Shown here one piece after another: positions 1 through 64,000 of a DNA stretch of 64,000 nt (position 1 is the first letter of the stretch; the number at the start of each line of letters is the position of its first letter). Both the position numbers and the translations under genes were made by a program. Under the pieces are notes generated by a model, which searched no databases, was not told the origin of the DNA, and saw only the letters and a list, made by a program, of their open reading frames with translations. This DNA is from Solirubrobacteraceae bacterium (lineage in GTDB: Bacteria; Actinomycetota; Thermoleophilia; Solirubrobacterales; Solirubrobacteraceae), in the NCBI GenBank assembly GCA_029263125.1, contig JAJCYD010000014.1, forward strand, positions 1-64,000, given 5' to 3'.

Positions 1-513
1 CCGCGCCCATACCCTTGTTCTGCGCACGTCGCATCCCGCTCCCCTCGGTTCCAGCCGTCAAGAAGCCAGAACCCTAGGCGCGGCGCGGCGTGCGCCCTCG
101 CTCAGCCGCTCACCTCACCCACGGGAACAGCAGGAGCGCCCCAATACGCCCCCGGCACCAACAGGAATCGGGCTTCGCTGCCACGAGCCAGCTCACCCCG
201 CCAAAGGACGCCTTACGGCGCTTCACTCTCGTTCGCGACCACCACGCACCTACGGCTTCCTCCAGACCCGCCCTCACGGAAGCCCGACGCCGCCAAACCA
301 CAGCCACGCCAAGCCGCCCGGTCAATTCCGGGCCGCGCCCTTGCCTCATCAGTGTTGGGTTCCCCCTGTCAGGGCCCCAGGACAGGACTTCCACCTCCGA
401 TCTCATACGTCGTGCCCGACACACTCGTTCCGTTGCGACGTTCGCTGGAATTCCCACCGTCGCGCTGGGGCCAAGCGAAGCCGTCGCTTTCACACGCGCG
501 ACAAACTGTAAAA
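1..513. other. No recognisable gene
   Basis: Open frames exist on both strands, but none has a recognisable domain, a convincing ribosome binding site or actinobacterial-looking protein composition. The stretch probably is flank or debris of the ISL3-type insertion that follows. Confidence 0.4.
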
Positions 514-542
514 CTGTGCATAACCCTTCGGGTTACGCACAG
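514..542. repeat. Near-perfect palindrome beside ISL3 relic
   Basis: Two 13-bp arms, CTGTGCATAACCC and GGGTTACGCACAG, are separated by TTC and differ at one position. The palindrome lies about 75 bp upstream of the first recognisable ISL3 transposase codons. It could be an element end, an operator or a hairpin; nothing in the sequence decides between these. Confidence 0.6.
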
Positions 543-618
543 TACGACTACTACAACAACTCCAGTACCGTCTGAAGGACCCAACCAACCCCTGTCTACG
601 AAACCGGGGGAGTTCCAG

Positions 619-1623
619 TGCGAGTTGCGGCGCCTGGAGTGCCCGGACTGCGGCGTGCATCTGGAAGCGGTGCCGTGGGCGCGGCCGGGAGCCCACCACA
701 CCCGCGATCTCGAAGACGTCGTAGCGTGGCTGGCCCAGCAGATGGCCAAGACCCCGATCGCCGGGCTGCTGCGGATTGGGTGGGACAGCGTCGGGCGGAT
801 CGTGCAGCGCGTCGTCGCCGAACACCTCGACGAGTCGCGCCTGGCTGGCCTGGTCGCGATCGGCTGCGACGAGATCAGCTACCGCCGTGGCCAGCGCTAC
901 CTCACATCGGTCGTTGACCACAACACCGGTGCGATCGTGTGGTGCTCGCCGGGCCGCAACGCCCAGACACTGCAGGCGTTCTTTGACGAACTCGGTCCCA
1001 ACCGACGAGCGTCGATCAAAGCGGTCTCGATCGACATGAGCGGCAGCTACGCCAAGGCCATCCGCGACAGCGTCCCCGATGCCGAGATCTGCTTTGACCC
1101 CTTCCACGTCGTGCGCCTCGGCCAGCGCGCCGTCGACCAAGTCCGCCGCGACGAGTGAAACGCCCACGACCGCTCGCACACACCCAAGGGCAGGTGGATC
1201 AAGGGCACGCGCTGGTCGCTTTTGAAGAGCCCTGACAAGCAGAGCATCCCGCAGCTGGCGCTGCTCGGCGAGGTCGCCCACGCCAACAAGGCGATGTTCC
1301 GTGCGTTTCTGCTCAAGGAGGAACTGCGCTTGCTCTACGCGCTGGAGGATCCCGCGCTCGCGCCGGCGCACCTGGACGCCTGGCTGGCATGGGCATCCAG
1401 GTCACGCCTCGCGCCATTCGTCAAGCTCGCACGCACGATCCGCCGCCACCGCGACGGCATCCTCGCCGCGATCCGCCTCGGCCTTTCCAATGGCCGCCTC
1501 GAAGGGCTCAACAGCCGCATCCGCCTGATCAGCCACCGCAGCTTCGGCTTTCACTCCGCCGCACCCCTCATCGCCCTCGTCTACCTCTGCTGCGGCCGGA
1601 TCGTCATCGACCTACCGCGATGA
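619..1623 (+). pseudogene. ISL3-family transposase, 5'-truncated with in-frame stop
   Basis: The frame encodes most of an ISL3-type DDE transposase: CDEISYRRGQRYLT (first Asp), VSIDMSGSYAKAI (second Asp) and GRLEGLNSRIRLISHRSFGF (Glu). The N-terminal zinc-finger/HTH part is missing; homology starts near the Cys residues of CELRRLECPDCGVH. A TGA at 1156-1158 replaces the TGG (Trp) found at the same place in the neighbouring copy (RDE-stop-NAHD versus RDEWNAHD), and the frame then continues without shift to 1623. It is therefore a dead gene broken by a single nonsense change. A similar partial copy follows directly downstream. Confidence 0.85.
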
Positions 1624-1652
1624 CATTCACCCCCAACTCGACCGGAGCACCG

Positions 1653-2294
1653 TTCTTTGATCTGCTCGGTGACCGCAAGCAGTCCATCAAGGCGGTCTCG
1701 ATCGACATGAGCGGCGGCTACGAGAAAGCGATCCGCGCCAGCGTCCCCGACGCCGAGGTCTGCTTTGACCCATTTCACGTCGTCAGATTGGGACAACGCG
1801 CCGTCGATCAGGTCCGCCGCGACGAGTGGAACGCCCACGACCGCTCCACAACCAAGACGGGCAAGTGGATCAAGGGCACCCGCTGGTCGCTATTGAAGAG
1901 CCCCGACAAGCAGAGCATCCCGCAGCTCGCGCTGCTCGGCGAGGTCGCCCGGGCCAACAAGCCGATGTTCCGCGCGTTCTTGCTCAAAGAGGAACTCAGG
2001 CTGCTCTACCACCTCGAGGACCCAGCACTCGCCCCGGCACACCTCGACGCCTGGCTGGCCTGGGCGTCGCGGTCGCGCCTACAGCCGTTCGTCAAGCTCG
2101 CACGCACCATCCGTCGCCACCGAGCCGGCATCCTCGCCGCGATCCGACTCGGCCTCTCCAACGGCCGCCTCGAAGGCCTCAACAGCCGCATCCGCCTGAT
2201 CAGCCACCGCAGCTTCGGCTTCCACTCGGCGGCGCCCCTTATCGCCCTCGTCTACCTCTGCTGCTCCGGCATCGTCATCGATCTCCCTCGATGA
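1653..2294 (+). pseudogene. ISL3-family transposase, second 5'-truncated copy
   Basis: This 214-codon segment matches the C-terminal two thirds of the preceding transposase (IKAVSIDMSGGYEKAI through FHSAAPLIALVYLCC) and keeps the Trp codon that is a stop in the first copy. The N-terminal half, including the first catalytic Asp, is absent, so it cannot be active. About 35 bp after the stop codons of both copies are also similar (1618-1652 versus 2289-2323). They may be the element's right end, so the second copy looks like a nested or tandem insertion with its left part deleted. Confidence 0.85.
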
Positions 2295-2604
2295 GCTTCA
2301 CCACCAAACGACGCGAAGCACCGCATTTGGTCCGCCGCGGCCGCCATCACGCACGCATGCACTCGACGTCGACGACCGGCCGGCCACACCTCGTGCTCCT
2401 CGGCGAACCACAACCCTGGTACGCCGCTAACGCCGACCTCACCGCTGGAGCGGCGCCGCGACCTCGAAGATGAGCGCTCACGGCTGCTCGCCCTCGCCGT
2501 CGGCGACCACCTCCCCGCCCCAAAGAATCGGAGCACCACCTTGATGGCCCAGATCACTCTGGACGGTCGATCTGCGCACGGGCGCGCCCAAAACCGGGCT
2601 GAGG
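2295..2604. other. No gene recognised
   Basis: About 310 bp between the second ISL3 relic and the terminator of the sigma-factor operon. The first 30 bp resemble the sequence after the first ISL3 copy. A short plus-strand frame around 2430-2550 has acidic/basic composition but matches nothing I recognise. Confidence 0.4.
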
Positions 2605-2642
2605 CTGAGCCGGGCGGACCCATGCGGTCGCGCCCGGCTCAG
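2605..2642 (-). terminator. Hairpin after sigma/anti-sigma operon
   Basis: A perfect 12-bp stem, CTGAGCCGGGCG with CGCCCGGCTCAG, encloses a 14-nt loop. It starts 16 nt downstream of the stop codon at 2658 on the minus strand. A short T run occurs further on. It is a plausible intrinsic terminator for this operon. Confidence 0.6.
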
Positions 2643-2657
2643 ATAGGTCCTTCGGCT

Positions 2658-3473
2658 TTAGCCGCCGATCGGCTGATGCGCCGGACCGATCACGTTTCCA
2701 TCGTTGTCGAGCCACTGCAGCGTGCCATTCACCGGCATGGGCGGGGCTGGAATTTCGGATCCGCCCTCGTACCCAGGGGGCGCCTTGATCGTCTTTCCCC
2801 GAGCGTTCTGCGACACGCTTAGCGAGAAGAAGTTTGACGCCACGGTGACCTTCACCGGGTTGCCACCGTCCGGCATAAACCGCACGGCACTCACTCCATC
2901 CGGCACCAGTCCGGCGATGCTCGTCTTCGTCGGACTCGCCGAGACGACTCCGACGCCATTCGTGATGGCGCTGCTGGTCGGGGAGCATCCGACGCTCTGG
3001 CCGTCGGTCAGACAGAGCACGTCCGTGTTGGCGTTCAGCCCCGGCCCGGACTGCATCGACTTGGCCGGCACGAGCGCCCAGCCAGTTGCGACCGAGCGGA
3101 TACCGTCGGTCTGCACGTCGTCAACCTGGTTACCAGCGCCGATCGCACGCACAAGTGGCGCCGCCCGCTCGCGGTCGGCCTCGCTCTGGACTCGGCGCAG
3201 TACGCCGAGCGCATCGACCGCCGACGCCGATACCGCGGCGTTGGTCGCCGTCACCGGCTGGTCGATCCCCGTGCGCTCAAGGCTCGGGTTCCAGGGAGTG
3301 GTGATTGCCAGTGCCGGTGCTGCGACCGCAACCGACGCCGCCAGTGCGGACAGCACAAGCCGGCGACGCCTTCGAAGCCGGCCAGATCGCAGATCGGCAT
3401 CCTGTACGGACGATGTCGCGCGTCCCTCCGCCGCTGCCAGCTGATCGCCGAAGCGATCCAAGAAATCAGACAC
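2658..3473 (-). CDS. Membrane-anchored protein, putative anti-sigma partner
   Basis: 271 aa. The N-terminal 35 residues are charged (SDFLDRFGDQLAAAE), then an RRRRR stop-transfer cluster precedes one membrane segment (about residues 39-58, LVLSALAASVAVAAPALAI). A long extracytoplasmic region follows, with two Cys (LCLTDGQSVGC) and a Pro/Gly-rich tail. No ZAS zinc motif is visible. It starts with GTG, preceded by AGGAG at good spacing, and overlaps the upstream ECF sigma gene by 8 bp, so the two are translated together. By position and topology it is probably the membrane partner of that sigma factor; the sequence itself matches no family I can name. Confidence 0.7.
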   Translation of the reverse strand: MSDFLDRFGDQLAAAEGRATSSVQDADLRSGRLRRRRRLVLSALAASVAVAAPALAITTPWNPSLERTGIDQPVTATNAAVSASAVDALGVLRRVQSEADRERAAPLVRAIGAGNQVDDVQTDGIRSVATGWALVPAKSMQSGPGLNANTDVLCLTDGQSVGCSPTSSAITNGVGVVSASPTKTSIAGLVPDGVSAVRFMPDGGNPVKVTVASNFFSLSVSQNARGKTIKAPPGYEGGSEIPAPPMPVNGTLQWLDNDGNVIGPAHQPIGG

Positions 3474-4014
3474 TATGAGCTCCTATCGCTGTTCTCAAAT
3501 GTGCGATCGTTCGGCTGAGACGTTTTCGCACTACTGCCTCAGAGCAGCGAAGCCGGCTCGCTAGCTCCGCATACGGTTCTTCATCGATCACTCGGGCGCG
3601 GAGCAACTCCCACTCGGCCTCGGGCAGCTCTGCCAATACGCCGTCGAGGGCTTCAGCAGCGGCCGCGATCTCGGTGATTCGCTCGAGGTCGTGGTCGTCG
3701 AGTGCTAGCGGATCGATCTGAAGGCGTAGTCGCGCGCCCGCGTCGACCTTGCCTCGCCGCAAAGCATCGACGAGCAAGTTCCTCGCGATCCCGTAGAGCC
3801 ATGCCCTCGGTGCTTCGGGCAACGGGCGGCCGGCGTCAAGCGCGACCTCAAGTGCGCTCGCGAACGTCTCGGCCATCAAGTCGGCGGCCGCCTCGGGAAA
3901 CGGAACCCGCCGCGCTAGGTACCCGAGGATCGCCGCGCGATGGCGCTCGTAGAAGACCCCGAAGGCCTCGCGGTCGCCAACGCGACAACGACTCAACAAG
4001 ACGCTGTCGGTCAT
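3466..4014 (-). CDS. ECF RNA polymerase sigma factor
   Basis: 182 aa. Region 2 is seen in DREAFGVFYERHRAAILGYL and the PRAWLYGIARNLLVDALRRG stretch; region 4 in LPEAEWELLRARVI and the helix-turn-helix YAELASRLRCSEAVVRKRLS. The family directs RNA polymerase to stress or envelope promoters and is usually held inactive by a co-transcribed membrane protein, which fits the overlapping downstream gene. The ATG at 4014 was chosen because GAAGAG lies 9 nt upstream; the ATG at 4023 abuts that site. The subfamily could not be determined. Confidence 0.9.
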   Translation of the reverse strand: MTDSVLLSRCRVGDREAFGVFYERHRAAILGYLARRVPFPEAAADLMAETFASALEVALDAGRPLPEAPRAWLYGIARNLLVDALRRGKVDAGARLRLQIDPLALDDHDLERITEIAAAAEALDGVLAELPEAEWELLRARVIDEEPYAELASRLRCSEAVVRKRLSRTIAHLRTAIGAHSV

Positions 4015-4085
4015 CAATGCCATCTCTTCTATGACGAATGACGCGCCAGCTTGTGACCGAGATCCATCGCCACCCGGAACCGCGG

Positions 4086-4478
4086 CTACCAGTACTGTCG
4101 CCACCAGCCGTTCGAGATGCCGCTGTATTCTCCGAGAGACGAGAACCCGTAGCCATAACGCAGCTTGCAACCACAGTAGGGGTGACCCAGGTTTGTATCG
4201 CCCGTCCACGCACAGTACGTGTCACCTGCCCAACCACTTCCGTCCGCGTTGAGGGCATTGAGACACGAATTGTCATAGGAGTACCACGTGGCCCACACGC
4301 TGGTCAGGCTATGCCGAGGCCCGTAGTTGCCGCCGGTACCGAGGTTGCCGTACCAGATGGTGTCCGAGCCTGCCATTGCGCTTGCTGGCATTGCGAGGCT
4401 CGCTGCACACAACGCCGTGATAAGAAGCAGCCGCATCTTCCGTCGCGATCCAGCCTGCATCCACGTCTTGCAACTCAT
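4086..4478 (-). CDS. Secreted small hypothetical protein
   Basis: 130 aa. The start at 4478 has a strong AAGGAGGT 8 nt upstream, giving a long basic n-region (SCKTWMQAGSRRKMR) before the hydrophobic core LLLITALCAASLAMPASAMA and a probable cleavage after AMA. The mature part of about 94 residues is rich in Tyr, Trp and Gly, with four Cys (NSCLN, TYCAW, PYCGCK) able to form disulfides, and ends SNGWWRQYW. No family recognised. It lies just upstream of the ECF sigma gene on the same strand and could be part of its regulon, which is an inference. Confidence 0.7.
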   Translation of the reverse strand: MSCKTWMQAGSRRKMRLLLITALCAASLAMPASAMAGSDTIWYGNLGTGGNYGPRHSLTSVWATWYSYDNSCLNALNADGSGWAGDTYCAWTGDTNLGHPYCGCKLRYGYGFSSLGEYSGISNGWWRQYW

Positions 4479-4565
4479 CGACCCCTACCTCCTTAGCGAG
4501 AGATGTCAAAGCACCATTGCGATCACTCGAGCAATTGTCAAGCGTCGCGGGAGACAACGGCGAGG

Positions 4566-4706
4566 ATGCCGGTAACAGCGATCGAGGAGATCGCGAAGTT
4601 CATCGGCTGCGATAACGCCAAGAGCACCGGCCCGTTCGCGCCCGGTGGGATCGCCGGACCCGAAGCGAGAATGGATGACATCAACACGGCGAGAGGACGA
4701 TCATGA
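4566..4706 (+). CDS. Small ORF coupled to a disrupted gene
   Basis: 46 aa, beginning MPVTAIEEIAKFIGCDNAK. Its stop overlaps the ATG of the next short frame as ATGA (4703-4706), the coupling typical of this genome. No family recognised. A longer reading from 4503 is possible. The support is position and overlap only. Confidence 0.35.
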   Translation: MPVTAIEEIAKFIGCDNAKSTGPFAPGGIAGPEARMDDINTARGRS

Positions 4707-4816
4707 GCATCCCCGCACATGGCGACCTGACCGTCTCGCTATCAATCGACGGGCGCGAGCGACTCAACGAGTGGGCGGTCCAGGTGCAGGCCAGCGGAGC
4801 CTGTCAAGCCGGATGA
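4703..4816 (+). pseudogene. Gene start cut off by IS3 remnant
   Basis: A plausible start (GAGAGGA, then ATG) opens MSIPAHGDLTVSLSIDGR and runs about 31 codons before entering IS3 end sequence at about 4797-4802, where it terminates after 37 residues. The rest of the gene is not visible in the window. Identity unknown. Confidence 0.5.
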
Positions 4817-5045
4817 GACGGTGTCGTCGAGAATTTAGTGTGCAGCGGCCTGTTCGTCGCTGGGCTTGTTGATCCAGGCGGCGGTCGGCAGCGCGGGTGG
4901 CCGCGGTGGTCGTCGGACGAAGCGTTCGGGTGTCGCGGCGTAGGCGGTTGAGAGGACTCGGGCGCGGTCGGCGTGGATGGCTTCGGCGCGTCCGTGGTGG
5001 ACAGTGTCGGGGGTCATGAGGCCGATGCCGGAGTGGCGGTGATGT
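4802..5045 (-). mobile_element. IS3-family remnant (end plus 3' part of orfB)
   Basis: From the end sequence TGTCAAGCC to 5045 this matches 9082-9328, the left end of the complete IS3 element in this window. It encodes the last ~70 residues of orfB (HHRHSGIGLMTPDTVHHGR through WINKPSDEQAAAH), with 52 of the last 60 residues identical to the complete copy. The remnant stops exactly where the RIT element begins, so it was probably the insertion target or was cut by that insertion. Confidence 0.85.
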
Positions 5046-5050
5046 TGGTT
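5046..5050. repeat. 5-bp direct repeat, left flank of RIT element
   Basis: TGGTT here recurs at 8430-8434 on the other side of the element. It may be a target-site duplication, although the inverted repeat also reaches 3 bp into it on this side. Confidence 0.5.
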
Positions 5051-5133
5051 CTATGCCGACGTTCGGGTTATGCCGACCTGGGGTCGGGATCGTCCGGTGG
5101 GGGCGGTGATCGCGGCGCGGAGGTCGGCATAAT
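5048..5133 (+). repeat. RIT left inverted repeat
   Basis: 86 bp matching 8320-8405 in inverse orientation with only about two mismatches. It contains TATGCCGAC twice in direct orientation and once inverted at its inner edge (GTCGGCATA), separated by the invariant GGTCGGGATCGTCCGGTGGG region. The repeated 9-mers are likely recombinase binding sites. Confidence 0.9.
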
Positions 5134-6121
5134 CACAGCGCTTCGAGGAACGCGAGCAGCGTGTCGGTGGCTGGTAGCGGCCGGGTTTGGCGTCGGGTGG
5201 CTTGGTTTTGGCGAGGGCCTGTTCTTTGAGGGCGAGGTCGGCGTGGAGGTAGATCTGGGTCGTTTCGGCCTGCTCGTGGCCGAGCCATAGGGCGATCACC
5301 GAGGTGTCGACGCCGGCGTGCAGGAGCCGCATCGCGGCGGTGTGGCGCAGCACGTGTGCAGTGACTCGTTTGTCGTGAAGCGACGGGCATCGGGTTGCGG
5401 CGGCGGCGGCGTGTTTGGCCAGTCGGTGCTCGAGCGCGTCGCGGCTGAGCGTGGTGCCGGTGCGTGCCGGGAAGAGCGGGTCGGCGGGCTGGCCGCCGCG
5501 CTCGCCAAGCCATGCGCGCAGGATCGCGATCGTCGTCGTGGTCAGTGGCGTGATGCGGTGCTTTCGTCCTTTGCCCAGGCAGCTGACGTGGGCGCCGCGG
5601 CCGAGCTTGATGTCCGAGCGCCTGAGCCCGACCAGCTCGGAGGCGCGCAGCCCGGTCTGAGCGGCGAGCAGGATGAGGGCATGGTCGCGGCGGCCGGTCC
5701 AGGTCGTGCGGTCGGGGGCGCCGAGCAGCGCGTCCAGTTCGGTTTCGGTCAGGAAGCTCACGAGCGCCCGGTCGAAGCGTTTGGGCGGGATCGAGAGGAC
5801 CCGCTGGATCGTGGCGGCGTGCTCGGGGTGGCGCAGCGCGGCGTAGCGAAACAGTGAGCGGATCGCCGCCAGGCGCGCGTTGCGGGTGCGGGCGCTGTTG
5901 CCACGTTCGTGCTCGAGGTGATCGAGGAACGCGCCGATCAACGGCGCGCTCAGGTCCTCGATGTCCAGGCCGCTGGGCGGCTTGCCGCTGCGCTCGGCGG
6001 CGAAACGAAGCAGCAGGCGCAGCGTGTCGCGGTAGGCGGCGATCGTGTGCTCGCTCGCGTGGCGCTGGTTGATCAAGCGGTCGGTGAAGAACGCCTGCAG
6101 GGTCGGTGCCAAGGCGGTCAT
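5051..6121 (-). CDS. ritC: RIT tyrosine recombinase C (frameshifted C-terminus)
   Basis: 356 aa as read. An N-terminal SAM-like domain (residues 1-115) precedes a catalytic domain with Arg159 (QTGLRASEL), a Lys-rich beta-hairpin (GKGRKHRI), His256-x-x-Arg259 (HVLRH), His282 (LGHEQ) and the nucleophile Tyr291 (TQIYLHAD). The ATG at 6121 overlaps the ritB stop as ATGA. After residue ~319 (PGRYQPP) a one-base loss near 5165 shifts the frame. Restoring it would give DTLLAFLEAL and a stop at 5133, whereas the present frame runs about 40 residues into the terminal repeat. All catalytic residues precede the shift, so activity may survive. Confidence 0.85.
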   Translation of the reverse strand: MTALAPTLQAFFTDRLINQRHASEHTIAAYRDTLRLLLRFAAERSGKPPSGLDIEDLSAPLIGAFLDHLEHERGNSARTRNARLAAIRSLFRYAALRHPEHAATIQRVLSIPPKRFDRALVSFLTETELDALLGAPDRTTWTGRRDHALILLAAQTGLRASELVGLRRSDIKLGRGAHVSCLGKGRKHRITPLTTTTIAILRAWLGERGGQPADPLFPARTGTTLSRDALEHRLAKHAAAAATRCPSLHDKRVTAHVLRHTAAMRLLHAGVDTSVIALWLGHEQAETTQIYLHADLALKEQALAKTKPPDAKPGRYQPPTRCSRSSKRCDYADLRAAITAPTGRSRPQVGITRTSA

Positions 6122-7041
6122 GAGAGCTCGTCGAGGTGGCGTTGCAGCCTGTCGGCCGCGAGGTGCATGAGCTCGGGGGCAGCCGACAGATACCAGTAGG
6201 TGGCGGCCGGATCGGCGTGGCCGAGGTAGGTGGCCAGCAGCGCCAACCGGCGGCCGACATCTTCGTCTTGGTGGTAGGCGTCGAGCACGGTCGCGACCGC
6301 GAAGCTGTGGCGCAGGTCGTGCAGTCGGGGGCGGCAGGACGCCGAGCGGGCGTTGATCTCGGCGCGGCATCTCAGCGTCTTGAAGGTGCGCTGGGCATCG
6401 GAGATGCCCAGCCGGGTGCCCACCATCGTGATCAGCAGCGGGGACGCGTCCGGTGATGGCGATGGCCGGTCTGCTCGTCGCAGGTAGCGGCGCAGCGCCG
6501 CCGTGGTGCTCGGGTGCAGCGCCAGCTCGCGGGACTTGTCGAACTTGGCGCCGCGCACGAGCAGGCAGCCGTTGCGGGCGTCGAAGTCCTCGTGGTCAAG
6601 CCCGACGGCCTCGCCGATCCGCATCCCGGTGACCGCCAGCAAGCCGAGCAGCGTCTGGAAGGTCGCCACGCGCAGCGGTGTGCGAAGCGTTCCGGCCACG
6701 GCTATCAGGGCGGCGATCTGCTCCTGGCTGTAGAGGTATGGCGTCGCGCGATGCGGTGGACAGGGCAGCAGATCGCGTGCGGGCACCTCGTTGACGGGAT
6801 CGATGGTGTGCATGTACGCCGCGAAGCCACGAACGATGCGTAGCCGGCTTGACCACCACGCAGCGCTGCTCGCCGGCAGCGTCGCCCAGGCCAGCGCAGC
6901 CTCGGTGCTCAGGTGCCGCTCGCCGCGCTCGTCGACGAAGTCCAAGAACTGCGGCAGAAGCTTCCCCTCGCGGCTCAGCTTGTAGCCGAGGGCGCGGCGC
7001 ATGGCCAGGTAGTCAACGAGTGCTCGGCGCCGCGGGCTCAT
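6118..7041 (-). CDS. ritB: RIT tyrosine recombinase B
   Basis: 307 aa. Catalytic residues: Arg141 (VTGMRIGEA), His241-x-x-Arg244 (LHDLRHSF), His275 (YLGHADP) and Tyr284 (ATYWYLS). The N-terminal ~100 residues form the usual core-binding domain. The ATG at 7041 was preferred over the one at 7059 because it gives an ATGA overlap with ritA, mirroring the ritB/ritC junction. In RIT elements the three recombinases are thought to act together in one transposition reaction; the division of labour is unknown. Confidence 0.9.
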   Translation of the reverse strand: MSPRRRALVDYLAMRRALGYKLSREGKLLPQFLDFVDERGERHLSTEAALAWATLPASSAAWWSSRLRIVRGFAAYMHTIDPVNEVPARDLLPCPPHRATPYLYSQEQIAALIAVAGTLRTPLRVATFQTLLGLLAVTGMRIGEAVGLDHEDFDARNGCLLVRGAKFDKSRELALHPSTTAALRRYLRRADRPSPSPDASPLLITMVGTRLGISDAQRTFKTLRCRAEINARSASCRPRLHDLRHSFAVATVLDAYHQDEDVGRRLALLATYLGHADPAATYWYLSAAPELMHLAADRLQRHLDELS

Positions 7042-8255
7042 CCTCGTCCTCCGGGCCACGGGCGGGCGATCTCTCGCAGCGCCTCGCGGTCGGCCTTGGC
7101 GTAGATCGCCGTCGTCGACATGTGGCGATGGCGCAACACCTGGCCGATCTCCGGCAGCGACGCGCCGGCCCGGAGCATCTCTGTCGCCGCGGTGTGGCGC
7201 AGGCGATGCGCCCCGACGCCGCCCAGTCCGGCACGACCAGCGGCGGCAGCCACGACCCCGCTGACCGCACTGCTCGTCAGCGGACCGAGCGGAGCTTTGA
7301 CCCGGACGAAAAGTGCGCGGCCCCGGGCGCTGGCCGGGCGCCCATCCTGCAGGTAGGCCGAGATCGCATCGCCGACGTCAGCGGGCAGCGGCAGCCGCTC
7401 AGAGCGGTTGGCCTTGCCGCGCACCGTGATCTCCCCAGCGCGCCAGTTCACGTCCTCAAGCGCGAGCGCGGCGACCTCGCCGGCGCGCAGCCCGAGGCGC
7501 ACGAGCATCATCAGGATCGCGAAGTTGCGGCGGCCGCTGGCACTGTCGCGATCACATGCAGCCAACAGGATCCGCACTTGGCCTGGCTCAAGCCCCCTCG
7601 GCAACCCGGCCAGCCGCCACCCCGCGACCGACGGCACCGCCGCGGCCAGCGGACGGCCGATCTCGCCTTCCACGTGCAGATACGCCAGCAACGAGCGCAG
7701 CGCCGTGACGGTGTGCTTGGCCGCCGCTCGCGACTGCGCGGGACAGCGAGCCACTACGAACGCCGTCACGTCCCCGGCACCCAGATCCCCCAGCCCAAGG
7801 CCCAGCCCATCGGGCAAGACCCGGCCGGCGAGGAAGGGCCGGACCGCATCGACGTACACGCGGGCAGTGATGACACTCAGTCCCCGCTCGACCATGAGAT
7901 ATCGCCGGTAGCGCGCCAGCGCCACCTCGACCGGCCCATCGGGCGCGAGCACCTCCTGCACAGGGACGACTCCCAGCCCGCGCAGATACACCAGCAACGG
8001 CCGCAAGGACATATCCGTCAGATGGTTCGAATAGCCGGCGGCACGACGCGAGACCCCGAACGCCTCCACAACGGCCGCGCTCAGCGCCGCCGCATCCTTT
8101 CTCTCGGCCACCAGCCAGCGACTCAGGTGGGCCATCAGACGCAGCTGCTGCGCCGCCGGCTGCGATGCATAGCCCTGGCGCACCAACTCGCTGGCGAAGC
8201 CGGCAGCGAACGGCTCAAGCGGACCGCTAACCCGAACCCGCGACAAATCGGTCAT
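7038..8255 (-). CDS. ritA: RIT tyrosine recombinase A
   Basis: 405 aa, first gene of the trio. Catalytic residues: Arg257 (LGLRAGEV), His350-x-x-Arg353 (HRLRHTAA), His376/378 (VLRHRHMS) and Tyr385 (TAIYAKAD). The ATG at 8255 has GGAG 6 nt upstream; a GTG one codon earlier would sit too close. The Shine-Dalgarno sequence overlaps the 3' arm of a perfect palindrome at 8264-8290, so expression may be controlled by a bound protein or an mRNA hairpin. Confidence 0.9.
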   Translation of the reverse strand: MTDLSRVRVSGPLEPFAAGFASELVRQGYASQPAAQQLRLMAHLSRWLVAERKDAAALSAAVVEAFGVSRRAAGYSNHLTDMSLRPLLVYLRGLGVVPVQEVLAPDGPVEVALARYRRYLMVERGLSVITARVYVDAVRPFLAGRVLPDGLGLGLGDLGAGDVTAFVVARCPAQSRAAAKHTVTALRSLLAYLHVEGEIGRPLAAAVPSVAGWRLAGLPRGLEPGQVRILLAACDRDSASGRRNFAILMMLVRLGLRAGEVAALALEDVNWRAGEITVRGKANRSERLPLPADVGDAISAYLQDGRPASARGRALFVRVKAPLGPLTSSAVSGVVAAAAGRAGLGGVGAHRLRHTAATEMLRAGASLPEIGQVLRHRHMSTTAIYAKADREALREIARPWPGGRG

Positions 8256-8263
8256 CACAAACT

Positions 8264-8290
8264 CCCTGTCTCGATTACATCGAGACAGGG
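8264..8290. promoter_or_regulatory. Perfect palindrome over the ritA leader
   Basis: Arms CCCTGTCTCGA and TCGAGACAGGG (11 bp, no mismatch) flank TTACA, 9 nt upstream of the ritA start. In the transcript the 3' arm ends inside the ritA ribosome binding site AGGGAG. It may be an operator for autoregulation or a translation-limiting hairpin. It lies inside the element, so it travels with it. Confidence 0.6.
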
Positions 8291-8319
8291 ACCTTCACCG
8301 CGCCCCTCAACAGCCCAGG

Positions 8320-8405
8320 ATTATGCCGACCTCCCCGCCGCGATCACCGCCCCCACCGGACGATCCCGACCCCAGGTCGGCATAACCCGAAGGTCGGCAT
8401 AGAAC
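8320..8405 (-). repeat. RIT right inverted repeat
   Basis: Inverse counterpart of 5048-5133. Beyond it, 8406-8429 adds a further inverted TATGCCGACATCGGCATA unit that has no counterpart at the left end, so the two ends of the element are asymmetric. Confidence 0.9.
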
Positions 8406-8565
8406 ACCTTATGCCGATGTCGGCATAAGTGGTTGTACCAGGAGAAAAACGGGGCTCCGGCCCTCGATGTAGATCGTCTTGGTGCTCGCCTTCTGGCTTG
8501 AGCAGGTGCTTTGCATGGTGAATCGGCGGTCGTGAGACGCGCACGGGTCGGCCGTAGGGTCGCTG

Positions 8566-9081
8566 GTGTCGAAGCCCGCAATCCTGGAGGTCGATGGTCC
8601 CGTGCGCGTCACCGCCGCATTCTCGTCGTTGCTGCGCCTGGAAGGCGCGCAGGTCCGCGACGTTCGCTTCGAGCTTGACCGCGTGATCGTGCAGGTTGCG
8701 CTGCGCCGCCGGCGGCTGATCTGCCCGTGCTGCTCGTTCAGCACGCCCCATCGTCATGACATCCGCCCGGTCGATTCCGACTGGCGTCATCTCGATCTCG
8801 GGATCTGGCGTGTGGAGGCCGCGCGCGGCTGCGCAGGCTGGTGTGCCCCGAGCACGGCGTCAGAACCGAAGCGGTGCCCTTCGCGCGCTGGGACGCGGAC
8901 TTCACCCGCGATTTCGAGGCGCTCGCGGCGTGGCTGGCGACGCGAACCGACAAGACGACGATCACCCGGATGCTGCGCATCCACTGGCGCACCGTCGGGC
9001 GCATCATCGCCCGGGTCTGCGCCGACGAGCTTGATCCCGACCGCCTCGACGGGCTCGTCGAGATTGGCATCGACCGGAGCC
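8566..9081 (+). pseudogene. ISL3-family transposase, frameshifted and cut by IS3
   Basis: Opens at a GTG with the N-terminal ISL3 zinc-finger region (LRRRRLICPCCSFSTPHRHD). Near 8825-8830 the frame shifts into LRRLVCPEHGVRTEAVPFAR, which continues with WLATRTDKTTITRMLRIHWR until about 9075, where IS3 end sequence begins in the middle of the IGCDE-like catalytic motif. The C-terminal half is not found beyond the IS3 copy. The gene was therefore interrupted by IS3, with loss of its distal part. Confidence 0.8.
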
Positions 9082-9114
9082 TGTCAAGCCGAATGAGACG
9101 GTGTCGTCGAGAAA

Positions 9115-10125
9115 TTAGTGTGCAGCGGCCTGCGTGTCGTTGGGCTTGTTGATCCAGGCGGCGGTCGGTAGCGCGGGTGGTCGCGGCGGGTGGCGGACGA
9201 AGCGTTCGGGGGTCGCGGTGTAGGCGGCGTCCAGGACGCGGGCGCGGTCGGCGTGTCGTGCTTCGGCGCGTCCGTGGTGGACGGTCGCCGGGGTCATCAG
9301 GCCGATCCCCGAGTGGCGGTGATCGTGGTGATACCAAGCGAAGAAGTCGCGGCAGAACGCGCGGGCGTGCTCGATCGAGTCAAAGCGGGCAGGGAACGCG
9401 GGCCGGTACTTCAACGTCTTGAACTGCGCTTCGGAGTACGGGTTGTCGGTGCTGGTGTACGGGCGGTTATGCGACTTCAGGACGCCGAGGTCGGCCAGCA
9501 AGAACGCCACCGGCTTAGACGTCATCGCCGAGCCGCGGTCGGCATGCACCGTCAGCTGGTCACGGGCGATCTGCTGTTGCTGGCAGGCCTGGGCGATGAG
9601 CGCCTTGGCAAGCTGCGCGTTCTCGCGATGCTGCACCGTCCAGGCGACGGCGTAGCGGCTGTAGACGTCGAGGATCACGTAGAGGTAGAAGTGCGTCCAC
9701 TTCGCCGGGCCCTTGAGCTTTGAGATGTCCCATGACCAGACCTCGTTGGGGCGCTCGGCGAGCAGTTCGGGCGCTGCGTAGGGCGGGTGTTGCAGCTGCG
9801 CGCGCCGCTCGCGCACACCGCCGTGCTGCGCGGCGAGCAGCCGGTACATCGTGCGCTCAGACGCCAGGTAGCGGCCTTCATCTAGCAGCGTCGCCCACAC
9901 CTGAGCGGGTGCGCTGTCGACGAATCGCTCGCTGTGCAGTTCGGCCAGGACCGCCTCGCGCTCGGGTTGTGAGAGCGCCCGCGGCGATGGCGCCCGGGGC
10001 CGCGCCGGTCGCGGCACCGGTGGCCGCCGGCGGCGGTAGATCGTCGCCGGCGCCGCGCCCAGCGCACGACAGGCCGGCCTGGTGCCGATGATCGTCGTGA
10101 GGTCTTGCACGGTCTGCTCGATCAT
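9115..10125 (-). CDS. IS3 transposase orfB (DDE integrase)
   Basis: 336 aa. An HTH_21-like region (residues ~55-110) is followed by an rve integrase core with the DDE triad in SWDISKLKG, VHADRGSAM and SEAQFKTLKYRP, and the C-terminal FFAWYHHDHRHSGIGLMTP motif. Its ATG overlaps the orfA stop as ATGA rather than in the -1 frameshift arrangement common in IS3 elements. As read, the gene is intact and full length. Confidence 0.92.
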   Translation of the reverse strand: MIEQTVQDLTTIIGTRPACRALGAAPATIYRRRRPPVPRPARPRAPSPRALSQPEREAVLAELHSERFVDSAPAQVWATLLDEGRYLASERTMYRLLAAQHGGVRERRAQLQHPPYAAPELLAERPNEVWSWDISKLKGPAKWTHFYLYVILDVYSRYAVAWTVQHRENAQLAKALIAQACQQQQIARDQLTVHADRGSAMTSKPVAFLLADLGVLKSHNRPYTSTDNPYSEAQFKTLKYRPAFPARFDSIEHARAFCRDFFAWYHHDHRHSGIGLMTPATVHHGRAEARHADRARVLDAAYTATPERFVRHPPRPPALPTAAWINKPNDTQAAAH

Positions 10126-10604
10126 CGTTCGGTGCTCCCCTGCGCGCCCCTGGGCTCGAGCAACTCGCCCAGCAGCGCCGAGACGTTTCCCTGCACCTCG
10201 ATCACCTTGCGCGCCTTCTGCAGTTCCGCCTCGGCGCGCTCGGCACGCCGGCGCAGCACCGCCATCTGCGCGTCGCGCGGATCGGCCTTCGGACGGCCTC
10301 GTGGACGCTCAAGCGCCTGCAGCGCACCGCTGTCGCGAGCACGACGCCACTCCGTCAACAGCGACGAGTACAGCCCCTCGCGACGCAGCAACTCCCCGAT
10401 CTCGCCCGGCTTGGAGCACCCATCGGCCTGCTGCAGGATCTGCAGCTTGTACTCCGCGCTGAAGCGCCGTCGCCGCGGCCGCTCGATCAGCTCAGGATCG
10501 GGCACCCCCTCAGCGACGGCCTGCGCGCGATCGATTCCCTGCAGCTCGCCTTCGGCTCGCTCCAGCGAACCGATCGCGACCCCATTGCTCGTGTTCTCCG
10601 GCAT
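10122..10604 (-). CDS. IS3 transposase orfA (HTH protein)
   Basis: 160 aa. The helix-turn-helix lies in FSAEYKLQILQQADGCSKPG and GELLRREGLYSSLLTEWRRA, followed by a leucine-zipper-like coiled coil (AQMAVLRRRAERAEAELQKA). It binds element ends as partner of orfB. The N-terminal ~40 residues ahead of the HTH are longer than usual. A later start is possible. Confidence 0.9.
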   Translation of the reverse strand: MPENTSNGVAIGSLERAEGELQGIDRAQAVAEGVPDPELIERPRRRRFSAEYKLQILQQADGCSKPGEIGELLRREGLYSSLLTEWRRARDSGALQALERPRGRPKADPRDAQMAVLRRRAERAEAELQKARKVIEVQGNVSALLGELLEPRGAQGSTER

Positions 10605-10921
10605 CCCAACGAACTCCCGTTCTCGCCCTCAAACACAGTAGAAACGTCCCGCAGACCGTCTCACACGAGCTTGGCAGAGAGGGCCGTCCTGCGGCGATGG
10701 CGCGATCATCAGCGGCGTGTCGTGATCGGCCACGACTTGAGCGGCAGGTAGCTGGGAATGGCAGTCGTCGCACTACCCGCCTTAGCGACCGCTGCGCGAC
10801 GGTTCTTACAGCGCCTGAGGATCGTTCTGATGGCCGGTAAGGATGTGCGGGCCACGGGCGCTAACGGGACAACAGGCCGATCGCCACAGCGCACGGCGCG
10901 ACACGACACGAGAGGTAAGCC

Positions 10922-11386
10922 ATGGCCGTCATGACTCCGCAGAGGCGCGTTTCCACAAACTCGTCACCCACCGTCGAGACCGCGCGAACAGACTGGTCAG
11001 ACCCGCGCTACCAGGCGTTCGCTCTCATGCGACTGGCGTTCACGGTTGCGCCGATCGCGTTTGGCATCGACAAGTTCTTCAACGTGATGGTCCACTGGCC
11101 CAACTACCTGGCCCCGTGGGTCAACGACATCATGCCCGGCAGCGGGCAGGAGTTCATGTACGTCGTCGGCGCAATCGAGATCCTCGCCGGTGTCATCGTC
11201 GCGATCAAGCCGCGCTACGGCGGGTACGTCGTCGCGGCATGGCTCGGCGGCATCGTGATCACCCTGCTGACCTACTCGGGCTTCTATGACATCGCGCTGC
11301 GCGACTTCGGTCTCATGCTCGCCGCGTTGACCCTCGCACGACTCGCAGCGGTGTATGACCCGCCGCTGCGCCTCGGCCGGCGCTGA
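10922..11386 (+). CDS. DoxX-like integral membrane protein
   Basis: 154 aa, with GAGAGGTAAGCC before the ATG. A hydrophilic N-terminus of ~28 residues precedes four hydrophobic segments: AFALMRLAFTVAPIAFGIDK, EFMYVVGAIEILAGVIVAIK, YVVAAWLGGIVITLLTYSGF and FGLMLAALTLARLAAVY. The first helix and the fixed IDKF motif suit the DoxX/SURF4-like group, whose members are linked to thiol/oxidant stress. The gene stands alone on the plus strand, converging on the transaldolase operon. The role is inferred from family and context. Confidence 0.7.
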   Translation: MAVMTPQRRVSTNSSPTVETARTDWSDPRYQAFALMRLAFTVAPIAFGIDKFFNVMVHWPNYLAPWVNDIMPGSGQEFMYVVGAIEILAGVIVAIKPRYGGYVVAAWLGGIVITLLTYSGFYDIALRDFGLMLAALTLARLAAVYDPPLRLGRR

Positions 11387-11404
11387 GCACGAACCCCGGC
11401 GGCC

Positions 11405-11426
11405 GGGCGAGGCTGGCTCCTCGCCC
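11405..11426. terminator. Hairpin between convergent genes (1)
   Basis: GGGCGAGG and CCTCGCCC form a perfect 8-bp stem with a 6-nt loop, 19 nt after the DoxX-like stop. It can serve transcription from either side. Confidence 0.5.
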
Positions 11427-11433
11427 CACCTGC

Positions 11434-11461
11434 GCGGTCAGACACCCCCCCGTCTGGCCGC
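11434..11461. terminator. Hairpin between convergent genes (2)
   Basis: GCGGTCAGAC pairs with GTCTGGCCGC (one G-U type mismatch) around a C-rich loop; the stem can extend by two further pairs. With the hairpin just upstream it makes a double terminator between the DoxX-like gene and the transaldolase. Confidence 0.5.
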
Positions 11462-11533
11462 GCGGGCGCGCCGCGGCCGCGTCGTCTAGATCAGCCCACA
11501 ACGCGTTCGCCGGTGGCGTTGCTGATCTCGACC

Positions 11534-12655
11534 TCACCGGCCGTCGTCGTTCCGGATGGCGTGGTCATCGAATCCGGACGTCGTCTCGATGCAGGCCAGC
11601 AACTCGTGGTAGGAGTCACAGAAGGCGTGCACGCCGTCGCGCTCGAGCTCGGCGGTGAGGGCGCCGAGGTCGACCCCTGCCTCCGCCGTCAGGCGCAGGA
11701 TCTCCTCGGACTCGGCGGCGTCGACGTCGAGCGGATCGCCGACGTGTCCGTGGTCGGCGAACGCGCGCAGCGTCCGCTCGGGCATCGTGTTGATGACGTC
11801 TGAGGCGATCAGCCGCTCGACGTAGAGCACGTCGGAGTAGGCGGGGTCCTTGGTCGCGGTGCTCGCCCACAGGGGTCGCTGCGGCCGGGCGCCGGCGCGC
11901 GCCAGTGCGCGCCACTGTTCGCCGGCGAAGCGCCGGCGGCAGCGCGCGTAGGCGCGGTGGGCGTTGGCGACAGCGACGCGGCCGCGCAGCGGCGAGTCCG
12001 CGGGGAGCAGCGCGTCGGCCTTGGTGTCCAGGCGCGAGACGAAGAACGACGCGACGGAGGCGATCGACGCGACGGGCTGCCCGGCTGTCACTCGCCGTTT
12101 GAGTCCCGTGATGTAGGCGTCGATCACCTGCTCGTAGCGGTCGACGGAGAACAGCAGGGTGACGTTGACGTTGACGCCGCGGGCGGTGAGCTCCTCGATC
12201 GCGGGGATCCCGCTCGCGGTGGCGGGGACCTTGATCATCGTGTTGGGTCGCGCGAGGCGCTGCCACAGCTCGACGGCCTGATCGATCGTGGCGTCGGTGT
12301 CGTCGGCGAGGTCGGGGGTGCATTCGAAGGACACGAACCCGTCGCGGCCGTCGCTTGCGTCATAGGCCGGGCGCAACAGGTCGGCGGCCAGGCGCACGTC
12401 GTCGAGCGCGAGCTCGAAGAACAGCTCGCGCGGATCGCTCACACCGCCGGCGACGGCCGTGCGCAACTGGCTCTCGTAATGGTCTGAGCCGGTGATCGCC
12501 GTGGCGAAGATCGTCGGATTCGACGTCGCGCCGGTCACGGCGGACTCCGCGATCAGCTCAGCGAACGCGCCGCTGTCCAGGAGCTCGCGTGAGAGCGTGT
12601 CAAGCCAGATCGACACGCCGGCGTCGTGCAGGCGCTGCAGACGGTTGATGGTCAT
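11534..12655 (-). CDS. tal: Transaldolase
   Basis: 373 aa, the length of the long actinobacterial transaldolases. It starts with INRLQRLHDAGVSIWLDTLS, and has GATSNPTIFATAI, the Schiff-base lysine in NTMIKVPATASGIPAIEEL, NVNVTLLFS and SVASFFVSRLD. The enzyme moves dihydroxyacetone units between sugar phosphates in the non-oxidative pentose phosphate pathway. Its ATG overlaps the stop of the upstream FAD oxidoreductase by 4 bp, so the two form an operon. That suggests coupling of carbon flux and NADPH supply to redox stress, an inference from context. Confidence 0.93.
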   Translation of the reverse strand: MTINRLQRLHDAGVSIWLDTLSRELLDSGAFAELIAESAVTGATSNPTIFATAITGSDHYESQLRTAVAGGVSDPRELFFELALDDVRLAADLLRPAYDASDGRDGFVSFECTPDLADDTDATIDQAVELWQRLARPNTMIKVPATASGIPAIEELTARGVNVNVTLLFSVDRYEQVIDAYITGLKRRVTAGQPVASIASVASFFVSRLDTKADALLPADSPLRGRVAVANAHRAYARCRRRFAGEQWRALARAGARPQRPLWASTATKDPAYSDVLYVERLIASDVINTMPERTLRAFADHGHVGDPLDVDAAESEEILRLTAEAGVDLGALTAELERDGVHAFCDSYHELLACIETTSGFDDHAIRNDDGR

Positions 12656-13893
12656 GGCGTTCCTCGGTTGACCGCGGCGAGATCCTCGAGTGCGACGTCG
12701 GGGTCGGCGAGCTGGTGGTCCTCGACGGGTACGCGGTCGCGGATGAGGTTGCGGATCGGGTCGGTGACGTCCCAGACGTTGACGTTCATGCCCGCCACGA
12801 CGCGGTCCTCGCGCATCCAGAAAGCGATGAACTCGCGGCCGGCGGGGTCGCCGCGGAAGACGACGCGGTCCCAGGTGCGAGCGAACCCCGAGTACTCCAT
12901 GCCGACCTCGTACTGGTCAGAGAAGAAGTACGGCAGGCGATCGAACGTCTCGCCGCGGCCGAGCATGTTGCGGGCGGCAGCCGGGCCCTGGTGCAGGGCG
13001 TTTGCCCAGTGCTCGACGCGGATCGGCTCGCCGTAGAACGGATGGGCGGCGTTGGCGACATCACCGGCGGCGAACACGGCCGGATCGCTGGTCTGCAGGC
13101 ACTCGTCGACGACGATGCCGTTGTCGACCGTCAGACCGGCCAGGGCCGCGAGCTCGGTCCGCGGCTCCACGCCGACGCCGACGACAACGAAGTCGCAGAC
13201 CAGCGCGCGCCCGTCGCTGGTGCGCACGCGCTGCACCGACGTGTCTCCTTCGAATGCCTGAACGCCGGTTTTCAGCAGGAGCTTGGTCTCGTGGTCGGCG
13301 TGGATGTCGCGATAGATCGCGCCGACCTCGGCGCCCAGCACCCGCTCCAGCGGGACCGCCGCCGGCTCGATGACCGTGACCTCCAAGCCGCGCTGGCGGG
13401 CGGACGCCGCGACCTCCGAGCCGATCCAGCCGGCCCCGACGACGACGACGCTGCCGCCGTGATCGAGGCGTGCATGGAGCGCGTCTGCGTCCTGCACGCT
13501 GCGCAGATACAGGACGCCGTCGAGGTCGCTGCCGGGGATCGTCAGGTGTCGCGGCCGCGCGCCGGTGGCGAGCAGCAGCCGGTCGTAGCGCAGGCGCTCG
13601 CCGCCGTCGAGTGTGAGCTCCCTCGCCGTCGTGTTCAGATCCCGTGCCCGGTGGCCGAGGCGCAGCTCGATGTCATGCTCGTCGTAGAAGCGCTCGGGAT
13701 GCACGTAGATCTTCTCGCGCTCGCTCTCACCGCGTACGTAGTCCTTGGACAGCGGGGGGCGCTCGTAGGGGCGCTCGTCCTCGTCGCCGATCACTACGAG
13801 CCGCCCGTCAAAGCCTTCCTCGCGGAGGGTCTCGGCTGCCTTCGCGCCGGCGAGGCTGGCGCCAACGATCACGAACGTCTGGTCAGGGGGCAT
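12652..13893 (-). CDS. FAD/NAD(P)-dependent (ferredoxin-reductase-like) oxidoreductase
   Basis: 413 aa. An N-terminal FAD site (FVIVGASLAGAKAAETLRE), the ERPPLSKDYV motif typical of rubredoxin/ferredoxin reductases, a second nucleotide fold (VVVVGAGWIGSEVAA) and the FAD-closing VFAAGDVANA, with a C-terminal reductase-like domain from ~320. The enzyme would pass electrons from NAD(P)H to a small iron-sulfur protein; no partner ferredoxin is visible nearby. It is the first gene of the operon with transaldolase. A small perfect hairpin (GGCCGC-GACA-GCGGCC, 13923-13938) lies in its leader. Confidence 0.88.
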   Translation of the reverse strand: MPPDQTFVIVGASLAGAKAAETLREEGFDGRLVVIGDEDERPYERPPLSKDYVRGESEREKIYVHPERFYDEHDIELRLGHRARDLNTTARELTLDGGERLRYDRLLLATGARPRHLTIPGSDLDGVLYLRSVQDADALHARLDHGGSVVVVGAGWIGSEVAASARQRGLEVTVIEPAAVPLERVLGAEVGAIYRDIHADHETKLLLKTGVQAFEGDTSVQRVRTSDGRALVCDFVVVGVGVEPRTELAALAGLTVDNGIVVDECLQTSDPAVFAAGDVANAAHPFYGEPIRVEHWANALHQGPAAARNMLGRGETFDRLPYFFSDQYEVGMEYSGFARTWDRVVFRGDPAGREFIAFWMREDRVVAGMNVNVWDVTDPIRNLIRDRVPVEDHQLADPDVALEDLAAVNRGTP

Positions 13894-14059
13894 GCGATGT
13901 CCTTTGTCGTCAGTCTTGGTGGGGCCGCGACAGCGGCCGGCGGCGCCACCTCTGAGGAGTTGGCGACGCTCGCTCGCGATCTCTTACGGCTGCGGCTGAC
14001 GGGTGCTCTCGCTCTCGTGCGCGTCGCGCCCGGCTGCGGGTCCGCGGTGGCGCGCGTGT

Positions 14060-14407
14060 TCAACCGCCGCGCCGCCGGTGGGCATGGGCGGCCGTGCCCA
14101 TGGACGGTGTCGAGTGGTCGTGAGCGCGGCCGGCCCAGATCTCTTCGGCCACCGACACGGTCTCCATCAACTCCCGTTCGCACGCGCCGGCGCGCAACGC
14201 GATCCTGGTCTGGGATTGGATGCAGTGCTGGCATTGCATGACGTGGGCGGCTGCCACAGAGATGAGCTGCCTGGTCTTGTCGTCCAGTGCGCCCTCGGCG
14301 ACCACCGGCCGGCCGAGCCGCTGAACGGCGTCATCGATACCGGGAGTCATCTGTCTGCGCCGCGGCGTGATCTCGGCGGGGGTAGGGGGGTATGCGGTCG
14401 TGGGCAT
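14060..14407 (-). CDS. Carboxymuconolactone decarboxylase/AhpD-like protein
   Basis: 115 aa from the ATG at 14407, which AAGGAG precedes by 9 nt. The core is DDKTRQLISVAAAHVMQCQHCIQSQTRIALRAG: a CxxC pair followed by a helix, as in AhpD-type peroxidase partners, then ERELMETVSVAEEIWAG. The tail is His-rich (HAHRRR). It probably acts in thiol-based peroxide reduction rather than aromatic catabolism, given the redox genes around it. Confidence 0.85.
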   Translation of the reverse strand: MPTTAYPPTPAEITPRRRQMTPGIDDAVQRLGRPVVAEGALDDKTRQLISVAAAHVMQCQHCIQSQTRIALRAGACERELMETVSVAEEIWAGRAHDHSTPSMGTAAHAHRRRGG

Positions 14408-14573
14408 GATGTGGTGCTCCTTGTGACGCCGGGCTCTCGCTCTTGCGCGGGGCACGTGCGTCGATTGCATCGCATGGTGGATGTGGGGTGTCTGTCTGGA
14501 CCACCGTTCCTCGTTCGGGGCTCAGTTGCGCGAACTGAACCGGTGATGCTGAGCCACATGAACGCTCGTAGCC

Positions 14574-14591
14574 ATGGGTATCGGACCCCAT
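14574..14591 (-). promoter_or_regulatory. 18-bp box shared with the 16965 site
   Basis: Read on the minus strand, ATGGGGTCCGATACCCAT agrees at 15 of 18 positions with ATGGGGTCCGTAGCCCAT at 16965-16982. It has partial dyad symmetry (ATGGG...CCCAT) and lies about 170 bp upstream of the AhpD-like gene. It may be a binding site for the response regulator encoded nearby. Confidence 0.45.
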
Positions 14592-14696
14592 CTTCGAACG
14601 CTGTTGACCTCTGTGCGGCCGAAGCCCACCGCATCGCACAGATCGTCAAGGACCCCGAGCACGATGGTCGCCGCGTGATGGCGCTCGGCGGCGTCG

Positions 14697-15560
14697 TCAG
14701 ATCCGTCGTAGCGGAGCAGCAGCGGCCCGTCGGTCGCGGGCCGTGTGCCCTTGCGTGTCGACCGAGTAGGTCGTCACCGGCAGGTCGTAATGCTGCTCGA
14801 TGTGCGCGACGAGCTTGCGCTCCTGCCAGTTGGCGTGCGCCGGGCTGCGCAGCGCAAGCAGGATGTGATCGGGCTCGCAACGCGCGATCGCGTCCGCGAT
14901 GACGGTCGTGACGCTGCCGCGCCGGGTCGCTCCGCTGACGTGAGCGCCGATGGCCTGCATGTGGTCGAGGACGGTGTCGAGGCGCTCGTCGGCGACATGG
15001 CGACAGCGATCGATGTCATCGGCAAGCCATGCGAGTCGACCGGGCAGCGTCGGGGTGACCACGTAGACGGCGGCGGCACTGTCGATGATCGCGCGCACCG
15101 ATGCAGGCAGCTCGTCGACGTCGGCGACCGCGGCATCGGCGACGAACAGCAGCCGCCCGATGCCCGTGCCGCTGTCCGTCCGCTCGGGGTCGGAGACCAG
15201 CATGTGGTCGGCGGCCTGCATGACGTCCGGCGACGGGAACGGAACATCCGAGATGAGCTCGGGGGTCTCGGGTGCGCGTGGATGGCGTCCGGCAGGGCGA
15301 CGCGGCTGAGGCTGCTCGGATTGATTGAGTTGCATGCCGATGATGAACATGACGATCAGCGTGGCGGCTGCCATCACCCCGATAGCGAAGAACAGCGCCC
15401 AGAGGCTGTGCGTGACCGCGAGCAGGCAGACGGCTGCGACGACGGCCGCCAGTGCGACGAGCGCGGTGATGAGCATGTCGGGCGGTTCCTTCGACGAGCC
15501 CGCGTCCGGCGTGCCGACCGGGGGCGGTGGAGGGTCGCGGTGCATGTCGTGCGCGGCCAT
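14697..15560 (-). CDS. Two-TM protein with Usp-like cytoplasmic domain
   Basis: 287 aa. Two adjacent membrane helices (about residues 29-50 and 53-75: LITALVALAAVVAAVCLLAV, LFFAIGVMAAATLIVMFIIG) precede a soluble region. That region resembles the Rossmann-like Usp fold (RLLFVADAAVADVDELPASV, CEPDHILLALRSPAHANWQE, LPVTTYSVDT), but without the GxxG-x9-GS ATP motif. Start overlaps the stop of the upstream oxidoreductase as TGATG, so they are translationally coupled. A start at the second Met (residue 29, preceded by AAGGA) is possible. Function unknown. Confidence 0.7.
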   Translation of the reverse strand: MAAHDMHRDPPPPPVGTPDAGSSKEPPDMLITALVALAAVVAAVCLLAVTHSLWALFFAIGVMAAATLIVMFIIGMQLNQSEQPQPRRPAGRHPRAPETPELISDVPFPSPDVMQAADHMLVSDPERTDSGTGIGRLLFVADAAVADVDELPASVRAIIDSAAAVYVVTPTLPGRLAWLADDIDRCRHVADERLDTVLDHMQAIGAHVSGATRRGSVTTVIADAIARCEPDHILLALRSPAHANWQERKLVAHIEQHYDLPVTTYSVDTQGHTARDRRAAAAPLRRI

Positions 15561-16930
15561 CAGCGTGCCGATCGCGCAGAGAGTTGGTCGACCGTGCGGC
15601 GTCGATGTGACTCGGCGTGCTTCGGCCGGCCGCCGCCGGCATGCTCACGTTGCGCCATGACCGTTGCGCCGTTGGCGACGGCGTTGCTGAGGTAGGGCGC
15701 CAGGTAGCGGGCGCAGAGCTTGTTCGGCGGCGACCACAGCGCGGTTTCGGAAATGATGCAATCCTCGGAAGCGTCGCTGATGTCGGCTTGCAGGTAGCGC
15801 GGCGGGCCGCCGGTCAGCAAGACCGTGCGTAGCACGGGCGCAAAGGGCTTCGGATCGATAGCGACGCCGACCGACAGGGCGATGGTCTCGGCGACTGCGT
15901 CGGCCTGCTGGGCGGCCAGGCCACCCTGCTTGACCGCGTACGCGGTCGCGTCGCCTGCGGCGAACACGTCCCGGACGCCGGCAACGCGCCCGTGAGCGTC
16001 GGTATCGATGAACCCGTCGCCTCCGCAGGGGATGCCGCGCAGACGTGGGCCTAGCAGCCGAGGCTGGGTCACGACGCAGTCAACGGAGCTCCCGCCGCCA
16101 GGGACGATGTCCAGCCAGCCGTGGCCACGTGGGACTCCGTAGCTGCCCGTGTGCAGCGTGATCGCGCGGTCGTCCATCAATTGCCTGATCGCGTCGCTGA
16201 CGGTCGTGCCGAAGATCGCGAGTGGCTGCGGTTCGGGAGTCACCAAGCTCAGCTGCACGTCGGACAGGTCGCGAGCGGCGCAGTCGGCTGCCGTCAGCAG
16301 CGCCAGGTCGTAGAGGAGCGATGGCCAGGTCGCTCCGGCCGGCCTGACGAACGCGACGCGCTTGACCTGCGCTCTGCGAAGTTGATGCAGGAGCACGGGA
16401 TAGCCGTTGAGGCGGCCGTCGCGGCCGTCTCCGACGGTCAGCACTCCGGGTGCGTGCCATGGGTGTGCGGGCCGGGCGCCGACGGCGAGCACGAGCCGGT
16501 CGTAGCCGAGCCGATCACCATCGCTGGTGACCACACGATGCTGGGCGTGCTCGACGCGATCCAGCGTCGCCGGCATCCAGCGTGCCCCGAGGTCGCGTGC
16601 GACGTCCTGTAGGCGCAGGCCCCGCACACGGGGCGCATCGAAGGGGCGGCTGGCGGACATCGAGCGATTGACGAACGTCAGCTCGGGCGCCAGCAACGTG
16701 ACGTCGACGCGATCGTCGGCGAGCGCCCGCAGCGCGAGGAGCGTCTCAAGTCCCGCCACGCCAGCGCCGGCGATCAGCACGCGCGGACGCGGTGCGCGCC
16801 GGCCGTTACTCGGGGCGGGTGCTTCCCGGTCCGGCGCACGCGACGGTGCGTCGCACCCGCCCTCGTTGACCCAGCGCTCGACGGCGAACCTCGCCTGCGT
16901 CTCATCGGATCGGGGCTTGCTGGTGACCAT
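15560..16930 (-). CDS. FAD-dependent pyridine nucleotide-disulfide/NDH-2-like oxidoreductase
   Basis: 456 aa. RVLIAGAGVAGLETLLALRA is the FAD-binding fold, after a ~50-residue hydrophilic extension; RLGYDRLVLAVGARPAHPW and DVFAAGDATAYAVKQGGLAA complete the FAD site. The layout resembles type II NADH dehydrogenases and sulfide:quinone reductases, and the VKQGGLAAQQAD stretch is characteristic of that group. No conserved redox Cys pair is obvious, so NADH or another donor is more likely than sulfide. Start chosen at the ATG at 16930; longer readings exist. It lies divergent from the histidine kinase, with the 18-bp box 35 bp upstream. Confidence 0.8.
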   Translation of the reverse strand: MVTSKPRSDETQARFAVERWVNEGGCDAPSRAPDREAPAPSNGRRAPRPRVLIAGAGVAGLETLLALRALADDRVDVTLLAPELTFVNRSMSASRPFDAPRVRGLRLQDVARDLGARWMPATLDRVEHAQHRVVTSDGDRLGYDRLVLAVGARPAHPWHAPGVLTVGDGRDGRLNGYPVLLHQLRRAQVKRVAFVRPAGATWPSLLYDLALLTAADCAARDLSDVQLSLVTPEPQPLAIFGTTVSDAIRQLMDDRAITLHTGSYGVPRGHGWLDIVPGGGSSVDCVVTQPRLLGPRLRGIPCGGDGFIDTDAHGRVAGVRDVFAAGDATAYAVKQGGLAAQQADAVAETIALSVGVAIDPKPFAPVLRTVLLTGGPPRYLQADISDASEDCIISETALWSPPNKLCARYLAPYLSNAVANGATVMAQREHAGGGRPKHAESHRRRTVDQLSARSAR

Positions 16931-16964
16931 GCAGTCAGCATGGTCCGCCGCCGCGGCGATCCCC

Positions 16965-16982
16965 ATGGGGTCCGTAGCCCAT
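16965..16982 (+). promoter_or_regulatory. 18-bp box upstream of NDH-2-like gene
   Basis: ATGGGGTCCGTAGCCCAT, matching 14574-14591 (opposite strand) at 15 of 18 bases. It lies in the divergent region between the oxidoreductase and the sensor kinase, in a promoter-proximal position for the former. Confidence 0.5.
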
Positions 16983-17122
16983 TCATCGCCCAGCTGGAAC
17001 CTCCTCATCACCCCAAGCGGCTCGCCCACCCTCTTCGTCGTGTGCGCGGACTCGTGGCACTCGGCCGGCTGGACGGCGTGTCTGCGGTGCGAGGGTCGGC
17101 CAAAGGGCCGCTGCCGAGTGTC

Positions 17123-17150
17123 ATGGGGCTCGGTGCAGCCGTGACCCCAT
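17123..17150. promoter_or_regulatory. Inverted ATGGGG half-sites before the kinase gene
   Basis: ATGGGG (17123-17128) and CCCCAT (17145-17150) are arranged as an inverted pair 16 bp apart, about 35 bp upstream of the sensor kinase start. They share the core of the two 18-bp boxes, which suggests autoregulation of the two-component operon. Confidence 0.35.
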
Positions 17151-17184
17151 ACTCATACCCGCGGCGGTGTGGGAGCCTTGGTGC

Positions 17185-18159
17185 ATGCGTGACCGCCTGC
17201 AGGCCGTACCGTTGCTGTGGCGGGTGACCGTTGCGAACGCCGCCGTCCTCGGGGTCGCGACCGTCGCGCTGGCGCTGGCTCCCGGCGTGACGATCTCGAT
17301 CCCGATCACGTTCAACGAGCTTGTTGTGCTGTCCGGCGGGATGGTCGCGCTGTTCGGCTTCAGCGTGCTGCTGGTCCGCCCGGCGTTCGGGCCGCTGCAT
17401 TCGGTCGCGGAGGCGATGCGCGCCTGGGATCCGCTGCAGCCATCGCCCCGCGTGCCGGTCGTCGGCGGGCCCGACGTCGCGACGCTGGCGCGGACCTTCA
17501 ACGAGATGCTGGACCGTCTTGAGGCCGAGCGGCGTGAGAGCGCGCGTCAGGCGCTGCGCGTACAGGAGGGCGAGCGCCAGCGCGTGGCCCGCGAGCTACA
17601 CGACGAGGTCGGACAGACGCTGACCGCGATGATGCTGCAGATCGAGAGCCTCGCCGCCAAGATCCCCGACACCCTCCGCGACGAGCTCGACGAGCTGCGC
17701 GAGACGACGCGGCTGGGCGCCACCGACGTGCGCCGCATCGCGGTGCGGCTGCGCCCCGAAGCGCTGGAGGAGCTCGGTCTCCACAGCGCGCTGTCGGCGT
17801 TGGCGACATCGTTCGGTGAGCATGCGGGGCTGCGGATCGACCGGCGCCTGGAGCGCGTCGCGACGCTCAGCGACGAGCAGGAGCTCGTCGTCTATCGCGT
17901 AGCTCAGGAGGCGCTGACCAATGTTGCGCGCCATGCCCGCGCGAGCAGCGTCGAGCTGATGCTCTCGCGCGATGAGCGCGACGTGACGCTCCGCGTCCGC
18001 GACGACGGCCGCGGTCTCACCCGCGACGCGTTGGCCTCCGCGACCGGCATCCGCGGGATGCGCGAGCGCGCGATGCTGATCGGCGCGCAGCTGTCGATCG
18101 CCGCGGCCGACGGCGGCGGCACCGAGGTCGTGCTGCGTGTGCCGGCGGCGGCTCCCTGA
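17185..18159 (+). CDS. NarX/LiaS-type sensor histidine kinase
   Basis: 324 aa. Two membrane helices (residues ~12-33 and 46-65) with a short loop, a HAMP-like linker, a HisKA_3 dimerisation helix with phospho-acceptor His139 (RVARELHDEVGQ), and an ATPase domain (YRVAQEALTNVARHA; DDGRGL; GIRGMRERAMLIG). With hardly any extracytoplasmic loop it probably senses a membrane or internal signal. A GTG at 17167 would add six residues. Its stop overlaps the response regulator start as TGATG, making a cognate pair. Confidence 0.92.
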   Translation: MRDRLQAVPLLWRVTVANAAVLGVATVALALAPGVTISIPITFNELVVLSGGMVALFGFSVLLVRPAFGPLHSVAEAMRAWDPLQPSPRVPVVGGPDVATLARTFNEMLDRLEAERRESARQALRVQEGERQRVARELHDEVGQTLTAMMLQIESLAAKIPDTLRDELDELRETTRLGATDVRRIAVRLRPEALEELGLHSALSALATSFGEHAGLRIDRRLERVATLSDEQELVVYRVAQEALTNVARHARASSVELMLSRDERDVTLRVRDDGRGLTRDALASATGIRGMRERAMLIGAQLSIAAADGGGTEVVLRVPAAAP

Positions 18160-18818
18160 TGACCGTTCCGCTGAAGGCGCGTGTCCTGCTCGCCGACGAT
18201 CACCCGATCGTGCTGCGCGGCCTGGTCCTCGTGCTCGACCAGCAGCCGGACTTCGAGGTCGTGGCCGAAGCGCGCGATGGTGCCGAGGCCGTGAACCGCG
18301 TCGTGTCGGAGGACATCGACCTCGCGATCCTCGACGTGTCGATGCCGCGCATGACGGGCCTTCAGGCGGCGCGCGAGATCACGCAGCGAAAGCCCAACGT
18401 GCGGGTCCTCATCCTGTCGATGCACGAGAACGAGGAGTACTTCTTCGAGGCGCTCGCGATGGGCGCGTCGGGATACGTGCTCAAGACCGCCGTCGATCGC
18501 GACCTCGTCGAAGCATGCCGCGCCGCGATGCGCGGCGAGCCGTTCTTGTACCCCGGCGCGGTCCGCGCGCTGATCCGCGAACACCTCGAGCGAGCCCGCC
18601 GAGGCCAGGCAGGCAGAGCGGATCCGCTGACGCCGCGCGAGCTGGAGATCGTGAAGCTGATCGCCGAGGCCCAGAACAACGATCGGATCGCCGAGCTGCT
18701 GTTCATCAGCAAGAAGACTGTCGAGCGCCATCGCGCGAACATCCTCGAGAAGCTCGGTATGCGCGACCGCGTCGAGCTGACGCGCTACGCCATCCGGCGC
18801 GGGCTCGTCCAACCCTAG
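18159..18818 (+). CDS. NarL/FixJ-family response regulator
   Basis: 219 aa. Receiver domain with acidic pocket LLADDHP, phospho-acceptor Asp59 (LAILDVSMPRMTG) and the Lys of GYVLKTAVD. The C-terminal LuxR HTH lies in LTPRELEIVKLIAEAQNNDR and IAELLFISKKTVERHRANIL. It overlaps the kinase gene and should be its partner. The surrounding Usp and redox genes are plausible targets, through the ATGGGGTCC-type boxes. Confidence 0.93.
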   Translation: MTVPLKARVLLADDHPIVLRGLVLVLDQQPDFEVVAEARDGAEAVNRVVSEDIDLAILDVSMPRMTGLQAAREITQRKPNVRVLILSMHENEEYFFEALAMGASGYVLKTAVDRDLVEACRAAMRGEPFLYPGAVRALIREHLERARRGQAGRADPLTPRELEIVKLIAEAQNNDRIAELLFISKKTVERHRANILEKLGMRDRVELTRYAIRRGLVQP

Positions 18819-18893
18819 CCGCAATCCTGACCCGCCCCGAAATGGGGCCGGCGCTCCATCGCGACGCAGCTGCGCGGGCGACAGGATCCGACC

Positions 18894-19640
18894 ATGATCC
18901 GCGTCGCCGTCGTCGATGACCATCCGCTCGTCCTGGCCTCCCTGGAGGGGTTGCTGCAGGACGCAGCCGACCTGCAGCCGGTCATCGCGGCCGCCGACGG
19001 ACAGCAGCTGTGGCGACAGCTCGACGACGCCCGCCCAGGTGTCATCGTCCTGGACTACGACCTCGCACGCGGCGACGGACTGACGCTCTGCCAGCGCCTG
19101 AAGGAACGCGTCCGGCCACCCGCCGTCGTGATCTACTCCGCCTACGCGGGGCCGAGCCTGGCGCTCTCCGCCCGCATCGCGGGAGCCGACGCGCTCGTCG
19201 ACAAACGCGCACCCGGCGGCGAGCTGCTCGACGTGATCCGGCGGGCCGCCGCCGGAGAATCGAGTATTCCCGACAGCGCCCCGGATGTGCGTGAGGGCGC
19301 GATCACACAGCTCGCCGCCGGCGACGTCCCGGTTGCATCGATGCTGCTCGCCGGCACGTCGCACCAGGGCATCGCCGAGACGCTGGCGACCGACCGCCAA
19401 GACGTCGTTCACAGCGTCCGCCGGATCGTCGGACGGCTACGTCCAACGGTGGGCCCGACACCGCTACCGACGCCCGACGCGTACTGCCTGCGCTGCCGCG
19501 CGACCTTCCAGCGGCCGTTGCCGTCGCCGTGCGGCGCGATCTGCCCGACGTGCTTCGCCGACGGCGAGATCGTCACCCTCACAAACGCGTCGCAGCCACG
19601 CACGGCGCGCGCACAGGGTGAGGGATCCGGCGATGCATGA
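18894..19640 (+). CDS. Response regulator fused to a zinc-ribbon tail
   Basis: 248 aa. The receiver domain (VAVVDDHPLVL, Asp54 in VIVLDYDLARGDG, Lys104 in LVDKRAP) has its standard switch residues. The second region (residues ~145-182, LLAGTSHQGIAETLATDRQD) resembles a LuxR HTH but is divergent. A C-terminal extension carries five Cys: CLRC (198, 201) and C-x3-C-x2-C (213, 217, 220, in SPCGAICPTCF), which looks like a zinc ribbon. There is no adjacent kinase of its own. It could be cross-phosphorylated by the kinase at 17.2 kb. The zinc ribbon may bind DNA or a partner; this is inference. Confidence 0.8.
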   Translation: MIRVAVVDDHPLVLASLEGLLQDAADLQPVIAAADGQQLWRQLDDARPGVIVLDYDLARGDGLTLCQRLKERVRPPAVVIYSAYAGPSLALSARIAGADALVDKRAPGGELLDVIRRAAAGESSIPDSAPDVREGAITQLAAGDVPVASMLLAGTSHQGIAETLATDRQDVVHSVRRIVGRLRPTVGPTPLPTPDAYCLRCRATFQRPLPSPCGAICPTCFADGEIVTLTNASQPRTARAQGEGSGDA

Positions 19641-19770
19641 TCGCCCGCCCTTCTGCGTCCTGATCGTCGGCCGCGAACCGGCCGCTCACCTCAGCGACCC
19701 GCGACGAGACCCGGCCGCACCCGTGATCAGCACTCCACCTTCGGTCGAGATCGCGCGGCGGTCCGCATGA
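19633..19770 (+). CDS. Small coupled ORF
   Basis: 45 aa, MHDRPPFCVLIVGREPAAHL to the end. The start lies inside the end of the preceding regulator gene, and its stop overlaps the STAS gene start as ATGA, so it bridges two genes in one operon. No family recognised. It may be a leader that couples translation rather than a functional protein. Confidence 0.4.
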   Translation: MHDRPPFCVLIVGREPAAHLSDPRRDPAAPVISTPPSVEIARRSA

Positions 19771-20168
19771 TCACCCTGTCCCCCTCATTCGAACGGCACA
19801 TCGCCGGACCGACACGTTTCGAGATCCGGATGCAGCGCGACGGCGAGGTCGTCATCGTCGAACTCACCGGAGAACTTGACCTCGCCACGTCCGCCACGTT
19901 GCGCAACCGAATCGACGCGCTGATCGCGACGGACGCCCAGCAGGTGATCGTCGACCTGCGGCACCTGACCTTCATCGACTGCGCGGGCGTGCGCGCGCTA
20001 CTCGCGCTTCATGGCGACGCACGGCGCCACGCAACGCAGCTGTCGCTCATCCAGGGCCCTGAGCCCGTGTGCCGGATCTTCGCCCTCACCGACACGCTCG
20101 GCGCGTTGCCATTCACTGCGCGCCGAGACCATGACACTGCCCGTCTACGCACATCGGAGGTCACCTGA
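19767..20168 (+). CDS. STAS-domain anti-sigma factor antagonist
   Basis: 133 aa. The STAS fold is clear: VVIVELTGELDLATSATLRN, QVIVDLRHLTFIDCAGVRAL (the conserved phosphorylatable Ser/Thr is replaced by Cys-Ala in IDCAGV, where SpoIIAA has DSSG), then LLALHGDARRHATQLSLIQG. The family frees sigma-B/F-type factors by binding their anti-sigma kinase. With the serine missing, regulation by phosphorylation would be lost. Its stop overlaps the next Usp gene as TGATG. Confidence 0.88.
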   Translation: MITLSPSFERHIAGPTRFEIRMQRDGEVVIVELTGELDLATSATLRNRIDALIATDAQQVIVDLRHLTFIDCAGVRALLALHGDARRHATQLSLIQGPEPVCRIFALTDTLGALPFTARRDHDTARLRTSEVT

Positions 20169-20662
20169 TGTTCCACGACATCCTCGTTGCATTCGACGGC
20201 TCGACCAGCGCCCGCCAGGCCCTCACGGAAGCCGTCGAACTCGCCCGCTGCAACCACGCCGCGCTGACGGTCATGACCGTCGTGCCGACGACCAACCCGT
20301 GGGCGCTGGGCGGCGGCTACTACGTGCCGGTCAACCTCGACGAGCTCAATCAGCAGGCCGAGCGCAACTACGAGCGGTTGCTGGAGGACGCCGTCGTGAT
20401 CGTCCCCGATGACGTGCCGGTCACCACCATCCTCGATCGCGGCGCCGCCGCCGCCGCGATCGTCGAGCAGGCACGGGCGGGCCACCACGACCTGATCGCC
20501 ATGGGCTCACGCGGTCGCGGCGACGTTCGCTCGCTGTTGCTCGGCAGCGTCAGTCACCACGTCCTGCAGTCAAGCCCGGTTCCCGTCCTCGTCGTCCACG
20601 CTTGCGATCATGCCGAGCCCGAGCCGATGATGACGGCCGCCGCGGCGTCCTCAACGACCTAG
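20168..20662 (+). CDS. Universal stress protein (UspA family)
   Basis: 164 aa single-domain Usp: HDILVAFDGSTSARQALTEA at the N-terminus and the ATP-binding GSRGRGDVRSLLLGSVSHHV (GxxG-x9-GS) near the C-terminus, followed by SPVPVLVVHA. Probably ATP-binding. It is translationally coupled to the STAS gene. Confidence 0.92.
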   Translation: MFHDILVAFDGSTSARQALTEAVELARCNHAALTVMTVVPTTNPWALGGGYYVPVNLDELNQQAERNYERLLEDAVVIVPDDVPVTTILDRGAAAAAIVEQARAGHHDLIAMGSRGRGDVRSLLLGSVSHHVLQSSPVPVLVVHACDHAEPEPMMTAAAASSTT

Positions 20663-20697
20663 TCCACCATCCACAATGCAGCGCAAGGAGAACCGCC

Positions 20698-20865
20698 ATG
20701 ACCCCGCTCCCAAACGAGCACCCTTGGATCGAAGAGCACCCCGCCGCCGGCTCGGTCAGCCAAACCCCGACCAACTGGAACGCCCCAGCCATTCCTGGCG
20801 TCGACCTGACCGTCGCGGGCGTGATCGATGCGTCACCGCGACGCGTCTCCACCGCCAACCACTGA
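20698..20865 (+). CDS. Small hypothetical protein
   Basis: 55 aa, MTPLPNEHPWIEEHPAAGSV to VSTANH, with a good AAGGAGAACCGCC leader. Hydrophilic, proline-rich, no membrane segment and no recognised domain. It follows the Usp gene and is likely in the same transcript. Confidence 0.55.
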   Translation: MTPLPNEHPWIEEHPAAGSVSQTPTNWNAPAIPGVDLTVAGVIDASPRRVSTANH

Positions 20866-20964
20866 CGATCGTCTCCTCGGTCGCGCGACAGCGCGACCGA
20901 GGCGGGCAGCGCCGCAGCTGTACATCTCCGCGGCCAGTGCCGATCTGCGACAGGAGGCCTGGCG

Positions 20965-21597
20965 ATGAGGCGCCATGTGTCCGCACGACCCGGCCCGCAC
21001 AAGCGGCTGCCTGCGGTCGGCTGCGCACTCGCCTTGTCCGGATCTCCCCGGTCGTCGCCAGCGCAGGTGCTCACGATCGAGCGCGATGAGCCGATTCGGC
21101 TCGATCTCACGGTGTGGGCGCTGCGTCGCCGCGCACACAACCCGATCGACCGATGGGACGGAACGACCTACCAGCGCACCGTTTCGCTTGACGGTGGCGT
21201 GATCGCTCTCTTCGTAACCCAGGCCCACACGCTGGACCCGCCGAGCCTGTTGGTCTCGTGTGCCGGAACGCCTGCGGATGGGGCCGCGGAACGACTCGCA
21301 CGCGACGCAGCGCACACGCTTCTGGGACTGAACGTGGACATCTCGACGTTAGCCGCGATGGCCGCCCACGACCCGTTGCTCGGCCCGCTTGCCCTTCGCA
21401 TGCGCGGTCTACGACCGCCGCGCTTTCCGACCGTCTTCGAGGCAGTGGTCAACGGCGTTGCCTGCCGGCAACTGTCTTTCGCCGTGGGAATCCATCTACT
21501 GAATCGCCTGACCGGCGCGGGTCTCGTCTACGTTCACCTGCTGCTCGATTCGCTTTCTGAGTCCGGGCTCATAGCTCAGACACGTCAAGCAGGATGA
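20965..21597 (+). pseudogene. AlkA-like DNA glycosylase, C-terminally truncated
   Basis: 210 aa, starting at an ATG with AGGAGG 7 nt upstream. Residues ~60-185 match the N-terminal part of DNA-3-methyladenine glycosylase II (PIDRWDGTTYQRTVSLDGG, PPRFPTVFEAVVNGVACRQL, FAVGIHLLNRL). The helix-hairpin-helix, Gly/Pro-rich loop and catalytic Asp that should follow are absent. The sequence changes abruptly to LTGAGLVYVHLLLDSLSESG and stops about 90 residues short. Base excision activity should be lost. The stop overlaps the next gene as ATGA, so it may still be translated. Confidence 0.75.
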
Positions 21598-22124
21598 GCA
21601 CGCTCGCGGTGTGGACCGTCGGGCACTCCACGCACCCCAGCGATGCGTTCCTGGCTCTGTTGGAAGCGCATGACATCGCGCAGGTGGCCGATGTCCGCAC
21701 GGTGCCGAAATCCTGGCGCAATCCACAATTCCACATCGACGCCCTCGCACGACACCTGGCGGCCCGAGACATCGCGTATGAGCATCTGCCGCGCCTCGGC
21801 GGTTGGCGGACGACGCAACCGGACTCTCCAAACGGCGCGTGGCGAAACGACTCGTTTCGTGGGTACGCCGACCACGCGATGGGAGAGGAGTTCGCGACCG
21901 GACTCGCGCAACTGCGCGAGCTCGCCGCGGCGCGGCGCACGGCCATGATGTGCTCGGAAGCACTGTGGTGGCGCTGTCATCGGCGGTTGATCGCCGACCG
22001 CCTCGTGATCGCCGGCGCGATCGTCTGTCACATCGGCTCAAACGGAGGGGTCTCCAAGCACCGCTTGACGTCGTTTGCGGTGGCGGGGCCCGATCGGCAG
22101 ATCACCTATCCCGTCTCGTCCTGA
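21594..22124 (+). CDS. DUF488 family protein
   Basis: 176 aa. VWTVGHSTHPSDAFLALLEA, VADVRTVPKSWRNPQF, YEHLPRLGG and MMCSEALWWRCHRRLIAD (Cys-containing loop) are the recognised DUF488 signatures. The function is not established; these genes often sit with DNA repair or redox genes. Overlaps the truncated alkA by ATGA. Confidence 0.9.
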   Translation: MSTLAVWTVGHSTHPSDAFLALLEAHDIAQVADVRTVPKSWRNPQFHIDALARHLAARDIAYEHLPRLGGWRTTQPDSPNGAWRNDSFRGYADHAMGEEFATGLAQLRELAAARRTAMMCSEALWWRCHRRLIADRLVIAGAIVCHIGSNGGVSKHRLTSFAVAGPDRQITYPVSS

Positions 22125-22374
22125 GCGTGCGTCAGCCGGGCCGACCCGGCGCCGCCCGACCGTGCCGCCACAGCCAATGCGACGGGAGGTCGCGCAGCGC
22201 CAATCACGTGCGACGACGCCGCACGTGTGCAATCTCGGCGGCCGTCAGCACACGACACATCGGCCGCAGCCGGACGCGTGGGGCTGTTCACCGAGCGGTA
22301 GATGCAGCCTGGCACCCATGGTGCGTCCAGCCGCACGCGTGATCCTTGAGAGCCACCTCGACAGGAGCTCGCCG

Positions 22375-22938
22375 ATGCACCAGCACACGTGCAGCGCTCG
22401 CCAGCCCGAACTGTCGCCACGTCCTCGACACGGGCAGGGTCGTAACCGTCGCAAGCCGACGCGATCGCGGCCGCAGCCGTCCGAGGCTGATGGCCGACTG
22501 CGTCCGGTGATCGTCGTCGGCTACGACGCGAACGCCGCAGGCCCGGGCCGCGCTTGCGTTCGCGTCCGTCGCGCCGGTCCGCGCGGCACGGTCCTGGCGG
22601 CCTACGCCGTCGGCCCGGCGCGCGCGTACCTCGGCCGGCCCTCCTACGAGCGCGCAGTGCAACGCGCGCAGCGCGAAGGCGGCGCCATCCTGGACGACGT
22701 GCCAGCCGCGAACGGATCCGTCGTCGAAGCCTCGTTGCTGGAAAGCGGGCCTGCTGGGGTGCTCTGGCGCCTGCCCCAGCTGCGCGACGCACAAGAGATC
22801 GTGGTCGGATCGCGCGCACCCGGCCGCCGGCACCGAAGGCTTCGCCGCAGTGTGTCGCGCCGCCTCGTCGCGACCGCCGGCCTCCCCGTCGTCATCGTCC
22901 CGCACCGCCGCCCGCGTGAGCCACAACGCGCGTCGTGA
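22375..22938 (+). CDS. Universal stress protein with degenerate ATP motif
   Basis: 187 aa, AGGAG 7 nt before the ATG. A basic 45-residue leader precedes a Usp domain (PVIVVGYDANAAGPGRACVR, AQEIVVGSRAPGRRHRRLRR, GLPVVIVPHR). The Gly-Ser of the usual G-x9-GS nucleotide loop is RSVS, and the domain is unusually Arg-rich. Probably a non-ATP-binding Usp. Confidence 0.75.
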   Translation: MHQHTCSARQPELSPRPRHGQGRNRRKPTRSRPQPSEADGRLRPVIVVGYDANAAGPGRACVRVRRAGPRGTVLAAYAVGPARAYLGRPSYERAVQRAQREGGAILDDVPAANGSVVEASLLESGPAGVLWRLPQLRDAQEIVVGSRAPGRRHRRLRRSVSRRLVATAGLPVVIVPHRRPREPQRAS

Positions 22939-23075
22939 TGGTTCGGTCAGACCCATGCGATGGCTGGAACAGCCCCCCGGCCGCGCACGCCGGCCGATTG
23001 ACAGCAGTGCGGGCGGCACCCGCCCGCCCTCCCGACGTCACAACAGCCCCTATCCGACCTGCAAAGGAGCCGACC

Positions 23076-23549
23076 ATGTCCGCAGTCCAGAGCCACACAA
23101 CCCCACCCGCGATCGCCGGCCGCACCGCCCGGACGAGCTGGCAGGGCACGCTCGCCGCGGGTCACGGCACCATCCGGTCGGGCAGCGGCGCGCTCACCGG
23201 CCAGGAGGTCACGTGGGCCGCTCGCACGCAGCAGCCGGAGGGCAAGACGAGCCCTGAGGAGCTCTGCGCAGCGGCGCACTCCGCGTGCTTCTCGATGGCG
23301 CTCGCCCTCAAGCTCGGTGAGCACGGCACCCCGCCCGACCGCCTCGAGGTCGGTGCGACGGTCACCTTGGCCGACGTCGACGGCGCACCCACCATCACAT
23401 CCTCGGTGCTCGACGTCACGGCGGACGTGTCGGGCCTCGACCAGCCGGCGTTGGACGCCGTCGTCGCGCAGGCCGCGGAGCTGTGCCCAGTGTCGCGGTT
23501 GTTCGCAGGCGCGCAGATCACGGTCGACGCGCGCCTCGCCCAAGCCTGA
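23076..23549 (+). CDS. osmC: OsmC-family peroxiredoxin
   Basis: 157 aa, start chosen at an ATG with AAAGGAG upstream. TARTSWQGTLAAGHGTIRSG at the N-terminus and the two peroxidatic Cys in PEELCAAAHSACFSMALALK and AAELCPVSRLFAGAQI. It reduces organic hydroperoxides, with lipoyl or thiol partners in characterised members. Fits the redox island, and the AhpD-like protein at 14.1 kb could be a reductant. Confidence 0.92.
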   Translation: MSAVQSHTTPPAIAGRTARTSWQGTLAAGHGTIRSGSGALTGQEVTWAARTQQPEGKTSPEELCAAAHSACFSMALALKLGEHGTPPDRLEVGATVTLADVDGAPTITSSVLDVTADVSGLDQPALDAVVAQAAELCPVSRLFAGAQITVDARLAQA

Positions 23550-23678
23550 TCAGCGGCTGGCTCGAAGATGCGGCGCCGTGGCGCCGGGGCGCCCCGCGGC
23601 CCATCCGGCTTCGGATCACCTTGGGATGCACGTTGCCGGAGGGGGTCGATGCGGCGTCTGGGTCGATCGAGTCGAGCG

Positions 23679-24433
23679 TCAGGCGACCGGGGTGATGGCG
23701 GCAGTGACGACCAGCTTGCCTCGTACATGACGGGTTTCGGTCTTCTCCAGCGCCGCCACCGCTTCCTCGAACGGATAGATCTGTTCGAGGACCACCCGGA
23801 TGTGTCCGTCGGCGATTGCTGCCAGCAGCTCGGCCATGTCCCGGCGGGCGTCGGCGCGATGCACGACGTGCTCAACTCGGACCTTGCGCTCCGGTTCGAA
23901 GGTGTCGCCGGAGACGGTTACGACACGCCGCCCTGGCGGACGACGAACTGGCTCGGCACGCGGGTTCCCGGTTGGATCGCCAGTGCGGCGTCGACGCCTC
24001 CTGGCACGCATGGCCTGACCTGCTCCTGCCAGAGTGGGGCGGTGTAGTCGACGGTCTTCTCGGCTCCGAGCGAGAGCAGGTAGTCGTGGCGCGCAGAGGA
24101 TGACCCGCCGACTCGGATCCCACGGGCCAGTGGCCATCTGGATGACCAGGGTGCCGATCGCTCCAGAGGCGCCCGCCACGAACAGGGTGTCGCCGCTTCG
24201 GAGGTCGAGGTGTGCAGGCTCTCCACCGCCGTCTTGCCGGCGATCGGGATGCCGGCAGCCGTCAGGAAGTCCAGCGGATCGGGCATCCGGGTGAGCGATG
24301 TCTCGCCGACGACGGCGAGCTCCGCCCAGGTTTCGCCCTTGGGATTCAGCGCGCCGGACAGCCCTGCAACACGCCTGAAGCGGCGGTAGTCGACGCGCCA
24401 ATCAGAGCCAGCTGCCGGGTGCGGCGTCGGCAA
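23679..24433 (-). pseudogene. Zinc-less quinone oxidoreductase (MDR family), multiple frameshifts
   Basis: Pieces of an NADP-dependent medium-chain reductase appear in order, but in different frames: GETWAELAVVGETSLTRMPD, PLDFLTAAGIPIAGKTAVES, LRSGDTLFVAGASGAIGTLV (nucleotide loop), LLSLGAEKTVDYTAPLWQEQ and IYPFEEAVAALEKTETRHVR. At least three frame changes separate them and the first ~80 residues are missing. The gene is dead as read. Confidence 0.85.
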
Positions 24434-24875
24434 GCGCGCTGCCGACGACGACGCTCGCGGCCAGGCTGACGACCAGAACGAGGTAGGCCACCGTTCGCAC
24501 GCGCCGAGCTCGAGCCGGGCGCAAGCCCGCGTGCGCGAAGAGCGCCAGCGCGTACAGCAACGCCACGCTCCCGGCGGTGACCCACCCGGGGCTGTCGGCG
24601 AGGACGCCGGCGGGAACGGCGAGACTCCCGAAGTTCCACAGCATCAGCCGGCCGCGCGAGCAGCCGGATCCGCTTACGATCGCGGCGCGCCCGCCGGCGA
24701 GCGCGATCTGCGCGGCTCCGCCGACAAGGACGAGGTAGGCGGCAAGCCAGGAGCCGTGCGTGAATGGTGCGGCACTGTTGACTGCGGCCACGAAGCCGCC
24801 GGCCACGATCAGGATGCCACCGCAGGCAACGAACGCGACCGTCGATCGCAGCTCGGCTTTGAGCGGTTCCCTCAT
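24402..24875 (-). CDS. Membrane protein coupled to ctaD remnant
   Basis: 157 aa with four to five hydrophobic segments (STVAFVACGGILIVAGGFVA, WLAAYLVLVGGAAQIALAGG, LWNFGSLAVPAGVLAD, AGSVALLYALALFAHAG, VAYLVLVVSLAASVVVGSAL). The ATG at 24875 overlaps the stop of the cytochrome c oxidase subunit I remnant as ATGA, which marks it as the next gene of a former cox operon. The middle resembles the AQIALAGG/LxxWNxGS pattern in the NnrS-like protein at 50.7-51.9 kb. Its role is unknown. Confidence 0.65.
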   Translation of the reverse strand: MREPLKAELRSTVAFVACGGILIVAGGFVAAVNSAAPFTHGSWLAAYLVLVGGAAQIALAGGRAAIVSGSGCSRGRLMLWNFGSLAVPAGVLADSPGWVTAGSVALLYALALFAHAGLRPARARRVRTVAYLVLVVSLAASVVVGSALADAAPGSWL

Positions 24876-25018
24876 CGCGAGACGCCGGTCGTCTCGCCCG
24901 CGCGGATGGCGTCGCGGAGGTCGCACATCGGCTCGACGAATCGAACGCGCGGGATGACGTCGAAGTTGTGCCGCGGTGGCGGCGAGGTCGTGAACCACTC
25001 CAAGGTGTAGCCCTTCTA
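24872..25018 (-). pseudogene. ctaD: Cytochrome c oxidase subunit I, C-terminal relic
   Basis: In-frame sequence GYTLEWFTTSPPPRHNFDVI then PRVRFVEPMCDLRDAIRAGE is the C-terminal tail of a heme-copper oxidase subunit I (family pattern TLEWxTxSPPPxxNFDxIPxVR...DLR). Nothing upstream belongs to it: a TAG stop lies two codons before GYTLEW. The ~500-residue membrane part with heme and CuB ligands is missing from the window. Confidence 0.8.
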
Positions 25019-25273
25019 CGGGTCTGGGGCGGCTCGGCGGCCGTGACGCACGCTCCAGAGGAACTGCGCCCAGACGACCGTCGCGGCGAGCAGCGGCCCG
25101 TGAGTGCGAGAAACGCGAATCATCGACCGCGGCGGGCGCGCTCTGCTCTGCCTGGTGGCGCCGAACCCGTCACGGTCGCCGTTGTTCGTCACACTCGTCA
25201 CCGGACCATGCTCGGACGTCACGATCAGGATCCCGTGGGTGAGCGTTCCGAGCGTGGTGACAACCGCCGTCAT
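25016..25273 (-). CDS. Uncertain short ORF
   Basis: 85 aa ending directly before the ctaD relic. The C-terminal half (THGPLLAATVVWAQFLWSVR) could be one membrane helix. No family or ribosome binding site recognised; it may be another cox-operon remnant. Confidence 0.25.
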   Translation of the reverse strand: MTAVVTTLGTLTHGILIVTSEHGPVTSVTNNGDRDGFGATRQSRARPPRSMIRVSRTHGPLLAATVVWAQFLWSVRHGRRAAPDP

Positions 25274-25297
25274 CTGAACCGATGATCGGACCCGGCG

Positions 25298-25798
25298 TCA
25301 GGCTGCGCGCGACTCGGGTGCGGGGTCGATCTCGAGGATCTCGATGCGGTGTGTACCACCGGGAGCTCGCACCTCGACGATGTCGCCGGAGCGCCGGCCG
25401 AGGATGGCCTCGCCGACGGGTGAGTCGGTCGAGATCTGGCGCTGGCCTGGGTTGACCTCGGCGACGCCCACGAGCTGGTAGGTGACCGTCACGCCGTCGG
25501 GCATGCGCAGGCGCACGTGCGCGCCGATGTCCGCGCTGCCGTCGGCGGCGTAGTCGACGATCGCCGCGAGCGCGAGCGTCTGGCGCAATGTGGCGATCCG
25601 CCGCTCGAGCGTCGCGTGTTCCTCGAGGGCTTCGAGATGGTCGGCGTTCTCGTCCGGTCCGGCGCCGCCATCGCGCGCGTCGCGCAGCCAGCGTGCGACT
25701 TCGGGACGGCGCACTGTGAGGAGCTCTACGAGCTGGGCTCGCAGGCGCTCATGACCCTCGGGTGTGATTGATCGCAACTGATTGACGGCAGCTGACAC
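25298..25798 (-). CDS. GreA/GreB-family transcription elongation factor
   Basis: 166 aa, GTG start with AAGGAG. N-terminal coiled coil (ITPEGHERLRAQLVELLTVR, GPDENADHLEALEEHATLER) and C-terminal FKBP-like domain (YQLVGVAEVNPGQRQISTDS, PVGEAILGRRSGDIVEVRAP). The coiled-coil tip carries the acidic pair D-E as in GreA. It rescues backtracked RNA polymerase in characterised homologues. It may be a second, stress-linked paralogue since it lies among stress genes. Confidence 0.9.
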   Translation of the reverse strand: MSAAVNQLRSITPEGHERLRAQLVELLTVRRPEVARWLRDARDGGAGPDENADHLEALEEHATLERRIATLRQTLALAAIVDYAADGSADIGAHVRLRMPDGVTVTYQLVGVAEVNPGQRQISTDSPVGEAILGRRSGDIVEVRAPGGTHRIEILEIDPAPESRAA

Positions 25799-25980
25799 GA
25801 CTGCTCCTTCGGTGTGCAGACATGAACGTCGCGCAGGTCGCGCGATGTCGGGGGAGCTTGGCTGAGCAGACGAGGCCGACCAATGGGCTCACGACCTCAT
25901 TTCACGGCGCATCAGCGCCCTGGCGCCGGAACGCGTCGGATGGCAGGCGTCCCCGCACGGTGCGGGCTGCGAAGGTAGGA

Positions 25981-26050
25981 GCGAACTTCGAGATGGGGTC
26001 GCGACCGCATGGTGGCCCGATGCCCTGAGCAGCACGCTGGCGGGAACATG
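25981..26050 (+). repeat. 70-bp repeat, copy 1 (leader of 26048 gene)
   Basis: Matches 47196-47263 with two 1-bp indels and no other difference. It contains the palindrome GGTCGCGACC and ends on the ATG of the downstream gene, so it covers that gene's likely promoter or leader. Confidence 0.8.
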
Positions 26051-26569
26051 CGTACCGCTGATCCCGACGCCGCGGAACCTGCAGCACGCGGTGGGCACAG
26101 GATCCTGGGCGCGCCGCTGATCGCCAGGCGCGTCATTGCCGCGGACGTCGATGAGCTGCGCCGGATCGTCGCCGATCCGGCGGGCCAATGGCGGATCGTG
26201 TCGGGCGTCCATGCGCTGCTGCGGCCGCGGGCCCGCACAGATCCGTGCCCGAACACCGGGATGGTCCCCGTTCGCGTCGGGCTCTGGGGCCGTGACGTGC
26301 TCTGGATGTGCTGGTTGCTTGTGCCTGGGCGCGGCACGACCGAGGTCGGACTCGTGGCCCAGTTTGAGTCCGGCCTGCTGCTGGGCCGCGTCCTCTCGCG
26401 AGTAGGCGTCCGGGGGTGGATAACACGGCGGCTGGAGGTGACGTTGGGCGTGCTGGCGCGGCTCGCATATTGCGCCGTCGAAGACCTCGACGACATCGAG
26501 CGCGAGGCCGACTTCACCGAGCTAGACGCGGAAGCCACGGGCGGCTACGGCCCCGCCACGACGGCGTGA
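26048..26569 (+). CDS. SRPBCC/polyketide-cyclase-like protein
   Basis: 173 aa. ARRVIAADVDELRRIVADPA, WRIVSGVHALLRPRARTDPC and GTTEVGLVAQFESGLLLGRV suggest the helix-grip SRPBCC fold, but no motif is decisive. The ATG at 26048 sits at the end of the 70-bp repeat. Ligand unknown. Confidence 0.5.
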   Translation: MRTADPDAAEPAARGGHRILGAPLIARRVIAADVDELRRIVADPAGQWRIVSGVHALLRPRARTDPCPNTGMVPVRVGLWGRDVLWMCWLLVPGRGTTEVGLVAQFESGLLLGRVLSRVGVRGWITRRLEVTLGVLARLAYCAVEDLDDIEREADFTELDAEATGGYGPATTA

Positions 26570-26572
26570 GTC

Positions 26573-26590
26573 GTGAACGGCACCGTTCAC
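26573..26590. promoter_or_regulatory. Palindrome after the SRPBCC-like gene
   Basis: GTGAACGG-CA-CCGTTCAC: two perfect 8-bp arms with a 2-bp centre, too tight for a hairpin and therefore more like a TetR-type operator. The gene it would control is not obvious. Confidence 0.4.
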
Positions 26591-26684
26591 CTGGGCGAGC
26601 GCCCGCTGCGGATCGTGCTGCGAGGCCCCAAGCCTTGGGATGTTTCCCAGGACGTCGAGGAGATCCTCGCCTGGCGAATGGTGC

Positions 26685-27011
26685 GTCAATCCGATGATGG
26701 ACAACCGGGTCCTTCACAGAACGCGCGGCCGGGACGCCTTGAGCGCGCTCTACGCTTGCCGAATGTACGACGCTGCCGACAGTGGGCCTGCGATGCCAGC
26801 GTGCCGGCGAGAGCGGGGTCAGCGGCGTCATCCTCGCCGTGATTTCCGGCAAGGGCGCCATCGGCGTGTGCTCACCGGTGCTCGACGCTACGGCAACAGC
26901 GTGCGCGGGGCTACTAGGGTGTGCGGCGAGATGTTGGAGCGCCTCGGGCTGCATGTCGTCGCCACCGAAGCCGAGGACGCCATCCTCGGCGGCGCCGTGC
27001 CGGTGCCGTAG
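26685..27011 (+). pseudogene. glsA: Glutaminase, C-terminal relic with two frameshifts
   Basis: The last ~110 residues of a GlsA-type glutaminase are spread over two frames: VNPMMDNRVLHRT and LYACRMYDAADS, then GESGVSGVILAVISGKGAIG and VCSPVLDA, then YGNSVRGATRVCGEMLERLG. The two shifts (about 26780 and 26887) compensate each other. The N-terminal two thirds are missing, including the SxxK catalytic serine. It ends 3 nt before the asparagine synthetase ATG, so it was once co-transcribed with it. Confidence 0.8.
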
Positions 27012-27014
27012 CGA

Positions 27015-28535
27015 ATGTCGGGGCTCGTCGCCGCATTCGGACCGTTCGAGCCGGGTCTCGGCCGGCGGATGCTCACGCGCCTGGCCCATCGCGGGCCCGA
27101 CGGCGAAGGATCGCGGCAGGTGGCCGACGCGTGGCTCGGCCACCGCCGGCTCGCCACCGTCGACCTGCAGGGGGGCGCCCAGCCGCTCGGCAACGATGCG
27201 GGCGACCTGTGGATAATCGGCGACGGGGAGATCTACAACCACCGGCGCCTGCGCACGGAGCTTGGCGAGCAGTCGTTTCGCACCGGCTCGGACCACGAGG
27301 CCGCCCTGCGCCTCTTCGAGCGCGAGGGTCTCGAGGGGGTCGAACGGCTATGGGGCACGTTCGCGTTCGTCATCGCGGGGGAGGACGGCCGCTTCGCGGC
27401 GGTTCGCGACAGGCTCGGCGTCGCACCGCTCTACTGGGCGCGCAGAAACGGCACCGTGCTGTTCGCGTCCGAGCTCAAGGCCTTCGACGAGGACTGGCGA
27501 GGCGAGGCGGAGCCCTTCCCGACCGGGCATGTGTGGACGCCCGACGACGGGCTCAGGGAGTGGGGCTCGCTGCCATCGGGCCCGGCGGTCCTCATGCGCA
27601 GCCGCCGTCCCGACGAGGACCCGCCGGAGTGGGTGTTCGCCGCGATCCGCGACTCGGTGGTCAGGGCGGTCGAATTCGCCCTGATCGCCGACGTCCCCGT
27701 CGGCGCCTTCCTCTCGGGTGGGCTCGACTCGAGCGTCGTCTGCGCCATCGCCGCGCGCTCCCTCCGCGAGCGCGGCCGGGCATTCAAGACCTTCGCCGCC
27801 GGCCTGAGCGGCAGCGCCGACCTGGTGGCGGCCCGCCGCGTCGCGAACCATGTCGGCAGCGAACACTACGAGCGCGTGTACACAGCCGACGAGGCGATCG
27901 CGCTGGTGCCCGAGGTGATCGGGGTGCTCGAGTCCTTCGACCCCATGCTCATCCACAGCGCGGTTCCAAACCATCTGGTGGCCACGCTGGCCCGCGAGCA
28001 CGTCAAGGCGGTCCTGGTCGGCGAGGGAGCGGACGAGCTCTTCGCCGGCTATTCCCACTATGCGGAGATCGAGACCGGGGACGAGCTGCACGATGAGCTG
28101 CTGGAGACGATTCGGGGGCTGCACAACCTCGGCCTCCAGCGTGTCGACCGGGTCACCAGCGACAACGCGATCGAGGCTCGGATCCCGTTCCTGGATATCG
28201 ACCTCGTCGAGCTGGCGCTCGCGCTCCCACCCGGCTGGAAGCTCACCAGCGAGAGCCGTCCGGAGAAGTGGCTGCTGCGCCGCGCCTTCGAGGGCTGGCT
28301 TCCTGATGACCTGCTCTGGCGCAGGAAGGAGCAGTTCGGTCAGGGCACGGGCATGGACGAGGTGTTGCGCGACCATTTCGGCGCGACCGTGAGCGAGACA
28401 GATCTCGAGCGCGAGCGCGACGCGCTCGATCCTCCGCTCCGCACGCGCGAGGAGCTCGCCTATTACCGGATCTTTATCGAGCGCCTGCCGGGCGTCGACG
28501 CCGGAAAGTCGATCGGCCGGTTCGTCGAGGCATGA
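27015..28535 (+). CDS. asnB: Asparagine synthetase B homologue without glutaminase nucleophile
   Basis: 506 aa. An Ntn-type N-terminal domain (1-~190; LAHRGPDGEG, GHRRLA) precedes a synthetase domain with the PP-loop SGGLDSS (234-240) and GEGADELFAGY, so aspartyl adenylation looks intact. The residue after Met is Ser (MSGLVAAFG), where glutamine-dependent AsnB enzymes have the essential Cys. The oxyanion motif NGEIYN reads DGEIYN (residues 70-75). Both changes predict no glutamine hydrolysis, so the enzyme would need free ammonia, perhaps once supplied by the glutaminase whose relic lies 3 nt upstream. Another acceptor or nitrogen donor cannot be excluded. Confidence 0.88.
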   Translation: MSGLVAAFGPFEPGLGRRMLTRLAHRGPDGEGSRQVADAWLGHRRLATVDLQGGAQPLGNDAGDLWIIGDGEIYNHRRLRTELGEQSFRTGSDHEAALRLFEREGLEGVERLWGTFAFVIAGEDGRFAAVRDRLGVAPLYWARRNGTVLFASELKAFDEDWRGEAEPFPTGHVWTPDDGLREWGSLPSGPAVLMRSRRPDEDPPEWVFAAIRDSVVRAVEFALIADVPVGAFLSGGLDSSVVCAIAARSLRERGRAFKTFAAGLSGSADLVAARRVANHVGSEHYERVYTADEAIALVPEVIGVLESFDPMLIHSAVPNHLVATLAREHVKAVLVGEGADELFAGYSHYAEIETGDELHDELLETIRGLHNLGLQRVDRVTSDNAIEARIPFLDIDLVELALALPPGWKLTSESRPEKWLLRRAFEGWLPDDLLWRRKEQFGQGTGMDEVLRDHFGATVSETDLERERDALDPPLRTREELAYYRIFIERLPGVDAGKSIGRFVEA

Positions 28536-28691
28536 CTGTGCGCCCATGCGGGCCGCGCTCATAGCCTTCCCCCGTCGGCAAGCCTGCGGCTACTCGCTCG
28601 TCGGTCCCGTAAGCGCGTGCACGCCTTCGGTCGTGCGCTGTCCGGGCCGGACCCGGCGCCGCCGGAGCTGCAACCCTCCGACTCGGCTCAG

Positions 28692-28850
28692 CTGCCGAGG
28701 CCCTTCTCGCGCAGCTCGGCCCGCGCGAGCTTGCTCTTGTCGAGCGCGTCGAGGCCCATGCCGCTGACCGAGAAGAACCGCGACCACCGGCATCAACATT
28801 TTCATCGACCTCGAGGGCGACGTGGTTGACGCCGAGCGGGCGTATCCGGC
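28692..28850 (-). pseudogene. Relic of a VOC-family gene with internal deletion
   Basis: On the minus strand the start ([17 protein letters not shown]) and the end (GMGLDALDKSKLARAELREK then GLGS-stop) of a VOC protein like that at 41575-42021 are joined directly, with about 95 residues missing and a frame change. The intact paralogue reads [20 protein letters not shown] and [20 protein letters not shown]. Confidence 0.75.
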
Positions 28851-28907
28851 CACGGGGGCCGGCGGAGCCGTTCGCGGGGTGATCGGCGGGGCATCGCCAT
28901 GATCATC

Positions 28908-30248
28908 TCACGCGGCACGCGGCGCTGGACGCGCCATGTCCTCGGGCTCGGGGGTTCGCTTAGTCACCGCGACGCCGAGTAGCGAGAGCGCGAGCACGGC
29001 GCCCACGGCGGCCTCGACGCCGACCAGACCCGCGATCACGCCGAGCAGCACCAGCGCGATCATCACGACGCCGCTGATCGTGTTCGCGAGGGCGACGTAG
29101 AGCGGGCGGTCGCCGGGCGGCGCGGCGGTCACGAGGTACGCCTTGCGGCCGAGCCGCACCCCCTCTTGGGCCACCACGGCGACGAAGACGACGGTGGCGT
29201 AGGCGGCCTCGCTGCCCGCGTCGACGATCAGAAGGCCGGCCGCCAGCAGCGCGGCCAGCGCGCCGATGCTCCCGGCAACCGTCATGACCGCGCGGTCGGA
29301 GGCCCGGTCGGTGATCCGCCCCCAGACCGGGTTGCTGACCATCGCCGCGGCTCCGGAAGCGACCAGAAACGCACCGAGACCTGAGGCATCCACGCCTTCC
29401 TGACTCGCCGCCAGCACATAGAACGGGACCGCCACCTCGGTGACCGCCAGCAGCCCTCGGGCGAGCAGGAAGCGCCGGAATCCGGGGACCTCGCGCAGCA
29501 GCCTCGCTCCGGCGTGCGCCTCCTTCAGCGGCGTGCGCCCGCCGGCGATGGCGCCCGGCGGCTCATCGATCAGCGCGAACAGCCACGCGCCGAGCACCCA
29601 CAGCGCGGCCGCCGCGAGGAGCAGCGCCACGAACGTTCCGCGGCTGGCTTGTGGGCCGAGCGTCGCCACCAGGACGCCGCCGACCACGATCGTCACGACG
29701 CCGCCCGCGGCGCCGCGGAGCCCGAGCAGGCGGCCGCGCCGGCGCGTGACGATCGTCTTGCCCATCACGTCGCCGAAGGCGACCGAGCCGGCGCCACCGG
29801 CGAGACTGAAGATCGCGAGCATGGCAACGACCGCGACGCCGGCCAGGGCGCCGCTGAGCGCGACGCCGGCCAGAGCGATCCCGATCAGGGCCGCAGCCTG
29901 GACCAGCGCGGCCGCCACCCAAAAACCCTTGCGGCGCTCGAAGGCGCGCATCCTCCCCGACACGACCAGCCCCGGCAGCAGGCTCGCGCCGCGACGCACG
30001 GGCTCGAGCGCGCCGGCGAGCGCGACCGGCGCCCCGACCGCCGTCAGCAGCAGCGGCAGCACCACCCCAGGGCTCGCGAGCTGCTCGGCGGTCTTCGTGC
30101 ACGCGCCGTTGGCGACGTTGAGCGCGAAGTTGCGCGGCACGTCCGCACAGGCCTCCTCCGGGATGCCCTCACAGATGCTGCCCTCGCTGGTGTCGTCGGC
30201 GTCGAGAAGCCCGAAGACGCGCGACGCCGTGTCTGTCGCCACGGCCAT
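28908..30248 (-). CDS. MFS transporter
   Basis: 446 aa with about 10-12 hydrophobic segments from residue ~60, e.g. VVLPLLLTAVGAPVALAGAL, VAVVAMLAIFSLAGGAGSVA, GVVTIVVGGVLVATLGP and VVMIALVLLGVIAGLVGVEA. The N-terminal 55 residues are soluble, acidic and contain four Cys (CEGIPEEACADVPRNF, NGACTK), unusual for MFS proteins and possibly a metal or redox site. AGGAG lies close to the ATG. Substrate unknown. Confidence 0.8.
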   Translation of the reverse strand: MAVATDTASRVFGLLDADDTSEGSICEGIPEEACADVPRNFALNVANGACTKTAEQLASPGVVLPLLLTAVGAPVALAGALEPVRRGASLLPGLVVSGRMRAFERRKGFWVAAALVQAAALIGIALAGVALSGALAGVAVVAMLAIFSLAGGAGSVAFGDVMGKTIVTRRRGRLLGLRGAAGGVVTIVVGGVLVATLGPQASRGTFVALLLAAAALWVLGAWLFALIDEPPGAIAGGRTPLKEAHAGARLLREVPGFRRFLLARGLLAVTEVAVPFYVLAASQEGVDASGLGAFLVASGAAAMVSNPVWGRITDRASDRAVMTVAGSIGALAALLAAGLLIVDAGSEAAYATVVFVAVVAQEGVRLGRKAYLVTAAPPGDRPLYVALANTISGVVMIALVLLGVIAGLVGVEAAVGAVLALSLLGVAVTKRTPEPEDMARPAPRAA

Positions 30249-30312
30249 CTCGCTCCTATGCCCGGAACGGCGCTTCGGTATCGCGGCAGGCTCACAGGAC
30301 CAATAGATCGGC

Positions 30313-30670
30313 GGTGCACTCGGGCGTCAAGGACCGCGGGTTCATGGACTCGATCTACTTCCGCGACCCGCTGGGGCGCTGGTCGAGCTCGCTTCCTACC
30401 GCTTCGAGCCGCCTGTCGGTCACACCCACGCCGACGAGATGCTCGAGGCGCATCTCCTACGCACCGAGCACGGCGACTACACCATCGTGCCGATCCACCT
30501 TGCCGACGCGATCGAGCGGCTCGTCACACGCTCCCAGCGCACGCTGTCAGAGGATCGCGCACCAAAGGACCCGTACGCGGGCGTGCAGTCCGCCGAAGTC
30601 AACGAGCCCGATGAGTGAGACGTTCCGACAAGGTGTTCGAAGACCACTTACGACTGGCCGGCGGACACCG
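30313..30670 (+). pseudogene. Scrambled relic of the VOC-dehydrogenase-SnoaL operon
   Basis: 30313-30618 is nearly identical to the 3' half of the VOC gene at 39755-40375 (SGVKDRGFMDSIYFRDPLG through YAGVQ.AEVNEPDE), with a one-base loss (GGGCGCTGG for GGGCTGCTGG). The first 10 bp of the following dehydrogenase gene (GAGACGTTCC) then join directly to VFEDHLRLAG of the SnoaL-like gene (41372 onward). The whole ~980-bp dehydrogenase body has been lost. It is thus a decayed second copy of the 39.7-41.5 kb operon. Confidence 0.88.
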
Positions 30671-30764
30671 CAGGCCGCGCTGCTGTGGCGCGTTTCGCGA
30701 GCAAGGCGAAGATCGAGGCGCATCCGACGGCGTCGTCGTTGCGCTGGACGGTCGTCGCCCCGAG

Positions 30765-31628
30765 CTACTTGGGCAGTGTCCAGAACCCGTCGAAACCGAC
30801 GTGGCGCTCCTCGGCAACACGCCCGAGCTGCTCGCGGGCGTCCTCGATCGGGATGTCGCAGACGACCGCTACCTCTTTTGTCGCCAGGGGCGTTCCGGTC
30901 CAGTGCAGGACCTCCTCAACCGACCCCGGGGGGTCGTGGCGCTCGACGCCCGGGACCAGGTTGGCGAGCACGACGTCGTATGCAGCGAATGGCTGAAACC
31001 CCGGGATTGAGATTCGCACGCCGTCGCTCGCTCGCGTCACCTCGTAGGACGGGCAGGTGTACCGTCGCCCACCCGACCAGTTCGCGAGCTTGTGGTCGAG
31101 GGCGCGGGCTGCCGGCATAGGTTGTCGTGCGAGCCGCATGTCCTCCCGTGTCGCCTCCTCGACGTCCGCGCCCGCCGCCAGGCGGGCGAGTTCCTCGGCG
31201 TCCATCCCGGCGTCGCGGGCGGCGCTGGCGATTACGTGCGGTTCATCGATCAGCTCACCGGAAAAGTTGCGGACGCGCAGGCAACGAAGCAACGACTGCT
31301 CGCGCTCGGGCTGGTGCAGACGGGCGGCGACAATCGCGTGGCACGCGGGCGCGGTCGCGGCAATCCGCGAGCGCGGCTGCGTGTCGATGGGCATCCCGTG
31401 TTTCCGAGAGATCTCGTGGAAGGCCTCGGCCATCCCCTCGGGCGTGAACCCGCGCTCGAGGTAGTCGTCAGCCGACTCGGCGAGAACGACCACCCGTACT
31501 TTCCAGTCGAGGCTGTCGCCGTAGAGCCATCTGAGCCGCCGCCGGAACGGCTCGGCGCTGTATGCCCATGGGCACGCGGGATCAGTGAACTCGGTGATGC
31601 AGACCTCTGCGGGGGCGGCTTCAGGCAT
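30765..31628 (-). CDS. DsbA/FrnE-family thioredoxin-fold protein
   Basis: 287 aa. ITEFTDPACPWAYSAEPFRR holds the active-site CPWA with only one Cys, as in FrnE-like and HCCA-isomerase-like members rather than CxxC DsbA; the alpha-helical insert follows (EISRKHGMPIDTQPRSRIAA). No signal peptide, so probably cytoplasmic. A C-terminal extension (VLHWTGTPLATKEVAVVCDI) resembles a winged-helix sensor. It overlaps the MFS relic by 8 bp. Confidence 0.82.
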   Translation of the reverse strand: MPEAAPAEVCITEFTDPACPWAYSAEPFRRRLRWLYGDSLDWKVRVVVLAESADDYLERGFTPEGMAEAFHEISRKHGMPIDTQPRSRIAATAPACHAIVAARLHQPEREQSLLRCLRVRNFSGELIDEPHVIASAARDAGMDAEELARLAAGADVEEATREDMRLARQPMPAARALDHKLANWSGGRRYTCPSYEVTRASDGVRISIPGFQPFAAYDVVLANLVPGVERHDPPGSVEEVLHWTGTPLATKEVAVVCDIPIEDAREQLGRVAEERHVGFDGFWTLPK

Positions 31629-32026
31629 CGTCGCTGGATACCCGCCTGACGCGTCGCGACAACGTGGAGCGGTTGACCGGTTCGCCCATGAGCGGCTGAT
31701 CGGTGCCTGCGACCGACGCCGCCTCGACCTCCTCGCCCGCCGGCGGGCACGCGGTGCAGGCCTGACTCGGATGGCGAGGCGCTGGGGAGGTCTCGCTCCC
31801 TCTGATCGTCGCCCACGAGATCAGGCCTCCGAGCGCGGCGATCGCGGCGGCGATCAGCATCGCCGTGCGAAAGCCCTCCGAGAAGGCGCCGGGCCCAACC
31901 GCGGTGCCGGCGCTCAGTCCCGCGGCCGCGGGCAAGGCAGCGACGGCGAGAAGCTGGGCGAGGCGTGCGGCGGCGATATTGACCGCCGAGGCGATGCCGG
32001 CGCGTTCGTCCGGTGAGTGAACGCTG
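31621..32026 (-). pseudogene. EmrB/QacA-type MFS exporter, C-terminal relic
   Basis: Open frame without a start: HSPDERAGIASAVNIAAARL, AQLLAVAALPAAAGLSAG, then FRTAMLIAAAIAALGGLISW and a Pro-rich tail. This is the last two helices of a 14-TM drug exporter. The upstream part is replaced by the fdhA gene 8 bp away. Confidence 0.8.
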
Positions 32027-32033
32027 CTGCGGC

Positions 32034-33251
32034 TCAGGCGGCGATCTCGCTGTGCGGGTCGAGGACGAACTTCTTGGCGACGCCGGCGTCGAAGTCCGCG
32101 TATCCCTGCGGGGCTTCGTCGAGGCTGATCACGGTCGCGTTGACGGCGTCAGCGATCTTTGCCTTGTCGTTGAGGATCAGCTGCATCAACCCGTGGTGAT
32201 ATCTCATCACCGGGCACTGGCCGGTCACGAATGCGTGTGACTTCGACCAGCCGAGCCCGAATCGCATCGACAGGTTGCCCTCCTTGGCAGCCTCGTCCGT
32301 GGCCCCCGGATCGCCGGTGACGTAGAGGCCGGGGATGCCGATGCTGCCGGCGACCCGGGTGACGTCCATCAGCGAGTTGAGGACGGCCGCGGGCTGCTCC
32401 TCGGCCGAATCGCCGCCGTGGCCGCGAGCCTCAAAGCCGACGCAGTCGACCGAGCAGTCCACCTCGGGAATGCCGAGGATCTGCTCGATCTGATCGCGCG
32501 GCTCACCCTTGCGGACGTCGACGGTCTCACAGCCGAACGACCGTGCCTGTTCAAGCCGCCTCTCCTGCAGATCGCCGACGATCACGACCGCCGCTCCGAG
32601 CAGCTGAGCAGAATGGGCCGCGGCCAGCCCGACCGGACCCGCCCCGGAGATGTAGACCGTCGAGCCTGGCTCGACGCCGGCGCTGACGCAGCCGTGATAG
32701 CCGGTCGGGAAGATGTCGGAGAGCATCGTCAGATCGACGATCTTCTCCCTCGCCTGCTCCTTGTCGGGGAACCTGAGCAGGTTCCAATCCGCGTAGGGGA
32801 CCATCGTGTACTCAGCCTGCCCGCCGACCCATCCGCCCATGTCGACATAGCCGTAGGCGGAGCCGGGACGATCCGGGTTCGTTTTCAAACAGACCCCCGT
32901 GTCGCCGGTCTTGCAGCGCCGACAGCGCCCGCAGGCGATGTTGAACGGGACCGAGCAGAGATCGCCCACCTTGATGAATTCGACCCCGGGTCCGGCTTCG
33001 ATCACCTCGCCGGTGATCTCGTGCCCGAGGATCAGGCCTTCCGGGGCGGTCGTGCGGCCGCGGACCATGTGCTGGTCGGAGCCGCAGATGTTGGTCGCGA
33101 GGATCTTGATGATCGCCCCGTGCGGGCACTCGCGCCCGACGTTGTCGGGGTGGACCCCGGGGCCGTCCTTGAGCTGGAGCTCGGGGAAGTCGATGTCCTG
33201 GACCTCGACGTTGCCGTTGCCCATGTACGCGACACCTCGGTTGTCAGCCAT
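32034..33251 (-). CDS. fdhA: Glutathione-independent formaldehyde dehydrogenase
   Basis: 405 aa, GGAGGAGACGAG before the ATG. Catalytic zinc ligands in ATNICGSDQHMVRG and LGHEITGEVIEAG, structural-zinc CGRCRRCKTGDTGVC, and the NAD site GAGPVGLAAA. The long FdhA-specific insertions and SYGYVDMGGWVGGQAEYxMVPYAD-like region (residues ~133-160) distinguish it from ordinary alcohol dehydrogenases. It oxidises formaldehyde to formate (or dismutates it) with tightly bound NAD in characterised members. Confidence 0.93.
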   Translation of the reverse strand: MADNRGVAYMGNGNVEVQDIDFPELQLKDGPGVHPDNVGRECPHGAIIKILATNICGSDQHMVRGRTTAPEGLILGHEITGEVIEAGPGVEFIKVGDLCSVPFNIACGRCRRCKTGDTGVCLKTNPDRPGSAYGYVDMGGWVGGQAEYTMVPYADWNLLRFPDKEQAREKIVDLTMLSDIFPTGYHGCVSAGVEPGSTVYISGAGPVGLAAAHSAQLLGAAVVIVGDLQERRLEQARSFGCETVDVRKGEPRDQIEQILGIPEVDCSVDCVGFEARGHGGDSAEEQPAAVLNSLMDVTRVAGSIGIPGLYVTGDPGATDEAAKEGNLSMRFGLGWSKSHAFVTGQCPVMRYHHGLMQLILNDKAKIADAVNATVISLDEAPQGYADFDAGVAKKFVLDPHSEIAA

Positions 33252-33305
33252 CTCGTCTCCTCCGCCTCGTGATCTCTCCGCCTCGCCTCTGCGCCGCTTC
33301 GGCGT

Positions 33306-33710
33306 TCAGAAGGCGGCGACGCCTGCCGCGGCGACCTCGTGGTCCTGTTCGACCGAGCCGCCGCCGACGCCGATTGCGCCGACGGCCTCGCCATCGCGCT
33401 CGAGCGGAATGCCGCCCGGAAACGCGATCAGGTTTCCGTCGTTGCTTGCCTCGATCCCATACAGGGGCTGACCGGGCTGGACCAGCGGCTGTAGATCCCC
33501 GGTCGGCATGTCGAATGCCCGCGCCGTGTAGGCCTTGTTCTGGGCGATGTCGATCGAGCCGAGCCAGGCACCATCCATCCTCGCGAACGCGGTCAGGTTG
33601 TTGCCGGCATCGACGACCGCGATGTTCATCGGCACGCCGATCTCGGCGGCCTTGCCCCTCGCAACATCGACCACCTTCTGAGCCTCTTCGAGTACTACGC
33701 CCGTGGTCAT
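33306..33710 (-). CDS. GlcG/HbpS heme-degrading family protein
   Basis: 134 aa from the ATG with GGAGGGG 7 nt upstream. [40 protein letters not shown] and [18 protein letters not shown] are the family signatures. Homologues bind heme or act in glycolate and aromatic clusters. Sits between fdhA and an acyl-CoA dehydrogenase on the same strand. Confidence 0.9.
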
Positions 33711-33750
33711 CTGCTGCCCCTCCTGCGGTGACTCGCCTCCCTGGGTCACT

Positions 33751-35493
33751 CTACAAGTCCTCGTAGAGGGCGTAGCCGTAGGCGCCGCGCTCGTAGGCCA
33801 GTCGGGCGATCTCGTGCATGCGGTCGTCGTCGTTGTCGTGCAGGCGGCTCAGGGCGTCGTCGACGCGGCTGGCGGCGCGGGTGCAGAACGTCTCGGCGAT
33901 GAAGCGCTCCTGGGCGGAGTTCTCGACGCCATGCTCCTCGAAGATGGAGGTCACGCGCGAGAGCACCGCGAGCTGGGCGTAGACGTCGGCCAGCGCGTCG
34001 GAGAAGCGCCGGTGCTTCATTCCCTGGCTGGTGATCGAGCGGCCGTGGCGGCGCAGCAGGCGCTCGGCTTCGTTGCGCAGCCGGGCGACCTGGGCGCCGG
34101 CGCGTCCGGCTAACGGGCGCAGCTCGGGGTGAGCGCGGGTGACGGCGGTGGGCAGTATCCCGCGGCGCAGGCGGTCGAGCGCGTAGTCGGCGAACGTGCC
34201 CAGAGTGCCGATCGGGTCGCGCAGGTCGATGTCGGTGAGCAGATCCAGCTGCTCACCGAGCGGCTCGAGCACGGACAGCGTGACGAACGAGCGCAGGACG
34301 TCGTTGGCGCCCTCGAAGATCGGGAAGATCCGGATGTCGCGCAGGATCTGCTCGTACGGCTCGGTACGCATGTAGCCCGCGCCGCCCTTGAGCTGCAGGG
34401 CGCGGTTGGCCTGCCGCCAGACGAACTCGGTGCCGGCCACCTTCGCGAGTGCCGACTCGACCGCGTAGTCGGTCACGCCGGCGTCGACGAGCCCCGTGGT
34501 GAGGTAGGCCATCGATTCAAGCCCGAACAGGTACGACACCATCCAGCCGATCTTGTCCTCGACCATGTCGAAGTCCGCGAGCGGCCGACCGAACTGGTGG
34601 CGCTCGGTGACGTGCTCGATTGTGAGATCGAGCAGGCGCTTCGCGAGCCCGACCGATCCGGTGCCGAGGCTCATGCGGCCGTTGTTGAGGATCTCCATCG
34701 CGATCCGGAAGCCGTCGCCGGGCTCTCCGAGCACGTTCTCGGGCGGGATTCGGACGTCCTTGAAGTACAGCGGCCGCAGATCGTTGCCGCGCAGGCCCAT
34801 GGTGTCGTAGCGCTCGCCTGACTCGAAGCCTTCCATGCCGCGCTCGACGATGAACGCTGTGTGACGATCGGCGCCGCCGACCTCGCTGCGCGCGAAGGTC
34901 ACCAGCACCGAGCCACGGCCGCCGTTGCCGATCCAGCGCTTCTCGCCGTTCAGCGTCCACGAGCCGTCCGGCTGGCGCACCGCCCGCGAGCGCAGGTTGT
35001 AGGCGTCCGAGCCCGCGGTGGGCTCGGTGAGCGCGAAGCCGGCAAGCTTGCGCCCCGCGGCGAGGTCGGGCAGGAAGCGTTCCTTCTGCTCGTCGGTCCC
35101 GAACAGGACGATGCCCTTCATGCCGATCGACTGGTGCACTCCGAGCGCGACGGTCAGCGAGCCGTCGACCTGTCCGAGCGTTTCGAACACCCGCGCATAG
35201 CCAGTCTGCGAAAGCCCTTGACCGCCGTAGCGGGTGGGCACGTACAGACCCATCAGCCCGAGCTCGCCGAGATCGTGAAACACCTGGTCGTCAATCCACG
35301 CCGCGTCGTCGATCGCTCGAGAGTCGATGTGCTCGGCAGCGTAGGAGCGGAGGTCCGCGTTGAGACGGCGGATGCGATCCTCCTCCTCGGCGTCCCGACG
35401 GATCGGGAAGGGGAAGACCAGGTCCTCGTCGATCTCGCCCAACACGAGCGACTTCGCGAACGCGGGGACGGACGTTGTGGCATCAGCCATCAC
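33751..35493 (-). CDS. Acyl-CoA dehydrogenase (long form)
   Basis: 580 aa, resembling the VLCAD-like long acyl-CoA dehydrogenases. [40 protein letters not shown] (FAD-binding motif), [60 protein letters not shown] and [16 protein letters not shown], where the Glu of FEGAND is the catalytic base. It oxidises acyl-CoA to enoyl-CoA with FAD. The chain length is not deducible. Confidence 0.93.
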
Positions 35494-35711
35494 GGACGAA
35501 CTACCCAGCCGCGACAGGAGCGCAACCGCGCAGACGTGCTCGATCCGGCCATCATCGGGTGGACACGGCCGCGGTCTTCTCGCACAGTGGCCGGTGCTAA
35601 CGCCGAGTATCTCATCAGCTCGCGCGCGATCTGAAGCGAAGCGCGGGAGGTCGCCGAGCTCGGCGAGCGGCCCGATCGTGCTTCGCGCAGAGACTCCGCG
35701 GAAGCTTCACA

Positions 35712-36017
35712 TCAAGCACCGGGACCAGGCCAGCGGGAAGGTACAGTCGGTGCTCGACACAAGGTGAGGACACCAATGATGATGGTTTTCAGAGGCTCTG
35801 GACGCGAATGCGCGAGGGGTGCGGCCGTGACGACCGGGCAGCTCGGTCTCGGCGCGTCTCGCGCGGCTACGGCGTCGGCGGGGATGATGACGACGACTCG
35901 GTCGATCTCGTGCAGGACGGCATGTGAGACGCTGCCGAGCATGCCGCGCATCGGTCCGAAGCCGCGCGAGCCGATGACGATCTCGTCGGCGTCGCGCGCG
36001 ATCGGCTGCGATCGCCC
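35712..36017 (-). pseudogene. Universal stress protein, C-terminal relic
   Basis: The frame reads ARDADEIVIGSRGFGPMRGM and LGSVSHAVLHEIDRVVVIIP then ADAVAARD, almost identical to the C-terminus of the Usp gene at 48794-49678 (ARDADEIVLGSRGFGPIRGV). The N-terminal part is missing, with formamidase relic sequence on the other side. The frame then runs on into unrelated sequence. Confidence 0.8.
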
Positions 36018-36039
36018 GGAGCTGCGCGTCGACTCGGCA

Positions 36040-36342
36040 CGGGCAGCACGCTCGTGCTACGCGACGTCTCGGCGACCCATCGCGGTGAAGAGCTTCTTGA
36101 TCGCCTACCGCCGGGCGTGCCTGAGCGCGATCGCCTACCTCCAGAAGTTCGGCTACTCGTCCGAGCAGGCCTACCTGCTGCTCGGCGCCGCGCCGATCGA
36201 GGGGCGCTTCAGCGGCGTGGTCGACATCCCCAACTCGTGTGCGACGCTCTACCTTCCGACCGCGATCTTCGACTTCGACATCCGGCCGTCGGCGGACGGG
36301 CCGCAACGAGCCGACCGCGGAAGCTGCGCGGTCACGAGCTGA
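36040..36342 (+). pseudogene. Acetamidase/formamidase, C-terminal relic
   Basis: AIAYLQKFGYSSEQAYLLLG, AAPIEGRFSGVVDIPNSCAT and LYLPTAIFDFDIRPS is the C-terminal segment of FmdA/AmdA amidases. The first ~75% of the gene is absent and replaced by the Usp relic in opposite orientation. Confidence 0.8.
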
Positions 36343-36351
36343 GGTGACACG

Positions 36352-37542
36352 GTGACCGAACTGAGCGCGAACGAGCTGTTCGATCCGGAGGCGCTTCTCG
36401 CCCTGTCGCGTCGGACTGCTCCCGGCGGGGCGTTGTCGATCTACGCGCACGCCGACTCCGGATCCGACCCCGGCCTGCAGGGCGCCGCGATCGACATCAA
36501 GAACCGGCTCACGCAACTCGAGCGGAACATCAAGGCCGAAGGACCGCCCGAGCGGGCGCAGGCGTTACGCAGCGAGATCGGACGGCGGGGCCCTGAGATC
36601 GAGCGTCTCACGAGCCCGGAGGAGCATGGCCGGGGCCGAGCGCTGTTCGTCTTGCTGGGCGGCGAGGAACCGGACATCTGGTTCTCGAGTCAGATGGCGC
36701 TGACCACGCGCGTCGTCCTTGACTCAGGTCCGTTCATCCATCCGCTCCTCGAACTGCTCGACGAGGGGCGCCCGGCAGGTGTGGTGCTGGCCTCGCACGA
36801 GGAGGCGCGGCTGCTCGATTGGCGGCTCGGTGAGGTGCGCGAGCTCGAGAGGATCGAGGCCGCGGTGGTCGAGGCAACTCACGAACGGCCGGGATCCGTC
36901 GGGTCGAGCCCGAGCAACCGCGCGCGCAGCCCGAAGCGCGAGCTGCGCGACGCGCGCGAGCAGGAGCAGACCCGTCGTCTCCTCGAGCGAGTGCAGGCCG
37001 CAGCGTCGCGACTGGGCGGCGAGCACGGCTGGGAGCGCGTGCTGGTTAGCGGCGGCGATCGGCTGACCGAGCCGCTGGCCGCTGCACTGACCGGGCTGCC
37101 GGAGGACATGATCATCCGCGACGCCCGCGTTCTGATCGAGCTCGATGAGGCGAGTCTGGCGTCGATCATCACCGATCAGCTTCACGCGCAGCATGATGCG
37201 TACGAGTCCCGGCTCGTCCAGCAGACGCGCGACGCGGCGCTTGGCTCGGGCTCCGGAGCCCTCGGCCTGTCCGAGGTGGTCGGTGCGCTCAACGAGGGTC
37301 GGGTGAGCCACCTCGTCTACGACCCGGCGATCCGCTACCGGGGCTCGGTGAGCGCCGATGGCCGGCTGCACGCCGGCGAAGAAGCCGTGTCGACCGCGAT
37401 CGACGCCACGGCCGAGCTCCGCTTGACCGAACGGCTCGTCGAGCAGGCCCTCGAAACCGGGGCGCGCGTCACCCCGGTGGAGGGTGCGGCGGGCGGCGTG
37501 CTGGCTGAGGCCGAGGGCATCGCGGCGCTGCTGCGCTGGTAG
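36352..37542 (+). CDS. Bacterial archaeo-eukaryotic release factor (baeRF) family protein
   Basis: 396 aa, GTG start. An N-terminal domain with GGALSIYAHADSGSDPGLQG and GRGRALFVLLGGEEPDIWFS, then a central eRF1-like domain with PAGVVLASHEEARLLDWRLG and RVLVSGGDRLTEPLAAALTG, and a C-terminal L30e-like part (GALNEGRVSHLVYDPAIRYR). This is the layout of baeRF/Vms1-like proteins, proposed to act on stalled ribosomes. There is no GGQ motif visible. Confidence 0.75.
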   Translation: MTELSANELFDPEALLALSRRTAPGGALSIYAHADSGSDPGLQGAAIDIKNRLTQLERNIKAEGPPERAQALRSEIGRRGPEIERLTSPEEHGRGRALFVLLGGEEPDIWFSSQMALTTRVVLDSGPFIHPLLELLDEGRPAGVVLASHEEARLLDWRLGEVRELERIEAAVVEATHERPGSVGSSPSNRARSPKRELRDAREQEQTRRLLERVQAAASRLGGEHGWERVLVSGGDRLTEPLAAALTGLPEDMIIRDARVLIELDEASLASIITDQLHAQHDAYESRLVQQTRDAALGSGSGALGLSEVVGALNEGRVSHLVYDPAIRYRGSVSADGRLHAGEEAVSTAIDATAELRLTERLVEQALETGARVTPVEGAAGGVLAEAEGIAALLRW

Positions 37543-37795
37543 CGAGCGCCGCCGGCGCCGTCCTGACGAGCCGCGCCTCATCCGTGCGTGCACCGACGGC
37601 ACGTGCAGCCGCTGAAGCCTGGGCGGGTCGCCGGCGGGGCTCTGCATGGCCCGGCGTTTGCGCGCTGGGTGGACTGGGCAGGCCCCGCCCGTATGCGGAA
37701 GATCCAGACAGACGCGAACACCGTGGCCGCGTGCGCCGCCGTGATCTGCGCTGTTGCCTGTGGTTCCGCGGCCGCCCTCGACGGCTGAGTCGGAG
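37543..37795. other. Intergenic, no gene recognised
   Basis: A short plus-strand frame here contains MRKIQTDANTV, reminiscent of MRKIQTQGV at the start of the VOC gene at 39755, but the similarity is too short to interpret. Confidence 0.3.
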
Positions 37796-38551
37796 ATGAG
37801 CGTGGGTGCATTGGAGGGCAAGTCGGCGATCGTGACCGGCGCCGCGAGCGGGATCGGTGAGGCGATCGCCGATGCCTTCGCGACCGAGGGGGCCCAGCTT
37901 CTGCTCTCCGATCTCCAGGCCGACCGGCTCGAGGCCGCCAAGAACCGTTACGACAGGGCCGGAGTGGCAGCGAGCACGGCGACGGTCGACGTCACCGATG
38001 CCGACCAGACGCGCGCGATGGTCGATCAGTGCCTCTCCGAGTTTGGGGCCGTCGACGTGCTCGTCAACTCAGCAGGGATCCTCAACGAGGTGGCGCTGGT
38101 CGACATGGACGTCGCAACGTGGGACCACATGATCGCGGTCGACCTGCGCAGCGTGTTCCTGTGCTGCCGCTGGGCCGCCCCGCACATGGTCAATCGCGGC
38201 TCGGGGCGGATCATCAACATTGCCAGTCAGCTCGGCATCAAGGGCGCAGAGGGCCTGGTCCACTACTGCGCGGCCAAGGCCGGTGTCATCGGCCTGACCA
38301 AGGCGCTCGCACGCGAGCTCGCGCCCCAGGGAGTCCTGGTCAACGCGATCGCGCCCGGTCCGATCGAGACGCCCCTCGTCGACGGGCTCACCGACACGTG
38401 GAAGCAGGCCAAGGAGGCCGAGCTCCCACTGCGGCGTTTCGGGCACGCGATCGAAGTGGCGCCAAGCGCGGTCCTTCTGGCGAGCAACCCCGGCGGCAAC
38501 CTGTACGTCGGCCAAGTCCTGGGACCCAACAGCGGCGACGTCATGCCGTGA
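37796..38551 (+). CDS. Short-chain dehydrogenase/reductase
   Basis: 251 aa classical SDR: IVTGAASGIGEAIADAF (TGxxxGIG), DVLVNSAGI, the catalytic Ser in INIASQLGIKG and YxxxK in HYCAAKAGVIGLTKAL, PG motif NAIAPGPIETPLV. Probably NAD(P)-dependent 3-oxoacyl or alcohol oxidoreductase. The substrate is unknown. Confidence 0.92.
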   Translation: MSVGALEGKSAIVTGAASGIGEAIADAFATEGAQLLLSDLQADRLEAAKNRYDRAGVAASTATVDVTDADQTRAMVDQCLSEFGAVDVLVNSAGILNEVALVDMDVATWDHMIAVDLRSVFLCCRWAAPHMVNRGSGRIINIASQLGIKGAEGLVHYCAAKAGVIGLTKALARELAPQGVLVNAIAPGPIETPLVDGLTDTWKQAKEAELPLRRFGHAIEVAPSAVLLASNPGGNLYVGQVLGPNSGDVMP

Positions 38552-38574
38552 CCGAATGAGCGGGCCGTGGTGAG

Positions 38575-38760
38575 TCAGCCGAGGCCCTTGGCTCGCAGCT
38601 CCTCTAGCGCCCGTGAGGTCGAGCGAGGCGACCGACTCGCCGCCGGGAACTGAAGCGGCAGCACGCCCATGCCGAGGAGATTGGAGCAGTGGATGCGCTC
38701 GAACGCGAGACTCCTGGCTCGGGATGCGACGACGGTTTCAAGGCTGCTCCGATTGGCCGG
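38575..38760 (-). pseudogene. Chimeric relic of acnA end and VOC end
   Basis: On the minus strand [20 protein letters not shown] (aconitase C-terminus; the intact gene has [20 protein letters not shown]) passes, after a one-base loss, into GGESVASLDLTG and then directly into [11 protein letters not shown]-stop, the last residues of the VOC gene at 41575. About 135 VOC residues and the acnA tail are missing between. It is a decayed second copy of the acnA-VOC junction at 42.0 kb. Confidence 0.85.
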
Positions 38761-38814
38761 GGCGCAACCCGCGCTCCGGGAAGACGGGACGGGGACTATG
38801 CAGGGGGGTGGCCT

Positions 38815-39075
38815 ATGAAACTCGAAGGCATGCACCACGTCACGATGATCACCGGCGACGCGCCGAAGAACGTCGCGTTCTATGCCGACGTGCTGGGGCT
38901 AGGGCTGGTTAGGAAGACGGTCAACTTCGACGCGCCGCCCGGCTTCGCTGTCGACGAGGACGCCGACAACCTGGGCGAGGCGCTGCGCCTGCCGAGCCAG
39001 TACGAGCACTTGCGCCCGCAACTCGAGCGCGTCCTCACCCCGCTCGTCAACCCGCGCACCGAGGCCCGGCGATGA
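38815..39075 (+). pseudogene. Ring-cleaving VOC dioxygenase with in-frame internal deletion
   Basis: 86 aa. The N-terminal beta-alpha module (GMHHVTMITGDAPKNVAFYA and DVLGLGLVRKTVNFD) is joined in frame to the extreme C-terminus of the same family (PPGFAVDEDADNLGEALRLP and SQYEHLRPQLERVLTPLVNP). Family members are about 310 aa, so ~220 residues with the metal ligands are lost. It still has a start, stop and an ATGA overlap with the next gene, so a mini-protein may be made. Confidence 0.75.
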
Positions 39076-39749
39076 GCGAGCTGGTCTACCGCGAGCGGCC
39101 GGCGGCCGGCGACCCCGCCGGGCTCCTGGTTCTCCATCACGGCCGCGGCGCGGACGAGCACGACCTGCTCGGCCTCGCCGACGTCCTGGATCCGGAGCGC
39201 CGCCTGCACGTCGTCACTCCCCGCGCACCGCTCACCATCCCGGGCTGGCCCGGGTACCACTGGTACTCAGTGGCGCGCGTCGGCTTCCCGGATCCGGACA
39301 CGTTCCGCGCCGCCTACGACAAGCTCGCCGGATTCCACGACGAGCTGTGGGAGCGCACGAGGCTGACCCCGGAGCAGACCGTCTTCGGCGGCTTCTCGAT
39401 GGGATCCGTGATGAGTTACTCGCTCGGCCTCGCGGGCGACCGGCCCAAGCCCGCGGGCATCCTCGCTTTCTCGGGCTTCGTCCCAACCGTCGAGGGCTGG
39501 CAGCCCGAGCTCGCGTCGCGGAGCGACCTGCCCGTCTTCATCGCCCACGGCTGGCAGGACCCGATCATGGAGGTCGGGTTCGCCCGCCGGGCGAAGGACC
39601 TGCTCAAGGCGGGCGGCCTGCCCGTCCAGTACCTCGAGTCCGACGCCGGACACAACATCGACCCTGTCCACGTCCCGGCCGCTATCGAGTGGCTGGGCGG
39701 CATCCTCTCCGACAGGACGACCGCGCCCGTGGCGCAGGAGGGGCGCTGA
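39072..39749 (+). CDS. Phospholipase/carboxylesterase family hydrolase
   Basis: 225 aa alpha/beta hydrolase: LLVLHHGRGADEHDLLGLAD (oxyanion region), nucleophile in TVFGGFSMGSVMSYSLG (GFSMG), Asp in FIAHGWQDPIMEV and His in SDAGHNIDP. It probably releases an acid from an ester or lactone in the aromatic catabolic operon in which it sits. Confidence 0.9.
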   Translation: MSELVYRERPAAGDPAGLLVLHHGRGADEHDLLGLADVLDPERRLHVVTPRAPLTIPGWPGYHWYSVARVGFPDPDTFRAAYDKLAGFHDELWERTRLTPEQTVFGGFSMGSVMSYSLGLAGDRPKPAGILAFSGFVPTVEGWQPELASRSDLPVFIAHGWQDPIMEVGFARRAKDLLKAGGLPVQYLESDAGHNIDPVHVPAAIEWLGGILSDRTTAPVAQEGR

Positions 39750-39754
39750 TCTCC

Positions 39755-40375
39755 ATGCGCAAGATTCAGACGCAGGGCGTGCACCACATCACGCTCCTGG
39801 GTGCCGACCGACAGAGCTCGATCGACTTCTGGGAGGGCGTGCTCGGGATGCCGTTCGTGTTCGAGCAGCCCAACCTCGACCGTTCCGAGGAAAGCCACTT
39901 GTACTTCGATCCGGGCGACGGACGGCTGATCACGATCTTCACCAAGGAGGACCGCGCACCCGATGCGACTCCAACGTCGGGCGACGCCGGCAACGTGCAC
40001 CATGTCGCGTTCTCGCTGTCCAACGCGGTGTTCCGTCAGACCGTGGAGCGTCTCGACGAACGCGGCATCAAGCACTCGGGCGTCAAGGACCGCGGGTTCA
40101 TGGACTCGATCTACTTCCGTGACCCGCTGGGGCTGCTGGTCGAGCTCGCTTCCTACCGCTTCGAGCCGCCTGTCGGTCACACGCACGCCGACGTGATGCT
40201 CGAGGCGCATCTCCTACGCACCGAGCGCGGCGACTACAACATCGCGCCGATCCACCTCGCCGACGCGATCGAGCGGCTCGTCACGCGCTCCCAGCGCACG
40301 CTGTCAGAGGATCGCGCACCAAAGGACCCGTACGCGGGCGTGCAGCCCGCCGAAGTCAACGAGCCCGATGAGTGA
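39755..40375 (+). CDS. VOC-family (ring-cleaving dioxygenase-like) protein
   Basis: 206 aa, ribosome binding site GGAGGGG overlapping the esterase end. Two beta-alpha-beta modules carry the metal-ligand pattern: His in GVHHITLLGAD, His in VHHVAFSLSN and Glu in LLVELASYRF. It is about 100 residues shorter than typical hydroquinone/PcpA-type dioxygenases, but has their C-terminal AHLLRTERGDYNIAPIHLAD helix. It overlaps the next gene by 8 bp. A decayed copy lies at 30.3 kb. Confidence 0.85.
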   Translation: MRKIQTQGVHHITLLGADRQSSIDFWEGVLGMPFVFEQPNLDRSEESHLYFDPGDGRLITIFTKEDRAPDATPTSGDAGNVHHVAFSLSNAVFRQTVERLDERGIKHSGVKDRGFMDSIYFRDPLGLLVELASYRFEPPVGHTHADVMLEAHLLRTERGDYNIAPIHLADAIERLVTRSQRTLSEDRAPKDPYAGVQPAEVNEPDE

Positions 40376-41348
40376 GACGTTCCGTCACGTCGACCGCGAC
40401 CAGACGATCGTCTTCGGCGCCGGAGCACTCGCCGCCGCCGAGGAGCTGCTCGGCGATGACTACACCCTGCTGACCACCCCGCGGGCATCCCACTCGGCGC
40501 CGGGCGTGGCAGAGCGTGCCGCCACCGTCGTGCACGTGCCGGCGGGACTGGTCGAGGTCGTCGCGGCCGAGCTGCGAGCGGACGTGACGGGCGACCGCCT
40601 TGTGGCCCTGGGCGGCGGGCGCGTCATCGACGTGGCCAAGGCGCTCGCCGCAGCCGACGGCCCGCGCGAGGTCGCCGCCGTCCCCACCTCGCTGTCGGGT
40701 GCGGAGATGACCGGCGTGCATCGTCACGCGAAGGGCGTCGCCGACTCGACGCCCCGGGTGCGCGCGACGGTAGTCGTCAACGATCCCGCGCTCAGCGCAT
40801 CGCAGCCGGCCGACCAGCTCGCGGCCAGCAGCGCGAACGCGCTTGGTCATGCGATCACTGCGCTAGTCAGCCAACGCTCCACGGCGATCGCTCGGGCTGT
40901 CGCCGCCGAATCCATCGGCGAGCTTGCCGCCGGCTGGTCGGCCGATGAGCCGGACCGCGCCCGGGTGGCGCTCGGGGCGCTGCTCGCCGGCTGGGCGGTT
41001 GACCGCAGCGGACTTGGCCCGCACCACGCGCTCAGCCAGTCCGCCGTACGGATCGCTGGACTCGAGCACGCCCAGGTCAACGCCGCTTTGCTGCCGCACA
41101 CGCTTGAGGCCATGGCCGCTCGCACCAGCGAGTCGCTCCCCCTCGACCTCGCGGAGGACCTACGCCGGCGCGCGTCGGCGTTCGACCTCTACGCCCTCGG
41201 CTCCGACGCTGCGCTCCTCGACCAAGCCGTCGAAACGGCCGCCGCCAGAGCGGAGCTCGAGCGCGTGCCGCCCGCGTTCACCGCTGAGGAGATCCGAGCC
41301 ATCTACCAATCCGCCTCCGACCCGGAAGGAGCACCACATGACGCATGA
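40368..41348 (+). CDS. Iron-containing alcohol dehydrogenase (maleylacetate reductase-like)
   Basis: 326 aa. NAD-binding GDRLVALGGGRVIDVAKALA and VAAVPTSLSGAEMTG; metal region NALGHAITALVSQR, GLGPHHALSQ and LEHAQVNAALLPHTLEAM. It is about 30 residues shorter than most maleylacetate reductases, and the usual first Asp ligand position is Asn. With the adjacent VOC protein it suggests a hydroxyquinol or hydroquinone-type pathway ending in 3-oxoadipate, which is an inference. Confidence 0.82.
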   Translation: MSETFRHVDRDQTIVFGAGALAAAEELLGDDYTLLTTPRASHSAPGVAERAATVVHVPAGLVEVVAAELRADVTGDRLVALGGGRVIDVAKALAAADGPREVAAVPTSLSGAEMTGVHRHAKGVADSTPRVRATVVVNDPALSASQPADQLAASSANALGHAITALVSQRSTAIARAVAAESIGELAAGWSADEPDRARVALGALLAGWAVDRSGLGPHHALSQSAVRIAGLEHAQVNAALLPHTLEAMAARTSESLPLDLAEDLRRRASAFDLYALGSDAALLDQAVETAAARAELERVPPAFTAEEIRAIYQSASDPEGAPHDA

Positions 41349-41523
41349 CCTGCGCGCCCGCTCAGCCGAGGAGGTGTTCGAAGACCACCCGCGACTGGCC
41401 GGCGAACACCGCTCCGACGAGGACATCGAGCGCACTATCTCACCCGACTGCGTCGTCCTGGAACGCCGCGGCGTCTTCCGGGGGCGGGCTGACGCTGCTG
41501 GGCGGCTACGAGATCGCCGTTGA
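41338..41523 (+). pseudogene. SnoaL-like protein, truncated by frameshift
   Basis: 61 aa, MTHDLRARSAEEVFEDHPRL onward. The N-terminal part of a SnoaL/NTF2-like protein ends prematurely (VVLERRGVFRGRADAAGRLR), where homologues continue for ~70 residues. The start overlaps the dehydrogenase end. The same N-terminal segment survives in the relic at 30.63 kb. Confidence 0.6.
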
Positions 41524-41574
41524 GACATGCCACGCGCGAACCTCGATCGCGCCGGCTGACGGGCCCTGCTGACG

Positions 41575-42017
41575 TCAGCCGAGGCCCTTGGCTCGCAGCT
41601 CCTCTAGCGCCTCGTCGCGCTTCTGCAGCCCGTCGAGACCCATGCCGTGCAGCACGCGGGGCGCCTTGGTGAACTGGACGTCGCGGTAGTCGACGATCTC
41701 GATCGCGTTGCCCCACGGGTCCTGGAAGCGCAAGGAGCCCGATCCGAGGACGTCCATCCCGGCGTCGCTCAGCGCCGCCCGAAGGCGCTCCTTGTCGTCG
41801 ACGACCAGGCCGAAGTGGCGGCTGTCGTCGGCGGGCTGTGAGCGCGGCTCGCTCAGCGCGACGAACTGGTCGCCGAGGTCGATCCACGCCATGCCGGACC
41901 GCCGGCCGCGCAGCTCGAGCTCGAAGAACCGCGACCACCACTCGATCGCGGCGTCGACGCTGTCGACCTCGAGTGCGACGTGGTTGACGCCCAGCGCCCG
42001 AGCCCGGCCGCCCGCCG

Positions 42018-42021
<4 letters not shown>
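41575..42021 (-). CDS. VOC/glyoxalase-family protein
   Basis: 148 aa. His in [11 protein letters not shown], His in [11 protein letters not shown] and Glu in [14 protein letters not shown] fit the VOC metal site. It starts with GTG, overlapping the aconitase stop as GTGA, so it is translated after acnA. Relics of its ends exist at 28.7 and 38.6 kb. Substrate unknown. Confidence 0.85.
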
Positions 42022-44756
<2,735 letters not shown>

Positions 44757-44915
44757 GTCCGATCCCTACCACGAATCGCATGCGTGGTGTCGTCGGGCTC
44801 GGGCGGCGAGCGCGTGGCGGCGACGCCGAGCAGCGAGAGACGAAGGGAATCCTCGGCAGGGCCCGGCCGCGGGCAGGACGGCCTTCGGCAGCACTAAGCC
44901 TGAATCCACTGATCC

Positions 44916-47057
44916 TCACGGCGAATCCCTGGGAGGTTGGAGATCCACCCGGCGCAGCAACTGGGCGTTGAACGCGACCACGATCGTCGAGACGCTCATC
45001 AGCACGGCGGCGATCGCAGGAGGCATCGAGATGCCAGCCCAGTTCAGGGCACCGGCGGCGATCGGGATGGCGAGGATGTTGTAACCGGCGGCCCACACGA
45101 GGTTCTGCATCGACTTGCGGTGGACCGCAGTCGACAGCTTCATGATCGAGGTCACGCCGCGCGGATCGTCGCTCGTGAGGATGAGCCCGGCGGACTCGAT
45201 CGCGACATCGGTTCCCGCGCCGATCGCGATGCCGACGTCGGCGCGCGCAAGCGCCGGGGCATCGTTGACGCCATCGCCGACCATTGCCACGCGCAGACCG
45301 CGCGCCTGGAGCTCGGCGACCTTCGCGGCCTTATCTTCGGGCAGCACCTCGGCGAACACCTCATCGACGCCGAGGTCGGCGGCGACGGCTTCGGCCACCT
45401 GGTGGGCATCCCCCGTGATCACCACGACGGTGCGCCCGGCGGCGTGCAGGTCGGCGACGGCCTGGCGCGCCTCCGGACGGATTTCGTCTTCGACGGCGAC
45501 CGCACCGAGGATCTCGGTGTCGCGCACGAGATAGAGCACCGAGGAGCCGCGCTGCTTCCAGGCGTCGACGGCGGCGGTGATCGACTCCGGCACGCTCGCA
45601 TCGGCCGCGCGCAGCAGCGCCGGCCCGCCCACCTTGTAGGTCTCCCGGCCGAGCGTGGCCTGCACACCACGACCGGGCAACGAACGGAAGTCGCTCGCTT
45701 GGGCAATGCCGTCGTGTTCGCGGGCGGCGACCAGGATGGCTCGCGCAAGCGGGTGCTCGCTCTCGGCCTCCACGGCGCCGGCAAGTCGCAGGAACTCGCC
45801 GTCGGTCAGCTCGTCCGCGGGCGCGACGCCGACGACCACATGCTGACCCTTGGTGAGCGTGCCGGTCTTGTCGAACAGCACCGCGTCGAGCTTGCGGCTG
45901 CGTTCGAGTGCGAGGCGGTCCTTGATCAGGATGCCGTTGCGCGCCGCCTGCGAACTCGAGATCGCCGTAGTCAGCGGGATCGCCAGGCCCAAGGCGTGCG
46001 GGCAAGAGATCACGAGCACTGTGACGACGCGCACGACGGCTTCGTCGCCGTCGCCCATCGCCGTCCAGACGATCGCCGTGATCAACGCCGACGCCATCGC
46101 CACGTAGAAGAGCAGCGCTGCAGCGCGGTCGGCGAGCACCTGCGAGCGCGACTGGGAGTCCTGCGCCTCGGCGACGAGGCGTCCGATGCCGGCGAGTGTC
46201 GTGTCGTCGCCGATTGCGGTCACGCGGACGCGTAGCGACGAGTCGGTCGAGATGGTGCCGGCGACCACCCTGTCGCCGGTCACCTTGGCAACGGGCCGCG
46301 ACTCGCCGGTGATCATCGACTCATCCAACTCGGCGCCGCCCTCGGTGATCTCACCGTCGGCCGGGATGCGGGCACCGGAGCGCACGAGCACGAGGTCGCC
46401 TGGCTTCAGCTCGGCTGCCGAGATCGTCTGCGTCGTGCCGTCGCCGGCCAGTCGTTCGGCCTCATCCGGCAGCAGGGCCGCGAGTGCCGACAGAGCGTCC
46501 TGGGCCTGCCCGAGTGCCTTCATTTCCTGCCAGTGCCCGGCGAGCATGACCGTGATCAGCGCCGCCAGCTCCCACCAGAAATCCAGGTCGAACGCGCCCA
46601 ACGAGGTCGCCATTGATGCCACGTAGGCGACCGTGATCGCCATCGCGATCAGCAACATCATTCCCGGCGCGCGCTCCTTGGCCTCGCGCACGCCACCCTT
46701 CAGGAACGGCTCGCCGCCCCACACGAAGAGCACCGTGCCGAGCACTGGGCCAACCAGCTTGATGCCCGGGAAGTCCAGTTCGTACCCGAACCAGTCCATC
46801 ACCATGCGGCTGGTCAGGACGATCGGAATCGTCAGCAGCAGGCTCCACCAGAACCGCCGCTGAAACATCTCGACACTGTGGCCGGCGTGCTTGCCATGGC
46901 CGGGGTCGTGATCGGCGTCAGCGCCGTGACCCGTATGCGCGTCCTGGCCGGTGTGCGCCGCCGGGCCCCGTCCGCCGTGATCGTGCTCGACGCGCTCGTG
47001 GTCGATGCCAGCCAGCGTTCCGCGGTCGCGATTGGATGCCGACATGCGCACCACCAT
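44916..47057 (-). CDS. copB: Copper-translocating P-type ATPase (CopB/P1B-3 type)
   Basis: 713 aa. A His-rich N-terminus (about 10 His in the first 60 residues, [20 protein letters not shown]) replaces the CxxC metal-binding domain. TGES actuator motif ([11 protein letters not shown]), CPH transmembrane motif ([15 protein letters not shown]), phosphorylation site DKTGTLTKG and hinge [19 protein letters not shown] plus a His-rich N-terminus indicates Cu2+/Cu+ or Ag+ export. Two upstream starts (47057, 47042) are possible. Confidence 0.94.
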
Positions 47058-47195
47058 ATGACAGCCTTGACCTTCGGATCCCGGTGTTCAATTCGGGCGC
47101 GGGCGCAGCCGTGGGCACGCGCACCCGCGTAGGAGTATCTGCCGCCATGATGTGCTTGGAGGCGCTGGGCTGACCAGCAGTGGCCGGGTTATGCG
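47058..47195. other. Leader region of copB
   Basis: No gene seen. It holds the promoter for copB on the minus strand and borders the 70-bp repeat. Confidence 0.4.
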
Positions 47196-47263
47196 GCGAA
47201 CTTCGAGATGGGGTCGCGACCGCATGGTGGCCCGATGCCCGAGCAGCACGCTGGCGGAACATG
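47196..47263 (+). repeat. 70-bp repeat, copy 2
   Basis: 68 bp equal to 25981-26050 except for two single-base indels. Here the ATG at its end opens only a 15-codon frame, so the segment is a displaced leader or a mobile/regulatory repeat. It lies about 140 bp upstream of the copB start, in opposite orientation. Confidence 0.8.
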
Positions 47264-47344
47264 TGTATTGCGCGTCGTGGCCGGTATGCCCCGCCGAGCC
47301 CCGTCTGAAGGATGTGTAGCGGCGCCGTGGCGCATTGGTCTTGG

Positions 47345-47674
47345 TCAGATGAGCGTGGAGGCCGTCAGTACGGTCACGACGACGATCGCGGCGCGTAGCG
47401 CGGCGGTCGTTCGGGCCGCTGTGCGCAGCCGCGACGCAAGCGGGGCGTCGGACGGGTCGGCCAGCGTTCGGGCACGGAGGCGCTGAACGCAACGGGCGTT
47501 GATCGCGCCGGAGCTCACGGTGCCGTAGCCGCCCCGGCCGTTGGCGCGGCTGAAGACAAGATGCCCGTCGTAGGATGCGATCGGTGTCGGATCCGCGACC
47601 CGGCTGATGGTTGGTGGCAGGTCCTGTGCGCCGGCCGATGGCGTCAGCGCCAACAGCCACGCGAAGCACGCCAT
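47345..47674 (-). pseudogene. Secreted protein, truncated
   Basis: 109 aa as read. A signal peptide (CFAWLLALTPSAGAQDLPPT) is followed by ADPTPIASYDGHLVFSRANG, resembling the start of beta-propeller-like secreted proteins. The rest (ARCVQRLRARTLADPSDAPL onward) looks out of frame. The ~300-residue body is missing. Confidence 0.5.
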
Positions 47675-47698
47675 CGTTGCCCGTCATCGCCGGTGCGC

Positions 47699-47890
47699 TC
47701 ACGGCAGCAGATTGAACGGCGTCTCGCGCGGCGTGGCGATGATCAGGCAGTTCGCTGCGCGCGCGAGCGCACTGCTCGCGCTGCCGAGCAGCACGGCACC
47801 GACCGGGCCGTAGCCGCGCGACCCGACGACCAACAGGTCGACCTCCGCGCTCTCTGCGACGAGCACGTCGTCCGCGGAACCATCGACGAA
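47699..47890 (-). pseudogene. Universal stress protein, C-terminal relic
   Basis: GSADDVLVAESAEVDLLVVG then SRGYGPVGAVLLGSASSALA and NCLIIATPRETP is the last ~60 residues of a Usp domain including the nucleotide loop. No start is present; it directly follows another Usp gene and may be a third domain that was cut off. Confidence 0.7.
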
Positions 47891-47906
47891 ACGGCGCACT
47901 GACGGC

Positions 47907-48797
47907 TCACGAGCGTGGGCCGGCGAGCAGGACCGGGCGACCCGCGGCACACACCAACCCCGCGGACACCGAGCCGAGCAGCATCTCGCCGACGGCGCTG
48001 CTTCCACGGGTGCCCAAGACGATCACGGGCGCCGCGCGGTCGCGAGCGGCGCTGGTCATCTGCTCGACCGGATCTCCATGGTCGATGATCACCGTGACGT
48101 CGGCGATGCAGCCCTGCAGGCCGCGGACGGCGCCACGCTCACAGTCTCGCGCGGCAGCCTGGAGCCTCAGGGCGATGTCGTCGTCCGTCGGAGCGCTCGC
48201 GCCGGGCAGCACGACGTGAACGAGCACCAGGCTTCGGCGCAGGCGCTCGGCCAGGATCGCGGCATGTCGGATCGCCCGGAGACTGTCGGTGGACCCGTCG
48301 AATGCGGCGATCACCGGCCCGGGTTGGTCCAGGGCGGCGTCCGCGGTGACGACGAGGACGGGACATGGCGCCGCCGCCGCAAGGTCGCTCGACACGCTGC
48401 CGATCATCATGCGCTCCAGCGGCGGGTGGACGTCCCTGCTCGTGATCAGCAGGCGCGCATCATGCTCGCGCGTCAGGCGCAGCAGTTCAGGGACGACGCG
48501 CCCCTCGACGAGCTGCGCCGTGTGGTCGATGCCGGTGAGTACCTTGGCGGTGGTGTTCAGCGCGACGCGGGCCTGCCGGCAATCGACGTCGGCGATGTGC
48601 TGCGGCGTCGTTCCGGCGAGTCGCGACTCCTTCGTGAGCGGCACCGCGACCGCCATGGCGTCGAAGACGTGAGTGAGCAGCACCCGGGCCTCGAGCTCAC
48701 GCGAAAGCCATGCGCCCGCCTCCGCGACGGCCAGCGCTCGCTGCGAATCGTCGACAGCGCACACGATGGTGGGCACGCCACCGGGCCGTCCGGTCAC
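47907..48797 (-). CDS. Tandem-domain universal stress protein
   Basis: 297 aa, two Usp domains. Domain 1: PTIVCAVDDSQRALAVAEAG and MMIGSVSSDLAAAAPCPVLV; domain 2: PGPVIAAFDGSTDSLRAIRH and GTRGSSAVGEMLLGSVSAGL. The GTG start at 48797 overlaps the upstream Usp gene's stop as GTGA. Domain 1 lacks the first Gly pair of the ATP loop (ITSRDVHPPLERM), so only domain 2 should bind ATP. Confidence 0.88.
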   Translation of the reverse strand: MTGRPGGVPTIVCAVDDSQRALAVAEAGAWLSRELEARVLLTHVFDAMAVAVPLTKESRLAGTTPQHIADVDCRQARVALNTTAKVLTGIDHTAQLVEGRVVPELLRLTREHDARLLITSRDVHPPLERMMIGSVSSDLAAAAPCPVLVVTADAALDQPGPVIAAFDGSTDSLRAIRHAAILAERLRRSLVLVHVVLPGASAPTDDDIALRLQAAARDCERGAVRGLQGCIADVTVIIDHGDPVEQMTSAARDRAAPVIVLGTRGSSAVGEMLLGSVSAGLVCAAGRPVLLAGPRS

Positions 48798-49678
48798 CGC
48801 GAGTCTCGCGCGGACACCGCATCGGCGGGAATGATGACGACGACCCGGTCCGTCTCGTGCAGGACGGCGTGTGAGACGCTGCCGAGCACCCCGCGTATCG
48901 GCCCGAAGCCGCGCGAGCCGAGGACGATCTCGTCGGCGTCGCGCGCGTCGGCGGCGGCCACGATCGCCCGCGCCGGCGGCCCCTCGACCAGCGACGTCTC
49001 GAGCTCGGCGTCCAGCTCGTGCTCGTCGGTGAGCGATCGCAGGAGCTGGCGGCCGTGCTCCTGATAGGCCTGGAGCGTCTCCTGGTAGTTGGGGGCTCCC
49101 AGCCAGTCGGGCATCGGCGCAAACGCGTGTACTGCCACGATCCGGCCGCGCTCGCACGAGCGGCGCGCGGCATAGGTCAGCGCGGCACGGGCCGGCTCGG
49201 AGTCGTCGTAGCCCACGACGACGGTGCAGCTGCCGTGCGGGCGGCCGACGCGCGGATGATCGGCGGCTGCGGCGGGCACCACGACGACGGGACGATCGGC
49301 CTGCTGAAGCAGCGCGTGCGAAACGCTGCCCAACGCAGCGCTGAAGCGGCCCAAGCCGCGTGACCCGACCACGATCTCCTCGGCGTCCCGTTCGCGGGCG
49401 AGCTCCGCGAGGCGCTCGGCCGGTGGCCCCTCCAGGACCACCGGCTCGGCCCCCTTCGCGTATGCCCCGACCATCTGGTTGACGAGCTGGTGGGCGATGT
49501 CCCGGTACTCGTCGCCGATGAGCATGGCCTTGGCGACGGCATCCGGCACGGAGCGCATCACGTGCGCGACAATCAAGTGCCCGTCCGGGCCGGCACGCCG
49601 CGTCGCATGCTCGAGGGCCAGGCGCGCATTGCGGGAGTTGTCGACGGCGACGACGATGCGTCGCGGGCTGGATGTCAC
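48794..49678 (-). CDS. Tandem-domain universal stress protein
   Basis: 294 aa, two complete Usp domains, each with the ATP loop: GSRGLGRFSAALGSVSHALL and GSRGFGPIRGVLGSVSHAVL, plus RRIVVAVDNSRNARLALEHA and CTVVVGYDDSEPARAALTYA. GTG start. The second domain's end is nearly identical to the relic at 35.7-36.0 kb. Forms a coupled pair with the next Usp gene. Confidence 0.92.
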   Translation of the reverse strand: MTSSPRRIVVAVDNSRNARLALEHATRRAGPDGHLIVAHVMRSVPDAVAKAMLIGDEYRDIAHQLVNQMVGAYAKGAEPVVLEGPPAERLAELARERDAEEIVVGSRGLGRFSAALGSVSHALLQQADRPVVVVPAAAADHPRVGRPHGSCTVVVGYDDSEPARAALTYAARRSCERGRIVAVHAFAPMPDWLGAPNYQETLQAYQEHGRQLLRSLTDEHELDAELETSLVEGPPARAIVAAADARDADEIVLGSRGFGPIRGVLGSVSHAVLHETDRVVVIIPADAVSARDSR

Positions 49679-49889
49679 GGTCCCATCTCTCTCGGTTGTG
49701 TATCAGCCAAGCACCGGCGACTCTACGTGCCGACATCGGCTTCGTCCACGGCCACGCCGAGCGCGCTGGCCCTGGCCACCGAGGAAGACGCCGAGGATGT
49801 TGACCACGAGCTCATCGGACGACTCGTCGAGCGCGTAGGCGACGAGGGTCTTCTCATGATGTGGCCGACCGCATGCCCGGTGCCGCGCG

Positions 49890-50208
49890 GCCATTTGGAG
49901 CCCTCGCGGGTCACCCTGACCGGATGCGCCAAGGCCGTCGTGCGCACGAAGGGCCCTACCTCAGCGCCCGCTACCACCGCATCAACAGCCGGCGCGGACA
50001 CGCCAAAGCGACCGTCGCGACCGCGCACAAGATCCTCACCGCCGCCTGCCACGTCCTCAACCAGGGCGTCGCCTACCACGAGCTCGGCGAAGAGTTCTTC
50101 TCCCGCCGCGACACCGAGAACACCGAGCGCTACCGCCGCCGCCTGATCCGTCAGCTCGAGCGCCTCGGCCACCAGGTCACCCTTCAACCGCTCCCGGCGG
50201 CCGCCTGA
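49890..50208 (+). pseudogene. IS110-family transposase, C-terminal relic
   Basis: YLSARYHRINSRRGHAKATV, ATAHKILTAACHVLNQGVAY and ELGEEFFSRRDTENTERYRR is the C-terminus of an IS110/IS1111 transposase. It is not from the IS110 copy at 56 kb, whose C-terminus differs. Start and catalytic N-terminal DEDD domain are absent. Confidence 0.75.
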
Positions 50209-50248
50209 CGCCCAGCGCTGCGTGACACCAAAGTCATTGTCGATTCAG

Positions 50249-50620
50249 ACGGCATGGACCTGATCGACCAGGCGCCCGTCGACCATTTGGACGACGCGTG
50301 CATCCGCGGCACGTGGACGAGGTCGTGTGTGACGAGGAGGGTCGAGGTGTCGAGTTCGTCGGTGAGACGGAGGATCAGGTCGATGATGCTCGCGCCGCGT
50401 TCTTGGTCGAGTGCGCTGGTCGGCTCGTCGACGAGGAGGACGCTGGGGTCGTTCATCAGGGCCCGGGCGATGTTGACACGCTGCCGCTGGCCACCGGAGA
50501 GCTGGTGAGGTCGTTTGTCCCGGTGACCGCCGAGAGCGACTGCGTCGAGTAGTTCACCGGCACGCTTTGCCGCCTTGCCGCGATCCTGCCTGCTGCGGCG
50601 CGCGCCGAGCTCGTTCATCG
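50249..50620 (-). pseudogene. ABC transporter ATPase relic
   Basis: Signature [20 protein letters not shown] and Walker [18 protein letters not shown], with THDL switch, but no Walker A: the N-terminus is missing. A frameshift near 50310 splits the end; restoring it gives [19 protein letters not shown]. It resembles a MacB/LolD-type exporter ATPase. Confidence 0.8.
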
Positions 50621-50660
50621 GGTCTCCCGACAAACACGAGGACCCGTGCGAGACCATCGG

Positions 50661-51941
50661 TCAGCGCAATGGCCGGCGGGATGGGAAGCGCAGCAGCGCG
50701 CGCGCTGCGAGGACGAGCACGTGGGTGCCGAGGACGCCGTAGAGGACCACGACACCGAGCGCGCCGGGCCGAAGCCACGCGGCCTCCGGCGCCAGCTGCG
50801 CGGCCGCGAGCGTGGTGATCGCCAGTGCGGCGAGCGCGACGAGCGCCCGGTCGCCGGTCAGCCGGGACCGGGGTCGGGGTCGGGGTCGGGGCCGAGCGTC
50901 GGAGAGATCGCGGACGTGGGCCAGCAGCGTGAGCAAGTGCACCAGCGAGGCGAGCACGGTGAGCCCAATCCAGCCGGCCAACAGCAGCACCCCGAGCGCG
51001 GCACGCCGCGGTTCGGTGAAGACATCGCCGTGCAGCGCGCCGATCGTTCCGACCGACACGCCGGCGAGCAGGAACACCTGCGCCAACGTGACCAGCTGTG
51101 CCGACAGCGACAGCGGGCGAGGGGCTACGCGCACGGAGGCGATGAGGTTGACGCTCAGCAGGCCGGCGGCGAGGCCGAGCGCCAGCCAGCCGAGCACGGC
51201 GAGCTCGGCGATGCCTGCAGCCAGGCCGCCGGCGAGCGCCGCTGTGCCGACTGTCCAGGCCACGAACGTCGGCCCTTGCAGGGCCGCGTAGCGCAGGCGG
51301 GTGTGGGTGAGCGAGGGATGGAACGTATGCAGTGTCCCGATGATCGCGGTGCCCAGCCAGCCTGCCAGATTGAACGCCAGGTGGGCACCCAGCAGGCTGC
51401 CTGCGGGCCACGGCACGCCCAGCGCGAGGCCGAGACCGGCGAGCACGCCTGCACCGAGAAAGGTCGCGCAGGCGTAGTACCAGCGCACCGCCCAGCGCGC
51501 TCGCTGCAGCGAGCGCCGCTGCATGTCACGCAGACCGACGGCGAACAGCACGAGGCCCGCTGCGATCAGCGCCCCGCCGACGGTCGCAACGGACGTGGCC
51601 CGGGTCGGCACGCCCACCGCGACCAGGACCGTCCCGGCGTTCCAGCAGATCAGCTGCGCGCCGACCAGCGGCCGCGACGGCGGATCGGTCGCCAGGAACG
51701 CCGCGACGAAGTACTGGCCGGCGCCGAGAACCAGCTGGGAGACGCCGCCCAGGAACGCAAGATGCAGCGCCAGCCAGCGCCCGTCGGCAAGCACCCCCGC
51801 CCGTGCGAGGACAGCGGCAACGGCGGCCGCCAGCAGAAACGTGATCGCGGGTGCGAAGAACCGGATGAGCAGGTCGCTGGGACGGGAGGCCCTGGCCGAC
51901 GGCAAGCAAGGCGCGCGGGACACCGCGCTGAGTTTACACAT
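50661..51941 (-). CDS. NnrS-like polytopic membrane protein
   Basis: 426 aa with about 12 helices (e.g. FFAPAITFLLAAAVAAVLAR, LAFLGGVSQLVLGAGQYFVA, LGAHLAFNLAGWLGTAIIGT, LGVVVLYGVLGTHVLVLAAR). Conserved His in helices (HLAFLGG, GAHLAFNLAGW, TLHTFHPSLTH, SLVHLLTLLAHV) fit heme/metal-binding NnrS and related heme-copper oxidase-like proteins. The start at 51941 is inferred. Divergent from cydA, so probably part of the same respiratory stress response. Confidence 0.7.
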   Translation of the reverse strand: MCKLSAVSRAPCLPSARASRPSDLLIRFFAPAITFLLAAAVAAVLARAGVLADGRWLALHLAFLGGVSQLVLGAGQYFVAAFLATDPPSRPLVGAQLICWNAGTVLVAVGVPTRATSVATVGGALIAAGLVLFAVGLRDMQRRSLQRARWAVRWYYACATFLGAGVLAGLGLALGVPWPAGSLLGAHLAFNLAGWLGTAIIGTLHTFHPSLTHTRLRYAALQGPTFVAWTVGTAALAGGLAAGIAELAVLGWLALGLAAGLLSVNLIASVRVAPRPLSLSAQLVTLAQVFLLAGVSVGTIGALHGDVFTEPRRAALGVLLLAGWIGLTVLASLVHLLTLLAHVRDLSDARPRPRPRPRSRLTGDRALVALAALAITTLAAAQLAPEAAWLRPGALGVVVLYGVLGTHVLVLAARALLRFPSRRPLR

Positions 51942-52145
51942 GTATGCTGGGCAAATTGTCCTCGCCCATCGGCCTTGATCTGACGTCGACGCGAGCGCGA
52001 CCATGCGTTTGCGATTGGTCGGGTCGTGGAGGAACCTGCGAGGCGATGGGCGCGCTCCCACGTCTTTGGAGGTTGAGCCGGTCGGCAGCTGCCCGTGCCG
52101 GACGCAGGTGCGATGTCACCGGGCGGCGGCAGGCGGGCTGAGCCG

Positions 52146-53495
52146 ATGTTCGATCCGGTTCAGCAGAGCTACCTGCTCGAGGCGCGCCAGATGCAGGCGC
52201 TGTCGTTCGCCGTGCACATTCCGCTCGTGTGCTTCGGGATCGCCTTCCCGGCGATGGTCATGCGGGCCGAGTGGCTGTGGATGCGCACCGGCGACGAGGT
52301 CTACCGCGTGCTGGCGATGCGCTGGACGAAGGTCATGGTCGCGCTGTTCGCCTGCGGCGTGGTCACCGGCACGATCCTGAGCTTCGAGATGGGGCTGCTG
52401 TGGCCCGGCTTCATGGGCACGTTCGGCGCCGTCTTCGGCCTTGGGTTCGCGCTCGAAGGCTTCTCGTTCTTCGTCGAGGCGATCTTCATCGGCATCTATG
52501 TCTACGGCTGGAATCGCATGTCGCCGCGCGCGCACTTCATCAGCGGCATCCCGATCGTGGTCGCGGGGCTGACGGGCTCGCTGTTCGTGATCTCCGTCAA
52601 CGCCTGGATGAACGATCCGGGCGGCTTCACGCTGACACCGGACGGGACCGTTACCGACATCGATCCGATCGAGGCGCTGTTCGGCAACGGCCACCTCGCC
52701 TATCAGCTGATCCACATGTACCTCGCCGGCTTCATCGTCGCCGGCTTTCTCGTCGCGGCGGCCTACGCAGTCGGTCGCCTGCGCGGGCGCTGGGGTCGCT
52801 ATGAGCGGATCGCGTTGACGATCCCCTTGACGGTCGCGGCGCTCGCCGCGCCGGTCCAGCTGCTCGTCGGCGACTGGGCGGCCCGCGAGGTCGCCAAGAG
52901 CCAGCCAACGAAGCTCGCAGCGCTCGAGGGCGTGGGTCACACCGAACGCGGCGCCCCGCTGCACCTGCTCGGCTGGTACAGCGACGGCAAGGTCAAGGCG
53001 GGGATCCCGATCCCGAAGGGTCTGTCGCTGCTGGCGTTCCACGACCCCAACGCCGAAGTCCAGGGCCTCGATGCGGTTGCGGCGAAGGACCGCCCGCCGG
53101 TCAACGTCGTGCGCATCGCCTTCCAGCTGATGGTCGCGATCGGGACGTTCCTCGCGGCGCTCAGCGCCTGGTATCTGTACGCGCGCACGCGACGCAAGCG
53201 CGTGCCGTCCGGCGTGTGGTTCTATCGCCTGCTCGTCGTGGCGGGGCCGGCGTCGGTGGTCGCGCTGATCAGCGGCTGGGTCACCACCGAGGTCGGCCGC
53301 CAGCCGTGGGTCGTCTACGAGGTCATGCGCACCGAGGCGGCCGTGACGGCCGCCGACGGGATTGCGGTCGGTTATGGCACGCTGGCGGCGTTCTTTGCCT
53401 GCCTGATCGCGGCGGTCGCGTGGATCCTGCGGCGCTTGGCGCGGGCGCCGATGAAGACCTATGAGGAGCCCGAGCGCGCGCTCGGCGAGGGCTGA
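52146..53495 (+). CDS. cydA: Cytochrome bd quinol oxidase subunit I
   Basis: 449 aa. Heme ligand His in ALSFAVHIPLVCFGIAFPAM, quinol-oxidising and heme b558 region GNGHLAYQLIHMYLAGF, and GRQPWVVYEVMRTEAAVTAA with the GRQPW motif near the third heme ligand Met. The Q-loop is short (no long insertion). With CydB it reduces O2 to water with high affinity in the membrane. The ATG at 52146 fits the family N-terminus. Confidence 0.95.
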   Translation: MFDPVQQSYLLEARQMQALSFAVHIPLVCFGIAFPAMVMRAEWLWMRTGDEVYRVLAMRWTKVMVALFACGVVTGTILSFEMGLLWPGFMGTFGAVFGLGFALEGFSFFVEAIFIGIYVYGWNRMSPRAHFISGIPIVVAGLTGSLFVISVNAWMNDPGGFTLTPDGTVTDIDPIEALFGNGHLAYQLIHMYLAGFIVAGFLVAAAYAVGRLRGRWGRYERIALTIPLTVAALAAPVQLLVGDWAAREVAKSQPTKLAALEGVGHTERGAPLHLLGWYSDGKVKAGIPIPKGLSLLAFHDPNAEVQGLDAVAAKDRPPVNVVRIAFQLMVAIGTFLAALSAWYLYARTRRKRVPSGVWFYRLLVVAGPASVVALISGWVTTEVGRQPWVVYEVMRTEAAVTAADGIAVGYGTLAAFFACLIAAVAWILRRLARAPMKTYEEPERALGEG

Positions 53496-53497
53496 GG

Positions 53498-54724
53498 ATG
53501 CTCGGCCTCGAGCTGTACGAGCTGCCGCTGTTCTTCGCGCTTCAGGGCGTCGCGCTCTACGCGGTCCTCGCCGGCGCCGACTTCGGCGCCGGCATCTGGC
53601 AACTGCTGGCCGGGCGCGGGGAGCAGGGCAGACGCATTCGCGAGCACGCCCATCGCTCGATGGCGCCGGTCTGGGAGGCCAACCACGTCTGGCTGATCTT
53701 CGTGCTCGTCGTCGTATGGACCGGCTATCCGCTCGCGTTCTCGTCGATGGCTTCGACGCTGGCGGTCGCGCTCACCGCCGCAGGACTCGGAATCGTCCTT
53801 CGCGGCGTCGCGTACGCGCTGCGCTCGGCCAGCGCCGGCGACACCGAACTGCGCGCCGTCGACACGCTGACGGCCGTGGGGTCGGTGATGGCTCCGTTCG
53901 CGCTCGCCGCCGCCGCCGGGGCGATCGCGTCTCAGCGCGTGCCCGTCGGTAACGCTGCCGGAGAGCTCTGGTCGAGCTGGCTGAACCCGACGTCGATCAT
54001 GGCCGGCGTCCTCGCGCTGCTCGCCAGCGCGTACCTCGCCGCCGTCTACCTCGCCGCCGATGCCCGCCGGGCCGGCGACGAGGCGATGGCAGCCCTCTTT
54101 CGCACCCGTGCGCTCGTCGCCGGATCGGTCGCCGGCGTGGCCGCCATCGCTGGGGGGCTCGTGGTCCGCTCAGACGCCCGCTGGATCTTCGACCGGCTCG
54201 TCGACACGCCCGCCGTGTTCAGCGTCGGGCTGTCCCTGCTGGCGGGCGTCGGCACGCTCGTGCTCGTCCTGCGCTGGCATCTGGGCGCGGCGCGGGTCAG
54301 CGCCGCGGTCGCGGTCGCAGCGCTCGTCGGCGGCTGGGCGCTCGCTCAGAATCCGCTGCTGCTGCCGGGCCTGACAGTCCGCGAGGCCGCCGCGCCCGAC
54401 AACGTGCAGACGCTGCTTGTCATCTCGATCCTCGCCGGCGGACTGATCCTGTTTCCATCACTGGCGCTGCTGTTTCGCCTCGTCTTGCGCGGAGCCTTCC
54501 AGGCCGAGCCCGTCATCGAGCGGGGCGCGCCTCTGACCGGACCGAGCAGCGGCCTCGCCGCAACGCTGACGGCGACCCGGCTGGCCGGCGCGTGCTTCGC
54601 GATCGGCGCGATCTTTCTCGTGCTCGGCGACAGCGCCTGGCCGCACGCGATCGGCGTTGCGGCCCTGGGGGCGTTCATCGTGCTCGGGTTGTCCGCGCTC
54701 GCCGGCGAAGACTCGCGGGAGTGA
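53498..54724 (+). CDS. cydB: Cytochrome bd quinol oxidase subunit II
   Basis: 408 aa, two bases after cydA. YAVLAGADFGAGIWQLLAG, MAPVWEANHVWLIFVLVVVW (family signature) and about nine helices. Partner subunit of CydA. No cydX-like ORF or cydDC exporter is visible in the window. Confidence 0.95.
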   Translation: MLGLELYELPLFFALQGVALYAVLAGADFGAGIWQLLAGRGEQGRRIREHAHRSMAPVWEANHVWLIFVLVVVWTGYPLAFSSMASTLAVALTAAGLGIVLRGVAYALRSASAGDTELRAVDTLTAVGSVMAPFALAAAAGAIASQRVPVGNAAGELWSSWLNPTSIMAGVLALLASAYLAAVYLAADARRAGDEAMAALFRTRALVAGSVAGVAAIAGGLVVRSDARWIFDRLVDTPAVFSVGLSLLAGVGTLVLVLRWHLGAARVSAAVAVAALVGGWALAQNPLLLPGLTVREAAAPDNVQTLLVISILAGGLILFPSLALLFRLVLRGAFQAEPVIERGAPLTGPSSGLAATLTATRLAGACFAIGAIFLVLGDSAWPHAIGVAALGAFIVLGLSALAGEDSRE

Positions 54725-54805
54725 TGGCGACCAGCAGGTGGCGTTCTGTCGCCTGCGCCGACTCGTTCGTGTGCCCGATGGGGTCAGAAGTGGTCGTGAT
54801 TGCAG

Positions 54806-55062
54806 TCAGCGCCCGATAGCCGCGGCGCCCGGCGTGACGGATGCTCGATCGATGCACATCCTCTGCCCGCCCGCGCTGTCGGCGTGCACGGCGACGAGCT
54901 CGCCGCCGTCCGCGCGCGCCCACACGCGTTCGTCGACGAGGGTCTTGGGCATCAGCAGCTGGGAAGAAGCCGATGGCCGTTGACCGTTGACAGAGCCGTC
55001 CCGGTCACGCCGAGGGTCAGAGCGGTGGCCATGAGGCCGAGTATCTTCATTTTCATGGTCAT
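54806..55062 (-). pseudogene. Small secreted protein, frameshifted
   Basis: A signal peptide (MTMKMKILGLMATALTLGVT) starts at an ATG overlapping the upstream stop as ATGA. About 25 codons in, near 54975, the frame shifts and a second coherent stretch (SASSQLLMPKTLVDERVWAR, ELVAVHADSAGGQRMCIDRA) runs to the stop at 54806. Corrected, it would be an ~85-aa secreted protein. It could equally be one sequencing error. Confidence 0.5.
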
Positions 55063-55637
55063 CGTCCTTTCTCGGGCAGCTGGACGTTGCGCTCGCGGCC
55101 CTTCACGGCGCTTGTCTCAAGTCCCTCGGAATCTGGATCGGGCTGGGCGCTGGCAACGGCTCCGCGGCCCAAGTCGACCAGTACATCGATTTGTGTGACC
55201 TTGTCGGCACTGATGCGATTGACGGTGAGTTGGTAGGGCTGCGGGCGCTTTGCTCTCCTATCGTAGTGGGCGACTGGAAGCTTCACGTCGCGCAGCTGGG
55301 TGGGCTGGTCGAGGCGCAGTACGAACGCTGCGCCGAGCAGACGTCCGGGCGAGCCTCCGCGGCCGCTCGTCGTCCACGGCCCGCTCTTCTCAACGCTGTA
55401 ACCGGTGCCGTCCAAGGCCTGCTTGAGCGCGGTATTCGAAGCTATCAACTTCTTCGCGCGCTTCAACTGAGCGTCATTCAGCGTCGGAACCGCCACGTCC
55501 CGGGCTCCCGCCGTAGGCGAAGAAGGACTATCGGGAGGCGTGATCTGCGGTGCGTTCGCAGGTGTGACCGATCCTGGATCCTTTCCGAGAAGCGTGTCGG
55601 CGATGGCTCCTCCTGCCAGTACGAGCACCGCTCCCAC
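55059..55637 (-). CDS. Membrane-anchored hypothetical protein, 5' end unclear
   Basis: 192 aa from GTG. The upstream in-frame sequence RRRWLGRTAFGAYA, without any start codon, then a helix (VGAVLVLAGGAIADTLLG), Pro-rich spacer (NAPQITPPDSPSSPTAGARD) and an extracytoplasmic domain (LNDAQLKRAKKLIASNTALK, LPVAHYDRRAKRPQPYQLTV). The N-terminus may have been lost at the IS110 junction. No family recognised. Confidence 0.6.
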   Translation of the reverse strand: MGAVLVLAGGAIADTLLGKDPGSVTPANAPQITPPDSPSSPTAGARDVAVPTLNDAQLKRAKKLIASNTALKQALDGTGYSVEKSGPWTTSGRGGSPGRLLGAAFVLRLDQPTQLRDVKLPVAHYDRRAKRPQPYQLTVNRISADKVTQIDVLVDLGRGAVASAQPDPDSEGLETSAVKGRERNVQLPEKGR

Positions 55638-55846
55638 GGCGTAGGCACCGAAAGCTGTTCGACCCAGCCAGCGCCGTCGACTGATATGGAGAGTGGGTTG
55701 TCAAGCTGGGGTTGGTGAGCTGGCGCGTTAGCGCTTGTCGGGCTGGGTGTGTGGTCGGCTGGGTGGGTGGCGGTCCGGCAGGCTGTGCGCGACGCGCGGT
55801 CAGACTGATATGCGCGGGTTGGCTACCGCAGGACCATGGATTCGTC

Positions 55847-57229
55847 GTGGGGAGCCGCTGTCTAGAAACGGGCGTGGCCAGCCCCACCGTTGGGGCGGGT
55901 TGCTCATAGTCGAATCGCGGGTTCCCCGCGCGGTGCCGGGCCGCCACCGACCCAGTCGACGGGATGCTTGTCCTCTTGGGTGCTGCTGTTGTTCACTCGA
56001 TGCGGCTGATCGCCCAGCAGAACCCGGCGAGTTCGCGCGCGCCGGCGACGGCGATGATCGTGCGGCGCTTGCCGCGCGCTTGCAGTCGCGTCCAGGTGCG
56101 GTGCAAGCGCTGCTGAGCGCTCCACGCGACCGCGACGGCTTGGGCGGGCTGGCCGTCTTGGCGCTCAGCGAGCGCCTTGCCGATCGCGGGTCGCTTGCGG
56201 TAGTGCCAGGCGGCCTCGACCAGCAGCCGGCGCGCATGCCCGGAGCCGGTCTTGGTGATCGCGCCGAGCCTGCGCTTCTCGCCCGTCGTAGCTTCTGAGG
56301 GCACCAGCCCGACGTAGCTCATCAACTGCTCGGCTCGTGCGAAGCGCTCGAAGTCGCCAATCTCTGAGCACAGCCCGACGGCCGTCAGCGTGTCGATCCC
56401 ACGCATGCAGCGCAGCCTGCCGACCTGAGTCGCCCACGGCGAGCCGGGCAACAGCGCGACGATCTCACGCTCGAGCTGATCGCGGCGGTAGGCGAGCGCG
56501 TCGACCGCGCCCCTGGCGTCAAGCAGTGTCGCCTGCGCCGCCGGCCAGCCCAGCTGGACCTGCGCCAGCCATGCGCGGTGATGCTGCGTCCACGCCGCCC
56601 CGTCATCAAAGCGCACGCCATGGCGCAGCAACAGCTTGCTCAGTCGGTGCCGACAGCGCATCAGGTCCACGCGCACCGCCTCACGAGCGCGCACGAGGTC
56701 GCGCAGCGCCTCCTCGCCGGGGCCGGGCACCCGGACCGGATGCAGCTTGCCGGCCAGCAGCAACCTGACGAGATGCTCGGCGTCACGGCGATCGGTCTTC
56801 ACCCGATCTCCGCTTGCGCGCGGGATCTTGCTTGGCGCCGCCACGACACACTCGACCCGACGACTGGCCAGCTCGCGCGCCAGCCCGTAGCCCGTCGGCC
56901 CGGCCTCATACGCCGCGCGTACCGGCCGCGCAAGACCGGCGCACAGCCCGGCCGCTTCAGTGATATCGCCGCTCAACCTGAAGTGCTGCAGCTGACCGGT
57001 CTCGGCATCGAGCACTACCGCCACGATCTTCGCGGCATGCACATCCAGACCGACAAGGCTTCTAGCCTTCGCCATGGCTGGCTCCTCCTCTGCGATTGTG
57101 GACCGTCGCGCGGTTGCCGCCGCGCGACCGAACGTCACCCCGCAACCGTCGTGGGGGAACCGGCCCCTTCTACAACGCGGGCCGGACGGAGCGACAATCC
57201 ATATGGTCTAGAAGGCGGCGCCCCACCCC
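55847..57229 (-). mobile_element. IS110-family element (tentative limits)
   Basis: A single minus-strand transposase lies inside imperfect inverted sequences: TCTAGACAGCGGCTCCCCAC (complement of 55847-55866) and TCTAGAAGGCGGCGCCCCAC (57207-57226). There are about 125 bp before and 125-300 bp after the gene without coding potential. The subterminal inverted repeats suggest the IS1111 subgroup. The exact ends are not defined. Confidence 0.55.
55993..57075 (-). CDS. IS110-family transposase (DEDD)
   Basis: 360 aa, start at the ATG with GAGGAGGAGCCAGCC upstream. RuvC-like N-domain: Asp in SLVGLDVHAAKIVAVV, Glu in RAAYEAGPTGYGLAR, Asp pair in KTDRRDAEHLVRLLL. C-terminal transposase_20 domain: MRGIDTLTAVGLCSEIGDFE, RFARAEQLMSYVGLVPSEAT and TKTGSGHARRLLVEAAWHYR with the conserved Ser. 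It acts with a bridge RNA in characterised members. Confidence 0.93.
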   Translation of the reverse strand: MAKARSLVGLDVHAAKIVAVVLDAETGQLQHFRLSGDITEAAGLCAGLARPVRAAYEAGPTGYGLARELASRRVECVVAAPSKIPRASGDRVKTDRRDAEHLVRLLLAGKLHPVRVPGPGEEALRDLVRAREAVRVDLMRCRHRLSKLLLRHGVRFDDGAAWTQHHRAWLAQVQLGWPAAQATLLDARGAVDALAYRRDQLEREIVALLPGSPWATQVGRLRCMRGIDTLTAVGLCSEIGDFERFARAEQLMSYVGLVPSEATTGEKRRLGAITKTGSGHARRLLVEAAWHYRKRPAIGKALAERQDGQPAQAVAVAWSAQQRLHRTWTRLQARGKRRTIIAVAGARELAGFCWAISRIE

Positions 57230-57230
57230 A

Positions 57231-57330
57231 CGTTCCATTGACCTTGTTCATAGGTAGATCAACTATCAAACAGATAAAGAAACGAACAGCAAGAAATAGA
57301 AGATCAAGCGTACCGTCCCGGCTCAGAGTC
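57231..57330. other. Unusually AT-rich patch
   Basis: About 100 bp (e.g. AAACAGATAAAGAAACGAAC) with far lower GC than anything else in the window. It borders the IS110 element and may be part of a foreign insertion. Confidence 0.5.
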
Positions 57331-57522
57331 TCAAACTGTCCGGGAGAGATGTCACCGACGGACTGGTGCAGGCGCATATCGTTAGGCCCGGATCTTGCAG
57401 CAAGGTGAGCACCCGACCGATGTCGGGGCGCCGTCACATCCGGTTGAGCAGGGATTCTTTGGCTTGCTGAAGGACCAAGAACCGGCTCGGGAGAATCACC
57501 TTGAGGGTGCAGTGCGATGGCC

Positions 57523-57654
57523 GCAACGTCACGGTAGAAGTTCGGTCGTACGGAGAAGGACTCGTGTCGCATGCGGGCAGCGCGCTGCTCGCGCAGATTG
57601 CCGACAAGAGTGCCCCTCCTCGACGAACTGAGCGCTTTCCCGCGACGGGGTAGA
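57523..57654 (+). pseudogene. IS1380-family transposase, N-terminal relic
   Basis: VRSYGEGLVSHAGSALLAQI and ADKSAPPRRTERFPATG-stop match the first ~40 residues of IS1380 transposases, then stop; the body is not present. Confidence 0.65.
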
Positions 57655-57686
57655 GCGGCGCAGAGCACGGCGATTCGCGCGTCGGG

Positions 57687-58165
57687 CAGGCCAAGACCGA
57701 TGTCAGGGTCGTGCAGCTGACACCGGACACCGTCGCGGACATCGAGCGCTACCTGCAGCTGACGGCGGAGCGGCCCGCCGCGAGCCCGCTGCTGCCGACA
57801 AGCAACGGCACGCGCTACAACCGCACGACCGCGGGCTCGACGATCATCAAGCCGCTCGTCGCTGAGGCGAACGTCGTGCTCGCAGAACGCCACGAGCCGG
57901 TGCTGCGCGACGGCTGAGCGCACACGCCTTACGCAAGACGTTCTTCACGTTCCTGAACGAGGCCGGCGCCCCGCCGCGCTGGGTCGCCGACCAGGGCGGA
58001 CACGCCGACCCCTCGACGTCGCTGCGGATCTACACCGAGTGCTGCGCGATCGCGAACGCGCCGAATATGGCAAGGCTTTCGACGACCTGCTCAACGGCGA
58101 AATCGGGCACGTTCTCGCGGCCAGCCCGCCCGGGACCGACGACATCTGGCCCGCAGAAGCCGTCA
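57687..58165 (+). pseudogene. Tyrosine recombinase/integrase, C-terminal relic
   Basis: Fragments in order but in changing frames: VVQLTPDTVADIERYLQLTA, SNGTRYNRTTAGSTIIKPLV, then after a stop at 57917 LRKTFFTFLNEAGAPPRWVA (His/Arg region) and DQGGHADPSTSLRIYTE with the catalytic Tyr, then VLRDRERAEYGKAFDDLL. The N-terminal domain is absent. An ancient integrative element may have ended here. Confidence 0.75.
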
Positions 58166-58698
58166 GAACGATCATCGAGAACATCGGGAGCCGCCACGTC
58201 GTGAACGGCATCCCGTGGGCCTCATCACCGCGGCCGGCGTAGCGTCGCGCGGCGTCTACGACGGCGTCGAGATCGAACGCGACAAGGCAACCCGCTACCG
58301 CACATGGTCGACCGCGACCGCAGGACCCCGGCCGCGAACGAGTCGAATGCTCCGTGACCTAGCCGAACCACGCGCTGGCCGCGCAGCGCGACTCGAGCGC
58401 GACCTCCAGACCACGTCGGCCGCCAAGCGCGCCGGCGAGATCGAGGCCTTGGTCGTCGACCGGAGCGACCGTCGCCGGCTGGGATTCTCGGTGGAGTGAC
58501 TGGTGCATTCGCGTGCAGGCGGTCGGATCGGCGTAGTCGCCGCGACTGCCGCTTCGGACGAATACGAGCAGCACCGCGAGACTGCCGGAATGCGCGAGTA
58601 GCAGAAGCGCCGAGCCACGCCACCGCTGTGGCCACGAAGGAGTCGCTCCGCTCAGCGGATATCCGGACGCGACTGTCGGGTTGTGACGCGACCCGCGA
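58166..58698. other. No gene recognised
   Basis: About 530 bp. Plus-strand frames give weak stretches (GLITAAGVASRGVYDGVEIE); a minus-strand frame has one possible membrane helix (RGSALLLLAHSGSLAVLLVF). None has a start, family or consistent composition. Probably debris of the integrative element. Confidence 0.4.
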
Positions 58699-58896
58699 CT
58701 ACGCCGGCAGCGACACGGACGATGCGTAGACCGGTTCGCCGACGAAGTTGCCGGTGTCGTCCTGTGCCACGAGGTAGACCTCGTCGGCCGCGGCCGGCTC
58801 GGCCTGGGCAACACCGGCGAGGTAGTCCAGCGCCGGTCCACGCTCGGTGAACGCCTCGACCAGGTTGCCGGTGCTGTCGAAGATGGAATAGGTCAT
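58699..58896 (-). CDS. Small hypothetical protein
   Basis: 65 aa, MTYSIFDSTGNLVEAFTERG, PALDYLAGVAQAEPAAADEV, ending ASSVSLPA. Acidic, soluble, with no Cys. The beta-hairpin/helix pattern (YLVAQDDTGNFVGEPVYAS) is of a type common in actinobacteria, without known function. Confidence 0.7.
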   Translation of the reverse strand: MTYSIFDSTGNLVEAFTERGPALDYLAGVAQAEPAAADEVYLVAQDDTGNFVGEPVYASSVSLPA

Positions 58897-58918
58897 GGGC
58901 TGATACCTAGGGTACGCC

Positions 58919-59248
58919 TCATGGGATCACTACTTCAAGATCGGCCACGCACTGGATGAGTTGAGGTGGTCGGCCCCATACGGACCAGTGTGCTGGTCCG
59001 CCGGTGCGGGCGACGCAGATCCCGAGGTCCGGCTTGAGCGCCATTTCAGCGATGTGCCCGCCGAGCTTGGGGACGCGCGCGGCCAACTGGGCGGCCACGG
59101 ATCGCTCGTCGAACATCGACAACGCCATGTGGATCGCGGCCGCGCGGTTCTCCGGTCCGCGTGGCGGACGTCCAAGCTCGTAGTGCGAGCGAAACGCCTC
59201 GCCGAAGCTCGGCGAGTCGCGCTCGGGCACGATCCGGAACAGCCGCAT
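58919..59248 (-). CDS. Hypothetical protein
   Basis: 109 aa, start at an ATG with GGAGGAG upstream. RLFRIVPERDSPSFGEAFRS, HYELGRPPRGPENRAAAIHM, KLGGHIAEMALKPDLGICVA. It looks like a toxin-unrelated RES/short-fold protein of unknown function found in actinobacteria. Same strand as the small gene downstream. Confidence 0.65.
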   Translation of the reverse strand: MRLFRIVPERDSPSFGEAFRSHYELGRPPRGPENRAAAIHMALSMFDERSVAAQLAARVPKLGGHIAEMALKPDLGICVARTGGPAHWSVWGRPPQLIQCVADLEVVIP

Positions 59249-59505
59249 CGGCTCCTCCAAGACCTGCAACTCAATCCTTCGAAGCATGCTCATCGGCGCG
59301 GCCATCTCGGTGCCACATTACGTCGCCGGCCGGCATCTCGGATTCTCGCTTGCAAGCCTGGAGCGCCGCATGCCTCGCCCGACCCATCAGGCGGCGAGAA
59401 TCGGACGGGTTTGGGACAACGAGATGTCCCAAACAGCGAGCAGAAGCGCGTCATACGCTGCACCGAAGCATCGCAAAGTGCCTCTATGCAGCTATTTCCT
59501 TCTCA

Positions 59506-59577
59506 TGGGCGCGGCGGGTTTCGAACCTGCGACCTCTCGCGTGTGAAGCGAGCGCTCTCCCACTGAGCTACGCGCCC
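59506..59577 (-). tRNA. tRNA-Val (CAC)
   Basis: Cloverleaf on the minus strand: acceptor GGGCGCG with CGCGCCC, D-arm GCTCAGTGGGAGAGC, anticodon stem-loop CTCGC-TTCACAC-GCGAG (anticodon CAC), T-arm GCAGG-TTCGAAA-CCCGC with one mismatch, discriminator A. The CCA is not encoded. Confidence 0.93.
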
Positions 59578-59656
59578 TCGGGGCCGGGATTGTACGAGAC
59601 CCGCGCCGCGGAGACCGTGGCGCGCGACGACGACGTTTGGCACCCTGTCGGGAGAC

Positions 59657-59851
59657 ATGCCGAGCACGGTCAAAGAGCGCCGCAGGGTCGACGGCCCGGC
59701 CAACGACGGCGAGGAGATCTGCCACATCGTGACCGAGGAGGATCCGGACACGGCGCTGTGTGGCAAGGACGTCACGGGCTGGCCGTGGAATCCGCCGTGG
59801 CCCTACTGCGTCGTCTGCATGGACCTCATGCACGGCCGCCAGGACGGCTGA
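59657..59851 (+). CDS. Small Cys-rich (probable zinc-binding) protein
   Basis: 64 aa: ICHIVTEEDPDTALCGKDVT and WPYCVVCMDLMHGRQDG. The pattern C-x12-C ... CxxC matches DUF3039-like small actinobacterial proteins predicted to bind zinc. Function unknown. Confidence 0.65.
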   Translation: MPSTVKERRRVDGPANDGEEICHIVTEEDPDTALCGKDVTGWPWNPPWPYCVVCMDLMHGRQDG

Positions 59852-59873
59852 CTCACGAACCATCGCCCACCCG

Positions 59874-61382
59874 TCACGCCACCGCCAGCGGCAGCGTGAC
59901 GACGAAGCACGCGCCCCCGCCGTCGGCGTCGGTGGCAGACGCCTGCCCGCCGTGTGCTCCCACGACGGCGGCCACGATCGACAAGCCCAGTCCGGCGCCG
60001 GCTCGGCCGCGCCCGCGGCCGGGGTCGGCGCGCCAGAAGCGCTCGAACAGCTCGGCGGGATCGCCTGCGGGCAGGCCCAGGCCGTGGTCGCGGACGGTGA
60101 GACGAGCCGAACCGCGGTCTCCCTCGACCCTGACCTCGATAGGGGACCCGGGAGGGGTGTGCACCAACGCGTTGCGCATGAGGTTCGCCAGCACCTGGCG
60201 CAGCTGGCCGGGGTCGCCGTCGACCACGACCGGATCTGAAGCGACCAGCGTGATCTCACGATCGGGCGCGACGGCACGTGCATCGTCGACCGCGTCGCCT
60301 GCGAGCGGCGCAAGATCGACGGGCTCGCGATATGCGTCGCGCACCTCGTCGAGCCGAGCCAGCGCGAGCAGGTCCTCCACGAGCACGCCCATCCGCGCGG
60401 ACTCGTCCTCGATGCGGCTCATCGCCTTCTCCATCTCCGGACCCTCGCGCGCGGCTCCGATCCGAAACAGCTCCGCATAGCCGCGGATCGACGCCAGCGG
60501 CGTGCGCAGCTCGTGCGAGGCATCGGCGAGGAAGCGCCGCAGCCGTTCCTCGCTCGCTCGCCGTTCGGCGAACGCACCCTCCAGACGGCCGAGCATCGCG
60601 TTCAGGGCCAGACCCAGGCGCCCGACCTCGGTGCGCGACTCCGCGGGTTGCACGCGGCGCGACAGGTCACCCGCGACGATCGCTCCGGCCGTCGTCCCGA
60701 TGCGGTCCAACGGGCGCAGCCCCAATCGCACGAGCCACCCGGCAGCGAGCGCCAACAACGCCAGCACCGCCGCGATCACCACGCCCTCGATCAGCAGCAG
60801 CCGGTCAAGCGTCGCGTCGACCTCCGTGAACGGGACGGCGATCACCGTCGTCTGGCGGGGCGACGCGGGGGTTGCCACCGCGAGCACGCGATAGCGGCTG
60901 CCCCCCGAGCCGATCGTCCGGTGCTCGCCGCGCGGGAGGTCGGCTGGTAGCGACGGCGCCGCCGGCAGCGCCTCGCCGGCCGGCACGCCGAGGAACGTGC
61001 CGCCGACGACGTTCCCGGTGCCATCGCGCTGCTGTGCGTAGGTGCCTGCCGGCGGAAGATCGCGGGGCGGCTCGCGCCGGCCTCGCGCACCTTTCGGGCC
61101 GGGCTGCCGGCCGAGGCCGCGGCCGCGGCCCGCCACATCGGGTTGCAGCGGCGCTCCGGCGGTCAGGCCACGATCGTCGCCGTCGCCGTCGGACGCCGTC
61201 CCTTTCAGGACGTTGGCGCTGACGAGCTCGCGCACCGCGGAATCGACGGCAGCCGTCGCTTGGTCGTCGACGCGGTTGAGCTCAAAGCTGCGCAGCGATC
61301 CATATGTCACCGCTCCGAGCACGAGCAGGCCGACGGCCGCCAGCGCCACCAGGCTGAGGATCAGCCGCGCGCGTAGGGACAT
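59874..61382 (-). CDS. Sensor histidine kinase (OmpR-type partner)
   Basis: 502 aa. First membrane helix at ~5-30 (LILSLVALAAVGLLVLGAVT), ~150-residue extracytoplasmic domain, second helix (EGVVIAAVLALLALAAGWLV), HAMP (LRPLDRIGTTAGAIVAGDLS), HisKA H-box (FLADASHELRTPLASIRGYA), and HATPase with LRQVLANLMRNALVHTPPGS, DHGLGLPAGD and GAGLGLSIVAAVVGAHGG. It begins 4 nt after the response regulator. Confidence 0.94.
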   Translation of the reverse strand: MSLRARLILSLVALAAVGLLVLGAVTYGSLRSFELNRVDDQATAAVDSAVRELVSANVLKGTASDGDGDDRGLTAGAPLQPDVAGRGRGLGRQPGPKGARGRREPPRDLPPAGTYAQQRDGTGNVVGGTFLGVPAGEALPAAPSLPADLPRGEHRTIGSGGSRYRVLAVATPASPRQTTVIAVPFTEVDATLDRLLLIEGVVIAAVLALLALAAGWLVRLGLRPLDRIGTTAGAIVAGDLSRRVQPAESRTEVGRLGLALNAMLGRLEGAFAERRASEERLRRFLADASHELRTPLASIRGYAELFRIGAAREGPEMEKAMSRIEDESARMGVLVEDLLALARLDEVRDAYREPVDLAPLAGDAVDDARAVAPDREITLVASDPVVVDGDPGQLRQVLANLMRNALVHTPPGSPIEVRVEGDRGSARLTVRDHGLGLPAGDPAELFERFWRADPGRGRGRAGAGLGLSIVAAVVGAHGGQASATDADGGGACFVVTLPLAVA

Positions 61383-61386
61383 GTCG

Positions 61387-62103
61387 TCAGCCCCGCGGCA
61401 GGCGAAGCGCGTAGCCGACGCCGCGCACCGTCTGGATCAGCGACGGCCCGTGCGGATCAAGCTTCTTGCGCAGGTAGCTGACGTACGTCTCGAGGATCCG
61501 CGAGTCGCCGTCGAAGTCGTACTCCCAGACGTGGTCGAGCAGCTGCGCGCGCGTCAGCACCCGGCGCGGGTTGAGCAGCAGGTAGCGCAGCAGCCGGTAC
61601 TCGGTCGCCGTCAGCTCGATCGCGGCGCCGCCGCGCGTGACCTCCCGCGTGTCCTCGTCGAGCTCGAGGTCCTCGAAGGTCAGGCGGCTCGAGGACGCCT
61701 CGCCGACCCCGGTGCGGCGCAGGATCGCCCGGATCCGCGCGACGAGCTCCTCGAGGCTGAAGGGCTTGGTGACGTAGTCGTCGCCGCCAGTCGTCAGGCC
61801 CCGGATCTTGTCGTGCGTCGCGTCGCGCGCGGTGAGGAAGATGATCGGCAGGTTCGCGCGCTGCGCGCCGAGGCGCTCGGCGACCTCGAAGCCCTCGATG
61901 TCGGGCAGCATGATGTCGAGCACCATGAGGTGCGGATCGAAGGAGCGCACGGCCGCGAGCGCCTCACGGCCGTTGCCCGCGCACTCCACGTCGAAGCCCT
62001 GAAAGCGCAGCGCCATCGCGACGACGTCGGCGATGTTCGGCTCGTCGTCGACGACGAGCACGCGGTGCTGGGCGGTGTCTGCGGTCGTGCTCACACCCAC
62101 CAT
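61387..62103 (-). CDS. OmpR/PhoB-family response regulator
   Basis: 238 aa. Receiver: VLVVDDEPNIADVVAMALRF, phospho-acceptor in LMVLDIMLPDIEGFEVAERL, Lys in DDYVTKPFSLEELVARIRAI. Winged-helix DNA-binding domain: ELTATEYRLLRYLLLNPRRV, LDHVWEYDFDGDSRILETYV and SYLRKKLDPHGPSLIQTVRG. It precedes its kinase in one operon. Target genes unknown. Confidence 0.95.
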   Translation of the reverse strand: MVGVSTTADTAQHRVLVVDDEPNIADVVAMALRFQGFDVECAGNGREALAAVRSFDPHLMVLDIMLPDIEGFEVAERLGAQRANLPIIFLTARDATHDKIRGLTTGGDDYVTKPFSLEELVARIRAILRRTGVGEASSSRLTFEDLELDEDTREVTRGGAAIELTATEYRLLRYLLLNPRRVLTRAQLLDHVWEYDFDGDSRILETYVSYLRKKLDPHGPSLIQTVRGVGYALRLPRG

Positions 62104-62143
62104 TGTGCGTGTGAAGCTGGGAATCGCCTGAGAGCGCCCGCGC

Positions 62144-62674
62144 TCAGTGCTGGAACGTCGCGCGCAACGCCCCGCGTGCCAGCGTGTGCGGGGAGACGTT
62201 GAAGCCGACGTATGCCGGCGACGCGCTGGAATCGAGCTCCAGGTGATCGACGTCCAGCGCGAAGACGGTGAACACGTAGCGGTGCTCGCGGTCGCCGGGA
62301 GGCGGCGACGCGCCGCCGTATCCGAGCTCGCCAAAGTCGTTGCGGGCCTCGCCGGCGCCGTCGGGCAGACCGTCGCCGCTGGCGTCGCGCGCAAGCTCGG
62401 TCACCGAGGCCGGGATGTTGAACAGCGACCAGTGCCAGAAGCCACTGCCGGTCGGCGCATCGGGATCAAAACACGTCACGGCAAAGCTCTGGGTCTCCTC
62501 GGGAAAGCCCCGCCAGGTCAGGTGCGGCGAGACGTTCTCGCCACCCGCGCTGCCATGGACGAATGCCATGTCGAGCGGTTCGGCGTCCGCGACGTCGTCG
62601 CTCTCGACGACGAACGAGGGGACGGCGTGCATCAAATCATGGGGGTCCGGCGCTGCCGGTCGATCGAGCCACAT
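62144..62674 (-). CDS. YbhB/YbcL PEBP-family protein
   Basis: 176 aa. HGSAGGENVSPHLTWRGFPE, FAVTCFDPDAPTGSGFWHWS, LFNIPASVTELARDASGDGL, RNDFGELGYGGASPPPGDRE, HRYVFTVFALDVDHLELD: the phosphatidylethanolamine-binding protein signatures (DPDAP, GxGHRY-like). Function in bacteria not settled. Start at the ATG at 62674. Confidence 0.92.
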   Translation of the reverse strand: MWLDRPAAPDPHDLMHAVPSFVVESDDVADAEPLDMAFVHGSAGGENVSPHLTWRGFPEETQSFAVTCFDPDAPTGSGFWHWSLFNIPASVTELARDASGDGLPDGAGEARNDFGELGYGGASPPPGDREHRYVFTVFALDVDHLELDSSASPAYVGFNVSPHTLARGALRATFQH

Positions 62675-62801
62675 GGCCTCAAGACTAGTGGGCCATCCGG
62701 GAGCGTTGCACCCGACACTCCGGGCGCCGATCACCGCCATGCGGCGTCCTCGGATCTCGATGTGGCAGAGCCACACCTTCGATCCTGCGTCCCCTGCGGG
62801 C

Positions 62802-62822
62802 ACCGCCGGCGAAGCCGGTGGT
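62802..62822 (-). terminator. Possible terminator after brkB-like gene
   Basis: ACCGCCGGC-GAA-GCCGGTGGT forms a 9-bp stem with one mismatch about 50 nt downstream of the stop at 62871 on the minus strand; no T run follows. Confidence 0.35.
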
Positions 62823-62870
62823 CGGCGCCGGCATCCCGGCGTTCCAGGCACAACGCTCGCGGACGACCCG

Positions 62871-63749
62871 CTAGCCGTTCACGCCAGGGTCCAACCCCGC
62901 GTCGTAGCGCGACCATTCCGAGGCGAACTCGGCTCCGAACACCACGACGTTGGCGGCCGCGTAGACGAAGATCAGCAGCGCCATCGCGGCGCCCAGCGAT
63001 CCGTAGATCGCGCCGAAGTCCGCGAGCTGCTCGAAGTACAGCTCCAGGCCGCCCTTGACGAGCGCGAGACCCAGCGCGGCGACGACGGCGCCCGGCCAGA
63101 TGTTGCGCAACGGCTCGCCTTGCATTGGCAGGACGCGGTAGAGGAACAGCAGCGCGAGGACCACGAAGGTGATCGGCAGCAGTTCGCTTGCGACCTCCAG
63201 CACTGCGGCGACCAGGAACCCGCCGCCCGCCTCGTCGTCGACGATTCCCGCCAGCCGATGGGTGACCGTCAGCGACACGCTGAGCGCGAGGATCGACGTC
63301 CCGCCCAGCACGAGCGCGAGATCCAGCGCCTTGCGCTTGAGCAGCGGCGGACGTTCTTCGATATCCCACGCCTCGTTGATCGAGTGGCGTAGCGCGCCCA
63401 TCACGCCGCTTGCCGAGACGATCAGCAGCACCGTGCTGACCAGCCCGAGGCTTCCTGCCCGCTTCAGCGCCTCCGACACGGACTGCTCGAGCATCGGCCG
63501 GTCGCTGCTGGAGGCGAGCGCGACGTTGTCGAAGACGGTCCTGATGATGCGCTGGCGCACCTCGGAGTCGTCGAACAGCAGTCCGAAGGCGCCGGCCAGC
63601 AGCAGCATGAGCGGGATGAACGACAGGATCGCGAAGAACGCGATCTGCGCGGCCGAGCGGTGGCCCCGATCCTCGACGAACTCCAGCGACGCCCGCTTGG
63701 TGGTGACGACCATGCGCCGCAGCAGCGGGCGATGCGCGGGCAGATGCAC
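62871..63749 (-). CDS. YihY/BrkB-family membrane protein
   Basis: 292 aa, GTG start. FVEDRGHRSAAQIAFFAILS (family motif near the first helix), FIPLMLLLAGAFGLLFDD, then helices VSTVLLIVSASGVMGALRHS, ALDLALVLGGTSILALSVSL, LLPITFVVLALLFLYRVLPM, VVAALGLALVKGGLELYFEQ and GSLGAAMALLIFVYAAANVV. Six-TM fold. Earlier annotated as RNase BN, now regarded as a transporter-like or virulence-associated protein; function open. Confidence 0.9.
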   Translation of the reverse strand: MHLPAHRPLLRRMVVTTKRASLEFVEDRGHRSAAQIAFFAILSFIPLMLLLAGAFGLLFDDSEVRQRIIRTVFDNVALASSSDRPMLEQSVSEALKRAGSLGLVSTVLLIVSASGVMGALRHSINEAWDIEERPPLLKRKALDLALVLGGTSILALSVSLTVTHRLAGIVDDEAGGGFLVAAVLEVASELLPITFVVLALLFLYRVLPMQGEPLRNIWPGAVVAALGLALVKGGLELYFEQLADFGAIYGSLGAAMALLIFVYAAANVVVFGAEFASEWSRYDAGLDPGVNG

Positions 63750-63783
63750 CGGCGCACCCTACGGCCGCGTAGGCGCCTTTGAC

Positions 63784-63924
63784 ATGGCGGTCATGCAGAA
63801 CCCGCCCAGCCGTCCGTCGGGCCGGTCGGGGCTGACCGAGCTGGGCGGCTTTCACATGCCAGTCATGCACAAGCCGCCCAGGCGGCCGTCGAAGGGCCCG
63901 AACCCGGGAGGCGAGCGAGGCTAG
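63784..63924 (+). CDS. Tiny protein of two tandem repeats
   Basis: 46 aa, MAVMQNPPSRPSGRSG then LTELGGFH then MPVMHKPPRRPSKGPNPGGE. Two units of MxVMxxPPxRPSxx occur within 25 residues; the DNA of the repeats is also similar. Basic, Pro-rich, no Cys, no membrane segment. Its start lies 35 nt from the divergent brkB-like start. No family recognised. Confidence 0.45.
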   Translation: MAVMQNPPSRPSGRSGLTELGGFHMPVMHKPPRRPSKGPNPGGERG

Positions 63925-64000
63925 GACAGCGCGCCCGTGGCGCGTCCACGTCCGCGATCACGGCGGCGCACCTCGCGCAGCGCGGCGGCCAGCCGGCGCG
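63925..64000. other. Window edge
   Basis: 76 bp with no recognisable feature. Confidence 0.3.

What the first reader, a model, noticed from the sequence alone, without database searches (positions are those of the whole stretch)
26685..28535. Asparagine synthetase lacking Cys nucleophile, 3 nt after a glutaminase relic
AsnB begins MSG instead of MCG and has DGEIYN instead of NGEIYN, so two key glutaminase-site residues are changed, while the synthetase PP-loop SGGLDSS is intact. A GlsA-type glutaminase relic ends 3 nt upstream. A stand-alone glutaminase may once have supplied ammonia to a glutaminase-dead AsnB: a split amidotransferase. Here the glutaminase has decayed, so the enzyme might now use free ammonia.
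Basis: partly seen in the sequence, partly recalled or inferred. Interest (0 to 1): 0.75.

Follow-up and report, generated by a model that had tools for sequence, protein, structure and literature searches.

The report
Glutaminase-dead asparagine synthetase paired with GlsA
This gene belongs to a small family of actinobacterial asparagine-synthetase-like enzymes that have lost their built-in ability to take nitrogen from glutamine and that, in several unrelated gene arrangements including one gene fusion, travel with a separate glutaminase that could supply it instead.

Summary
Window 27015-28535 (+) is an intact 506-aa AsnB-family protein beginning MSG with DGEIYN. A stop two codons upstream rules out an alternative Cys start. 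A frameshifted GlsA C-terminal third (26685-27011) ends 3 nt before it.

It is not a one-off. All 38 full-length Ser2 proteins aligned also carry Asp74 (Asn in 66/66 Cys relatives), form one clade (SH-aLRT 100), and span Solirubrobacterales, Micrococcales, Nitriliruptoria and Pseudonocardiaceae. GlsA lies within 7 kb in 20 of 32 scorable Ser2 loci against 1 of 17 Cys2 loci. Arrangements differ: divergent, across an OpuC-type osmoprotectant transporter operon (13/13 Micrococcales), tandem relic here, and one ORF fusing Ser2-AsnB to GlsA (848 aa). Two distant GlsA subfamilies were recruited.

Best reading: an amide synthetase that takes ammonia from an external GlsA-type glutaminase or, where GlsA is lost, free ammonia. 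Seven Saccharomonospora-type genomes keep the enzyme without any GlsA, so GlsA is not obligatory. The acceptor pocket is also altered (Arg324 to His, Asp/Asn384 to Gly), so the product may not be asparagine. Nothing was tested biochemically. A new variant of a known kind, as far as the open papers searched show.

The parts
27015..28535 (+). Ser2/Asp70-type AsnB-family amide synthetase, 506 aa, intact ORF
   Evidence: ORF; Pfam Asn_synthase + GATase_7; AlphaFold model pLDDT 87.7, best PDB match E. coli AsnB 1ct9, TM 0.86
27018..27020 (+). TCG = Ser2, in place of the catalytic N-terminal Cys of class II amidotransferases
   Evidence: sequence; S in 38/38 clade members, C in 69/69 relatives
27222..27224 (+). 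GAC = Asp70 (E. coli Asn74, part of the glutaminase hydrogen-bond network)
   Evidence: D in 38/38 Ser2, N in all Cys2; Asn-74 role PMC6748925
27714..27734 (+). PP-loop SGGLDSS of the synthetase domain, intact
   Evidence: sequence; S234, G235, D238, S239 38/38
27954..27956 (+). CAC = His314 (E. coli Arg324, mature MG1655 numbering), clade-specific synthetase-domain change
   Evidence: H in 38/38 Ser2 and in 3 Cys2 intermediates, R in 66 other Cys2
28131..28133 (+). GGC = Gly373 (E. coli Asp384, human ASNS Asp-400 of the acceptor amino-group pocket)
   Evidence: G in 38/38 Ser2, N in 65/66 Cys2; pocket role PMC6748925
26685..27011 (+). glsA relic: C-terminal third of a GlsA glutaminase, frameshifted, N-terminal two thirds lost
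   Evidence: tblastn to L184/L020/L030/L042 GlsA, E 6e-19 best; PF04960 island 26806-26916
27009..27011 (+). TAG ending the relic frame, in frame with asnB, 3 nt before its ATG
   Evidence: sequence

Best explanation
The gene encodes an AsnB-family amide synthetase whose N-terminal (Ntn, class II) glutaminase domain is catalytically dead but kept as a folded scaffold. The synthetase domain activates a carboxylate (aspartate or a close analogue) with ATP, and the amide nitrogen comes as ammonia from outside the polypeptide. In most lineages of the clade that ammonia is supplied by a co-encoded GlsA (serine-dependent, beta-lactamase-fold) glutaminase, in one case fused to the same chain, which makes a split or re-assembled amidotransferase in which one glutaminase type replaced another. 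In the window's genome the co-encoded GlsA has decayed, and the enzyme presumably draws on free ammonia or on the second, unlinked GlsA. Shown by sequence: loss of glutaminase residues, intact synthetase residues, purifying selection, repeated GlsA linkage, one fused ORF. Inferred: no glutaminase activity, ammonia transfer from GlsA, the identity of the acceptor, the role of the neighbouring osmoprotectant transporter.
For: Ser2+Asp74+His324 in 38/38 and one clade, SH-aLRT 100. Further relaxation specific to Ser2 proteins around the glutamine site and tunnel mouth: Arg49 lost in 13/38, Glu76 in 6/38, Met120 and Lys143 invariant in 66 Cys2 but variable or lost in Ser2, while mean pairwise identity of the N-domain is unchanged (61% against 60%). 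GlsA within 7 kb in 20/32 Ser2 against 1/17 Cys2 loci, Fisher p 1.6e-4; without Micrococcales 7/19, p 0.04. Different arrangements: fusion L020/P0001 848 aa, no internal stop; divergent in L184, L030 and G1279; glsA-opuC operon convergent with asnB in 13/13 Micrococcales; tandem relic in the window. Long GlsA sits beside OpuC only where Ser2-asnB is present, 4/4 against 0/7 other copies. Two far-apart GlsA subfamilies recruited; Ser-x-x-Lys visible in the linked copies inspected (long L166 GlsA: Pfam). Purifying selection on the window gene.
Against: Seven Saccharomonospora-type Pseudonocardiaceae genomes keep Ser2-AsnB with no GlsA. In Nitriliruptoria most Ser2 loci lack adjacent GlsA. Actinomycetospora, the closest relative (80%), has GlsA only elsewhere. 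In Micrococcales glsA is co-directional with opuC and convergent with asnB, so co-transcription of glsA and asnB is not shown. The fusion is seen in a single MAG. The structural model of the fusion was uninformative for the GlsA part. No biochemical data.
Confidence: 0.6

Rival explanations
1. A plain ammonia-dependent amide synthetase. The linked GlsA belongs to a shared regulon (osmotic or nitrogen stress, e.g. glutamate supply) and does not deliver ammonia specifically to AsnB.
For: Saccharomonospora-type genomes have no GlsA; Micrococcales glsA is co-directional with an osmoprotectant (proV-type, TIGR01186 over cut-off) transporter operon; OpuC lies beside Cys2 AsnB in 4/20 controls without GlsA.
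Against: GlsA joins AsnB without OpuC in L030, G1279, L184, L020 and the window; a covalent fusion exists; long GlsA beside OpuC occurs only where Ser2-asnB is present.
Confidence: 0.25
2. The enzyme has changed acceptor and is no longer an asparagine synthetase: it amidates another aspartate-like acid, possibly in osmotic adaptation. Compatible with the best explanation for the nitrogen source.
For: Fixed changes at E. coli Arg324 to His, Asp384 (Asn in Cys2 relatives) to Gly, Thr346 to Ile/Val/Ala; genome has a separate Cys2 AsnB; neighbours are an osmoprotectant transporter and, in several, a NadE-like amidotransferase.
Against: Glu348, Asp351 and Lys449 kept in 38/38; passes the TIGR01536 asparagine synthase cut-off; three Cys2/His324 intermediates exist.
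Confidence: 0.4
3. Ser2 acts as a serine N-terminal nucleophile and the domain still hydrolyses glutamine or another amide.
For: Serine Ntn-hydrolases are known in other families (general knowledge); Asp98, Gly75 and the N-domain fold are kept.
Against: Asn74 is replaced by Asp in 38/38; Arg49 and Glu76 are relaxed; tunnel-mouth Met120 and Lys143 are relaxed.
Confidence: 0.05

Closest known systems
Glutamine-dependent asparagine synthetase AsnB / human ASNS (TIGR01536, PDB 1ct9, 6gq3)
   Same: Two-domain fold (TM 0.86 to 1ct9), PP-loop, Glu348/Asp351/Lys449
   Different: Cys1 to Ser, Asn74 to Asp; Arg324 to His; Asp384 position Gly
Beta-lactam synthetase and carbapenam synthetase CarA (1jgt, 1q15)
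   Same: AsnB-fold enzymes; that their Ntn domain is also non-functional is my recollection, not tested here
   Different: Only 20-23% identity in structural alignment; here the glutaminase is replaced by a GlsA partner, and the protein is much closer to AsnB
Two-subunit NAD synthetase of Thermus thermophilus (PMC3376133)
   Same: Ammonia-using synthetase paired with a separately encoded glutaminase subunit; fusion and split forms in one family
   Different: Different synthetase; the split pair here involves a GlsA-type glutaminase, and the old class II domain is retained as a dead scaffold
GlsA/YbgJ glutaminase (PF04960, TIGR03814)
   Same: The linked partners are full GlsA proteins with Ser-x-x-Lys
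   Different: GlsA is known to me only as a stand-alone catabolic enzyme, not as an amidotransferase subunit; the literature searched gave no precedent

Membership tests
Asparagine synthase, glutamine-hydrolysing (TIGR01536) | Profile score over curated cut-off | tested here: met
   357.3 bits against 267.1
Asparagine synthase, glutamine-hydrolysing (TIGR01536) | N-terminal Cys nucleophile | tested here: not met
   Ser2, no alternative upstream start
Asparagine synthase, glutamine-hydrolysing (TIGR01536) | Asn74 of the glutaminase site | tested here: not met
   Asp in 38/38
Asparagine synthase, glutamine-hydrolysing (TIGR01536) | PP-loop and synthetase residues | tested here: met
   S234, G235, D238, S239, E348, D351, K449 38/38
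Asparagine synthase, glutamine-hydrolysing (TIGR01536) | Aspartate is the acceptor | tested here: inconclusive
   Glu348/Asp351 kept, Arg324 and the Asp384 position changed
Split or fused glutamine amidotransferase with GlsA as glutaminase | GlsA gene linked or fused to the synthetase | tested here: met
   20/32 linked loci, one fusion; not met in Saccharomonospora-type genomes
Split or fused glutamine amidotransferase with GlsA as glutaminase | Ammonia transfer from GlsA to the synthetase | not testable with these tools
   needs biochemistry
N-acetylglutaminylglutamine amidotransferase (TIGR03104) | Profile score over cut-off | tested here: not met
   212 bits against 570

The most novel reading that the evidence does not exclude
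A new class of glutamine amidotransferase: an AsnB-type amide synthetase that gave up its Ntn glutaminase and re-acquired glutamine use by recruiting a beta-lactamase-fold GlsA glutaminase at least twice, in trans or as a fusion, and that makes an amide other than asparagine as part of an osmotic-adaptation module with an OpuC-type transporter.
Probability: 0.25. Interest if true: 0.8.

Novelty: new variant of a known kind. Interest (0 to 1): 0.62.

Why it matters
Public profile models call these proteins 'asparagine synthase (glutamine-hydrolyzing)', which is probably wrong on the glutamine half. If GlsA feeds them, it would be a glutaminase fold not known to me as an amidotransferase partner, seen here replacing a decaying one in nature, with intact, split, fused and relic stages available for direct test. 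The transporter link offers a physiological handle (osmotic stress) on what the amide is for.

Tried and rejected
Upstream Cys start: excluded by the in-frame TAG. Relic as sequencing error: unlikely, since the N-terminal two thirds are absent. GlsA beside OpuC as a general Micrococcales arrangement: rejected, 0/7 other long GlsA copies have it. N-acetylglutaminylglutamine amide enzyme (TIGR03104): score far under cut-off. Fusion structure prediction: the AsnB part folded, the GlsA part had pLDDT about 25-50 because no GlsA rows could be aligned (MAFFT placed the one GlsA row across AsnB), so domain docking is unknown. Literature searches for the combination of asparagine synthase, OpuC and GlsA gave nothing relevant. 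The search of Actinomycetospora relatives for an intact tandem glsA-asnB found Ser2-AsnB in only 1 of 18 genomes of that genus, without linked GlsA, which suggests horizontal transfer. Strict tight adjacency (1 kb or less) alone is not significant (5/37 against 0/19, p 0.15): the signal rests on the 7 kb window, chosen after seeing the Micrococcales arrangement.

Full report
What is there. Window 27015-28535 (+) is an intact 506-codon ORF whose product starts MSGLVAAFG and carries DGEIYNH at residues 70-76 and SGGLDSS at 234-240. Pfam and NCBIfam assign it to the AsnB family (Asn_synthase 233 bits; TIGR01536 357 bits against a cut-off of 267). An AlphaFold model (mean pLDDT 87.7) matches E. 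coli AsnB 1ct9 best, TM 0.86. The bases before it read TAG CGA ATG, so no longer N-terminus is possible. The 327 bases before the gene match GlsA residues 228-334 of about 335 (E 6e-19), with part of the homology shifted to another frame and no convincing match to the N-terminal two thirds, which carry the catalytic Ser-x-x-Lys. The synthetase gene is under purifying selection (dN/dS about 0.16 against the Actinomycetospora homologue). The genome retains another intact GlsA on contig C48 and an ordinary Cys2 AsnB on C17.

A clade, not an accident. Searches of genome collections recovered many relatives that begin M-S-[GA] and have Asp at E. coli position 74. Of 38 full-length Ser2 sequences aligned, 38 have Ser, 38 have Asp74 and 38 have His at E. 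coli position 324 (mature MG1655 numbering); Cys2 relatives have Cys and Asn74 throughout. Only five columns separate 38 Ser2 from 66 Cys2 proteins cleanly: window residues 2, 70, 314, 322 and 373. Two are glutaminase-site residues (Asn74 belongs to the hydrogen-bond network of the human glutaminase site, PMC6748925). Residue 373 corresponds to E. coli Asp384, human Asp-400, part of the pocket for the acceptor amino group in the same paper. Other glutamine-side positions that are fixed in Cys2 proteins (Arg49, Glu76, Met120, Lys143) vary or are lost in Ser2 proteins. Lys143 is at or next to the position of human Arg-142, proposed as a gate of the ammonia tunnel (PMC11615228). Mean identity within the N-terminal domain is the same in both groups (61% and 60%), so the domain is retained although its catalytic residues are not. 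In the tree (quick search, SH-aLRT only) Ser2 proteins form one clade with support 100; three Nitriliruptoria proteins that are Cys2/Asn74 but already His324 are its sister with support 85. This suggests a stepwise path: acceptor-side change first, loss of the glutaminase afterwards. I recall mutational work on E. coli AsnB in which replacing Cys1 abolishes glutamine use but not ammonia use; that was not checked here.

Linkage to GlsA. Fetched contexts show four arrangements. In Solirubrobacterales a MAG (L020, also found as G507) has one uninterrupted 848-aa ORF, Ser2-AsnB 1-505 followed after a short linker by a complete GlsA domain. A second genome (G499, L184) has glsA and asnB divergent with a 47-bp spacer. 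The window has the tandem relic. In Nitriliruptoria L030 and G1279 have divergent pairs. In all 13 Micrococcales contexts with enough sequence, a 600-aa GlsA (glutaminase + STAS + cyclic-nucleotide-binding domains) heads an operon-like series permease-ATPase-permease-binding protein of OpuC type (PF04069; proV-type ATPase over cut-off) that converges on the Ser2 asnB. Counting GlsA within 7 kb, Ser2 loci score 20/32 and Cys2 controls 1/17 (Fisher p 1.6e-4); leaving out Micrococcales, 7/19 (p 0.04). The window of 7 kb was chosen after the Micrococcales arrangement was seen, and loci within a clade are not independent, so the p-values are indicative only; tight adjacency alone (1 kb) is not significant. 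More telling are the changed orders, the fusion, and the use of two distant GlsA subfamilies. In a control, long GlsA sits beside OpuC only in genomes with Ser2-asnB (4/4), and 7 other long GlsA copies have no OpuC beside them.

Exceptions. GlsA is absent from all seven Saccharomonospora-type genomes searched (G456; six more), which keep Ser2-AsnB in a conserved but unrelated neighbourhood (luciferase-like protein, TetR regulator). In Actinomycetospora cinnamomea, the closest homologue (80%), GlsA is elsewhere in the genome. Only 1 of 18 genomes in its genus has the Ser2 gene, which points to horizontal transfer. GlsA is thus a frequent partner, not an obligatory one.

The transporter. OpuC-type genes also lie beside Cys2 AsnB in 4 of 20 controls and beside one Cys2/His324 intermediate (L084). 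The AsnB-transporter link therefore appears older than the loss of Cys, and GlsA appears where the built-in glutaminase has been lost. In several Nitriliruptoria and one Pseudonocardiaceae locus a NadE-like protein (nitrilase + NAD synthase domains) lies 40-200 bp from the Ser2 asnB.

Mechanism. Most likely the enzyme is an ammonia-using amide synthetase, served by GlsA where the two are linked. This works like the two-subunit NAD synthetase of Thermus thermophilus, where an ammonia-using subunit gains glutamine use from a separate glutaminase (PMC3376133). Whether ammonia is channelled or merely released nearby cannot be told from sequence. The acceptor is probably aspartate or similar, since Glu348 and Asp351 are kept, but the fixed changes at 324, 346 and 384 leave another product open.

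Novelty. Enzymes of this fold without glutaminase activity are known in antibiotic biosynthesis (from memory), and split amidotransferases are known. A GlsA-type glutaminase as the partner was not found in the literature searched, which covers only openly licensed PMC papers. I file it as a new variant of a known kind.

Noticed in passing
L075, L077, L081, L183, L254; also L084 beside a Cys2/His324 AsnB: A NadE-like protein (CN_hydrolase + NAD_synthase, about 595 aa) lies 40-200 bp from the Ser2 asnB in Nitriliruptoria and one Pseudonocardiaceae, a second glutamine-using amide synthetase in the same island.
   Followed up: partly
L232, L233, L236, L237: OpuC-type osmoprotectant transporter operon beside ordinary Cys2 AsnB in group f20 (Rubrobacteraceae-like by tree position), suggesting that the AsnB-transporter link predates loss of the Cys.
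   Followed up: partly
window 23679-24433 (-): Apparent zinc-dependent dehydrogenase pseudogene: ADH_zinc_N_2 match in one frame, an overlapping ORF in another frame reads like more of the same protein.
   Followed up: partly
window 31621-31935 (-): Short ORF resembling the C-terminal end of an MFS transporter, with no Pfam match; possibly another remnant, which would mean several decayed genes around the finding.
   Followed up: no
L176-L182: Conserved neighbourhood of Ser2-asnB in Saccharomonospora-type genomes (luciferase-like monooxygenase, TetR regulator, DUF218), with no GlsA in the genome.
   Followed up: partly
L071, L072, L085: Cys2/Asn74 AsnB paralogues that already carry His324, in genomes that also hold a Ser2 copy; possible intermediates.
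   Followed up: partly
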